Shown here: piece after piece, positions 1-64,000 of the stretch
Position numbering within the stretch: the first letter of the stretch is position 1
How the letters are laid out: every line of letters begins with the position of its first letter
Notes under the pieces: model-generated
Database searches by the model: none
Told to the model about the DNA's origin: nothing
Seen by the model: the letters and a program-made list of their open reading frames with translations, nothing else
Position numbers and translations under genes: made by a program
Assembly: GCA_934045905.1 (NCBI GenBank)
Contig: OW203762.1
Location: 18,322,345-18,386,344, forward strand
Origin: Leuctra nigra
Taxonomy: Eukaryota; Arthropoda; Insecta; Plecoptera; Leuctridae
Reading direction: 5' to 3'
DNA length: 64,000 bases

Positions 1-1300
1 CACGGAATTAGCGCACTCGTATTATTTCAATATCAGATTATTAGCAGAATAAATCTTCCTGTGCGGATGCTCTCATTGAATTTTTAAGATACTGTCTAGT
101 TTAACGGTTATTATTATTTGATGTGGTTGTCTTCTTGTTTTGTTTGAAATCGTTATCGAAAACTTTTCAAGAGAAGAAGAAACTTCAAAGCCACGAAAGA
201 CGCGATATAAAATGGAATAACGACTAGCTTCACGTGAAGACTTGTCTTCGACAATTTGTTTTCTTTCTTTTTGTTTATTTTGCCTCACTGTCACTTTATT
301 ATCCTACGAATAGCTATACATTCCCCCAGCGAGCAACGCAGCAGCAGTATACCCTTGGCACTACTTTAAACAAAATGTACTTTGTGAGAATGTTTTATAT
401 AAATATTTTATGTGTTTGCAATATTATTAGAATCGTGCAGAAGAATGAGAGATTGATTTCTTATAGCCATCAATTGTATTGATTGACTCATTCAACATAA
501 CACATTCATTAACTTCTAAATTTATTTATTTTTTATCTACTAAAAACTTGTTTCCCTAAAGAAACTAACGAACTTGGAAAATATATCTTCGTTGATTTAG
601 AACTATCAGTAGAGGTGAGTTTGGTACTTACCAACGCAATTTACGCTTAACTCTAGAAAATTATCTACCTACTTACTTCTGTAGTTTTCGTTTATCACAA
701 TGTCACGATAAGTTGGAGTTGGGTCAACTTTTTCCGCTTTGCAATTAAGCTAAGTTCATAAAAAGAGGCCTTCACCAGTTCAACACAGTTGATGGCTATT
801 TCGGTAATTTTCTTCGCGCTTTTTATTCTGTCACAAGCGACGTGCGTATTCGTAGTGATGTAGCAAAGCGAGTGTTAAACTTCCTCTTTTCAGTCACTCA
901 TTCACAATCATGTTTTACTTGCACTATCGCAGTTTTTGTCTGTACCTACTGTCTGTAAACTCTGTAAAATACTGTATACATACAGTTTTATTTTCTTGAG
1001 TATTTTCTTGACGTATTCCTATAAAAAAAATAGTGAGTTCCAAAATTTGAAAAATAATTACTTTATTTATATTTCTTCCAAAAATTCTATAAAAGAAAAG
1101 CGATAACTTGCAATTTACTTAAACTACTTAAACTACTTAAACTACTTAAACTTTGTGCTTTGAAAGCTCATAAATATTTTATTAGGCACCTTTATAATGA
1201 GAAAATCATTACGTACTCGTAAAATTATGGCGAATCATCCATTGGTAGTCTGAGAAAGATTATTAGTTCAGTCACCACATCAGCGTATTCTTTTCACGTA
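1..1300. other. AT-rich non-coding stretch (probably intron of the DIP-type gene)
   Basis: I see no coding exon, RNA gene or clear repeat. A short ACTTAAACT tandem run lies near 1118-1152. Because the coding part of the adhesion gene seen to the right begins in the middle of Ig2, its earlier exons must lie to the left, so this is most likely intron. Confidence 0.5.
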
Positions 1301-2134
1301 TACCGGGTGGCGCATAGAAAACGCACAATGTCCGAGACATTGCTGTAACAAAACTACTGCATACATCGGGCTGAAAATTTGATATAATATAAAAACTATA
1401 CTAAGGTTTAATGTTTGAAAGTTTCAAAAACATTACTTCTGTGGGGAAAAAGTTACAGCAGTTCGAATTTGGTTGTCGAAAAGACGATTAAACCGAGCTC
1501 AAATAGGGCGCGTCCAGAAAACGTGCATGGGTTGGGACGCTGTTTATTCAACACTACGCATGATAAAAAGCTCAAAATATGAAATTTTATGCACAATTCA
1601 ATTGCCATCAATAGTGTAAAACAAAAAAAATTTAATAAATTGAACGAATGTTATGGTACCTTGAAGTTGAGATTAAAAGCTGAATTAGTGTAAGATAATT
1701 ACACTTTTTGAAATTAACGAGCGTAAAAAAACTTAGAAATGATACTCTGCTTTTAGGCTCAACATAAAGAACCCATAAATTTCGTTGCATCGATCCTAAT
1801 GTATTGAATTTTTACTGAATTCATAGCAATATAATTTGTTTAAAATTTAAAATTTTCAGATTGATATCGCAAGCAGATTTTAAGAAACAGCTTCCCGGAC
1901 AATTTACGTTTTCTGTACGAGGGGCTGTTTGAGCTCCATATACCTAATCGATTTTTCCGCAATCAAATTCGAACAGCTATAACTTTTTTTCAACAAAAGA
2001 AATGTTTTTGAAACTTTCACACAATAAACCTCAGTATGTTGTTTATATTTTGTGAAACTTTCAGCACGATGTATGCAGTAATTTTGTCACAGCGATGTCT
2101 CGCCCATTGTGCGTTTTTTATGCGCCACCCGGTA
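1301..2134. mobile_element. Fold-back DNA transposon with long terminal inverted repeats
   Basis: The left end begins TACCGGGTGGCGCATA and the right end is its reverse complement. The inverted arms match imperfectly for roughly 250 bp each (about 1301-1550 against 1885-2134), around a central loop. A TA dinucleotide flanks both ends, as in Tc1/mariner-type insertions. No transposase reading frame is present, so it is non-autonomous. It sits in an intron of the DIP-type gene, on the upstream side of the first visible exon. Confidence 0.8.
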
Positions 2135-2238
2135 TATTTAATTGCAAATGGTAATCATAATATTATTATAATTTCAATTAATCTATTAATTACGACATGA
2201 AGCACAAAATCCAGTGTAATTTGTGTGCAATTTCCTTG

Positions 2239-2868
2239 CGCTCCTGAGCCTTGTGGTCGTGACGTGTTGTGACGTTGTGATGTGTGACGTTGTGACGTGT
2301 TGCCTGTTTGTCCGCAGTGTCATCGTACCAGGGCGAGATCCTGAAGCTGGCCAAGATCACGCGCTCAGAGATGGGCGCGTACCTCTGCATCGCCTCCAAC
2401 GGCGTCCCCCCGTCAGTCAGCTGTGCTCCTGAGCCATGTTGTGACGTGTTGCCTGTTTGTCCGCAGTGTCATCGTACCAGGGCGAGATCCTGAAGCTGGC
2501 CAAGATCACGCGCTCAGAGATGGGCGCGTACCTCTGCATCGCCTCCAACGGCGTCCCCCCGTCAGTCAGCTGTGCTCCTGAGCCATGTTGTGACGTGTTG
2601 TCCGTTTGTCCGCAGTGTCATCGTACCAGGGCGAGATCCTGAAGCTGGCCAAGATCACGCGCTCAGAGATGGGCGCGTACCTCTGCATCGCCTCCAACGG
2701 CGTCCCCCCGTCAGTCAGCTGTGCTCCTGAGCCATGTTGTGACGTGTTGTCTGTTTGTCCGCAGTGTCATCGTACCAGGGCGAGATCCTGAAGCTGGCCA
2801 AGATCACGCGCTCAGAGATGGGCGCGTACCTCTGCATCGCCTCCAACGGCGTCCCCCCGTCAGTCAGC
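2239..2868 (+). repeat. Tandem array of 4 copies of the Ig2 end exon with its 3' splice site
   Basis: Copies of the exon begin at 2318, 2467, 2616 and 2765, exactly 149 bp apart. The last three units hold 45 bp of upstream intron, ending TTTGTCCGCAG, plus 104 bp of exon. The first copy has a longer intron lead, with extra TGACGT-type repeats between 2239 and 2317. Copies 1 to 3 stop after the codons PPSVS and run into the intron lead of the next copy. They lack the exon 3' end and its strong GTGAGT donor. Only the fourth copy continues to 2893. Read straight through, a truncated copy goes out of frame with the next one and meets a TGA. Confidence 0.9.
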
Positions 2869-2893
2869 AAGAGGATCATGGTCAACGTGCACT
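2765..2893 (+). CDS. DIP-type gene, exon encoding the C-terminal half of Ig2 (complete copy)
   Basis: This is the last of four copies and the only full one. The acceptor is GTCCGCAG at 2757-2764 and the donor is GTGAGT at 2894. It encodes the E and F strands with the second Ig2 cysteine (GAYLCIASNG), then KRIMVNVH. It starts with two bases of a split codon and ends with one (phase 1 at both sides). The DIP Ig2-Ig3 junction (KR-M--VHF-P-I) is well matched. Confidence 0.9.
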
Positions 2894-5800
2894 GTGAGTT
2901 ACATTCTATCACCTATTAGTCGTTGACTTTCATGACGAAGTTGGACTAGACGTAGATGATGTATGCTGGGATGATAACTCACAAAAAATCGTAATTAACT
3001 GTGTGTACACTCAAACCAATAAAAATTGGTACTCGAAAAGAAAAGGATTGGCTGCTGCTGGTAAGGTTCCTTGACAATCATCCTTGTTATTATCAATGAA
3101 ATAAGATCTGACCTACTAGAAGTAGATGATGCGTTAACACAGCCTTCATGGGATGTTGCCATGAAACCTTAATCAGCCAATTTCTTTTCGAGTACCGATT
3201 TGTATTGGTTTGAGTGTACCATAGTGGTAGAAGGCCGGAAGTCAATTTTATTGATTCGTGAGGTAAGCTGATAAACCAGTAATTCTTCCTTCATTCCAAT
3301 CATATTGTAATAGGACATGAGTCATTGTTTAAGAGAATACTCCAATATATGTATTTGTTAACATCACTTAAACGGTTATGATTTAATAATTCCAAAAGTG
3401 TGCAGCGCAAAATTGTGTAAATTTACTTCCGCCCTTCTACCTGTGAGATACATAACTAATTCATTCCTCGTCGTCTCCCAATATCCACCGTTCACCTTTC
3501 ATGTAGCTCTCCACGGCTATCGTAATAATAACATGGTTTAGTCAATTTGCTAAATAAACAGGAACTCGCCGGCAAGGTTCCCGTAAAGCTGCAGGAAAGT
3601 TTCAAGATGAAGCAACCAATCTGAGGAGCATGCGCTGTTATGAAACTACACTAGTTATAGTTATGTTCTGCATTGTAAATTATACACATAAAAAACACTC
3701 CGTGTAAAAATACCAGCCAAGTCTCTACAACTAAAAAAAATTATGAAATCTAAAAAATTCTGCATTGAAAAGTAGTGATATCAAAAAATGGTCCAAGTCA
3801 AAACTTTATTTGAAAATCAAAAAATACTTGGCGCATCGTGTATACATAGTTTAGAAGTATAGACCAGATAGAAAATATACATCAAATATACATAATACAT
3901 GTAGTATACCTATTATGCCCTAAAAAAACCATGCGCCAAGTATTTTTTGATTTTCAAATAAAGTTTTGACTTGGACCATTTTTTGATATCACTACTTTTC
4001 AATGCAGAATTTTTTAGATTTCATAATTTTTTTTAGTTGTAGAGACTTGGCTGGTATTTTTACACGGAGTGTTTTTTATGTGGATATCACTCCTTTTTTT
4101 AGTTTATTCTTAGAACTTGTGACGTCAATTGAACAATTACTAAATCCATTAAAAATAGTCGCCATTGACAATTTGGTTTACTAATGAAAATCTGCGTATG
4201 GTACTATATATTTGCTTTAAATGATCTTTCATGAAGAATAGCAAAGGTTTCATTCCTATCAGTTAACCGAGTTCCGAGATATGGCAACACTTCGGTTTTC
4301 AAAATGGCTGCTGAACTTACTGCACTGCCACAAAGAATGTATATCTATAAATGATGTGTATCATTTTAAGTTTTCTGAATATGTATTCATTATATAGGAG
4401 GGGATTATAATAATTTTTAAATTTGAATGATGTAATTTCCGGTCTTATAAATAGGAAATTTCTAGTGTGACTGTTCCCATTTCATAGAGATGACCTTCCG
4501 AATCGTTTGGCGGTAGTTTCATACCGATCAGTCAACCAATTTTCAAGATATGACGTTACTTCCTGTTTCAAAATGGCTGCTGAAATCACTGACCCCTTGA
4601 ATTATAATTTAAACATGATTACATTTTATTATAAGCTGACTCAAATAGTATATTTATTGTATCAAAATGTAAATTTGTGAGATTTTAAAAATGTGTGACG
4701 TCATTTCCGGTTTCGGTATGGGAAACTGCAAATATTATTGATGATAATACATAAAGTTGACCGTCTAAATTGTTTAGCGCTGGTTTCGTTCAAATCTATT
4801 TAGCCGTTATTGACATATGATGTCACTTCCGGTTTCAAAATGGCGGCTTCCGGTTGGTTTTATAATAAGTCAAATGAGATATCAAAAGTACATACGTTAC
4901 ATAAATAACAAAATAATCGGATCAAATTTGTTGCCGAAATGCCAATCGATGTATTTCAAATTTCATGACGTCATTTCCAGTTTCGTTAACATAAATTTTA
5001 GTCTGTTGCTATTGATAATCCATATAGTTTACCGTCTGAATCGTTTGGCGCAAATTTCGTTCCGATCGGTATAGCCGTTGTTGAGATATGACGTCACTTC
5101 CGGTTTCAAAATGGCGGCACAAAAAATTAATGGGGTGAAGGTTAAATCAGACGCCAAAAGTGCACACGTGGTAAAAATGTGAGATCAATCGGTTCAGCCG
5201 TTTAGGCTGTGGCCATGTTACCGGATTTGAATTCCAGGAGACTACTACTACTACTACTGAGATTATTATTATTATGAAAACCGCCCTAAAACACTGTTTT
5301 CACGGCCCTCTAGCGCGCAAAGGGCGTAACCTATTGTTCCCAAATTTGGTATATGTTGTAGGGTGGGGCCATAGCTCGAAATTAAGATATATCGCAACAA
5401 TGTGAGATTTTCCAATTTTAAGATCCAGTAGGCCGAAAATGCCACTTTGATGCTTACAGTAAAAGTGGGTTTGCTCCAGCCTTTATATGAGAGTGTGCGC
5501 GCGCCGTACGACTTGGCTGGCGTGGAGCGACCGCTCCACTAGATTTCTATGTGAATAAATAGGACGTGTCAAGTCATGGGCTCAAACAAATACTGTTTAT
5601 ATTTCCAAATAATTATGTTAGATCTCTATTTTTGAATTTCGTTTAATTTCAAAATTTCAAAATTCCATACATTTTATGTAGGTCTGAAGCATGTTTTAAA
5701 AGATTTTGACGATATTGGTATGAGCAAAGATAATTGTGTAGAGAAATGATACGCAAATTTATCCAACAGGCGAAGTGAGAGCCTTATTCCGACCTTGTGA

Positions 5801-8800
5801 CGCATCCTCACGGAAAAGTCCGGAAAATCTTAATGGATGTGATTATAAACGTATGCAAAACACATTATCCTTGGGAGATTATAAATGAACTTCTCACATT
5901 AATTCTTCATCATGATCCTTCAGTTTTCCCAACATGTAACTCAACTTTTCCAAGAAGCCTCCAAGCACATTTTCCAGTACGATGTTCTAGGGCTATATCT
6001 ACTTTCATCCCTTATTTCGTTGGGTGCACTAAAACCAAGAATTACATCTTTTCCAGCTTGCAAACAAAGTGCGCGATCGATACTGCTGTTGTGTAGTTAA
6101 GTTTAACCCCCTGATAATTCGGGGATCTCGGGTCCTCCCTGCCTTTCCTTCCCAACCTCCAGAGATTTGTTTTTCTTATTCCCAGCGTCGTAAGGCTGTT
6201 TTCCTGTTCTAGACAAGGATAAATTACCAAACAAAAGGCACATTAATTCTCTCGATGAAGAATTGTTCGGCTATTGGTTCTGAGCGGAGTTAATTTGCAT
6301 GGTATTTTCTTACTTCTTGCGATGTCCACTTCGGTTCGCGAGAGTAAAACGCCGGTCTAATGGCGTCCTAACGACCGGACATTCGTCAGTGGTCAGTCTT
6401 GTGTTTGGTGCCAGTGTTGTTGACATTCTCAGTTGCAGGGAGGCCCATCAGAGATTAGGGAGCTTCCATTTCACTTTTCCGACATGTCAAGTTGTTTATC
6501 ATTATTATTTGTTTGTGTATAACAGTTCAGACCTTAAAATGTATGATGAAGAATTTTTTTACTCTTATTAACTTTACTAGGAAAACGCTCTGTGTACCGC
6601 GTTGATAAGCGAGCACGGATACGTGCGACACCTCGAACCATAATTCCTTAAAACACGGCAATAATATACTGAAGGCTAGAAGCATGATTCACTAAATTAT
6701 ATAAAAAATAACTGCATTTGTGTCTCATTGCAAGTTAGTAACAGACACACCTCATGCGTATTTTTTGGAGTATTTAGGTGTGTATCAAAGGGATTTATTC
6801 CAAATAATAATTACAGAAACAAAACAGATAATTAAACAATACAGATAAATACAGAGATTGAGACTCACAAAATAGGCAACATGACATAATTTAAGAAATA
6901 GTATTCAAACAGTTACTTGCCGTTCCGTACAATAGAGCAATTTCCTATTACCCAACACATTGTATTGTAACTATAAATATAACGTATTGACTGAATAAAT
7001 AAAATAATTCATAAACGTAATTTCATTTATCAACCAACCAATCTATTTCTACAATCAAGCAGACATTTCGCCGGTCTACAAAAAATTTGCTTAGCATTTG
7101 AAAGGATTGAAAGTAAGACTGCATGTTAAAACTTTTATAAACAATAAATACCTATACTATCGGTTAAAATAAAATAAAAACTATAACCTCGCAGGTATTG
7201 CTATAACTATACCTATTTAACCGTAAAACGTATTCTAATAATAATCTATAGACAGCTGACTGCTTCCGAGTTTGTTTTGAATGGGGTGCATCGAGCGGCC
7301 GCAACGGACTCCTCGAACCTACAATGCAATTTATATGGAAAAACACGATTTTTTTTATTTATGGACGGATCTTTCTCAAAAACTATACAGGTCTAAGTTA
7401 GTATGAGATGAAGGTGTGTGCAAAATTTCAGATCGATACGTTGACCGGTGCGACCTGGGTTGAAGCGACAAAAAAAAAACACACACACAGAGAAAGTGCC
7501 GCAAGAGTCAAGTAGAGACGCTCGCTCCGCTCGCTTAAATATACTTGACTTTAACTTCGTTTTAATGGTCTGAGAGTAGCTGTAAAAAGATCAAACCCTG
7601 ATATATTGTTTTATTCCCGGGCGAATAACAAAATGATGTATAGTTATCGTAAGATGAGAATACCGGAAAAATATTGTATTATGTTACCAATCTCATATTC
7701 TATGTAATGCAATAATAAATACAGTGGAATGCAATACCACCTCGTATCTCTCTGTATGAGTCACTCTTACAGATATTACAGGGGTTGTAGAGATTGTTTT
7801 CAGGAGTGAAACTACTTTATGGTGAAACCAATCTGAAATTAAAGATAAAGTGCCAAGATCGCAAAATCTCGTTACATATTTGTGAGGTTTTGACTTTTCA
7901 CTCAATTAAGAGTGTTCAAAGACAACTAACTTTTTATCCACGACCGGTCTTCTAATCATTTTGTGAGTTCTGATTGTCTGATGGAGAGAATGTATTTATA
8001 ATTTATTTAAATTCCATCGTACCGATCATAAAGCACCCGGGTGACATTTTTAAAATTATTGAGTTATTGGTATCGTTGGAATCCAACTGATAATATTCTA
8101 ACTATTGTACTTTTAAAAGAGTCCTAAGTCCACATAAACTTGGATTAACATAGTGGATTTACCCTGTAACTCACCCCTAACAGGTTTCATGTAGGTTTGG
8201 TGCTTTATGGCTTGTAAAGCAGTAGACGTCATTGTATTTATATTTTACAGTTTTATATTGCAACTACATTTATGAAATCGTGCTCTCTTGGGTAAATGGT
8301 AAAGGACAGAGTATTTTTCTAGAGATATGAAACAAGAAATAATTTTAACGACAGAAGAGCTTCTTTTCTGGAAACAAAACTAGTGTATGAACCAGATAAA
8401 ACGCAATAAATCGTGTGTCAATGGTGTTTCCTGAGACGACGGATCTTCTTTGTGCATCGTCTGTCCTCCCACGGCCCGCTGTGATTTAAGCTTTCGTATT
8501 GTTGACAGTCAATTGTTCACTCACTGTACTCGCTGTTGAAATGTCGCTGTTGATGAAATTATTACACCATTTATTTACCCCTTTTATAACAATAATACAT
8601 TTGTCTTGTTCATTCCGTACTGGACTGACTGCCCACCAAATGCTTCTTATGGCATCCATTATTTAATCCCAGAGAAGAGTTTTTAACTATGAGTCAAACA
8701 AGTGGAACATTTTATATCACTATTAGGTATGATACTCTTACAAAAGCATGGACAGAGTAACACACATGAAGCTTACAGAGCGTATAGTTTAGAAATTAGT

Positions 8801-11800
8801 AAACCTTGTCTTTTGAAAACTGATCACATTTTATTTATACAAGAAATTAAGGTGATTGCGAAATTATTGGAAAACTAATGATGATGATTATGCAAAGTGG
8901 GAAAGAGGTGGTCGTGGCCTATAAAAAGGGAACCTTCCCCTAATTTTCCTCTAGACTGGGAGAAACCACGAAGAAAACTCAGTCCGGAAGGAAAGCAGAA
9001 GGAATCGAAGCTAGGGCTCCGGAGTGCAAGTCCAGAGCGTTACTGCCCAAACTAATGTGCTGCAATTTCAGAAAACCGAGTCAAATGAATTTCATGTGTA
9101 ACCGAAAACACTTTATAACCTAATTCTGCGGACACTTCATGTAAAACGGACTGTATATTATTACCTGTCAGGTGGCATGTTATCTCGTCATTTATGACGT
9201 CACAACGATGTCCGAATGACCCTCTATCAATCTCCCCGTGTCTTGGTCGGGTAGCGAGGGTGGCGCCCTCCCCCTGATGCGGTCAACCCTCCAATTAGTC
9301 ACTAATGACTCGGCCTGCCTCGCCGGCTCGGTCGTTCAGGGAGTCGTCTGTGTCACGTGGTGTCGCCTCATCAACGCTCCAAGTGGCAAGATGACGATTT
9401 ACTGACGCGTTTCCTTCTCGTTGTGTTCAATTCATTCTGTTGGCACGTCGCTTTTCCAGCCGATGTTAGCGGGAAAGCGGGAAACAGGGAGAGGCACACC
9501 GCATTATGATCGCATTTTGGAAAATATCTTATCGGAAATATAGCGCACTAAATAATTTAACAACTTACATGATTTGCCCTTAAGTTGTAAAGAACCATCA
9601 TTATGTAAAATTGTACCACATGTTGAGGTCTATGACGATATATTTTTGAAAATAGAAGTTAAACATTTGTTTGGTTGATTTTTTTTTTTTTTTTACTGGG
9701 GCTTAACGTCGCACTGTTTTGCAGCGAGGATAATGGCGACGGATGAATGATTCTGAGGATGATTGGGAGATGATGATGAAGAGTAGGAAGGGATGGAAGG
9801 GGGGAAGGAGGCGGTCGTGGCCTATTAGTAGGGTACCTTCCCAGCATTTGCCTGTCGACTGAGGGAAACCCACGAAAAAACCCCAGCCAGGAAGGACGGC
9901 CGCGGGAATCGAACCCGGGCCTCCGGAATACAAGCGGAATACAAGAGTTTTGAGAAAGTTTTATTGCACTCTGTAAAATATGATATAATATAATAACAAG
10001 GAAGGATTGATTGTCAGGGAGCAGCAAATCCGTTTCGTTCATATGCCGTTTTTTACTTTGGACAACCTGTACCTATTGGAGGTATACTTTGTTGTCTGGA
10101 ATATAGGTATTAATATTTTTATAACAGAGAGCCACAATGTTATGTGTTATTCCCTGTAGAGCCGAATGAATGGAATAAAATATACACTTGGCAGAATATT
10201 TTTATAGCTCACCCAGAGTCAAATTTTTATGCCACAAAATTGCATTTCACACACCATATTTATTTTATAGATTGAGTAGGTATGTCGATCTTAAACTTTC
10301 ATCTACACTATCTTAAACATCTGCTGAAATCCCAACAAAATGCATCTGCTCTGGCAATAAAACACAATTAATAAAACGAATCGTCCGCCCACACTCCGGT
10401 TTTATTTCTCACGAGCGAGTTTTATTATCTCCCGGCAGGGGGCAGCACAATTGCCGTCTTCGTTTCCTGTTTGGCTCGCAAGAGTGCGTTAACGGCGACA
10501 TCGTGCCACGTGATGATGGACTCGTGTTGAGGCCGAGGAGCACGGGAATCTCCATCACTCATCCCATGCCTTCCAGCGTACAAGTCTGCGTCGACTCCCA
10601 CTTAAACCATCAAATATAGGAGGGAAAATAAATCTTCCCTCATGAAGAAATGACAAGTTTTTCCCAACAACTTATCATCGAAGAGTCAATTAAATTCGGC
10701 TATGTTGTAACAAGAAGGGGGGAGAAGACTGACCCTTGAGGGGAACTTGCGTTGACTTTGAAAGTACATTAGAAGATTGTCATGTGGTCCACGTACAAAA
10801 TATATGTCTTGCTTTATTTTATCAAGCCAATCAATTTTGGTGTCGCAGGAAATATATTTGGTCCAGTTTTAATGGCAGAGGAACGAAAAAGACAAAGGTG
10901 TATGTATTTTTGTCTAAGATCTAGTTGATAGTTTAGTAAAATCGAGTCCCTGGAAGTCGCCTTAATTTCGCCCTGGAAAGTTCACAAGGGAGAGTTTATT
11001 CTAGACGCAAAAACAAGGAAAACGCTTCATGTAACGCGTTGTTAAGCGAGACATTTTCATGTATGAGAAGCTGATGAAAAGCCACACTCCGGAGTGAAAA
11101 TTAAAGAAAATAACTTGCAAATTACAATCGGTATCTTGTATGTTATTTAGTTTAATTTTCAATCCAGAGTGCAGATTTTGATCAGCAGCTCATAATCGAT
11201 ACATCAATAATATTTTTGTCAACATTTTAGTATCAAGAACCTGGATAAGCATGACGTTCCTCAACATATACTTGCCTCCACCTTCAATGCCGATGTAATG
11301 TGTCGAAGTGACAAATGACTCGAGTGAGTGGGTGGTTTTGATTGATAACACTATCTCTTCTGTTGCAGTCCACCCCGTGATCCAAGTGCCCAACCAGCTG
11401 GTCGGTGCGCCACTGGGCACTGACGTCACTCTCGAGTGAGTGGGTGGTTTTGATTGATAACACTATCTCTTCTGTTGCAGTCCACCCCGTGATCCAAGTG
11501 CCCAACCAGCTGGTCGGTGCGCCACTGGGCACTGACGTCACTCTCGAGTGAGTGCGTGGTTTTGATTGATAACACTATCTCTTCTGTTGCAGTCCACCCC
11601 GTGATCCAAGTGCCCAACCAGCTGGTCGGTGCGCCACTGGGCACTGACGTCACTCTCGAGTGAGTGCGTGGTTTTGATTGATAACACTATCTCTTCTGTT
11701 GCAGTCCACCCCGTGATCCAAGTGCCCAACCAGCTGGTCGGTGCGCCACTGGGCACTGACGTCACTCTAGAGTGAGTGCGTGGTTTTGATTGATAACACT

Positions 11801-14800
11801 ATCTCTTCTGTTGCAGTCCACCCCGTGATCCAAGTGCCCAACCAGCTGGTCGGTGCGCCACTGGGCACTGACGTCACTCTCGAGTGAGTGCGTGGTTTTG
11901 ATTGATAACACTATCTCTTCTGTTGCAGTCCACCCCGTGATCCAAGTGCCCAACCAGCTGGTCGGTGCGCCACTGGGCACTGACGTCACTCTCGAGTGAG
12001 TGCGTGGTTTTGATTGATAACACTATCTCTTCTGTTGCAGTCCACCCCGTGATCCAAGTGCCCAACCAGCTGGTCGGTGCGCCACTGGGCACTGACGTCA
12101 CTCTCGAGTGAGTGCGTGGTTTTGATTGATAACACTATCTCTTCTGTTGCAGTCCACCCCGTGATCCAAGTGCCCAACCAGCTGGTCGGTGCGCCACTGG
12201 GCACTGACGTCACTCTCGAGTGAGTGCGTGGTTTTGATTGATAACACTATCTCTTCTGTTGCAGTCCACCCCGTGATCCAAGTGCCCAACCCGCTGGTCG
12301 GTGCGATACTGGGCACTGACGTCACTCTAGAGTGAGTGCGTGGTTTTGATTGATAACACTATCTCTTCTGTTGCAGTCCACCCCGTGATCCAAGTGCCCA
12401 ACCAGCTGGTCGGTGCGCCACTGGGCACTGACGTCACTCTCGAGTGAGTGCGTGGTTTTGATTGATAACACTATCTCTTCTGTTGCAGTCCACCCCGTGA
12501 TCCAAGTGCCCAACCAGCTGGTCGGTGCGCCACTGGGCACTGACGTCACTCTCGAGTGAGTGCGTGGTTTTGATTGATAACACTATCTCTTCTGTTGCAG
12601 TCCACCCCGTGATCCAAGTGCCCAACCAGCTGGTCGGTGCGCCACTGGGCACTGACGTCACTCTCGAGTGAGTGCGTGGTTTTGATTGATAACACTATCT
12701 CTTCTGTTGCAGTCCACCCCGTGATCCAAGTGCCCAACCAGCTGGTCGGTGCGCCACTGGGCACTGACGTCACTCTAGAGTGAGTGCGTGGTTTTGATTG
12801 ATAACACTATCTCTTCTGTTGCAGTCCACCCCGTGATCCAAGTGCCCAACCAGCTGGTCGGTGCGCCACTGGGCACTGACGTCACTCTCGAGTGAGTGCG
12901 TGGTTTTGATTGATAACACTATCTCTTCTGTTGCAGTCCACCCCGTGATCCAAGTGCCCAACCAGCTGGTCGGTGCGCCACTGGGCACTGACGTCACTCT
13001 CGAGTGAGTGCGTGGTTTTGATTGATAACACTATCTCTTCTGTTGCAGTCCACCCCGTGATCCAAGTGCCCAACCAGCTGGTCGGTGCGCCACTGGGCAC
13101 TGACGTCACGCTCGAGTGCTACGTCGAGGCGTCGCCCAAGTCCATCAACTACTGGCTCAGAGACACGGGTGAGTCTGGGGTTCGATTCCCGATCATTTTC
13201 CAAACATCCCTCTACTTTCCTCGTCATCTCCTAGTTACAGATTCGAAACTATCGCTGTCGCACTGACAAAGTTTAAATATCATATTAAACAATACAAATA
13301 CATCATCATACATCTCATCCTGCCTTGATCTCAAAGCATTTTTAATCTCAATCCATTGATGGGCGCAGTTTGTCATGACAACAACCAATAACATCGCTTA
13401 TAGAATGACCACTAATTAAGTGTTAAACTTCACTATACTGAAAACAAGCGTATTTATACAATAATTAATGTTCTATTTTTTACATCATTTTTCACTGCTC
13501 ACAAAACCTACTGTAGTGTACTGTTCCTTTTTTACCATGTTAAATTTTGCTCGTTTAAGTTTGAATTGTCACGTGTGGAAGAAATCCCCTACAGCTAACC
13601 TACCCAATTTGTCATCTTATTTGTCAAATAAATAAAGATGTAAGTTAATATATAATATGCAAGTCACTTACTGCCACAATTCGACTATCTGTTATCGAAC
13701 TAATGTGATTATATCCCACTTTATCAAACACATCCTTCACCAGCTCCGACTCTCTCACTATCAATAGTCTCAGTTGGAGGAAGCGAAAGGAGCAGTCGAG
13801 TGACGTAAATCTGGCTTTCTTCTTACAATAATTCTTCAACGATTTATGAAACCCTGAATCATCCATGCCAATGTAGGATAGTATTTTCATGTATTGAAAT
13901 CCATAGCACAAAATACCTACAATTCAAATGAGACATTTTCAATTTCTAACCAATGAAATTCCATTTTGAGTGAAACTCTGAAATTCAATTGGCTTATGAT
14001 TGAAATTGACCAATTAGTATTTGTAAAGTGTGATATGGACGTAATGTATCCGTAATTGCACGAATGACAAGCGATGGCAATAAGATTCAAGAAGTTTTAC
14101 GATTTATAAATGTTTTCCCATTTATTACGTTGGTTGTCACAGCGTTTTATTCTCATTTTATTCTCATTCTCAACAGACCTTTTATTCTCGGTCAGGTATA
14201 TGAAAAGAAAGCTTATAAACATTATAGATGTTAGAAGATCATAAAATAAATCTTCTCTTCCAGGAAAAAGTATTTGATCTTTTATGTATTTAGACATATG
14301 AAATGTTTACAAGTTCAAATCCGATTTATGTCATGCTTTGTGGAGACTAAATTTCCATGAATTTCAATAAAATCTCATAAAAAACGTACGGTTAATCTCT
14401 ATGACAGCTATTTCATATTTTCCCTGATAAGGTAGATGAAAGGTTTGAGATCTGTATTCGCTATTTTCAAGGAACGAAAACGAATTTAGAGCGTGAGTTT
14501 GAAAACATCGGCTCTTCCAATTAGTCCTCCTCCGCTTATTGATGTCTTATCTCAGGGGTTATCAACGATTGACCGGAAGTGACGTGAGGGCGTGGTGATT
14601 GACGCCACGCACGCTAGGGGCAGCACAGCACTGGATCCGGTCTGTCAAGCTCGACAATCACCTGCGATAGTGTGATAGTGCGATAGGGTGATAGAGTGAT
14701 TGATATGAGGCAGAAGATAGTGTGAATGGGATCTAGTGAGCAAGTGCTAATTAATAATTATAAATTAAATAAAAGTATATTTTTTACGAGTCAAATTCTT

Positions 14801-17800
14801 CAATTGATATTTGGATTGCTTTCCTAAAAGCAACTGCATGGGCTGGAAAATTAAATTCGTCAATTTGATTCATAGCATTCGTTTCGAGCAGTTTATTTCA
14901 CAAAAATGTCTGATTTAATACAAGAATATTTCTTTTCTTTTCTATGTTGTCTTTTTCTAGGGCAATTGTCTGTTGCTTTGACATGAAGTCTTATTAGACT
15001 ATTATTGCCTAAAATGAACTCGTACCGTACAAGTGGGATGTCACAAATATGAAATTGTATATCTGTCCAACATTTATCTGGTGGACAGATAAGATATTCG
15101 AAATACTCAAATAAAGAGTTTTACTCCGTCCTTCGCTATTGCATTAGTTTGCCTTCCTAATCTATAAAAAGTGTAAATTTACAGATCCGATTTAATTACT
15201 AGAATCTAGATGTTCTAGATGTATTTATTTTATCGAATTCTCTAACTTTTTCTACTGTTTTCTGTAATACGATTTAACATAATAATACGACAAATTAAAA
15301 TACCCATTCTTGCCAGCCCCATTTTCCACAACAATATCGACAGAAGAAAAACACCCACAAGAAAATAATTACAAAACACAATTAATCACATCTATCCCAG
15401 TATGATCATTAGTTAAAATATCCCCTTATCTTAATTGCTTTCTTGATCTGGCTTGCGTCATGTTTTGCGTCAACTCGTCTGCATTCGACAAGCGATGACG
15501 ATGATGACCTGTCAACGAATCATCACACGGCACCTCAATCTCGCCAGGTGCTCAGGAACCATCTAATAAGGCTAATTACTCTATTGATCGCCCATCAACT
15601 AATTAATCTCTATCAGATCTGAGCTAGGCGCTAATTATCTGAGAGCATTAATTATGAAAGAGCCCTGATGAAAGGTTCTTCGATCACCGAGGAGTTGAGT
15701 GCCAAGAAGCTGCGGAACAACAGAAGGCAATGGCAGCTGGGTGAAGGGGGGGGGGGGGCTTTCAACCACCCTTCGGTGTCTTTGGCGGACACTTTTTATG
15801 CGTGGGAAATCAATTATTAATTATCGTTAAGAAGAGAGAAGTTTTATTATTGCGATGATGATGGAAATATGGATTTTGGAGTTGGTGGGGGGCGGAAGTG
15901 CCAAGTTCACGGACCGGGATTTTAATGGCCTTTAAGGTAGCGAATAACAGGAAAATTGGACATGGTAATTACTTTTATCTTTCATCTTTGGGAGGAGCTA
16001 GGAAGCTATATTTCTATCGACTTTCTATTTACCTGACTGTATTTTATGTTATATGTTATTTAATACTAATTGATAGAGGAAGTTGTAAAACTTCTCGGGA
16101 TTTACTATCTCATAATACCAGCCTTTACTTAATAGCGGACTTAAAATTGTATTAAATATTATTTCTAGTCTTTCTATTCAGGTGAACACTTGCCGATAGC
16201 TTTTCAATGTGATGGCGCAAGATAAGAAAGGTTGTGCTAGTCCCAGAGAACACACCATTTGGTTTTCAAGGACACAAGTGCCTTTGCAAGCGAGAAATTT
16301 CGCGAAAGAATCACTGACAGAGAATTACAGTTGAGAGCGTCATGAGCTAGTCTACACTTTTGATGAAAATTTCTGGGAAAATTAAAGTAATCAAAGTTCT
16401 AATTGTATCAAAATTTAAGCCAATATTAGGGCGTTTGTAATTTATATTATTCGGTGGATGTTCATGGATCCTGGGAATCAACCAGCGTCAAAACCAGCGT
16501 CAATCAAAATGACATTTTAAAATAAAATTATGCAAATTGCAGTTACGTTCTCCGAATAGAAATATCACGAAAATATGCAAATCCCCTGAAACAGTTCTAA
16601 TTGATACGTTGATTGCCAGATCTCTGGAAGTGAACCATTATCGAGCGCTCGCAACCCTCCGGCGTTGTCAACGATCTGGCAACGCATCGTGGACTCTGTA
16701 CACGAGCGATTAATCGACGGAATGCAAGTGACACTTTATTGGCGGAGATTCAGCCACTCGTTCGACAATAGTGTCTGCTAATGAGCCAATCCCGTGCCAC
16801 CTCCAGCACGAGAAGCAGCAGACACAATGGATTATTCTTAAGAACCGAGAGAGAGAGGTTTCGGCTCAGGGAGGATTTGAAATACAGAAGCAGGGGTTGG
16901 AAATGTATCACAGAGAAGAAGGCAAACTTCAACTTGAGTTTGACTTGAGAGCTTATTTCTTAGTGATTTACTTCACTGAAATATGTGAATTCTTTGACAT
17001 TTTCTCCAAGGGTTTATATTTTAGCGAAATTTAGATGGTGTGAAATCTATCGTCCCTTTAAGAAAGGTTACAAACGAAATTGTATGCAACGAGGGCTAAC
17101 TTACATGTAAAACCAAATACCCATCTCAGAACTCTGAAACTCTGAACTTTGAAATGTTAATTTAACATGGAAAACTCAAGATAATGATTCAATTTGAGCG
17201 ATCATTTTATGGATTATATTTCTGATTAACATTTTACTTAGTATTGGGTGAATTAGTTTAGGTTTTGGGCAAGTTTCGTGTACTTTCATGTTGATGCGCA
17301 TAAAATACTACAATTATGACTGTGCAATATTAAGCAATGGATTGTGTATTAAAAAGTATTCTGAACTCTGAAAAACTGTTATTATAAACCGGTGCCTCGA
17401 CATTATATTAGAATGTAGGAAAAGTCTTGACATTACTTTACTGAAATTCTTACGAGACGCTCTCCGAAGCTTCAAATTGCATTCTTAAGTTTTTAGGTAT
17501 TGAGATCTTGGAATTTTGAAGGGGCAGGTTGAATTTTAAATTATAAACCCCTTTACGAAAAAACGTTAGAAATTAATAAATAAATATTGCGTCGCTTTAG
17601 AACAGCTTTCAATAATGCAGAATGCCGAAGAATCCCTTCCAATACTCAGTAGGTATTTAATAAAAGGTGTTACGTTAATTAAATATCGGGGGGAAATATC
17701 AATATTAGCGCTGAGTGAAGGAGAAAAGGCAATAAGAAAAGAGCAAGATTGTCTAGACTCATCGGTCAACTGATGTCAGTCCCTGAAGTCGTCAAGAGAA

Positions 17801-19654
17801 GTGAAACATAAGCAGCTTGGCAGTCGTGAGACGTCAAGAGAGCTTAGAGCGTCTCTTTGTGACAAATATAAACACACAATCCGAGTGCTTTGTAAGAATC
17901 ATGGATAGGTACGCACTGACAAGGCCGTGAGGGAGGCACCAACTAAACTTTACACCAAAAAATATATTGTGATATTTCATCTAACTCTGATATCAATTTC
18001 AATAAAAGTCATACTTTTCATATTCATAAGTTGACATTGTTCTTACCTCATATTCAAATATGTCTTATAATTTTACGTCCTTAGAAACTGAACTTATTTA
18101 AATATATTTCAAAGGCACGTCACAATATTGACCCCACCAACAGAACTTCTCGGCTGTTACCCTATAATCCAATGCAAAGTTTTTCAGTCATTATCACACT
18201 AAAGTATGTGAAAATTCTTCATACCCTTTGGAATAATTTCATTGCTCCACACTCTCTAAGACCCAGCATCTTAAAATACGTGAAATAAGATTTTATCGCG
18301 TCTTTTTCATGCATCCTTATTTGAGTTCCTAAAATGAGTATAGAACCTTATAGGCTTTAAGGGCTGTCTTCCAATACTCTGCTCTTTTAAATTGTTGATT
18401 AGGACTGTATTGTCATGGCAACAACCAATTGAAAGACAGAGTTTTGTACTGACTAACTGTTAACAGCTAATTGAGCCTTTAGCAGAGTATTGAAAGACGG
18501 CCCCTAAGAGTCTTACATGTTTCTTTATTTGAGGTTAAGACGCTATTTAGCAACTACTAAGGATGCTTCATTTCAGTATGCTTGTATTGACGCCGACCTC
18601 TACGCGATGATTTCAACTGGGCCGTGTTGGTTGCTTGGTTACAGGAGAGATGGTGATCTCCAGCGAGAAGTACGAAGTGAAGCTGCTGAGTCGCTCTGCG
18701 TTCGAGGTCCGCATGGTGCTGATCATCCGATCTCTCCACCACAAGGACGTCGGGTCGTATCGCTGCATCGCCAAGAACTCGCTGGGCGAAGTCGAGTCCA
18801 ACATCCGACTCTATGGTGAGAATCACAACATTCCCTGTCGTCGGGATTGGTCCAGCTTTTCCATTTACAACACTTATCATTCAGCAGACATAAACTAGCA
18901 ATGTTGTTTTTCCAGAGTTCTAGTTAAAACATTCCGAATCTCTAAGTATTATCCACAGAGGAAATATTTGTTCCTATAGACGAAACGATGTCCAGCTATA
19001 GATATTTACCAGCGTATGAATTACTACACTCAACGAATTTATTGTGTGATTCTCTTATTTTGTGTTCGCGTTACAGGTCAAACGAATAACGGGACAGACC
19101 ATTTGTTTCACAAAAGATTCATTACTATCCAGCTTTGCTGCCTATTGATTTCTAGCAAGATCAATCTATTGGTTTCACCGGAAAAGTGATTTATAGTTTA
19201 TAGTCCGCTTTACTGACGGATAATTTGAAAGAAATTTCCGTCTTTAAAGACATGAATTTCGAAGCCTTGCTTAGCAACGTGTTCAATGAACGTTCTCCTA
19301 AAAACAAATCATATGTTTACGTTATATTGTTTGGAAGTTTCTCAATCGTGCTCGTCATTGTCCGCAGAGATCCCTGGTCCAACGAGGCGCGTCTTCCCGC
19401 AAGTGATCTTCGACGACGAGGAGTTGGTCGATCAGTACGGGTCGGCCGAGGAGGAGCGCGACGACACCGACCTCCCGAACACCGTGGACCTCCTGCTGCC
19501 GAGCATCGAACCTCCGACCCTCCACGGCACGCACAACACTCTCGTCGAGAACCACACGCCGGGCGGCAAGAAGTCGCTGTCCGCTAGCAGCAGTGCGACG
19601 CGACATCACCTCTTCATCGGCCTCCTCGTCGTCGGCGTCGTCGTCGTGTGTTGA
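2765..19654 (+). CDS. DIP/lachesin-family GPI-anchored immunoglobulin adhesion protein (3' part of gene)
   Basis: Four coding exons are supported: 2765-2893, 13049-13168, 18645-18815 and 19368-19654. All three internal introns are phase 1, with GTGAGT or GTGAGA donors and CAG-type acceptors, so the exons join in frame. The spliced protein runs from the end of Ig2 (YLCIASNGVPPSVS), through Ig3 with its two cysteines (TLECYVEASP and SYRCIAKNSLG) and tryptophan (NYWLRD), to an acidic linker and a hydrophobic C-terminus. Dpr-interacting proteins are three-Ig, usually GPI-anchored neuronal surface proteins that bind Dpr partners in synapse specificity. The Ig2/Ig3 signature fits DIPs best. Lachesin or neurotrimin-like relatives are the alternative. 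The signal peptide, Ig1 and the start of Ig2 lie outside the window. Tandem arrays at three of the four exons are very unusual. Confidence 0.88.
3005..3219. mobile_element. MITE with about 45-bp terminal inverted repeats
   Basis: The left end GTACACTCAAACCAAT and the right end ATTGGTTTGAGTGTAC are inverted. The similarity extends inward through a shared GGTACTCGAAAAG block. A TA lies at both ends. There is no coding capacity. It abuts the next element, with which it appears to share the TA at 3217. Confidence 0.75.
3216..3452. mobile_element. MITE, family with GGTAGAAGGCCGG ends (copy 1)
   Basis: The ends are GGTAGAAGGCCGGAAGT and the inverted ACTTCCGCCCTTCTACC. The interior shares ATGAGTCATTGT-TAAGAGAATAC and CAAAAGTGTGCA blocks with the copies near 24.8 and 32.8 kb. 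It is about 235 bp and non-coding. Confidence 0.75.
3453..3686. other. Short intronic stretch, nothing recognised
   Basis: AT-rich intron of the DIP-type gene between two repeats. No exon or element boundary is visible. Confidence 0.4.
3687..5545 (+). mobile_element. 1.86-kb interspersed repeat beginning with a long hairpin (copy 1)
   Basis: The same sequence recurs in the same orientation at 48,881-51,166. Both begin CATAAAAAACAC and both end GCTCCACTAGATT. The first 390 bp or so form an inverted repeat (about 3687-3838 against 3929-4081) whose arms match for about 150 bp. The body holds degenerate repeats of GACGTCA, TTCCGGTTTCAAAATGG and AGCCGTT, then a CTACTACTA run. The last 280 bp start at the shared GAAAACCGCCCTAAAACACT. 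No long reading frame is present. I cannot assign a superfamily. It lies in the DIP-type gene's long intron. Confidence 0.7.
5546..6570. other. Intronic stretch without a supported gene
   Basis: Open frames near 5797-6100 occur in two overlapping frames and carry no recognisable domain or splice context. I treat them as chance or as decayed repeat. Nothing else stands out. Confidence 0.4.
6575..7540 (+). mobile_element. 0.95-kb interspersed repeat with TAGGAAAACGCTCTGTG end (copy 1)
   Basis: It begins ACTAGGAAAACGCTCTGTG followed by CGCGTTGATAAGCGAGCACGG. It ends with an A-run, CACACAGAGAAAGTGCC and GACGCTCGCTCCGCTCGCTTAA. Full-length relatives lie at 39,254-41,544 (inverted, with an LTR inside) and 45,692-46,604. 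Fragments lie near 35.6 and 63.5 kb. It contains CAAAATTTCAGATCGAT blocks and no coding region. Its class is unknown. Confidence 0.7.
7541..8861. other. Intronic stretch, nothing recognised
   Basis: AT-rich, with no coding exon, RNA gene or bounded repeat that I can support. Confidence 0.4.
8862..9055 (-). mobile_element. Decayed tRNA-type SINE (minus strand)
   Basis: It shares, in order, GATGATGAT, GTGGTCGTGGCCTAT, GGGAACCTTCCCC, GAGAAACCACGAAGAAAACTC and a degenerate box-B region (GGAATCGAAGCTAGGGC) with the better copy at 9678-9935. It is diverged and has no poly-A tail. Confidence 0.55.
9056..9677. other. Locally GC-rich intronic stretch with a CTCF-like site
   Basis: GC content rises around 9180-9480 without an exon. 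The segment GAGGGTGGCGCCCTC (9256-9270) is almost palindromic and contains GGGTGGCGC, one change from the AG-KGGCGC core of insect CTCF motifs. It has no coding signature. Confidence 0.35.
9678..9935 (-). mobile_element. tRNA-derived SINE, 5'-truncated (minus strand)
   Basis: Read on the minus strand, it has a pol III box B (GGTTCGATTCC, plus 9905-9915) in a GGCCCGGGTTCGATTCCCGC context. A body with GGCCACGACCGCC and CATCATCATCTCC follows, and it ends with GACGTTAAGCCCCAGT and a poly-A run (plus 9678-9695). Box A is missing. Related copies are at about 8.9, 25.5, 42.8 and 43.8 kb. Confidence 0.75.
9936..11320. other. Intronic stretch with a GC-rich island and a strong CTCF-like motif
   Basis: There is no exon or bounded repeat. 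At 10,432-10,446 CCGGCAGGGGGCAGC differs by one base from the CTCF core CCASYAGRKGGCRS. It lies in a local GC-rich island (about 10,390-10,560). A diverged fragment of the TAGGAAAACGCT repeat end is near 11,013. Confidence 0.35.
11323..13115 (+). repeat. Tandem array of 16 copies of the first Ig3 exon with its 3' splice site, 112-bp unit
   Basis: Exon starts recur every 112 bp from 11,369 to 13,049. Each unit is 45 bp of intron, ending TCTTCTGTTGCAG, plus 67 bp of exon. Copies 1 to 15 end CTCGA followed by GTGAGT, giving each a donor-like site that the complete copy lacks (CTCGAGTGCTAC). The upstream intron contains ACTCGAGTGAGTG and the exon contains CTCGAGTG. This 8-bp homology probably seeded the duplication. 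Copies ending 11,768, 12,328 and 12,776 share CTAGAG instead of CTCGAG, so blocks of four or five units have been copied. Reading through any truncated copy gives an in-frame TGA at the junction. Confidence 0.93.
13049..13168 (+). CDS. DIP-type gene, exon encoding the N-terminal half of Ig3 (complete copy)
   Basis: This is the sixteenth and only complete copy. The acceptor is TCTGTTGCAG and the donor GTGAGT at 13,169. It encodes FHPVIQVPNQLVGAPLGT, then the first Ig3 cysteine (TLECYVEASP) and the core tryptophan (INYWLRDTG). Both sides are phase 1, and it joins cleanly to the exons at 2765 and 18,645. Confidence 0.92.
13169..18360. other. Intron of the DIP-type gene, no gene seen
   Basis: Mostly AT-rich. 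A GGTTCGATTCC box-B-like sequence just after the donor (13,179-13,191) may be a SINE scrap. An X-box-like TTTGTCATGACAAC is at 13,369. A GC-rich patch lies at 14,560-14,650 with CTAGGGGCAGCAC. A run of 11 G lies near 15,747. I support no other exon. Confidence 0.45.
18361..18504. mobile_element. Tourist-like (PIF/Harbinger-type) MITE carrying an X-box-like motif, copy 1
   Basis: The ends GGGCTGTCTTCCAATACTCTGC and GCAGAGTATTGAAAGACGGCCCC are inverted, and TAA flanks both sides (18,358 and 18,505). A 3-bp TWA duplication is the hallmark of PIF/Harbinger elements. The interior shares GTTGATTAGGACT and ATGGCAACAACCA with the copy at 26,693. It sits 140 bp upstream of the exon at 18,645. Confidence 0.82.
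18645..18815 (+). CDS. DIP-type gene, exon encoding the C-terminal half of Ig3
   Basis: The acceptor is TTGGTTACAG and the donor GTGAGA at 18,816. It encodes EMVISSEKYEVKLL, then the E-F segment and the second Ig3 cysteine (DVGSYRCIAKNSLGEVES), then NIRLY. It is phase 1 at both sides and single-copy, unlike the other three visible exons. Confidence 0.93.
18816..19367. other. Last intron of the DIP-type gene
   Basis: A 552-bp AT-rich intron with consensus ends. No element or extra exon seen. Confidence 0.7.
19368..19654 (+). CDS. DIP-type gene, last exon: linker, GPI-anchor signal and stop
   Basis: The acceptor is TTGTCCGCAG. The exon opens with EIPGPTR, the usual end of Ig3 in this family. 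An acidic, low-complexity stalk follows (VIFDDEELVDQYG, EEERDDTD). The C-terminus has a small-residue stretch (SLSASSSAT) that could hold the anchor site, then RHHLFIGLLVVGVVVV, which fits a cleaved GPI signal. TGA is at 19,652-19,654. The segment from SSAT to the stop is the first unit of the tandem array that follows. Confidence 0.9.
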
Positions 19655-19968
19655 AGAACAGTGATGCGACGCGACATCACCTCTTCATCGGCCTCCTCGT
19701 CGTCGGCGTCGCCGCCGTGTGTTGAAGAACAGTGATGCGACGCGACAATACCTCTTCATCGGCCTCCTCGTCGTCGTCGGCGTCGTCGGCGTCGCCGTCG
19801 TGTGTTGAAGAACAGTGATGCGACGCGACATCACCTCTTCATCGGCCTCCTCGTCGTCGTCGGCGTCGCCGTCGTGTGTTGAAGAACAGTGATGCGACGC
19901 GACATCACCTCTTCATCGGCCTCCTCGGCGTCGGCGCCGTCGTGTGTTGAAGAACAGTGATGCGAGAG
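19591..19968 (+). repeat. Minisatellite built from the GPI-signal and stop-codon sequence
   Basis: Units begin at 19,591, 19,659, 19,730, 19,813, 19,887 and 19,955 (partial), with lengths of 68 to 83 bp. Each full unit carries GCGACGCGACATCACC, a CTCGTCGTCGGCGTCG-type run and GTGTGTTGAAGAAC, which includes the TGA. The first unit is coding and the rest form the start of the 3' UTR. Length varies by multiples of 3 in the GTC/GCC run. Confidence 0.9.
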
Positions 19969-22900
19969 ACATGAACGGAAAGAACTTCATATCGATAGTG
20001 TTTGGACACTTTGTACCAAAGTGATGACGGACAAAGAGGAGTTGGTTGAGTGAGAAGAAAGTTATAGCTATTTGTATAGTGGAAATATGATATCGTATCA
20101 TTTCAGATCAATTCATTTGCGTATTACGGATCGCAGAAAGGTTTGTTAATAATGTAATAATAATTGTTAAATAGTCATCAACATTCCTGCTGTGTGAAGA
20201 GTATGTCCTGCAATAATACGTTTTCGAAACTATTTGAATAATCGGAAGCTTTGATACGCAAATCGTGCACAAGAGCCTCGATAACCTTCGACAGCTTCAA
20301 TTCAACTAAACGATCGCATACTTAAAAAACTATGGCAATATATTTTGTAAATGAGAAAATGCAAACGCGAATTTTGAAACAAAAAACTGAGACTCTTTTT
20401 CTAAGGGTTTTGGTTTTACGAAATCAGAATGCATTTTATTTGGACAAAATCTTGACTTCCACGTTCTCAGAATCATTGTGGTGGGATTATTTGATCATAT
20501 TCGACAAAATACGTGTCTGTCTAACTTACTCATTGTTACGCTGTCCCAAAAAAGTAAATGAAAAATACACATTTAGCAGATCGAAGCATATTGATGGAGT
20601 AACTTACATACATCATAAATGCAATCCAAAAAGTAAATAAACTGTATGTTACGTTCACATCTGCATTCCTGTGGTCATTTCATCGAACAATTGCAATCGT
20701 CAGTTGACTTTCCCGCGCTTCAACTGATGAAAATCAATTTATTTTCTATGTGAGGCTTGTAAATAATTGCTTTCTCCTTAAGACTGACTGACATGGAATG
20801 ACTTGCAAACTACGAACGAATGACACGGAAATCCGTGCACAAAATGGCGGACACCATACACTGTGTTTTGACAATAAACATATAATTCCACATGTAAATA
20901 CGGGACGAATGAATTATAAGAGAATTGTGACGTAACGAATGAATATCTTGACCATTGTTGTTTGTTGCCTTATTTTTGGTGTAAAATGTTAGCTAAAGAA
21001 GAGTTTTAAAACGAGATATTTATTGTAAATATTGATTACTATAGAGTGTGTTGAAATATCAATTACTATCCTACTTATAAGTTGACTATCTCTCCGTGTG
21101 TCTTATCCAATCACAATCACGCTATCAGTCACGTGTTTGTTGAATTTGTGTTGAGTCATCAAGATGGTGGTTCTGAAAGTCGAATCGATGCTGAGATGTA
21201 TGTTCATTTCGGCACACGGAGGGGATTCTGGGAAGAATTCTTGGCGCAAGTTCTTATCAAAGGAGCTGAATTCTGCTTTCGATGTTATCTTCCAAAAGTT
21301 TTACTTGATCAATGTTACAATTAAAAAACAGGAATGAATCAAATCTTCAAATAATCTGTTTCTTGCTTCCAATAAGCAATCTACACACTGTCATCCGCAA
21401 AGGGTGTCTTTATTCAAATCATCTTCGTTCACAATCCAAAATGGCGTCATTACTTGACTTCAGTACAAGGTGGACCTGAACTAAAATATGCTGATTACAG
21501 AAATCAACAGTATTAAAATCATAATCATAATTTACAAGTGAATGACCAGTTAGAAGTCAAAAGTCAAAAACTAATTATTTCTGTCGCTTTGGCGAGATGT
21601 CATGTGTACGTTGTTTCAAGATGGCCGCCAACAATGAACCTTCTTTAATTGCAAGTTCAAAAAACGTAATTTTAACGATTTAACAGAGCATAGGTATTGT
21701 GACGCCATCTGAGAGCTGTGGAAACAAAACGATCGAGTCGTTGATTAAATGAAAACAGAATATGCTTCATTTCACTTCCTATCCTTTGTGAGGTTATGTA
21801 ACTCTTGAAAACTACAATAATATCCATACAGATCGTTGCAATAACATAATAAGAACTTGATTAGAGGGATTGTGTTGCCAAATACCTTTGTTGTGTGTTA
21901 CGACAAATGTTATACCTATTTATAAGTTGCCTAAAAGATTGATCAAGTATTTGATGACGTCATTCCTGTAATGACGATTCTTTCAACCTCCATCTTCTTC
22001 TCTTCCTCTCTTCCTTATTCGATCACAGAAATAAATAAAATCTTTAAGACTCTCCTAATTATTATTAAGGCAAATGAGAAAACGGCAATGTATTGTAAAA
22101 AAGTGTATCATATAAACATTAATTGAAAATGATATTATCTAATATTGTTGAAATGACCCCAATGTATACCTCATTGCAGTGTATGGAAAAAATATATAAA
22201 TGAAATAAATGTAATGTTACTTCAATTTCTGATACAACCTGATTCCAATGTCGTCTTTCATCCCGAACTTTGAGCTACAACAATAGCCTCCAAAACATGA
22301 AACGGAAAAATAAAGCTGGAGTAGGTACTCCGCGGTTGCAAGGTCATTGGTCTGACGAGCATTATACTTATATAACATTACCTATTAGACTTAAAAGATA
22401 TGCACTAGATATTTCTTGGACAGCAATTCCAATATCGTATTGTTCATTGGGAAAACTTAGGAAAGCAGCTTTACTTCAAGGATATGAAAAGTATTACCAA
22501 ATATAAGTAAAAGTGTGCGGAAGGAATTCTATTTTCATCACAGCTTTTCTTGCTCAATTACTTTTTACATTATGTGTTTCTTCTCTCACAAAAATTGTTC
22601 ATTAAAAAAAATCGCACAAAGATCATTCAGGAGAGTGGGGACTCGAACACATGGACTCTTGCAGTTGTTTTTACTATGACCATTGCATAAGTACGTACGA
22701 GAGCGTTATGAGTGATACTACGTGAATATTTTGGTAACAAAGAAGGTGATGTAGAGGAGTGCAAGGCGTCAAGTCTAGCAAAGCAGGCGAATCTCCTGAA
22801 AATCATTTCGAATTGTAGTTTTGAAATTGGATTTTTTTGTACGCCCCTTACTGGAAAATCATTAAATAAAAATAAATAAATAATTATAAATATATGAACA

Positions 22901-24047
22901 CATTTTTATTCTGATGTCCATATTAGATCACAAACGATTGAAACGTAATCATTGTTACGAATTACAAATGTGACGACAAAAATGGATGTCATGTTTCAAA
23001 CTGATTCTGAAAACTTCGCTGATGACATCTACTTTCCCCACAAATATCTTCTAGTTTTTATTTGCTTTGGATTTAATATGAGAACTGAGAATCTGTTTTT
23101 AATGAAATAAAATTGTAGAAGTTTAATAATATGGTCTAAAATTGAATGAGCCCGTCAAGTTGCAAACATGCTCTGCAGAAAATGGAACTTTTCACGTAGA
23201 GTTTATTAGCCTTTCAGAATGAATTTCAAGAATCTCCTCAGAGTATGGAAATTATGTTCATCCATTTTACAATTAAATTATCTGCTCCTACATGAATCTA
23301 ACTTGCGAAGGCTCATATAACATCTTCAGGTTGAATGTGTTACTCCAAGCAATAACTAATTCAATAAAAAGAAATTTCACAAAATTGACAAAATTGAAAT
23401 TCTGTACGCCTCAAAAAGAGAAGGCATGGAAGTGATTAAATCATATTAGGCATTTTGTTAATTAAATATTGAGGACAAAAATATGATTCACGTATCCTTA
23501 CGTTGCTTTTAATAGCAGAGATCAATAATTTTGTCTGATTCTATACGTAAAATACGAAGGGTCTTTTCATTCAAGACCTCATTAGGTGTCGAATGTTTAA
23601 AAATGTTCGTAGACTTCGAGTTATCTAATTATATTCCTCTAAATTTACGAACAACTGCCTAATATGATGTTAATTTAACACTAACACCGGTCCCAGGCAC
23701 TCCACTGACGAATAGTTGCTATGGCAACAATGGCAATTGATAATTCATATGGATAAAACCATTTAAAATGGAAGGGTAGTTTTTGATTCGTTGACGGAAT
23801 ACAGATAGGATACAGAGTCAAAATTCTGCGTTATTAGATGAAAGTAGTAGGTTCAATAAATCGAAAGTTTGATGATAGAATTCAGAAGTTGAGTATACGG
23901 GAAAAAGGGAAGGGAATGATGCAACAGAGAATAACGATGTATTGTTAATAATGTCGTCCAAATGTATTCAAACCCAACAGCAAGAAAAACAATGCAGGTC
24001 ATTACAAATACAACCCTACAATGTATTCAAAATACTGTTTAGTTCTT
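19969..24047. other. Probable 3' UTR then intergenic DNA
   Basis: Candidate poly(A) signals AATAAA are at 20,636 and 20,873. Open frames of 80 to 102 codons (20,332; 21,082; 22,270) are AT-rich, have no domain or splice context, and I do not accept them as genes. GTTGCTATGGCAAC at 23,715-23,728 matches an RFX X-box half-site pair. Confidence 0.4.
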
Positions 24048-25097
24048 TCATTTAGGCGGAGAAGCACACGGCGCTTGTGACGACATATTCCTCGACGTCG
24101 CAGTGACGGCGTCGTCGGCGTCGTCGGCGTCAGCCACAGTAGGATCTTTACCAACCCGAGGGTTGACAGCGAGTGTGGTATTCACAGCGTCGTCATCGGC
24201 GTCCTCCACAGTATTAACGCGAGGGTCAACTGCCAGTGTGGTGTTCGCAGCGTCGTCGTCATCCGTGGTGGAGGTGCCGACGTCCATAGTCTCGACGTCT
24301 GGAGTGGCGGGAGGAGTTGTCACGGGGAAGGCAGCTCTGGACACGACGCCGGCAGAGGATGTGGCGGCATCGTCGTCGTCGTTATCGGTAGTCTCGGGAG
24401 CTGGTGTGGTGGTCGTCGTTGTCCTCTTTCTACGGCGTCTTCTGTTCTGACATGCCTTCAAGTCGTCAAGGAACCAGGATAACTTGGGGCCCTGATGTAC
24501 CGGGACCCCCAGGGATGTGTCCTGTGGAATACAGGAGTAAGAAAACACACATTCCCTGTTACCAGCGTGATTAATTGACCGAGGACCGCATATATACTTG
24601 ATAGAGTCTTTGATTTTTACTAGTTAAATGATAAAATAATACGGTATACTACTACTTTTAATTGCATTAATGCAACATTTAGAGGACTTTTATCGCCTGA
24701 ATTTAAAACGGAACATGTATTATTTGATCATATCTAATGCTGCCTTTTGCACACTCAAAATAACAATACAAATCTATTTAGAGTTGAAAATAAACATATT
24801 TCAAAATTATATTAAGTATCATGTACCTCAGAGGTAGAAGGCCGAAATCCATTCCAATGATTCTTCCTTCATCCAATCATATTTGTTATTGTGACATGAG
24901 TCATTGTGTAAGAGAATACTTCAATATAAATTTGTTGACATGAGTCAAATTGCAATGAATAGACTTGATTACAAAAGTGTGCAAAGCAAGACTTCCGGCC
25001 TTCTACCTCTGATGTACAGATCTCTAGCAAGACTCACCCCCGTGCATACGACAGCTCCAAGAGCGAGCAACGGCAGAAGAAGTTCCCAGCAGCGCAT
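24048..25097 (-). CDS. Small secreted Thr/Asp-rich protein with a polybasic site, two exons (unrecognised)
   Basis: Exon 1 (25,097 to 25,038) encodes MRCWELLLPLLALGAVVCTG, a typical signal peptide, and ends at a perfect GTGAGT donor. Exon 2 (24,521 to 24,048) starts after TATTCCACAG. Both junctions are phase 0, so the joined frame gives 177 residues. After the signal come DTSLGVPVHQGPKLSWFL, one cysteine (44), a seven-residue basic run RRRRRKR (47-53) that could be a furin-type site, then a Thr/Ala/Asp-rich tail with repeated NTTLAV-PRV units and N-glycosylation sites. A TATA box lies just upstream. I do not recognise a family. A secreted mucin-like or propeptide-type product is plausible. 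A MITE (24,823-25,018) lies in the 516-bp intron. Confidence 0.6.
24823..25018. mobile_element. MITE, GGTAGAAGGCCGG family (copy 2), inside an intron
   Basis: The ends TGTACCTCAGAGGTAGAAGG and the inverted CCTTCTACCTCTGATGTACA differ by one base over 23 bp. The interior matches the copies at 3.2 and 32.8 kb. It ends 20 bp from the splice donor of the minus-strand gene. Confidence 0.8.
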
Positions 25098-25133
25098 GGT
25101 TCTAGTGAATGTGACCTCATGCAACCCCATCGC

Positions 25134-25140
25134 TTTATAT
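25134..25140 (-). promoter_or_regulatory. TATA box for the small secreted-protein gene
   Basis: The minus strand reads GGATATAAAGC. About 30 bases downstream is TCACATTC, a plausible initiator, and the ATG at 25,097 follows closely, giving a short leader. This supports the choice of that ATG over two upstream in-frame ones. Confidence 0.5.
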
Positions 25141-26692
25141 CCACACCTCACATTGTCCGCCACGCATCCGCTACGCATTCACGCATCCAGAAGAAAGAAG
25201 AGAAACAAATGAGAGTCAATCACTGTGACAATCATTCAGAGCGTTGTGAGGTATCCCGTTATTAAATGTTTCTATATTTTGTCCTCGTGTATTTTTATAT
25301 TTAGGACAAAGGGTTATTTATATGTCACTAAATTTATATCTCAATAGAAGTTAAGTATAATGAGTTACCTATACAAGAATAGTTTCTTTATAAATAATAA
25401 TTTTAAAATAGATGTCAAAAAGCAATGACCTTGATTGTCAATCATCAAATGATATGTAGTTTTACAACGAATGCTTAGGCTGCAGTAAACCATTCGAACG
25501 TGGTGATCATGACAATGATTTGGAAATGAGAATGATAGAAGGTGGGAGGAAGTGGTTGATACCTATTATTAGTATGAAGCCTTCCACGAATTTGCCTCGC
25601 GACTGAGGTAAACTCAGGCAGCAAGGTCATCCACAGATCTTTTCTGTCCAGAAGCCGATCGGTCCAAGAATAATGTCATAATGAATATACAAATAATTAG
25701 GTAATTGATTATGTATATTCTAAAGCACCATTCACTATCGTTTACCAATCAGGGCCAAGAAGTACGAATGTCGCAAAAGATTGGGTGATGAAGGGAGGTG
25801 GAGCGGAGCTCTAGGTAATTGCTACATTTCTACACATAGCTCTAAAAATAGTTTTTATTTTTTTAAATGCCTTTAGGTCAACATTGTTATCGAGACAATG
25901 TGACAGTTATAAATACACGTTTTACCTGATCAGATTTCTCGAAATGAAGTTACTATACAGGTCATCTTAGAATGAACTGAAGTGAACCCTCACTACTCCA
26001 CAAATTAGACTAATTGCTCTTCCCAATAATTACAATGGAGCTTCCTTAGCGACCGAATCTCTCCTTAGCTCTTGTTTTTCAGCATCTTCTCCGTGCTTTA
26101 AGCCGAGAGCTTTGCGCGCACTGGTGTTAATGACAGCCGGCCGATGTAATTTATCAGCAAGCTCGGGTCCGGGCCCCGGACGCAAATTACACTTTATTAA
26201 ACTGCTTTCAAGAAATCGGGCAACACAGATAGTCCGGAGCATAAGAAACATGTATTTATAACATATATCATCCTCAGGGCTACAGTTTTGCCGACGTATT
26301 TACTCGAAAGTGGTGAAATGTTGTGTACTCTGGATGATTGGCTAAGATCATGGCAAGGGGAGAAGCAGTTGGGAGAAAGTAGCCGAGACCATTTCTAACA
26401 TGTTCAAGTTTCCTTGAACTGAAAAACTGATGATACTGAATTAATGATAATGGTACGAATTGTGCATGAGGAGTTATAGGGCAAGGTAATTAATTATCAT
26501 TTTGAATTGTAATGCTCAATTGGAATTAATTATATTTGGTTTTGAGTTGATTCACGGTGAACAGATTGTGTTACAGTTTAGCAAACAGTCGGCACGTAAG
26601 GATTAATCATAAATAATTAGTCCAATACTATTAATTGTCTCACATTTCAGCTTAGGTCAGTTTGTTTTAATTATCGTACAGATTCTCATTTA
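25141..26692. other. Gene-free stretch with a SINE remnant
   Basis: Around 25,495-25,630 a decayed minus-strand SINE is visible (GAAGCCTTCCACGAATTTGCC, GCGACTGAGGTAAACTC). A GC-rich patch with GTCCGGGCCCCGGAC is near 26,168. No gene is seen. Confidence 0.4.
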
Positions 26693-26827
26693 GGGCCAGT
26701 TTTTCAATACTCTGCTACATTTTAAACAGTTGATTAGGACTAGATTGCTATGGCAACAACCATTCCTTAAATGACCATTCGAACTAAACTACTGTTTTTA
26801 GAAGAGTAACTATTGAAAAACTGGCCC
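26693..26827. mobile_element. Tourist-like MITE carrying an X-box-like motif, copy 2
   Basis: The ends GGGCCAGTTTTTCAATACTC and the inverted GAGTAACTATTGAAAAACTGGCCC are flanked on both sides by TTA (26,690 and 26,828). It shares GTTGATTAGGACT and ATTGCTATGGCAACAACC with the copy at 18,361. Confidence 0.85.
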
Positions 26828-29800
26828 TTAGAGGCTAAGAAATAATAAGGCAAATGTGATCAGGTATAATGGTGGGAATTTAATAAAACTGATATTTGAA
26901 TTTGATGTCATTGTTATCTATACAGTGACGTTTAAAAAAATATCGTCTGATTGATCGAAAATCAAAATGTTCCGATCAAGATAAAAATTTGCGTGGTGTT
27001 CGAAACCAACACTGTATCTCATATTTTCCAAATTCTTAGCCCAATTGGTCAGGCATTTACAGACTAATTTCCAATTTAAGAGTTTTGAAGTATTGAAAAT
27101 TGTTTCAAATACATTTATCATTGATCTATTATACAATTATTCTAGAGTGCATAAGCGTAAAGTTGCATTGAAAATCGGATAAAATGTAGTAACTATAATT
27201 GATTTAGTGGCCCGTGTTCGTTAAAGTTGTCGATGCTCGCTCACCGCGTAACACTGAGCGTATTCCTAGTTATTACTACGCCCGACTTCGCAATATGATT
27301 CTCATCAATAAGACTGGACGGCTGTGACGTCACAGCATCTTTCATCTTGAAGATATGAAGTTGTCACAGCGAGAGGAGACTTCACAGTGTTTGTGTAGCT
27401 TGTTGCTCGGCCGAGTCGCACGGTTATTGCCTACCCTCGCCTCGGGTCTCTCGACAACTTGGTCGCTCGCATTCCCAACGACCTGACCTTTTACAACCAC
27501 TCGCACTTCAATTAAATTGGTAGATATTTGCAGTAGTGAATGTGTTAGATAATGTTTAAAAAAAATAGTTTTATTATTTCAACATACAGTGGCTCCAATA
27601 TTTTTACTTCATTTAGTAATTTTACTATAATTTGTTACAATAGTTTTACAATGATTTAATTTTTACTATATTTTGACAATATTCTTACTAATGAAGATAG
27701 CATTTCTTTAACGAGATAACTTCAAGATTTGTACAGTTAAAATAGTAAATGATACTGCTAAAGTTTTTTTTTTTTTTTTTTAGATATTTGGGCACGTCTT
27801 TGGTATTGTCTTAAGTGCTACAATTCAATATTAAACTATGATTCCATAACATCTTCCGGACCTTTCCAATGTCATCACATATACATTCTATAATCACAAA
27901 GTTAGCATATTTTAAATGAGATTCTCACTTTGAAAATAAATCGACTATGCAGAATAGTTTCTCATAATATGTTCGATATTCAACACATTACACTACACTA
28001 GTCAGACGCTATAATCTGATGATTACAACTAGAATCCATAACCATTGGTCCAGATATCCATCATAAACTCCAGACATGCCCCCCCCCCCCCCCTCACTCC
28101 AACTACCGACGCCAGTCTGCTGAAGAGTGGATCATTTCAGTCGAACAAACTGGAGTGCCTCCGGGGCTGGATATTGTACTCGTGGCAGTATCAAGAGGGC
28201 AGTGAGTATTCGAGCCACGTTGCCAATAAGTCCGCGCCACTTGTGATGTTTAGCATGGCAACACTGCCGCGAGCGCAGCGCCACGCCACGGCGGATCAGC
28301 GAAACTCGGCACGTTAGAAGGCAAACATTTGGTGGTGGGAAGAAGAACTAAATCAACTTTCACGGAGTTAATTACAGAGTTCCTCAAATCCAGAGGAAAC
28401 ATTCTCCAAATAACCACTAACGCCCACATTCAACAAGCTTGGACTGCTATATAATGTGATAAACTCATCTAAATCATTTGATTTTAAGGCATTATTCGCT
28501 ACGTCATTGCCCAAGGAAAAAAACTTGGAAACTAAGCAATGGAAGCTGAAGAACGTTAAGTATGAAGACCCATCGGAATTGGTTTGGTCGTCTTAAGTAA
28601 TAGCTACCAAGATGGATATCGTGATTGCCAACTTCAGCCGAAAGTAGAGCACCAGGAAAATAAGAGAGAAGTTTCTTTTAGAAACGGGCAGTTAGTATTT
28701 TCTATGGTCAAAGAATCATTGCATTTTCTTGAGACTCCGAAATTCTTCAAGTCATTCAAATGAATTATATCATTTTCCCGCTGATGTTTATTATCATGTT
28801 TCATGTACAAATTATAGAGTATATTTATTTATTATAAGTATTAAATAATAAGGCTCGATGACTTCTCGAACAAGCCTAAAAAGTTTTGAAACTTTTAATA
28901 TAAAAAGTTTCCAATATTTATTGGTTAGTTATTGTATCATCCTCAATAATATCGAAACCTTATGGTGGAACTGAACTAAATGATGAGATATTCACAGTTG
29001 ACGTGCCACTTTTGTCCTATATTTTAACATAAGAACTAGGAAGTGTTAAAGGGTCTGTTTAAACTTGTTCCTTTCAATTTAAACTAATTTTCTCACAGTG
29101 AGAATTTTACCAAAAACTATAACGAAGGTAGAATACATATGAAGGACATAATTTCGTCAAGAAACTGTAACCATTAGCTGAAATATTTCAAATGATATTC
29201 ATCTTTAATATTACTACTTTTCTGATATTCCCATAAGAGCCATACAAATAAATAGTTTGAAGATAAAACATTGACTGATTTAAACATTAATTAGGCCACA
29301 AAACTTGGCAAATTTAAAACTTAAACCAATCACTTCCATATTTTAGTTTTGACTTAAATCGAGGTAAATGTTTTCATCGATATCATCGACCAACCACGGT
29401 TTAAAACAATACTGAAATATCGAACGTTTGTCTGAAATCATCATTTCTTAAAGAATCTATCCAAACTTGAAAGCAATCAAACTTTAGGCTTAGCTTTTCC
29501 TTTCCTCTCGATTTATTCTGCTTCTTATTATAATATGCTCTTCTTCCAGCTCCAGCAACCACGCCTTAATGTTCTTAAAGGTATGCACAAGATAATGATT
29601 CGCGAATGTAGAACCTGTAACTAATAAATATTCAAATCTAATCAATCATATGGCTGAAGGCAGCTCAAAAGTGAGAGCAAATCAAGGAAAGTCTTGTACG
29701 TCATAATTTGTGTTAAACTTTGAGAAGTAATTAGTTAAAAGTTTTCACACACCAAAACGCGTTAACAAAAGCATTAAAATCAGGAAAGAAATCTAAGTTT

Positions 29801-32800
29801 TAACGTCATATATAGCGCAAATCTTTAGATCGCAATAAAAAATAAGACAATCATATGAAATTATGTTGAATATAATATAATTCACACAGCTTATAGATAA
29901 GATGAAATTGACCAGAAATCTCTTGCCATCGAAATAAAATACATTTAAAGAAAAGCAGACAAACACATTTTCAAATATTGTATCTCCAAACAAAGTTACT
30001 TAAAAAATTACGAAATAAAATTTAAAAATGAGATTCTTAGAAACGATTCTAATAGGATAAAATATCGTGAGACTCAAAGACTTAGTTTTTACTGTCATAT
30101 CACTGAATTCGTTCGAAAAAAAATACAAAGAGAGTTAGACGCAAACAGGATAAAGAAAATGTGAAGAAAATTCTTTAGACAAACGGAATAACGAAGTAAA
30201 AGTCACATTCTTCGTCTAGCTATGATGAAGATGATGGGAGAGAAGAGAGAGAAAAGTTGTTTGAAAAGTTGTGTGTTAAGCTCTTCTGCAGCATCCAATT
30301 TGCGTGTTTTGAGACGTGCAGCTGTCGAGATGAGAGACGCTTATGAACTGCGCCATCGAAAGAGGCCAGGGAGTGGAGTTAACTTATTAAAATCTTCCAG
30401 CGTCAGAAGTATATGGCTGACGGACTAAGCCGCCAGATACGTCCGCGCTTAAATCCTTTATTCCAACCAATCCGAAGACGAGAAAAACTTTCAATGATTC
30501 CTGCAAGTTTAACTTATAGGAGAGAATAATAATATGAAGTCAGATGAGACGCCAGAAAGAGATAAGCCCAGTCGACATTTTCAGTTTTCAACTTTTTGAA
30601 TTTGCTTCTCACTTCATGGCAGTTGTTTTGATTTCGACGCGAATGGAATTCGCTTTGCGATTTTCCTAGATTATTTTGACATGCAGCTCTTATCATAGTT
30701 TGTATAATTATGATAAGTAAGCATTTAAATATTTTATCGCAACACAAATAGGAATTTAATAACCGGTACTTCTATCAAGATTACGTTCGTCATAATACCT
30801 ACTCTACTGGAATACTTAATCGGATTATATGACTTTACTTTGAGTTTATCATAGATGAAGAAACTTGGCTGAAATGCTAAGTACTTACGACATTCTATTA
30901 TGCACAGATGTATTTAAAAAATGGGGTATCCCGCCTCTCCAAGACTCTCAACAACATTTACAGAACCTACCATGAAACATATGAGACTGAAGTTACGTAT
31001 GAAATTGTGTGCGTTCTGCACATAGAAAGAGTGAGGATATGAACGTTAATAATGTTATGTTTGAACTTTCCATCAGCAACACCACAGTTCCCTTTTGACT
31101 CTTTAATCTCTGTACTTTTCGGTTGTTGGTGCGAAACACGGCACACTGTTTCGCTGACGGAACGTAAAATTATATTTTTATACCAGTTACGTTGTGATTA
31201 GTTTGCAGTACGATTTTTTAAAACAAAATTCTCTGATTGGTTTCCGAATGACATGACATTTTCAAGGTCATCAATATAAAATGTCTCATTTTACACAATT
31301 TTAGCAACATCAGCTAAGAGTTTTAAGACTGACAGTTGATCGGATGCAGTATTTGCTCTGGTGGTAATGCAGTAAAAAAGCATTTACAGAAAAGTAAATG
31401 CAGTAATCAAATCAAACTCTCTAAATCTAGCGCTCTTTGCAGTGGTCGTCTACAGATTACAACAACTTACGTCGAGAATATTCGTATTCGTTACACATCT
31501 TTCCAGTAACATCAAATGTATAGGATGTTTGCATTGACGCCAACGCCGTACACATTTCTGACAATCTTTAATAAAAAAAAGGCATTACGTTATCACGAAA
31601 CGAAGAATAGTTAAGCAGAGCATAAAATATTACTCGTCTTCTATAAAATATCTCTAAAAACATAACGATTCATTTAATAATTTAATTTGAATTCGTCGTC
31701 GCGTCGTTCGGGAGGTTCCAATGTGCGTCTCGGCGCCCGGCGTCGGTTTGAAGGCGTCGCGACGACGATATTGAGACGTAATCAATTCTGTGCGAGACGG
31801 CGCCTACACCGGGCCCTCGAGGGCCACCTGGGCCCACGCAGGCAATCCTGATGACACATTGGCTCGCACAAGATTCTGTCATACATGTGACGGCTATTAT
31901 CGAAATACAAGATTAATTGATGGGAAATCGGTGTTATTATTAGTAATAGATTGTTACAATAAGACGGATTGTTTTTTACAGACTTGATAGAGCTAGAGAA
32001 TGGTTTAATATTATCGGATATAATCTGATCAAGAATATCAAATGGGTGGAAAAGAGGAATGCTTGAAGTGAGCGACAATCTATGTTGATCCCCAGGCAAG
32101 CCGAGTTTATTTCTCATTTCTTTCCATACTTTCATCGAAATAATAAAATATGAAACGCCATAGAAAGATATTCTATTCAATGATATAGAAGAATAATACT
32201 TACGAGTCATTGGGGATACGAGTACTTGTTACTTTTTGGGCAATTCGTTTTTTTTTCAATAAAGAAGGGTAAAACGGATTTACATTAAATCCAAATCTTC
32301 ATCTCCAGTCTCCTTTTCCTCTGGCATCTACGCCAAATACGTAGTTAGTGATGAAGCTAGACACCAATAAATGCGTGATCTAATAAATTAAGTAACCATG
32401 TATTTATGTATATAATCTAGCGTGCTCATAGATAACAGTATGTTTACTCTCTCACACTTGTACATACTTCTCCCGAACCCTGTGTGAAAACTTTGTCCCC
32501 GACTCCAGTCTCTTCCCAACATTTGTCGAGCAAGTTTCGCCCAAGTTTCTTCGTCACTAATTAAGAATATTGTCTGACCTCATTAAGGTCGGGTGATGTC
32601 GGAGCTAATCGGCTCTCTGGCTATCCTCTTCGGACTTGTTCGACGACCGCAACGGGAGTCTTAGCGACCGCAACGAGTGCAGACGGAGTTCGGTGAGGTC
32701 GTTGGGAAATGGCGCTGCTCGATGCCAAGCGAGTCTAGTCTTGTAGCAGAAACATTCTTGCATATGAGGTTCAATAAGAGAAGACAATATGAATATGAAA

Positions 32801-32846
32801 AGATTTGTATTCAAACATAAAACACACGCGAGGTTAAACTAAAATC
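26828..32846. other. Six-kilobase gene-poor stretch
   Basis: AT-rich, with a 17-T run near 27,764 and a 15-C run near 28,079. A fragment of the TAGGAAAACGCT repeat end (inverted) is near 27,232-27,272. A GC-rich 61-bp segment at 28,141-28,201 has a TTTCAG acceptor and a GTGAGT donor. A 14-bp palindrome GGCCCTCGAGGGCC lies at 31,812-31,825. I find no gene I can support. Confidence 0.35.
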
Positions 32847-33093
32847 TGTACCTCAAAGGTAAAGGGCCCGTAGTCCATTTCAAAGATTCTTCAGGTAAAC
32901 ACCAGTCATTCTGCCTTCACCGAAACATATTTTTTAAGGGTGACATTAGTCACTGTGTAAGAGAACACTTCAATATAACTGTTTGTGTTGACATCAGTCA
33001 AATAGCAACAATTAGAGCTTGATAACATCATTCCAAAAGTGTAGAACGTAAAATCGAGAAAATAGACTTCCGGCCTTCTACCTCTGAGGAACA
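32847..33093. mobile_element. MITE, GGTAGAAGGCCGG family (copy 3)
   Basis: The left end CTGTACCTCAAAGGTAAAGG is diverged. The right end GACTTCCGGCCTTCTACCTC is intact. The interior keeps the GTGTAAGAGAACACTTCAATA and CAAAAGTGTAGA blocks shared with copies 1 and 2. Confidence 0.7.
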
Positions 33094-33129
33094 GAAATGT
33101 GAGTAGCATCAAAATCTATCAGCATCTAT

Positions 33130-33215
33130 CCTGGAAGCTTAATAGGTAAAGAACAGAGCCAGTAACCAAAAGGATCTGGGTTCGAATCCCAGTCGGGTGC
33201 GCGGTTTTATTGCGC
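33130..33215 (+). pseudogene. tRNA-like fragment or SINE head
   Basis: CTGGGTTCGAATCCCAG (33,176-33,192) is a perfect T arm with a 5-bp stem and a canonical box B. Upstream TAGGTAAAGAACAGAGCC is a poor box A, and I could not build a good acceptor or anticodon stem. It is more likely a decayed tRNA-derived element than a working tRNA gene. Confidence 0.45.
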
Positions 33216-33285
33216 AGGTTCCCTCTTAAAGCATTAAAATATGTAGCACGGACGACAATTAATTTTGTTATGCTGTTAAATCCAG

Positions 33286-33418
33286 GGGCCAGATTCACAA
33301 AAAGTATTATCTCCTACCTGTACTATCTTTGGTATTATCTTTCATTTAACATGGTGTTTTGGTATTAAATCAAAAGATAATACGTATTAGCAGATAATAC
33401 CTTTTGTGAATCCAGCCC
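33286..33418. mobile_element. Short MITE with GGGCCAGATTCACAAAA ends
   Basis: The ends GGGGCCAGATTCACAAAA and the inverted TTTTGTGAATCCAGCCC are followed inward by matching AGTATTATCT and AGATAATAC blocks. It is about 133 bp. The target duplication is not clear. Confidence 0.65.
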
Positions 33419-34725
33419 AATTTTGAATTGAAAACCAGAATTGTATGAAATTAATTATGTAATTATTATCAACATAGTATCAACATAGGTACATACTTTC
33501 TAATTAGTTATTAGTTAATTTAAGAATAAAAAATTCTTCAATATGTTATTTTAATATGTTTTAATTATGTAATTTAATGCATAACATCCTGTTTCCAAAT
33601 AACAAGGGGGGACTGACTCCCTATTGTTTTGTCGGTTACATTCATATTAATATTTTGTACATTTAATACAATGAAGTATTAAAAATTTCAACAGAAACCT
33701 GAACTCGAGTTCCTCGAGAACATGCAATCTCTACCATCACAAACATTTATTCCATCTTGTCGTCTGGCGATGTTTTATTTATACCCAGTTTCAAAACATA
33801 CCACATCTGATGTGGCGCACATCGAATGTGTAAATTTAATCATGGCAAACTATAATAACATCCATAAAGGCTCTAGAGACATTCAAAAGCGGAATATTTC
33901 GAGATTCTCTTTATCATTTCATAACTTCAGTCATCTTGTACTTCTCAACAACAGTAGCTGCGTAAAAAATTCGTTAAATCAAAAATTATCGAGTAAAAAC
34001 AACAGTAATCTTCTAATTCGCCAATAAAATTTTTAGAATTATTGCAATCGGGTAGCGAATTTATATTTTCGCAATCCTAATTGAACTTATATCCAAACTC
34101 AAAATTTGCATTCGTTCTCCGAAACAGAAAATGTCTATATTAAATCCAATAATCAGTTGTTTGTGTGATCTTGCATCTCGTGCCACGCGCTGCGTCTACT
34201 GCCACCCCCCCCCCCCCCAGTGACTACTGCCACCCCCCAGTGTCTACAGCCACGCAATGCGTATTAATCACGCCATTATCAAGACTCACTGCAGTTACGT
34301 ATAGACCTGGCCGTGACTTCAATGGCAGTCACGGCCCATTAAACACGTTATTCAAAATATTAGAATCGAACTCAACTGCCAAAGAATGGCTACAAATAAT
34401 AAGATCACTTTCACTCTTCTAAGATCGGATGCCAGAAGGCAGTGGGATCTGGTTTTGCCACTTCCGGTTGCGAATGTAGGGGGGAGGGGAGGAGATTGTA
34501 GCTGATGATTTATAAAGCAATGATTATCTTCAAGCGAATTCGGTTTAGAAAAGTTCGTAAAGAAGAGTGTGTGTATTCATACACAAAACGGATTAAGTTG
34601 GTGCGAGCAAATATAAGAGCGCTCAAATCAAAATGTTACAAAAAACAACTTTCCTATGGCTCTATTCATACTGGAATCGTAGACATCTGAAAAATTTGTA
34701 ACACCCATTTAGTAATGCCGTCTAA
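33419..34725. other. Gene-free stretch
   Basis: AT-rich. A short tandem of CTACTGCCACCCCCC-type units with a C-run lies near 34,196-34,250. The open frames of 60 to 101 codons have no supporting signals. Confidence 0.4.
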
Positions 34726-34909
34726 AGGCCGATGCACAATTGACGCAGATGGACGACGCGGACGGACGACGGAGACGGATACGAAGTTTAGGTGTGACAC
34801 ATTCACTCTGGCTGTTCACAATGGGACGCGGACGGACGACGACTTTAACATTGTATCCGTCTCCGTCGTCCGTCCGCGTCGTCCGTCTGCGTCAATTGTG
34901 CATCGTCCT
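34726..34909. mobile_element. Tourist-like MITE with near-perfect 58-bp inverted repeats
   Basis: The left arm AGGCCGATGCACAATTGACG and its inverse at the right match for about 58 bp with very few changes. Both arms contain GACGACGGAGACGGATAC. TAA flanks both sides (34,723 and 34,910). It is 184 bp and GC-rich in an AT-rich setting, which looks recent. Confidence 0.85.
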
Positions 34910-35279
34910 TAAGACGTTATCAGCAAATGAGGGGTACAGGGGAAGATGTTTGCAAGTCTATTTTTGTTATCTAAAAGATGTCAGTCACTGTGCAAGTTGG
35001 CTCAGGAAGTAACAATCTGGATTTGTACAATCGGTTCCCGCGGCCGGTATTCCTGGATGGGATATATACTCCTTCGTCATCGTCATCATTATCATCATCA
35101 CATCTGTATCACAACCATACATCGTCACCGTTATTATAATGGTAGAATAGTGCGACATTAAATTCCAGGATTAACTTTTAGTACCTATAACGGTCGTACC
35201 ACAGGTTTCTTTTCTGGATAATCCATATAATATGAATCAATAATATCTGTAATTATTAAATCTAGTTGTGAACTATTAA
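34910..35279. other. Short stretch, nothing recognised
   Basis: It contains a CATCATTATCATCATC run near 35,080 of the kind found in the local SINE family, but no other SINE hallmark. Confidence 0.35.
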
Positions 35280-35429
35280 GGCCGGGTAGGACCAACTTTG
35301 GATCTAACTATCGATAGTTAGTGAGCAGTTAACTGAATCCAGTTGGCGCGAATTCCACAGCCAATGGGATTCACTAACTTCCACTAACTATCGATAATTA
35401 ACTTAATCCAATTTTGGTCCTACCCGGCC
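35280..35429. mobile_element. Tourist-like MITE with GGCCGGGTAGGACCAA ends
   Basis: GGCCGGGTAGGACCAA at the left is inverted as TTGGTCCTACCCGGCC at the right. Inner ACTATCGATAGTTAGT-type repeats also pair. TAA flanks both sides. It is 150 bp with no coding. Confidence 0.85.
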
Positions 35430-38400
35430 TAAGTGATGAACTGTACTGAATAGAATAATAATTCAATTTTTTGAAATATTACATTTGGTGGCAGATGTAG
35501 GACTTATATTTGAATGATTGTTTTATTCCCAGTGTTCTAAATAAAGTTACCTCTTACATGATTCTGTCACTAAACACATCAAATGGCGTATAAAGGTAAG
35601 CGTAACTACGGTATTCTTATGGCACTTTCTCTGGTCACTTTTGGTGTTTCCTAATAACACCGCTAAACCAATCGATCTGAAATTTTGCGCGCACACTTAT
35701 GTCATTTGAGCGGTCACCTCAGGAGAGTTTATGAACGGGGTCCTGTCATTGGATGAAAATTAAAAATGTAATCTTTCGACCGATTAAGTTCAAATTTTGA
35801 TGGTTATTCCATCAAAATTTGTTATTAGTATCAACATTTTAGGTGAAATATGGTTTTTACTGATTCCCTCAGATGTTTTTGACAAATCGGTGAAGAATTC
35901 AATTGTTATTGACATTTTACTGACAATGTATGCTTCTTTTGAAATATTTTAAAAATGTATTATTAAATATTAAAAGTAAATTAACAATAATGTCATAAAA
36001 TATTTCGTGATAGTCGTCAGCACTCAGCACTCAGCAGTGCGTCCTTAACAACTTCAATGATAATTCCATATAAATAAACCATGATATCTCGACATGCCAA
36101 TAAACTGAGCTAACACGAATTCATCTCCATAATCTCAGCTCTACACGAAAACCATATTGAAAATCATTCGTCACGACCTTAGTTGTTAGTTCGCAGACCA
36201 ACCTACCAAACATCATGCATAAGTTTGTGAAAATTTGAATATACGTAATATCATCTCCACCCCCTTCATTCCCTATTCAATGCCCTCCAGTAATTCAATA
36301 TGGAAGCCGCTAATCGGGCCAAGCGAAGGTGTTCAAAGAAGAAAACTGAGCGTCGTTCTTCAACAATTTCCCAAGCTTCATTTACCACCGCATCGTTTCG
36401 CTTCCAACTGGCTCTGATCCAAACCTGCGCTCGCGATGACACGTCAAGAAGGCAGTGAGATAAGCGTCATGACCGACTGAGCCACGGTGGCACCAACGCA
36501 TTGTGTGTGACGCTCTAGCAATCATCATAAAACATGAGCTTCATTGCCTACTTCACACTGCATTTCAACATTACGATGGAAGGTTGACGTTCATTGCGTT
36601 TAGTACACTATATTTCTTAGCGTGGTTTCAATCTGAGGGAAGATGGGGTGTCATACGGGAGAGGGAATCCCACTGAATATCTATGAGGCGTTAAATCTGT
36701 GTGGCAATTTCATGCAATTTATGTTTTGAAATACGAGTGTCGCTCCAGACGTAACTAACTTCATTTTGCTAATATAGTTGTGAAAAGTAGCTATAAACAT
36801 TTGAGCAGTATGTCGGCAAATAGCAACATCCACTTAGCATGGTGAGCGGAAAACAAGCAAATCCTTTTGCACTTCCCATTCAGCAATTCACTTTTAACTT
36901 TCTTGACAACTTCAACCCAGGAATTTAAGGGGAATTTGTATTTTATCAAATTATGTTGTATTTATAAGATGAAAAAATGAAAATTATACAAAATTACTTC
37001 GAACCCAAAAATGATTTTAGTGAAGATGTTTCTTTTTGTAAATTTACTACTCCTTTGTGTAACCAAATTTGAACGGATATACTGCTAATTATTTAGCAGT
37101 ATTTATTTTCTTATCCTGCCATTCATTCAGCACGGATATAAATTAGTACAAATTAAGTACGAATTTTCATACTTCTTCCATTAGATGGCAATAATAGCCA
37201 AGTTTTATAAAATTATTAAGAAAACTACATAATCATACTTTTATAAGTAGATACGATTTTAGTTTATTTTCGTTTTGTGGCCACAATCATGGTCTCTCCG
37301 AACCATATGTACAAATATTCCTTCAGTGTCCGTTCACAAATAATATCTATGCTTTTTCTTATAAAAGCCGTGGCTGGTTCAAATGCCTCAAAGGGATACG
37401 GTTTGTTTCTGAATTCAATTTCATTTTTTCCAAAGAAGAAAAAACGAACTCCAGTATAGTCAATGCATTGTATAATATTATAATAATATTTGCATTGTAT
37501 TATTTGGTATTATTGTACTGTGCAGTTGTATTTTCACGTGTGCTAAATAACATCCAAAAAACAAGCCATAAGACATAATAATAAAAAAGCAACAAGCATT
37601 TAACAACTCTTGAAGAGTGGCAACGCTGCACACTGAAAGACTTTGTCTGTTTCTTCTAATGAACGTGTTCTCTCTCTTGCTCAACATCAGAACACATCTC
37701 TGCACTCTCCTAATTGGCGCACTGTCTGCACTATAAAGCACTAACAACAAGGTGTTATAAAATCCACGAGTTCACGCATTCCCAAGATTGCCAAGAGTTT
37801 AATTGTAGCGCCGAGAAGTCTGACGCCAGAACATTATTAACAAGCGTCGAAAATACGACCATTCAGAAATTGCAAATATTGCCTAATAAAAGTGGGTTTA
37901 TTTGAGAGACGTGCTGTTTACTTTTAGTACCAGACCTACAAAAGCATGAAGTTAGCACCAGGAATATTGCTGGCAGAAGATCTAATAGATTCTTGTCAAA
38001 ATGCAGGCCATCTTCTGAGCGTTCGCAGAGTTTCGAATCTCGAATAAAGGGAAATTGATAATTTATGGACCAGGATTATGTGTTAACGCGTTGATTTAGA
38101 ATGGCTGTGTTGTAAATGGATTATTGATCTCTAAATAGAGAACAGGGTCCATGTAAATTAAACAGATAATATCTACACACTTGCCATATTGTTACAAGTC
38201 ACAACGCATACAATATAATTACACACGACAAAAGAGAAAACGGTGTTCGTAAGAAAATGAATGTCTTAAAAGATTTTTAGGCACTATCCATAGTAGTCGT
38301 TTCGAGAAAATTCGGTATCTAACTCTGGTAGGTGATACAAGGAACCTGACCAGCAGCCAATCCGTGTTGATCGAATACCGTTTTTTTGTGGGAAATGTAC

Positions 38401-39253
38401 TTATGTATTAAAATTAACACACTTCCTGTACCTAATCAGTGATCAGTTATTTTAAAATACCAATTAATTTGTACATTAAAATATTTTAAACGCATATGCA
38501 TTAATTTCAAGCAAATCTAGTTTTATTGTTTAATTAAATAGTTTAAAGTTTATGTATTATGTCATTGCTTTTAATGAAATTGAATTGAAACGAAATGGCT
38601 GTTAGATTTTCATGCATATGAGGTGCTTTTATTTTAACACACGCTGTACTGCACGCTCATGGTGCATTTAAACGCAATTCAATTCAATAGTGTATGGAAT
38701 TACATAAAATATGAAACAATTGTTTACATTCGCATTTACTTTCAATTCAGTACTCTTATGACAGTAGAATATTAACCATTAATAATTAGTGTAACAAGAG
38801 AAGGGACTCAACCCGTAAATTCGTCATTCAAAATGATTTAAAAAAAATGCGGATCATCGTTTTTTTTTAGTATTTACATTTCAAGTATAAGTATTTTTAA
38901 ACACTATATAAACAAGTATATTTTATGTGAAAACCATGTGTGCAGAATTGTTTGATTTTCTGTCTTTAGACACGTCTGAGGTGCTGTTTGAACAAGTCAT
39001 AGGTGGTGCCTTTATTCCGTAGTGCATTTCAGTGATTCTTTAGGATGTAATGAATCTTTCAGTTCCTAATTATCATTTATTTGTTTTATAATGTTGTTGG
39101 CAATGTATACAGTGTTTTCCACAGCATAGTAGAAAGGTAATTAGGTAGAAAAAGGAAGGTGTTATTTTTTTAGTAGAAACATGTCTAGCTTAAGGTTTGG
39201 TTGTGCACGGTATTACCAAAGTTTCCTTAAAATTAGATTTCAGAATAATAGTT
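35430..39253. other. Gene-free stretch with one repeat fragment
   Basis: About 35,585-35,760 is a fragment, inverted, of the 0.95-kb repeat family (GGCACTTTCTCTG, CAATCGATCTGAAATTTTGC). The rest is AT-rich, with no supported gene, RNA or element. Confidence 0.4.
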
Positions 39254-41544
39254 ATTAAGCGAGCGGAGCGAGCGTCTCCACTTGACTCTTGCGGCACTTT
39301 CTCTGTGTGTGTGTTTGTTTTTTTTTTGCTGGTTCAACCCAGGCCGCACCGGTCAACGTATCGATCTGAAATTTTGCACACACCTTCATCTCATACTAAC
39401 TTAGACCTGAATAGTTTTTGAGAAAGATCCGTTCACAAAAAAAAAATCGCGTTTTCCCATATAAATAGCATTGTAGGTTCGAGGAGTCCGTTGCGGCCGC
39501 CCGATGCGCTCCATTCAAAACAACTCGGAAGCAAGCAGCTGTCTATCTATTATTGTTTGAATACGTAACAATTATTTCATTGCGGTTAGATAATAGTTAA
39601 AGCAATACATGCGAGGTTATACTTAGGGTTTATTTTATTATTTTTGAAGATGTAGTTAATAGGTATAGGTTAATAGGTATTTATTGTTTATGAGAGTTTT
39701 AACATGCAGTCTTACTTCCAATCTTTTCAAAGGCTTGTAACAAGTTGGCCTATCTAAGTTAGAAAATTAACTTTAAAAATAATAATGTTTGCTTGAAATA
39801 GGTTTAAAGAATGAACAAGCTTGTAGCATGGCATTCTTAGAGTCAAGGTTAACTGAACACAAAGTAATTAATTAGAATCATTATGTAAACTTACAATCTT
39901 TAAAATTCAACAGCAATCAAAATATAGACAAAAATATAACGAGCAATCAAATAAGTTTAACAATGTGCAATTATATCAAGAAAGTGAGTGAATCCATATA
40001 AAAAGTATGTGACCTTACCTAAATTGTGATGTCACCACGTAATAACAAGTGAACCAGTCATTGTGATAACGCTACAAAACCAGTCAGCCAGACTAGTTTT
40101 CAGTGATTCTAAGAAAAGCATGGGCCTACGTGCAGAAAGAAAGTCGTTTCGCGGGCTTTAGAAATGACAGAATGTCTAAAATTAGCTATCACGTGTACGA
40201 AACCAACCAATCAGATTCTTTGGAGGGAAAACGATGTCAGAGGGTATAAAACGTCAGGCTACCAGCCAAACATCATCAGTCGGAGTTTTCTCAGAGCAGT
40301 GAGACCTGCCTCGCGAACCGTGAAGCCTTGTGCACGCAACATAGTATAATTTCAGCGAGACAGTGCCGATGTGATCGAAGGTAAACATTTAAATAACATT
40401 TTTGTATAAACGTCAACCCAGTAAATTCAAAACTTCAAGCCTAATGCTGAGGCAAATAATATCGCATTAAGACAATTTCAAGTTACAAGTGATCAACTGA
40501 ACAGTTTCAACATTAAAGTCAGTAAATGTTAAAGTATAAAAGTTAGTGAATTGCAACTCCGGGAGAAACCGACGAGTCTGCAGCCACGAACGTCATCAGC
40601 CTGAGCCAACTTGATCCAACTGCTCAAGGAGGTCACTCCTTGTGCACGGACTGCTGGACGTCCTGGTAACCAAGGGGTTATTAGACAACATCATCGCATC
40701 GCAGCTGAAGGAGGTGACGTATCCAGTCATTTCATTCTGCTGGTGGACTGGAGTTCACGGGACACACTACGCAAGAGTCAACGCCATCCACTTGTTTACG
40801 CGGAAGTAAACAAACCAGACGACATCATCACTACTGCCGACGTATCGAACGTAATATTGTTTTTCATAATTTTTGATTGCTCTTTTCACATCAATGAACA
40901 TTTATTTTCTCTGTAATAAACAAATTATAATATTGCTGATTCTTTGTGTTCTACCCTCTGAGCCAAATCCCGCAGGTTTCAGGCTGAGCAAATTATTTGT
41001 AGACCGATGAAATGTCTGCTTGATTGTAGAAATAGATTGGTTGGTTGATAATTGAAATTATGTTTATGAAATATTTATTTCATTTGTATCAGATACAATG
41101 TGTTAGGTTTGTGTTAGGTAAGCAATGTGCTAGAAGAAATAAGCTCTTTTATACGGAACGGCAAGTAACTGTTTGGATAATGTTTCTTAAATTATGTTTG
41201 CTCATATTAGCACTTAGATAATGGCCTATTTTGTGGTTTGAATCTCTTTATTTTTTATTTATAATAATTCCATTACCTACGTACCTAAATACTGAAATAA
41301 ATACACATGAGTGTGTATCATGTTGCAATGACTTGCAATAACTGTTGCAATAACTTGCAATAACTGTTGCAATAACTTGCAATGAGAAGCAAATTCAGCT
41401 ATTTTTTATATAATTTAGTGGATCGTGCTTCTAGATTTCAGTTGTTTTAGGTATATTATTGCCGGCTTTTAAGGAATTATGGTTCGAGGTTTTGCACGTA
41501 TCCGTGCTCGCTTATCAACGCGTTACACAGAGCGTTTTCCTAGT
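39254..41544 (-). mobile_element. 0.95-kb interspersed repeat, inverted copy split by a solo LTR
   Basis: 39,254-39,735 and 40,986-41,544 together give the inverse of the element at 6575-7540. This includes GAGCGTCTCCACTTGACTC at one end and ACGCGTTACACAGAGCG plus TTTTCCTAGT at the other. The interruption is the LTR listed separately. Confidence 0.75.
39736..40981 (+). mobile_element. Solo LTR of a retrotransposon, 1,246 bp
   Basis: It begins TGTAAC and ends GTTTCA, i.e. TG...CA with imperfect inverted termini, and is flanked by a 4-bp duplication GGCT (39,732-39,735 and 40,982-40,985). The uninterrupted site can be seen in the related repeat near 7,090. Inside are a TATAAA box (40,245-40,250), a TCAGTC initiator 31 bases downstream (40,276-40,281) and an AATAAA signal (40,915-40,920), the expected U3-R-U5 order. 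It has no gag or pol, so it is a recombined solo LTR. A 4-bp duplication suits Ty3/gypsy or a relative. Confidence 0.82.
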
Positions 41545-42831
41545 TTTATGAAACTTGAGATGTTGCTGAACACAGATGTGGTATTATTTTTGTTGTGAGA
41601 TGAATAGTTTTCAAGGAATGAATTAACAAAGTTTGAAATATTTCTTACAATTATTTCAAAACAGGAAAATTGACAATGACATCACAATTTGCTATATTGC
41701 CATGGCAACAAAGGAAACACCATGGTACCACATTGTCGGAGACTTGGAAATGACATCACAATCCTGATTCTAGATGCAGACCGTTTTTCCCGCCAAAATA
41801 TCCAATGACATTTGAATTTGATTTTTATTAATGAAAATTTTAAATTTCGCTGGTGATAAGTGTGTTTGTCATTGTTATTTGTGTTGGTATTTACAAATTT
41901 ACTAGAATAAAATTTCACGAGACTTCCCTATTGTGCTGGATTAACTAACTTTTGGATTAAATTCAATGTTTCAATTTAAAAATATCTGATTGGCTGTGCC
42001 GTCAACTTAGTCCATTATTTAGTTAATCCGGCTCAGATTAACTTTGGTTATACCGGCCCTTCTCAAAATGAGTGAAACAATTGAATTTAATCCAAAAGTT
42101 AGTTAATCCAGCACAATTTAACTTTGGTTATTCCGGGCCTATAAGATAATTTTCCAGTCAAATGTAATGAATATACCTTGATTACATGTTTCCAAAAGAG
42201 TGCAGACAGATAGAGTCGATGGACTCCTGACCTTGTGCTTCTGAAGCACCCTGGACGAATGTTCGCGCGAGATAAGATGAAACAAGATGGCGTCATGGTC
42301 GTTGTCATGGTAGCTGTATCGTCTCGGCGGGTTTAACGAGAAGACCAAGTGGGGGACTAATTGAATCCAGAAGACTTGTTGCTGGTATGATCAAACAAGG
42401 AAGGGTTGCCAACTTGAGCGGGTTTATCGCGACTTTTACGACTTGTTATCAGCTACGGCTACCAACACAACAAAATAATACAACCAGTTGGATTTTTCTT
42501 CAGTTCATAGGGTGGTCAAAAATTTAGCGATGGGAAGAAAAGGGTATTTGGGAAATATTTGCAGATGACAATTCGTAGTTTGAATTAAGCATATTGTATT
42601 ACTTCAAAATGATGGAATAACACGTTTTAAGACAGTCAATGGAGACTTTCTTTTTCTTTAGCTCATAAAATATGGGCTGAACTAAAATTCAAATATCATG
42701 CCTTTCCTTGCCGGGCGTGTGATCTAAAAACTGAGTCACTATGAGTCACCGATTCGATGCAATGTTAATCCATGTGGCCGTGTCCACAGACGTTGGCCGT
42801 GTCCCTCTGATAAGACTAAAGGAACAGATGT
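41545..42831. other. Gene-free stretch with a palindromic repeat
   Basis: GTGCTGGATTAACTAACTTT (about 41,935) recurs inverted as AAAGTTAGTTAATCCAGCAC (about 42,094), with GTTATACCGGCCC and GTTATTCCGGGCC nearby. This may be another fold-back MITE whose ends I cannot fix. ATTGCCATGGCAAC at 41,696 is X-box-like. Confidence 0.45.
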
Positions 42832-43055
42832 GTCTCAGAGGTAACGCTCTGAACTTGTATTCCGGAGGTCCGGGGTTCGATTACCGCGGCCGTCCTTCCT
42901 GAATCCTGACTAGCGTTTTTCGTGGTATTCTAACAGGCCACGATCGTCTTCTTCCCACCTTCCATCTTTTCGCACTCTTCATCTACATCATCATAACCAT
43001 CATAATCAGTCATCCGTCGCCATTAGACTAGCTGCAGACCAGTGCGACTAAAAAA
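42832..43055 (+). mobile_element. tRNA-derived SINE with both pol III boxes
   Basis: TCTCAGAGGTAACGCTCTGA resembles box A and GGGGTTCGATTACC resembles box B, at a spacing that fits a tRNA head. The body has CGGCCGTCCTTCC, a CATCATCATAACC tract and GCAGACCAGTGCGACTA, ending in an A-run. It is the most complete copy of the family in the window. Confidence 0.7.
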
Positions 43056-43784
43056 AGGATAAATTAGTACTTTCTTTAAACTTTTAAGAGAAAATCCTTG
43101 ACCACACAAGATCACCTAACATTTTGTTGATCGAGATCATAAATTCAAAATTGTATGCTTTTAATTCAATCTGAGCCTGAAGAGACTTCCCTAATCGTGT
43201 ATTCCAAAGAGATTCCAAAGATATTTTCATTCCGACGCCTTCTGTATGATCGGCTGAGCCACCGCGTCGATTGCGAGTCACCGTGTGGCCGTTTGAGCGG
43301 TGGCGTCGGTCGGGAGCTGCAATTAGGATAAAAAACGGAAACCGTCTCGATGGAATATCAACTTCCGGGAGACTTGAATTGTCTCCGAGTTACTCGGTCT
43401 GCATTCGTAATGCACAGATAGCATCCCGATGTCGCCGCCCGGTCGGTAAAACAGTCCACGACATGCCTGCTAAGAGAAAGGGAGACATGGGGAGAAACGT
43501 GAGGAAATCTTGTTCCTAAATGGAGTCAATACAAGGAGACATTCTCAGTTTTCTGGATTAAATCTAGTCTTCGGGCTGAAAGCTTTGATATGTTTTGATG
43601 ACATTCTCAATCTTATACACGTTAGGCCTAGAGTTTTGATTCGCCTTACAATTAGCTATCATTTGGCGAGACAATTACCAAAATGTCTTACAGTTACAAC
43701 CTATTCTAAAAATTATACCCATAAATAGAAGATAAAAAGTTGTAGAACTATCATATCATGGGATGATAAGAGGATTTTCTGTAG
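43056..43784. other. Gene-free stretch
   Basis: A moderately GC-rich patch at 43,250-43,500 has short open frames but no domain or splice context. No element boundaries are seen. Confidence 0.35.
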
Positions 43785-43836
43785 TTATTGCTTAACGTCG
43801 CACTGTTCTGCAACTAGGCGTGATGGATGAATAATT

Positions 43837-43871
<35 letters not shown>

Positions 43872-43965
43872 AAGGAGACGATCGTGGCCAATTAGTATAT
43901 TGAGCCTTCCCCCCGTCGACTAGACGAAATGGGCGTCCGCAGGATTTCTACAAAGTCCTGCAAGG
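43785..43965 (-). mobile_element. tRNA-type SINE, 5'-truncated, with a GAT microsatellite
   Basis: On the minus strand it matches the tail half of the local SINE family: GGCCACGATCGTCTCC, then an expanded CAT/GAT run (plus about 43,837-43,871), then GTGCGACGTTAAGCAATAA. The tRNA-like head is absent. Confidence 0.65.
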
Positions 43966-45150
43966 CAGGAAGGCAAGGAATGGTTCAATTGCTAGAAAAA
44001 TTATTTCCCTCGGAATAAAGGGAGCCGCATTAAAAAGAATTTCAACAATTTAAAAGTGATTTTGGGACTCTAAAATGAACAAACTGAATCGAATAACCTT
44101 CCAAATGTTGCCCCGCATGGCGTTTTTTTTTCTTCGAATTTTCATATTTTTCGATTCTAGATTTGTATTTAAATTCTAAAGAGCCATTCAAGAACCACCA
44201 AGGAGCCGCAGGTTTCCGACCCCTGGTTTAGCTCAATCCATTGTGCAGTGGCGCAATTCCAAATGGCGAACATTTTCAACAACCTCGAGAATCGGCACCC
44301 AGGAACCAGTCTAAATACTCGGATAACTCTTTTGTTTTACTTTAAAAAGAAATCGAATCTTCCGGATGAAAATATATAATCAATTAGTTGTGCCAGAGAG
44401 ATGAGGGTAAAAGAAAACTGAACTGTTTAAAAATGGTTAACAAACCATATTTCGATATTTGATAGTTTTGAAATATATCTACATTTTACCCAGACACGCG
44501 ATTTCTCTATCGATGAGCATGAAAATTCATTGCGTATACTAATCAATAAACTCATACCCAATCAAATTCGCACAGATTAAATAGATCGTGAAAAAATCTC
44601 GATAAACATCTTTGAAACACGTAATTCACTTTTCATCAACATCCGTCAAGCAATGCCACTGTCTGCCACCAAGTGTGATATTTCGCAAGAAACGCGGTGT
44701 CCAAACTTGTGAATATCTATGAAAATCGATGGTAAATTTCCTGGCCAGTGGTGGGTCTGTTTTTCTTGGTCCAGCAATGTGTTCGGTAGTTTGGTGCCCG
44801 CAGTAATGCAGGATCGGTGTAAATATTTGCGCTCCACTGCCCCTGCTTCATCAATAAAGGGACGCCATAACCCATTATATCACCGGCTATTGTTCTGGGG
44901 GACATTATGCGCCATGCCAGGGATCTAAAATAATAACCCTCGGCCTTGGGGTCAGATTGGTTCAATTTAGATGAAATAGACAAAACCTAAGTGGGAATTG
45001 AAAGCAGCCTAGAGAGGGGACTCTGCATACTCTATGAGCTCTAAAGCTATTTAAACCACTTCTTAAAAAAATGTTCCTGGAGAGAAATAGAGCTAATAAA
45101 TAATATATTGTAGATAAGTACCTAGCCAGATGTTACTGCAGACGCACATC
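43966..45150. other. Gene-free stretch with a possible hAT fragment
   Basis: GGAGCCGCAGGTTTCCGACC followed by CCTGG near 44,203-44,228 resembles the end of a common hAT-type element, but no matching opposite end is visible. I support no gene. Confidence 0.35.
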
Positions 45151-45445
45151 ACATTACATACATACCTTGTAATTTAATTAATCATGAAGTTTTCAGTGGC
45201 TTCAAGTATCTGTTGCTATTGTCTTTGTTATTATTACTCTAATTATCCATGTGTTTTTTGTTCCTTATTGTCAATCAATAATTTATCCATAGTCAAATAT
45301 ATAGTTGTAAAATTTTCCTTTTATTCACATATTTACTTGACACTGTACCACTTATGTTAACAAAAGAGTTAAGTGGAAGAGAAGCCACTGGCTTAACTTC
45401 GCTCTAAAAATAAAGATATTTATTATTATTATTATTATTATTAGA
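45151..45445 (+). mobile_element. Likely 3' tail of a truncated LINE, ending in (TTA)n
   Basis: GTGGAAGAGAAGCCACTGGC, CTTAACTTCGCTCTAAAAATA and AAGATA lead directly into a TTATTATTA run (about 45,419-45,442). AATAAAG before a simple-repeat tail is typical of several insect non-LTR retrotransposons. No reverse transcriptase sequence is present and the left boundary is a guess. Confidence 0.45.
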
Positions 45446-45691
45446 ATTTTATTTGGTTACGAATTTTATGAATGAATTGCATATTGTACTAGTTTTATAA
45501 ATGAACCGTTTAATGAGTGTGAAAATTGCACCTATATACCATGAAAAAATGAGCCAAGAAAATTTAAAAAATGTAGCAAAAAATATAATTTATTTCCTTT
45601 GAACAGATTTATTTATTAGGGATTCTTATAGACTTTCTCTGTTTGCTTTTTTATCTGTCTGTGTTTGTTCACACCGTTCAACCATAATGAT

Positions 45692-46604
45692 TACTAGGAA
45701 AACGCTCTGTGTAACGCGTTGATGAGCGAGCACGGACAGGCGCAACACCTCGAACCGAAATAATGTCTATCGAAAATATCATTAAAAGCCAATAATTCTT
45801 GAATTTCGTCAGACTCAAGTATAAAAATCTCAAAATTGTCCTAAAACATAAGTCCCAATAACCATGCAAAGCTTGAACATTTTGAACCTTTCTGATTGAA
45901 CTGTTCCTCGTTAATATTCAAAAATCACAGGATCTCTTTAAAAAAATAGACCTGGGACCACTCATATGATAAAAGTGTGTGTACTTACACAATATTAGAT
46001 CGATCTGTTGAATGGTCATATCAGTTTCATACGTTTGAAAGTTTCTACTCTAACTACCTTGGAACTATAAAGAGTCGAAGTAGCCGTGATCAACATTTTC
46101 GAGAAATTTGACAGCCAACACGCAAAATGTCCGTAAAACGTCAATAACTTTTGGATTTAAACATAGATTAGTCTGAAAATTGTCAAAAATGCAGATAATG
46201 TTAGTCCCAATGACCATGCAAAGTTTAAAGTTGATCAGTCATACGGTTCAAGTTTAAATTTAAAAAATGACATAAAAGATTTTTTTAAATTTTAACCAAT
46301 GGGAGGATTTGGCTGAAACTTTGTATGATTGGGTACAATGTTGGTCGCCATGACTTGTCAAAATTTCAAATGATCGGAACTACCAATCGAAAGATTTTTT
46401 TTTTAAATTTGAACCAATTACATGAGCCCGTTCAAAAACGATCCCACGGACCGCATAGATTACGTTAGTATATGTGCAAAATTTCAGATCGATTGGTTGT
46501 GCCGTTTGACCTGGGCAGTGAACACAAAAAAAAAAAAAAAAAAAAAAAACACACAGAGAAAGTGCCGTAAGAGTACCGTGGTGACGCTCGCTACGCTCGC
46601 TCAA
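45692..46604 (+). mobile_element. 0.95-kb interspersed repeat with TAGGAAAACGCTCTGTG end (copy 3)
   Basis: It starts TACTAGGAAAACGCTCTGTG and ends GACGCTCGCTACGCTCGCTC, preceded by a 24-A run and CACACAGAGAAAGTGCCG. The interior holds several degenerate CCATGCAAAGTTTAAA and AAAATTTCAGATCGATTGGT modules, which suggests internal amplification. There is no coding region. Confidence 0.7.
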
Positions 46605-47342
46605 TGGGGTTGTTCACTGCCATTTGCTCTCACTCGCAGCGCTAGCGGCATTGGAGGTGTCTCTCTCTGATTGGTTGGTTTCTGAATCCAAGATCTATGA
46701 ATCAAACTCCCGCCAAGATTTAAAAACCTTCCATTCCGCTAGATGCATTTTGATTGGCTCTCTCCCGGACGATTAGAACAGCAGCGCCATCTACAATAGT
46801 TTTGCATGAACAACCCCATTAAAACGAATTTATAAAATGATTTTGTGTATGGGACGTTCCACCGAGACGAAAGAACGCCGGTTCATCGCAATAATTTTCA
46901 AAATTTTCGACTTGGTCAATCAAAAATTAGTATCAGTTTGGTATCAATTGTACAACATTGGAAATAGAAAGTGAATACAATTTGAAACTTACTTCAAAGT
47001 TCAATCTGTCTCCCCAATAGCCCGTATTTCGCAAGAGGTATGAATGTCAAATCCAAAGGCAATCCACAACTTCCTTTGTTTTGATTATAACAAGAACAAC
47101 ACTAGTTTTCATGATTCCGTCACATTTACACTTTATTTATATTAAAAACAGAACACAATACACTATTATGTTCTGGAAACACCATATGACAGTTCTGCTT
47201 TGTTTACATCGGCGCCATCTTGGACATCGCCTGGTAGATGTCAGTCCGCTGAACATTCAGTCAACGACCGTCATGTAGGAGGCAGTGAAATCGGAACGCA
47301 GCGCGACAATGAGTGGATGAGACGGTCGTCATACCCGCGGAC
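46605..47342. other. Gene-free stretch
   Basis: Nothing but short chance frames. CGGCGCCATCTTGGACATCG near 47,210 resembles a YY1-type site but has no gene beside it. Confidence 0.35.
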
Positions 47343-48200
47343 CAGAGTTGGGTAGTAACTTAACGAAAGTAACTAGTTACTGGTAACTAGTTACTTTTAA
47401 AGTAACTTTTGGGGTAACTAGTTACTTTTCATCCTCAGTAACTTTGTGAGTAACTAAGTTACAATTTTACAGGAACTTGTAACTTAATTTTCGTTACTTT
47501 AAAAGTTACTTTTAGGTGAAATAATTTGACAAAAATATAATATTTTCACAGTCTACAAACTCCCTATCTATCACTTGAGAGAAAATCTAAAACCCAGACA
47601 ACAAATCACAGGAAATGAAATGTGTGTCCTTCCTTCCCATTGATCTCCTTCCTTCCACATGTCATTAGCAGGTAGTTGGGCTGGGGGATGATTGCAGGTG
47701 CAGCAGCAATTTTTTCCGAGAATCATACCAATCCAAAGTGAAAACAAGTATGACGTCATTCATTACTAGCCAATAAGGGTCGTTTTCACATAAAATGTAC
47801 CTATACCCAATCAGATGCAGTCTTTCACAAATCAAAGCGATTGTCACATGGATGGACCATTTAAAGAAGTGAAGAGAACGAGGTGCATGCAATAAATTTA
47901 CCAGTTACCGCGAGTGCAATTTAAATTCATTTTTTTGATTGTGAGCATCGATGACTGTGAGTAAATACAAATCATAAAATTGCTTTGCTCGCCTATTAGA
48001 CGAACAAGTTAAACCCTCGGCGGAGTTCAATCACGTTTGTTTTTTGTCGAAAAAATATCCGAAAAGTAACTTTAAAGTAACTTAAAAGTAACTCAGTTAC
48101 TTTTCAAATCAAGTAACTTACCAAGTAACTTAGTTCCTTTTGAGATCAGGTAACTTACAGAGTAACTAGTTCCTTTTTACAAGTAACTTACCCAACTCTG
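47343..48200. mobile_element. Non-autonomous hAT transposon, 858 bp
   Basis: CAGAGTTGGGTAGTAACTTA at the left is inverted as GTAACTTACCCAACTCTG at the right. An exact 8-bp duplication, CCGCGGAC, flanks the element (47,335-47,342 and 48,201-48,208), diagnostic of the hAT superfamily. The subterminal regions are packed with GTAACT and AGTTAC hexamers in both orientations, as expected for transposase-binding arrays. There is no transposase frame. Confidence 0.92.
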
Positions 48201-48880
48201 CCGCGGACACCCGCGCGAAGTTGTCATACGGAGAATTTAGCATTGACGATCGACGAAATGGATACTACTCTTCCAGATAACATCAGACTTCGAGCGGCAA
48301 TTTTGAAATTTCGAATAATATTATAAATACCATAAATTTAAGCTACGGAAGCAGAGTGAACTTGTTTATATTGATAACCGATCACCAGAATTTCAAAGTA
48401 AGTGATAGTTTCTACTTTTTCGGCTCTTTTGGCAAGGACCTCTGTTTTTGTTTGTTTGTTGTTTTGTTTGTTTGTTTGTTTGTTTTCCTGTTGATGTCGG
48501 TATTCACGTCATTCCGTTTCTCCTATCGAGCTTATATTGTGCACACATTTGCACACATATTTTACCAACTCGGCGACTTGCCGACTGAAAATGTTTCGAA
48601 ATCCGTTGATTCGTTCAAATAAAATATCTTCTGATTGGTTTATCCAATCAATTTTAATTTTTGCAGTGTCATTAAGATTAACATTTTATCAAATTTTATA
48701 AGGTTTCGACCAAATCCTTTCATTGGTTCAATTTTGTAAAAATTGTCTATAATTTACACATTCAATATGAATGTGTATAATATAGAATTTGGAACCTTGC
48801 GTGTTTAGTAGGAGATGTTCCCGTTTCGGTGCTCGCTCATCAACGAGCGAGCAAGCATTTTCCTACAGTCAAATTAACCC
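48201..48880. other. Gene-free stretch
   Basis: A TTTG microsatellite lies at about 48,446-48,484. A diverged end of the TAGGAAAACGCT repeat (inverted) is near 48,825-48,876. No gene. Confidence 0.35.
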
Positions 48881-51166
48881 CATAAAAAACACTTCGTGTA
48901 AAAATACCAGCCAAGTCTCTTCAACTAAAACAAAATATGAAATCTAAAAATTCTGCACTGAAAAGTAGTGATATCAAAAAATTAGCCAAGTCAAAACTTT
49001 ATTTGAAAATCAAAAAATACTTGGCGCATCGTGTACTTAAATAGCTTGGAAGTATAAGCCAATTATAAATTATACATGAAATATACATATACATAGTATA
49101 CCTATAATGCCCTAAAAAAAACGATGCGCCAAGTATTTTTTGATTTTCAAATAAAGTTTTGACTTGGCTAATTTTTTGATATCACTACTTTTTTGACTTG
49201 GCTAATTTTTTGATATCACTACTTTTCAGTGCAGAATTTTTAGATTTCATATTTTTTTTTAGTTGAAGAGACTTGGCTGGTATTTTTACACGAAGTGTTT
49301 TTTATGGGGATATCACTCCTTTTTTTAGTTTATTTTAACAACTTGTGACACATATGAAATGAACAATTACTAAATTCTTTTAAAAAATCATCACCCTTTA
49401 CAATTTCGTTACCACTAATGAATAGCAGCGTATGGTCCTAAATAATTGCTTTAAATGATCTTTCACGAAGAATAGCAAAGGTTTCATTCCAATCAGTCAA
49501 CCCAGTTCCGTGATATGGAAACACTTCGGTTTTCAAAATGGCTGCTGAACTTTCTGCAATGCCACATAGAATTTCTTTCTATAAATGATGTGTATCATTT
49601 TAAGCTTTCTGAATATGTATTTATTGTATAGGAGGGAATTATAATAATTTATACATTTGAATGACGTCATTTCCGGTCTCATAAATAGGAAAATTCTATT
49701 TGTACTGTTCATATTCCATAGAGATGGCCATCCGAATCGTTTGGCGCTAGTTTCATACCGATTTGTCTACCAGTTTTTGAGATATGACGTTACTTCCGGT
49801 TTAAAAATGGCGGCTGAAATCTCTGACCCCTTGAAGTATATTTGAAACATGATTATAATTTTATAAGCTGTCTCAAATAGTATATTTATTGCATCAAAAT
49901 AAAAATTTGTCAGATTATTAAAATGTGTGACTTCATTTCCGGTTTAGGTATGAGAAACTGCAAATATTATTGATGATAATACATAAAGTTGACCGTCTAA
50001 ATTGTTTTGCGCTGGTTTCGTTGAAATCTATTTAGCCGTTATTGAGATATGATGTCACTTCCGGTTTCAAAATGGCGGCTTCCGGTTGGTTTTATAACAA
50101 GTCACATGAGACGTCAAAAGTACATACGTTAAATAAATATCAAAATAATCGGATCAATCTTTGTTGCCAAAAAGCCAATCGATGTATTTCAAATTTTATT
50201 ACGTCATTTCCGGTTTCTTTAACATAATGTTTAGTCTTTTGCTACTTATCATGCATATAGATGACCGTCTGGATCGTTTGGCGCAATTTTCGTTTTCGTG
50301 TGCCCAACGGCTGGTGTGTCGGATACCTCGGTTCTCGTTAGATCACCGAGGTTAAGCAACATTGAGCGCAGTAAGCGATTGGATGGGTGACCATTCAACT
50401 CTGCCTTGCCCGGTTGCTGCCGTTGGGCCAGAGGGACTGGGGTGTTTGGGGGTTAGTGTGACGACCTCCCTCCACCTGTTATCAGTCTCTCGACGGCGCG
50501 GGTTGTGGAGGCTCGTGCTGTGAATGTTACACCGTCCTTCGGAAGGGACGTTAAGCCGTTGGTCCCCTTGGTATCTTTCGTCAGGAGTAGGCTACATGCC
50601 GGTACCGGGTTTCCTCTCCTCCCTTCTCTATATTACATTCTCACTAGTGGAGCCTGGCTCTGTTGAGAATATAGACTTAATAATAAAAAAAAAAAAAATC
50701 GGTCCAGCCGTTGACGAGATATGACGTCACTTCCGGTTTCAAAATGGCGGCAAAAAACCAGTTATAGCAAAAGGCACCTCAGACGCCAAAAGTGCATATG
50801 TGGTAAAAATTTTAAATCTATCGGTTCAGCCGTTTATGCTGTGGCCTGTTTACCATATTTTAGCTCCACCCTACTACTACTACTGAGATTATTATGAAAA
50901 CCGCCCTAAAACACTGTTTTCACGGCCCTCTAGCGCGCAAAGGGCGTAACCTATTGTTCCCAAATTTGGTATATGTTGTAGGGTGGGCCATAGCTCGAAA
51001 TTAAGATATATCGCAACAATGTGAGATTTTCCAATTTTAAGATCCAGTAGGCCGAAAATGCCACTTTGATGCTTACAGTAAAAGTGGGTTTGCTCCAGCC
51101 TTTTTAAATGAGTGTGTGCGCGCGCCGTACGACTTGGCTGGCGTGGAGCGACCGCTCCACTAGATT
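48881..51166 (+). mobile_element. 1.86-kb interspersed repeat beginning with a long hairpin (copy 2), with a SINE inside
   Basis: Same order and ends as the copy at 3687-5545. The opening hairpin arms (about 48,881-49,030 and 49,121-49,306) are kept. The right arm has a direct 35-bp duplication near 49,171-49,226. The later CTACTACTA run and the GAAAACCGCCCTAAAACACT block are also present. It is longer only because of the 5S-type SINE at about 50,300-50,698. Confidence 0.75.
50300..50698 (+). mobile_element. 5S-rRNA-derived SINE (SINE3 type)
   Basis: The head resembles 5S rRNA from its start (GCCCAACGGCTGGTG) through GGTTCTCGTTAGATCACCGA, GGTTAAGCAAC and GATTGGATGGGTGACCA. These cover the internal pol III promoter (box A, intermediate element, box C). 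The body has CGTCCTTCGGAAGGGACGTT and AAGCCGTTGGTCCC and ends in a 14-A tail. The homologous position in the repeat at about 5,060 lacks it, so this is a filled site with a known empty counterpart. The 5S part is too diverged to be a working rRNA gene. Confidence 0.85.
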
Positions 51167-51700
51167 GCACATTGCAGTAGGTATCTGAGTGGTGCTTTCC
51201 ACGGCCAAGGGCCCCTGGCATTTTCCGGTCCAGCCACCTGGTAGTTGTACGCCACTAAGTGAAACAATAACGCAATTTTAAAAGCTTTGTTTAAAAAAAA
51301 AATTACATATTATCCAATTTTTTTTCATAGTTTTACTTATAATTTGAATTCCGAATTCCCTTAAAAAATAATTTGTTGAGTTTGAGGATAATCTATGATT
51401 AATTTTGAAGACAATTAAAAAAAAAGTAGGTAGTGCTGTAAAAACATAGATTTTAAAAAGTAGGAGATTTTTTCAACCAGTCTAAATCAAACTGATCAAA
51501 TTATATTACACGAAATATGGTTTTAGTACATACATGAGTTTGCATGAGCATTATCTACATTATATATTTCTTTATTCACATTTATTAAACTACTTTTTAA
51601 ATGTTAGATATTGAAATTAAAATTGAAATTTATATTTACCAACAACTTGTTGAAATATTCCCGCCTTTTTAAATAAAGGCCAATGCAGTGCCATCTATCG
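51167..51700. other. AT-rich spacer upstream of RpS2
   Basis: No element or gene recognised. Confidence 0.45.
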
Positions 51701-51800
51701 TGAAAGTGAAGAATCATTGATCAACACTTTGCCGGAAAAGCAGCCATTTTACAAACTCACTTCCGTTTCGTTGTTGAAGCATTCAAGAATATTACCACGT
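51701..51800 (+). promoter_or_regulatory. RpS2: RpS2 promoter region and non-coding first exon with a TOP-like start
   Basis: CTCACTTCCGTTTCG offers a pyrimidine-rich start; C at 51,760 followed by TTCC would be a 5' TOP start as in ribosomal protein mRNAs. CAGCCATTTT, a YY1-type element in reverse, lies just upstream. There is no TATA box. The exon ends ATTACCACGT with GTAAGT at 51,801, and the next exon opens three bases before the ATG. Confidence 0.6.
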
Positions 51801-52311
51801 GTAAGTTGTCCTGTTTTATTCATTAATTACTTAAATTAAACACACATTTATCATCATTGCAGTTTGAACGTTGCTTTACATGTTTCTCCTTCCATTCAGA
51901 CTATTTAAAATGTCACTCTGTTCCATTATTATGGAGAATTTGTACGAAAACTCCGCACACGCTAGATTCCCCTGCCGCTTCCATTATCGATCACTCTCGG
52001 AGTTCTTTTATAATTGTCTATGTATTAGTAGGTGTTAACCTACCTACCCCTACTAGTTAACAGGCTAAACATTTGCTGATTTTGTCAAGGCCTATTATAA
52101 TAGCTTTAGTAGGTATGAATTTTAAGGCTCTAAGAACTGTGCACTATGGGCCACGTTTTCATTCTACCGAGCTCCTAGGTAGGAACCTCCATTAGGTAGG
52201 TAGTTACTCGAGACATTAGCTAGTTTGCCCAGTGAATTATTGTACAAATAATTGTGGCTCTTTATTACCTACTTGAGCCCTGTGAATCATGTTCGATGTT
52301 GTTTGCCGCAG
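51801..52311 (+). other. RpS2: RpS2 intron 1 (5' UTR intron)
   Basis: Bounded by GTAAGT and TTTGCCGCAG. Its second half is dense in TAGGTA and TACCTA motifs. No snoRNA boxes that I trust. Confidence 0.6.
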
Positions 52312-52314
52312 AAC

Positions 52315-54884
<2,570 letters not shown>

Positions 54885-54904
54885 GCTTGCCGTGTAGCAA
54901 CCTG

Positions 54905-54910
54905 AATAAA
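54905..54910 (+). terminator. RpS2: RpS2 poly(A) signal
   Basis: AATAAA 21 bases after the stop, giving the very short 3' UTR usual for ribosomal protein genes. Confidence 0.8.
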
Positions 54911-55116
54911 AGCATTTCTTGAATTCTAATGCAGATGTTTTCACTTGTAGTTTGTCACCCTGTACATTCCCGACCCAACAGATCTCGTCAATTAAATACT
55001 TGGTCGTTGACATTCTATTGTCATCAAAATGCAGATAAAATCAAGTAAAAGAGAAATAAGATTTTGTGAGCATATTTTGGCTCCATTTGCTGCTCTGTGC
55101 ATAGATCAGTGGCAAG

Positions 55117-55963
55117 TAGAGGTGTGCGAGTACTCGAAATTTCGAGTTCGAGTCGAGTTTGGGGGGTGAATCGAGTCAATAAGAGTTAAACTCAACTTTT
55201 TCGAGTTTTCAAAACAAAACAAAAAAATTTTTTTTTTTTTTTTTGAAGACAATATCTATCCTGCCTACATCCTTAACAGACCCCTACCTACTTCTTCCAT
55301 CAATAATCCACTCCTCAACTCACAAGAACACATGAATTTCTGTTAAAATGTCACACAATGAAATAATGATGAAGCATTGTTGGATGAAATTGTTGAGATT
55401 TGGGAAATATGATATTCCTGCTGATAAGTGACATAACTCGTCTAAGTGCTTCTGACAATACTTCTAGGAATGCAAAAACTCAGAATTTTGGCCTAAGGAA
55501 TTTCTAGGGTCTTTGGCCTTTACATTCTATGTAGTGCCTAGTACCTAGTAGTACCTATTTCTAGTTGCAGATTGCATGGATTTTTTCCCCCAAAATACAG
55601 TAGCTGTTAAAGCTTAGATCTTTACTTGTCATTCCAAGCTACAAATTTCTAGTAGCAGCACTTCAAACCCCAGTAGTATGAGAATCAAAATTATTTACCT
55701 ATACAGTATACACATCTTATCTTATTATAAGAAATTACATGAATTAGCAGCCCTACAATGTATAGAATATAGATGATGTATGATTAATTAATGTAAATAT
55801 TTCTATTCATTTTGTGATGGTTGAATAATAATTTTATGACCTAATAGTACATAGGTGAACATTTGCTGAACATGACTCGAACTCGACTCGAAAAACTCGA
55901 TTCATCTCACTGACTCGACTCGAACTCGACTCGACCTTAAAATATCAAACTCGCACAGCCCTA
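55117..55963. mobile_element. Non-autonomous hAT transposon, 847 bp
   Basis: TAGAGGTGTGCGAG at the left and the inverted CTCGCACAGCCCTA at the right are flanked by an exact 8-bp duplication GTGGCAAG (55,109-55,116 and 55,964-55,971). Subterminal ACTCGA and TCGAGT repeats cluster at both ends. There is no transposase frame. It occupies the spacer between the two convergent genes. Confidence 0.92.
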
Positions 55964-55971
55964 GTGGCAAG

Positions 55972-56658
55972 CAATTAATGCATGTGCAGGACTGATGGTC
56001 ATTTGAGTTTCTAGAAGCATTCTATTCCATTGGTAGAGCCTTTCAAAATAAGAATCCACCAGCTTTTTTTTTAGTACCTAAACAAGTTACGAAAGGTTTT
56101 TTTACTCTCCCCTTGTTGCACTTTTATAGACGACCTCTATATACTTCCAACTAATAATGATTATGAATGAACTGATGCTGTTCTTCGTTGGTATTTATTC
56201 TAATTTAAAAATAATTGCTAATGTGAAAACAAAGACGAGGAATTCGATCTAAAACAGGGAGTAGAAAAAAGCTATTTCTGTAATTCAAGTTTTTATAGAA
56301 CTAGACATTTTCTGAAATGTTGCTATTTCTGTTGGAAGTATTATTATTAATTACATACACTTTGGAATGGATGTTGGCAGTGATTAGAATTTAAATAATT
56401 AATCCAAATTTCTACACAGTTTATAATAATATTATAGTACAAGGTACCTACTCACATCTTTTGTAAACCACTTGCAAGTTGCAAATGCCATGCCATTTTA
56501 AAAAGATACATATTGATTGATGCATATAGAAGGTTCAAGGTAATGTACAAGTACCTATACAATTTTAACTAGAATGTTACGCTTTGAAAATGTCCTTTTG
56601 TTTGTAGACATTGGAAACTATATACTTTGTGGCTATATGAACAATAGTTAGGCAGCAA
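55972..56658. other. Probable 3' UTR of the NACHT-ankyrin gene and spacer
   Basis: On the minus strand an AATAAA is present at plus 56,194-56,199, about 460 bases after the stop. No element or other gene is seen. Confidence 0.5.
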
Positions 56659-59600
56659 TTATTTATCCTTCGTGATGTGCGAGGAATTATGAAGTCGTGC
56701 CGCTTTCAAAAGTTCCACAACCGCCTGATGTCCGCCCTCTTCGGCCAGCGACATGGCAGTGTCCCCATCAGGATCTCGCTCGTCCAACATCTCCTTCACG
56801 CAATCCCGCGTCACTCCTGCGAGCAGCACCTCCACCACCGACTTGTGTCCGTTCATCGCAGCTGCTGTCAGCGGAGTCAACCCGGAGCTGTCTTTCAGAT
56901 TGATATCGCCTCCAGACTGGATCAGCATCTCCGTGATCCTGTTGTGCCCCTTCTCCGCGGCGTAGATGAGAGCAGTCTTCCCGTCGGGAACTCGACACGT
57001 ATTGACGTAGTCGGCCTTCGCTGTGTCGTCGGAGAAGGATTCGAGAAGTTTCGCGACGACGATCCTATGTCGCCAGCGGGTCGCTCTCATGAGGGGCGTT
57101 CGGCCAAAGCGGTCAGGGACGGTGACGTCACCTCCTGCAGCGACTAGGAGTTCGATGATCGAGTAGTGTCCTTTACGTGCGGCTAGTAACAGAGCTGTGT
57201 CACCTTCCTTGTTGGCTGCGTTCACGTAACTCGACCGTGCTGCAGAGGAAGTGAAAGAGGAGAGCAGCAACTCCACGATGGACTTGAGACCGTGAGAGCA
57301 TGCTCGTAGCAACACCGTGAAACCTTCGTTGTCGTTCGCTAAAATGTCTCCGCCATGTTCGATGAGGGTCTCGATGATGTCATTATGAGCACTCTCTGCT
57401 GCAAGGAGAATTGCGTTACGTCCTGTATCTTTATCACGTATATTTACGTAATTAGCTTTTTCGTGACTGCAAGTCCAGGAAACTAGCAACAATTGGACAA
57501 TTTTCAGATGCCCGTGAAATGATGCTACCATCAACGGTGTCCACCCAGACAAGTCTTGGCGGTGAACGTCACCTCCTGAGTTGATAAATAGATGTACAAT
57601 CTCGTAATGTCCTTTCTTCGCAGAGTAATGCATTGCAGTATTCATTTCATTGTCAGTTGTGTTGATATAGCTTATTTTGTCCTCGAAGTCCTCGAGAAAG
57701 TCCAGCAAACTCACCACTGCAGACTTGTGTCCGTGTGAAGCATTCGCCATCAGAGGAGTCACTCCGCAGTTGTCTTGTATCTTGAGATCACCGCCAGAAC
57801 TGAGGAGAAGTTTGATGATTTCGTTGTCTCCTTGCCGGGAAGCTGATAACAAAGCTGTGCATCCGTTGTTGTTCCTCATCTTCACGTACAACTCCCTGGC
57901 ACTGTTGTCACTGAAACTTTGAAGGAGGCTTCGAACAACTGGAAGATGATTCCGGAAGCTTGCCAACATTAGCGGCGTATTACCCATGTTGTCCGGTAGA
58001 GCTAAATTACCACCAGACCTGATTAGCAGCTGAACAATCTCAGAATTACCATTCCTTGCTGCTAGATGGAGGGCAGATCTTTGGTATTTACGTTCGCAAA
58101 CATCAATGTACTTCACTGCTTCACGTTCATCAAGAGAAGCTAGCAACAGCCTTGCAATAACCTGGTGATCTTTCTTGGCTGCCTCCATTAAAGGTGTGAG
58201 ACCAGCATTATCCTGGATTTTATTTTCAGCTCCTACTTGCAAAAGGATCTCAACAATTTTGTCGTGTCCCGCCCCTGACGCCATTTGTAATGCTGAGCGA
58301 CCATCATTGTCTACTTTGTTGACAATTTTTCTCCTCGCATTCAGATCGGAGACAGATGCTGTTATTAACTTCACAATAGCTTTTTTGCCAAAGAAGGACG
58401 CCCTCATTAACGGTGTATATCCTTTATTGTCATTTGTCACGATGTTTCCTCCAGCATCGATCAATAGTTGAAAGATTTCTCGATTGCCTTTTTCCGTTGC
58501 CCAGAATATGGCAGATCTTTCCAACTCATTATCACAAACGTTTACGTATTCGGATTTCTCTTCGTCGGCTACGTTGTCCAGGAGTAACTGTACAACGTCT
58601 TTGTGCCCGTTTTTTGTTGCTCGAATCAGAGGAGTGAGACCATTGAGGTCTTTCGTTGTGATGGAAGCTCCGGACTCTATTAGAATACGAACGATCTCAA
58701 AATGACCACGTTTTGAAGCGGAATTCATAGCAGAATGCCCGTTGTTGATTCTGTTCACATATTCTGTCATTTCCGTGGCGTCACTGAACCTGCTCAGAAG
58801 CTGTGAAATGATCGCCTTGTTTCCGACGAAGGATGCTTGCATGAAAATGTTGTAACCTTTCCCATCAGTCTGACTGAAATCTCCTCCAGCATTGATCAAC
58901 AGATTGACGATCTCGGTGTTACCTTGACGAATTGCCCGGTGGAGAGCAGTGCTGCCTTCGGCATCAAATGTATTGACGTATTCTTCTCTGGCTTTGTCGT
59001 TGGGTAACGTGTCCAGCAGGACTTTTGCCACAGCGAAGTGGCCGAGGATGCAGGCCGAGATCAGAGGTGTCTGCGCTCTGAGGTCTCCTATTGTTACATC
59101 AGCCCCGGCTCTGAGTAGAAGTTCGACTATTTCAAGACCTGATTTGCGAGACGCAAGATGTAAAGCAGTGAGACCTTCGTTGTCACGTTTGTTGATGTAC
59201 TCCTTCCTGTTCGACTCATATGTGAAACAGTCGAGAAACAATTGAACAAGAAGTGTGTGACCTGTCTCAGATGATTTCATGAGGGGTGTTTGCCCCTTCT
59301 TGTCGGGAGTGATAACATCGCCACCAGAGTTGATCAGCACATCTGTGACCTCAAGGAAGCCGTTCTGCGCTGCGAGGTAAACAGCAGAGTCCCCGCGGTT
59401 GTCCTTGATGTTCACATAGACAGTTTTCTCTGTGATTGTACGGAAACAGCCAAGCAAGATCTCAACTGATCTTTTCCGTCCGTTTAAAGCAGCTTCGATC
59501 AAAGGCGTTCGTCCGGATTTCTCTCGTAGGTTTACATCTGCTCCTGACTTTACGAGGAGGAGAACGATGTCATCTCTTCCTTTCCTCGCAGCCAAATGCA

Positions 59601-62600
59601 AAGCAGAACATCCCTCATTTGCTGTCGAGTTAATGTATTCCAATGTACTATTCACTGCTAGCAATTCTTCAACCACAGATTTGTGTCCATTCAGTGAAGC
59701 TACCATCAGAGGAGTTCGCCCCAGCTCTCCCTTCACGGTCAAGTCGGCTCCCGCTTCTACCAGGATTCTTATCATTTCACATCGCCCTCCTTGGGAAGCG
59801 AAGAGCAAGGCTGTGTCCCCGTCAATGTCCCGAGAGTTCACATACTCTGCTTTAATTTCCTGGACAGAGTCGACAAGAAGCTGAACTACGTCAAGATGGA
59901 CGTATTTAGTTGCTCGATGCAAGGGGGTGGCATGTCTTTCATTCGTTGTTTTTACGTCACATCCCCTGGAGATGAGTAAACGCGCAATCTTCACGCTTCC
60001 GTGTTTACCTGCTTTGTGTAACAGAGATTCCGTGCAGTCATAGCCCGCTTGTTGCATCGGAAGACCTAGATCTAGCAATGCTCTCATCACATTGGCGTGA
60101 TCGTGTTTGATGACCAACTCCAACCTAGTCCTGTCGTGCATGTTTTGTTGAATGGTAACCAACTTGCTAACATCCAAGCTCTGGTCTTCCAGCAGCAAAT
60201 CAATGACATCCATCATGAGTGTTCCGTCCGCATATTGCAGGGGTGTCCAAGTCAGCACATCGTCCTCAATGTCTACTCGAGCCTTGTGCGACATCAACGT
60301 CTTGATAATCGGGATTCTTGCCTTCTTCTCTGATTGGTTGTACCAGCACGTAGTCACGGCCAGATGGAGAGCTGATCGGCCCCCCTTGTCTCTTTCGTCG
60401 ACGTCGTAATCTCTGTCCAACAAGGTGACGACTTCTCGTAGGTCTGAGTTGAAAACAGCGGTGTGCAGCTTGTGACCCTGTGCGAGGATTTGATCAAATA
60501 TTTTGTGTGCTACGTGTTTAAACTGCTCATTTGTGAATGAATATTGAATAAAATCTCTGTTTAGTAAGAATTTCTTAGAAAACCATTTAGCGGCAAAATA
60601 CTCTGCAAAAATTCTATGCAGGAATACGGGGGTGTCATCGATCACATTATCGATTATCCCTGTCTTTTCTTTGCCTTCTTTGATCTTTTGGAGGAATGGC
60701 ATACATTTCTGTTTAATCTTCTTGTAATGGATCTTTTGAAGATCGCTTTCATTCAACAGCAGAACGAGCGCTGCCTTTGAATGCTTCTTGTAGAAAGCCC
60801 TGCGTTGCTCCTCCAGAATCTCCTCGTAATACACATTCTCTTCTGACACCCGGTACTTTTTCTTGGCGTAAAGTTGAACTTTTCTCTCGACGAATTGTTC
60901 GATCAGTTGGAGAAGATCAAGTTGTTCCGGCAGCTTGCTCACAGTTTCGTTGGAGACCACATCCTGGAAAACCTCCGCCAGCATGTGAGTTTGTAGCGGA
61001 ATACATGCAAAGCTCATCTCATCGTTCATTGACTGCGCTGTGATCTTCAACAGCTTCGACACGAACCCGTTGAGCTCGCTAGCAGACAGGTCTGTAGATT
61101 TAACCCAATGTTTGAGCAAGAATCTGCGTTGGTCCTCTTCGTTGAAGACTTGAAGACAGATGGCCAAGGTCGAGAGATGATTTTCTAAATATTCCTGCAT
61201 GGAATGACGCGACGAGACCCACACGTGTTTCACCTTTGTCTTGAGAAGACTCGTTACCAATGCGCAACATGTTTTCAAGTATTTCGGTGCGATCTCGTCG
61301 AATGCGTCTAGCATGACTGCGACATTTCCTGAGTGGTTCAGGGCGTATTTGAACAGAGATTTCACAACGGGAGACATCTTGTCGAGTCCAAGAGCAGAAG
61401 CTAAGAACTCCTCCGCGCTGAAATTCTCAACTTCACTCTTCGCTAAGAGTGTGGCGTGATCATTTAAAGAAATGTTTACCACCCAGTAGTTGGGATGAGT
61501 ATTCTTGGTTTGTTGAGCTAAGTGCGAAAGGTATGTTGTCTTTCCCATGCCGGGATCGGCCGCGAGTAGAATCACTCTGTTCCTTAAGTCAGTCACAACT
61601 CTCGCTTCATTCTCATCGACGTATCTCTTGATTGAGGCAATACTACCCCTTGTCTTCTTCCAAATCAACTTATTGTCAACAAAATCAATGTAATGCACAT
61701 TTCCACTACACCTCTTCGGCTTATACGTAAGCTGTCCTTCTTCAAGATTACTGAATAATGATTCATCAGACAGATTGATGATGTCTTTTGAGTTATGTGG
61801 AGTCAAACCGGAAATGATTACTGTATCTGTAAAGTCACGGGCATTGAAAATATCTTGCCGCACAACTGTTTTCTGTGTAAGAGTTCGGGAAATAAAGTTC
61901 TCGATGGCAGGCTCAAGATGTTTGCCCACTGAAAGATTGTTGTTGGTGAGGATCATTTCAATTACATTTGCACTGAACAAAGTTGAGATATTTTCATTTC
62001 CGCCTTCTAGCATGGAATCTAACGTTGTTGTGTGTCCTTGTAAAATTACTTCTTTGTTTAGGATCTTGTTGGAGCTATGTTGATCCAGTTGTGAGAATTC
62101 GAACGAATCTTCAATTATTTCGCAACGTGTCTCCATTTTGTCTTGAAGTGCGTTGATAAAGGCATCATTTGGAGTTGAAAGAAAAATAATACGTTTATCA
62201 TTTTCCTCTTTGAAAACCTTCGACAACTCTGCACAAACATCAGCAATCTTCTCATCTTCATTGCCATCTTCACCCACAATCACAAGCAATGTCTTCTTGT
62301 CAGTGGTCCATGAAGAAAGAAAAGAATCCTTTGAGGCCAACAAACATTTCGATCCCACGAATATGTACGAACCCTTGTGCGTTTCAAGAACTTGCAGAAG
62401 TTTACTCGAAGCGATCTTCAACGAACTTCTTTCAACGAGAATGTTTACAAAACGGCTTTGTTTGTCGGAAACAAGATCCTCGAACATGCGAGTCGCACTC
62501 TCCTCAAACTTCACATCCAAACGAAACTTCTTCTCCTCCTGCGGAACGAGCGCTTCCGCCAGTGCCTGATTCAAAGACTGGAGCAGAATTGAACTGTTTT

Positions 62601-63372
62601 GATCCAGAAACTCCATACTGTCTCTCCACCAAGTCTTGAATTGTTCTTCATAAATCCGATACATTGAATCAATATCGACTCCATGTTTCACGCAAAGTCC
62701 AATCAATTCCTTTTTAATGACGTCATCCAGCTCGCTCTCGCTCGGCTGTCCTGTAAACACCTTCAGTTTACTCAAGAAGTCGACCACCTCATTGTCCTCT
62801 CCACTCACAGCTGCGTAAATATCTGCATCTCTCTCTTTCTCAAACTTGAACACAATCTCTCCCTCACTGTTTCCTACTGGCAGATACTCGTCAATTTCAC
62901 CCTTGACTTCATCCCTCTTTCTCAGTTGCATGTCCTCACTGGCTGACGTATTCGTGTATACGATGAAATCACAAAACTCAATGGAGCCTTCAAACAAAGC
63001 GTTCTTTTTCAACTCCAGCTCGGTTTTAATATCTCGATATGATTTCAATTGAGCATTAAGTGAGAATTTACCTCTGGCCGCTTTCAGCATGGCTCCACTT
63101 AGAAGAAACCCGTGTGCTTCCTTGTGTTTGAGCTGAAGGAACGAGGTGTGCCAGATGGAGGGATGTTCTGATGGTTTGTACTTGAACACTACGTCATCAA
63201 GACTGCCAGCTCCTTTGACATTAGTTGCTAGTTGGAACTCACGGCCGCTGGTGATGCCACGGAGAAACATGTACGCGGAGAGTTTATACTCGAACCCTTC
63301 TCCTTTCGATGTGGCGCGCGATTCCGTCTTGTCGTAGTGGTTGCGGCTTCTCTCTGTAGACAGTTCGAGGAC
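56659..63372 (-). CDS. NACHT NTPase with N-terminal nuclease-like module and about 35 ankyrin repeats (5' end missing)
   Basis: One exon of 2,237 codons, numbered here from the splice acceptor (minus-strand GTGTTTCAG, then GTCCTCGAAC). No ATG fits as start, so an upstream exon is needed. Residues about 24-145 resemble a PD-(D/E)xK nuclease of the Cap4/DUF4297 sort: GEGFEYKLSAYMFL, then SLDDVVF (D59, D60), then FLQLKHK (Q80, K82). A NACHT domain follows: Walker A DPGMGKTT (K611), Walker B VMLDAFDEI (689-693), sensor VSSRH (719-723), and FLHRIFAEYFAAKWF (917-931). Ankyrin repeats run from about 966 to 2,225, ending NSSHITKDK. This is a STAND-type design in which repeats sense a ligand, NACHT oligomerises and the N-terminus acts. 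Sensing and immune roles are inferred; the domains are visible. Confidence 0.93.
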   Translation of the reverse strand, partial: VLELSTERSRNHYDKTESRATSKGEGFEYKLSAYMFLRGITSGREFQLATNVKGAGSLDDVVFKYKPSEHPSIWHTSFLQLKHKEAHGFLLSGAMLKAARGKFSLNAQLKSYRDIKTELELKKNALFEGSIEFCDFIVYTNTSASEDMQLRKRDEVKGEIDEYLPVGNSEGEIVFKFEKERDADIYAAVSGEDNEVVDFLSKLKVFTGQPSESELDDVIKKELIGLCVKHGVDIDSMYRIYEEQFKTWWRDSMEFLDQNSSILLQSLNQALAEALVPQEEKKFRLDVKFEESATRMFEDLVSDKQSRFVNILVERSSLKIASSKLLQVLETHKGSYIFVGSKCLLASKDSFLSSWTTDKKTLLVIVGEDGNEDEKIADVCAELSKVFKEENDKRIIFLSTPNDAFINALQDKMETRCEIIEDSFEFSQLDQHSSNKILNKEVILQGHTTTLDSMLEGGNENISTLFSANVIEMILTNNNLSVGKHLEPAIENFISRTLTQKTVVRQDIFNARDFTDTVIISGLTPHNSKDIINLSDESLFSNLEEGQLTYKPKRCSGNVHYIDFVDNKLIWKKTRGSIASIKRYVDENEARVVTDLRNRVILLAADPGMGKTTYLSHLAQQTKNTHPNYWVVNISLNDHATLLAKSEVENFSAEEFLASALGLDKMSPVVKSLFKYALNHSGNVAVMLDAFDEIAPKYLKTCCALVTSLLKTKVKHVWVSSRHSMQEYLENHLSTLAICLQVFNEEDQRRFLLKHWVKSTDLSASELNGFVSKLLKITAQSMNDEMSFACIPLQTHMLAEVFQDVVSNETVSKLPEQLDLLQLIEQFVERKVQLYAKKKYRVSEENVYYEEILEEQRRAFYKKHSKAALVLLLNESDLQKIHYKKIKQKCMPFLQKIKEGKEKTGIIDNVIDDTPVFLHRIFAEYFAAKWFSKKFLLNRDFIQYSFTNEQFKHVAHKIFDQILAQGHKLHTAVFNSDLREVVTLLDRDYDVDERDKGGRSALHLAVTTCWYNQSEKKARIPIIKTLMSHKARVDIEDDVLTWTPLQYADGTLMMDVIDLLLEDQSLDVSKLVTIQQNMHDRTRLELVIKHDHANVMRALLDLGLPMQQAGYDCTESLLHKAGKHGSVKIARLLISRGCDVKTTNERHATPLHRATKYVHLDVVQLLVDSVQEIKAEYVNSRDIDGDTALLFASQGGRCEMIRILVEAGADLTVKGELGRTPLMVASLNGHKSVVEELLAVNSTLEYINSTANEGCSALHLAARKGRDDIVLLLVKSGADVNLREKSGRTPLIEAALNGRKRSVEILLGCFRTITEKTVYVNIKDNRGDSAVYLAAQNGFLEVTDVLINSGGDVITPDKKGQTPLMKSSETGHTLLVQLFLDCFTYESNRKEYINKRDNEGLTALHLASRKSGLEIVELLLRAGADVTIGDLRAQTPLISACILGHFAVAKVLLDTLPNDKAREEYVNTFDAEGSTALHRAIRQGNTEIVNLLINAGGDFSQTDGKGYNIFMQASFVGNKAIISQLLSRFSDATEMTEYVNRINNGHSAMNSASKRGHFEIVRILIESGASITTKDLNGLTPLIRATKNGHKDVVQLLLDNVADEEKSEYVNVCDNELERSAIFWATEKGNREIFQLLIDAGGNIVTNDNKGYTPLMRASFFGKKAIVKLITASVSDLNARRKIVNKVDNDGRSALQMASGAGHDKIVEILLQVGAENKIQDNAGLTPLMEAAKKDHQVIARLLLASLDEREAVKYIDVCERKYQRSALHLAARNGNSEIVQLLIRSGGNLALPDNMGNTPLMLASFRNHLPVVRSLLQSFSDNSARELYVKMRNNNGCTALLSASRQGDNEIIKLLLSSGGDLKIQDNCGVTPLMANASHGHKSAVVSLLDFLEDFEDKISYINTTDNEMNTAMHYSAKKGHYEIVHLFINSGGDVHRQDLSGWTPLMVASFHGHLKIVQLLLVSWTCSHEKANYVNIRDKDTGRNAILLAAESAHNDIIETLIEHGGDILANDNEGFTVLLRACSHGLKSIVELLLSSFTSSAARSSYVNAANKEGDTALLLAARKGHYSIIELLVAAGGDVTVPDRFGRTPLMRATRWRHRIVVAKLLESFSDDTAKADYVNTCRVPDGKTALIYAAEKGHNRITEMLIQSGGDINLKDSSGLTPLTAAAMNGHKSVVEVLLAGVTRDCVKEMLDERDPDGDTAMSLAEEGGHQAVVELLKAARLHNSSHITKDK

Positions 63373-63458
63373 CTGAAACACCACATATAATAAAGTTTAA
63401 AAAACCATAAAATATTGTATCCTGTACCTGTACCTACAGCTTAAAACATGATAGAAAT
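63373..63458. other. Intron start upstream of the NACHT-ankyrin exon
   Basis: On the minus strand this holds the acceptor TATATGTGGTGTTTCAG. No good upstream coding exon with a donor is visible before the window ends. Confidence 0.5.
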
Positions 63459-64000
63459 TACTAGGAAAACGCTCAGTGTAACGCGTTGATGAGCGAGCAC
63501 GGGTACGTGCAAATTCTCAAACCGAAATGCGTACACAATGCACAGAAAACATATACATCCATATTGAATTTAAATATGTTGCACGCAACAACATAAAAGT
63601 ATATGCTTTTCATCGAAACTTAAAAATAGCATCTAAGATCTAAGCACCCTGGTAAATATACCAAATCATATTCAATTCAATTGGCACTGGAAAACATTTA
63701 TTTTGATACTTCATTACTGACAGATATTAAAAATTTCAATAAGATCATACGTTCTTAAAAGAGACAATGATGGTCTTAATGATCAGGCAAAATATGAGTT
63801 TAATCAGAATTATCAAATACCGTTTTCATTTTTCAGCCTATCAGGAGATATTTATTTAAATTTTAATCAATGAATGGATTTCAAAAAAATTAGGCTATGC
63901 AAACAGAGAATGTTGGTTTTACATGTGTGCAAAATTTCAGCTCGATCAAAGAAAAACTCTGACCTGTAGGAGCCAAAATATGAGTTTGATCAGATTTATC
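63459..64000 (+). mobile_element. 0.95-kb interspersed repeat, cut by the window edge
   Basis: Begins TACTAGGAAAACGCTCAGTG, then ACGCGTTGATGAGCGAGCACGG. Near the edge it has GTGTGCAAAATTTCAGCTCG. It matches the start of the copies at 6,575 and 45,692; the other end is not in the window. Confidence 0.65.

Follow-up and report, generated by a model that had tools for sequence, protein, structure and literature searches.

A family of very large stonefly proteins that share the layout of bacterial antiviral alarm proteins and have putative DNA-cutting and immune roles

Bacterial Avs proteins combine an N-terminal effector, a STAND NTPase and C-terminal repeats, and their C-terminal sensor is of the TPR type. 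NLRs are stated to derive likely from systems such as Avs (PMC11249213), and the legend of one figure presents the Cap4 domain of Avs3 as a tetramer (PMC11291478). Cap4 requires Asp50, Glu67 and Lys69, the equivalents in AbpA being Asp45, Gln58 and Lys60. AbpA carrying Q58A or K60A leaves cells unable to stop phage T4, indicating that QxK is a functional variant of the motif; Cap4 itself senses nucleotide messengers through SAVED (PMC10732053). DUF4297-HerA cuts only double-stranded DNA by means of its PD-(D/E)xK residues and acts in abortive-infection defence (PMC11291478). Among arthropods, NACHT proteins were described in 2016 together with a phage WO relative carrying ankyrins (PMC5062602). 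Invertebrate TRADD-N expansions join STAND, HEPN RNase and ankyrin parts, and arthropods have, according to the same text, very few or no TRADD-N domains (PMC8195603). A literature search, mostly outside subscription papers, retrieved no description of an animal family with the order nuclease-NACHT-ankyrin, which is not proof that none exists.

The window analyzed here is a stretch of 64,000 nucleotides from Leuctra nigra (C2:18322345-18386344, in an assembly of 536 Mb and 144 contigs). An open reading frame of 2245 codons occupies 56659-63396 of its minus strand. A pyrimidine-rich run ending in tttcag closes at 63373, giving a predicted 3' splice acceptor (CAG, 63373..63375, minus strand), and position 63372, just downstream, is thus the likely start of the exon, as the earlier note had placed it. 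This single coding exon (56659..63372, minus strand), delimited from the open frame and the acceptor-like tttcag, encodes a nuclease fold, a P-loop-like domain, a NACHT and ankyrin repeats, in that order. All the protein features given below lie on the same strand. Since the first in-frame Met (aa 43) falls inside a conserved domain, the start codon is expected in an upstream exon; this exon was not found, and a search for conserved upstream exons in six copies yielded nothing usable. Inspecting eight contig ends for telomere motifs was equally unproductive. The nearest recognized gene (52315-54884, plus strand, multi-exon), located past the exon's 3' end, is one that we take from its residues to be RpS2 (ribosomal protein S2), an anchor pointing to a host chromosome. 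Judged by eye, the window at about 50300-50420 resembles what is presumably a 5S-rRNA-derived repeat, and Rfam at gathering threshold found nothing, this region included.

The N-terminal domain (62542..63333, aa 22-285) has a predicted PD-(D/E)xK restriction-endonuclease fold of the Cap4 type with a helical C-terminal part, the closest folds being those of Cap4, LmuA, HerA-DUF and Avs3. This agrees with the earlier note, which had proposed a PD-(D/E)xK-like module from the motifs SLDDVVF and FLQLKHK; they lie at aa 65-71 and 86-92. The domain contains a D...(E/Q)xK catalytic set, namely the predicted catalytic stretch D67 D68 ... Q88-x-K90 (63127..63198), preceded by E36, a predicted helix-1 acidic residue (63289..63291). 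E36, N59, D67, D68, Q88, K90, H91, T148 and N149 are each present in 21 of 21 own-genome sequences. The earlier note named two observations that would speak against this module, an unrelated predicted fold and loss of DD and QxK in close homologues, and neither was seen: the predicted fold is that of restriction endonucleases, and both DD and QxK are also kept in every external row covering them (10/10 for DD, a count that leaves out P0006 because it begins after DD, and 11/11 for QxK). E36 is present in eight of the ten external rows covering it and is missing from P0009 and P0011. Only 15 positions are invariant in about 200 columns, the predicted catalytic residues being among them, and random placement would put D68, Q88 and K90 all at invariant positions with a probability of about 3e-4.

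By hhalign, D67 D68 / Q88 K90 align in register with D44 D45 / Q58 K60 of AbpA. In profile comparisons against the AbpA-type alignment, alignment A5 gave a probability score of 3.8 (P 0.011), and A5 with ten homologues gave 55 (P 1.2e-4), with a score of 36.5 across 77 columns as against 14.6 for the reversed AbpA-type target. For A6, an alignment from which the nuclease part was omitted, P against the AbpA-type target was 0.11. Out of 700 column shuffles, 698 scored at most 21.9; the two others (132 and 137) span 15 and 11 columns at the extreme template end and are taken for an edge artefact. Pfam PF14130 matched none of eight family members at E<=10 and 7 of 7 AbpA-type proteins used as a positive control, so the domain is not filed as PF14130. 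The PADLOC LmuA profile matched 4 of 17 own copies (E as low as 9.2e-9) and the PADLOC Effector/Endonuclease profile matched four others (E 0.009-0.044), the window copy matching neither. A PDB sequence search returned five rows (E 0.024-0.31) that by name include no nuclease relative, and another search returned none; in a PDB profile search that included ankyrin columns, the matches listed fell in those columns. A search of NCBIfam gave nothing relevant. By predicted fold and residues, the N-terminal domain is a Cap4/LmuA-type nuclease fold, from which we infer DNA cutting.

The next domain (61936..62529, aa 290-487), absent from the earlier note, is P-loop/AAA-like and has no Walker A, its structural matches being taken from the joint model. 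It would most likely serve as a structural spacer or an oligomer contact. Restriction-endonuclease folds are known to be reused as binding modules, and here such a fold, whose cutting is itself deduced, adjoins a domain of the same protein without Walker A. The nuclease fold could then bind or scaffold and no longer cut, the protein being an NLR-like receptor that signals through a pseudo-enzyme. We consider this unlikely given that the predicted catalytic residues belong to the few invariant positions, at the chance stated above, and that the AbpA nuclease domain needs QxK for defence (PMC10732053). An active nuclease remains our preferred reading.

The NACHT NTPase with the regions that follow it (60517..61599, aa 600-960) displays the arrangement of nucleotide-binding, helical and winged-helix parts typical of STAND/NACHT NTPases. 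Both Walker motifs are intact, as had been claimed: Walker A is ADPGMGKT (61537..61560, aa 613-620), with PGMGK[ST] in 18 of the 19 copies covering it, and Walker B is VAVMLDAFDE (61294..61323, aa 692-701), with D..DE in 19 of 19. Pfam PF05729 matched the window copy at aa 607-763 with an E of 3.6e-5 and a score just below the curated cut-off (24.1 vs 26.7 bits), and of the 18 own-genome NACHT regions, 17 were recognized by Pfam NACHT at E<=0.1, the lowest E being 3.6e-10. By these membership tests, the protein is a STAND/NACHT NTPase. One copy (L026) has PGMRKT in place of PGMGK[ST], and its NACHT may bind ATP abnormally.

The rest of the exon encodes an ankyrin array (56677..60471, aa 976-2240) recognized by Pfam Ank_2 (E 1.8e-189) and by a regular expression. 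From aa 976 on, the latter detects 31 consensus starts and four double-length gaps, which together make about 35 repeats, the number first estimated by reading the sequence. Their spacing alternates between 33 and 40 residues, forming a 73-residue double unit; by eye, the array of the homologue P0002 has 33-residue spacing.

A genome search revealed a gene family that the earlier note did not contain. At least 21 loci carry the N-terminal part (a lower bound, 21 of 413 candidates having been scored), and they are spread over nine contigs: six on C12, five on C10, two each on C2, C4 and C11, and one each on C5, C7, C8 and C9. At 18 of the 21 loci, one open frame of 1350 to >2500 codons spans the N-terminal part and the NACHT, and ankyrin matches occur at all 21, indicating that the architecture is not due to chance. 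Besides the window copy, 17 of the 20 loci have a single frame that stays open between the N-terminal domain and the repeats and continues into these; L013, L024 and L025 have an in-frame stop ahead of the repeats. Own copies are at most 42% identical to the window copy across roughly the first 960 residues, the values for those three loci being taken over the first open piece only. Two loci 40 kb apart on C11 (L023 and L024) are 99.9% alike over 839 residues, one of them with an in-frame TAG, and represent either a recent duplication or an assembly haplotype duplicate. In a midpoint-rooted tree of 18 own and eight external sequences, in which some long branches were flagged and from which L013, L024, L025, P0006, P0008 and P0013 were left out, the own copies stand on one side of a branch (99/99). 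The family has thus expanded in this lineage, a pattern that one would expect of arms-race receptors.

The nuclease domain gave dN/dS values (Nei-Gojobori) of 0.18, 0.38, 0.30, 0.25 and 0.19 for five close pairs, the pair at 0.19 having a dS of 2.4, near saturation. Seven pairs were computed, and two of them are not part of this quoted range: window/L011, because dS is saturated, and L023/L024, because there are hardly any changes. Windows in the ankyrin part gave 0.15-0.54 over seven pairs. Because of these values in both parts, we read the sequences as being under selection that keeps all parts of the protein, with slightly looser constraint on the repeats in most pairs. Between L011 and L021, dS is 2.4 in the nuclease domain and 0.5-0.75 from aa 300 on, a contrast indicating that paralogues have recombined or exchanged domains. 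An active nuclease receptor could also have a main role other than antiviral, such as keeping transposons, symbionts or damaged cells in check, or killing cells during development. STAND proteins serve many roles and nothing here names the ligand; still, at least 21 diverged copies would be easier to reconcile with conflict than with an unchanging role in development, and we regard such a main role as quite improbable compared with defence.

The named homologues come from the cockroaches Diploptera punctata and Periplaneta americana and from the beetle Zophobas morio. Among solved structures, those nearest in fold to the N-terminal domain belong to bacterial defence proteins, as would suit a contaminant or a gene recently transferred from a bacterium or virus. 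This explanation was already disfavoured and appears highly implausible: the copies lie on nine contigs of 27 to 57 Mb each within the 536 Mb genome, the window copy lies near the presumed multi-exon RpS2 and behind a splice-acceptor-like site, and the named relatives in which the nuclease part was seen are insects. In addition, a pattern-plus-tblastn search, limited to the patterns used, confirmed no relative in prokaryote species genomes and viral contigs, and tblastn with aa 22-985 gave no match in a phage collection. Two insect sequences are shorter: P0013 (Diploptera, 305 aa) has only the nuclease domain, whereas the 1063-aa P0011 of Zophobas has the nuclease-NTPase form with no Pfam domain listed. 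They are shorter relatives, which could show how the parts joined, or partial gene models. P0012, a HEAT/ARM protein (E 4.9e-5), was dropped as a relative, as were P0014-P0024, which were taken for ankyrin matches because the search profile included ankyrin columns.

The fold, domain order, conserved residues, multiplication and constraint described above are computed. With a probability of roughly 0.6 for the mechanism as a whole, we propose a STAND-type intracellular nuclease receptor working like bacterial Avs3/Avs4. The ankyrin array would keep the protein off and bind the ligand, upon which the NACHT, as expected from its family, would bind ATP and oligomerize. The oligomers would unite the Cap4/LmuA-like nuclease domains, which could then cut double-stranded DNA through a metal-dependent D...QxK site, after which either the invader's DNA would be destroyed or the infected cell would kill itself. 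We adopt activation by assembly because of the Cap4 domain tetramer in the Avs3 figure legend (PMC11291478). The chances are about even that arthropods possess an expanded Avs-like "nuclease NLR" family in which an ankyrin-gated NACHT, on sensing an invader, assembles Cap4/LmuA-type nucleases that degrade DNA. This would be an animal counterpart of bacterial abortive infection in which the receptor itself carries the effector. If so, such animals would gain a class of intracellular receptor with an enzyme as its effector, and bacteria and animals would have more defence modules in common than those listed so far.

The comparison with bacterial Avs, made at the outset from the domain order, is apt: Avs3 itself (PDB 8dgc) is among the top structural matches, and the layout of N-terminal effector, STAND NTPase and C-terminal repeats is shared. 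Unlike Avs3, this protein has ankyrin repeats instead of a TPR-type sensor, an extra P-loop-like domain without Walker A, and a NACHT most like that of animal NLRP3. The Lamassu LmuA nuclease (PDB 9nxx, 9hr5) is among the closest known systems to its N-terminal domain, as are CBASS Cap4 (7yib, 6vm6) and E. coli AbpA; in contrast to Cap4, no SAVED domain is found among its Pfam matches. Compared with animal NLRs (NLRP3, NOD2, NLRC4), its Pfam matches include no LRR, death-fold or pyrin domain. Ankyrins take the C-terminal place of the LRR, and a nuclease-fold effector takes that of the N-terminal death-fold or pyrin domain, which is usual but not always present in NLRs. As for the arthropod NACHT proteins, compared by description only, both share a NACHT in arthropods, and the phage WO relative likewise has ankyrins downstream of its NACHT, whereas that text reports no N-terminal nuclease and contains the word "endonuclease" 0 times (PMC5062602). 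The TRADD-N expansions are likewise lineage-specific invertebrate families uniting immune switches, nuclease and repeat domains, as described, but with HEPN RNases and TRADD-N where a Cap4-type nuclease is joined to a NACHT here (PMC8195603). The protein is thus neither an Avs nor a bona fide NLR, and on paper it would work like an Avs.
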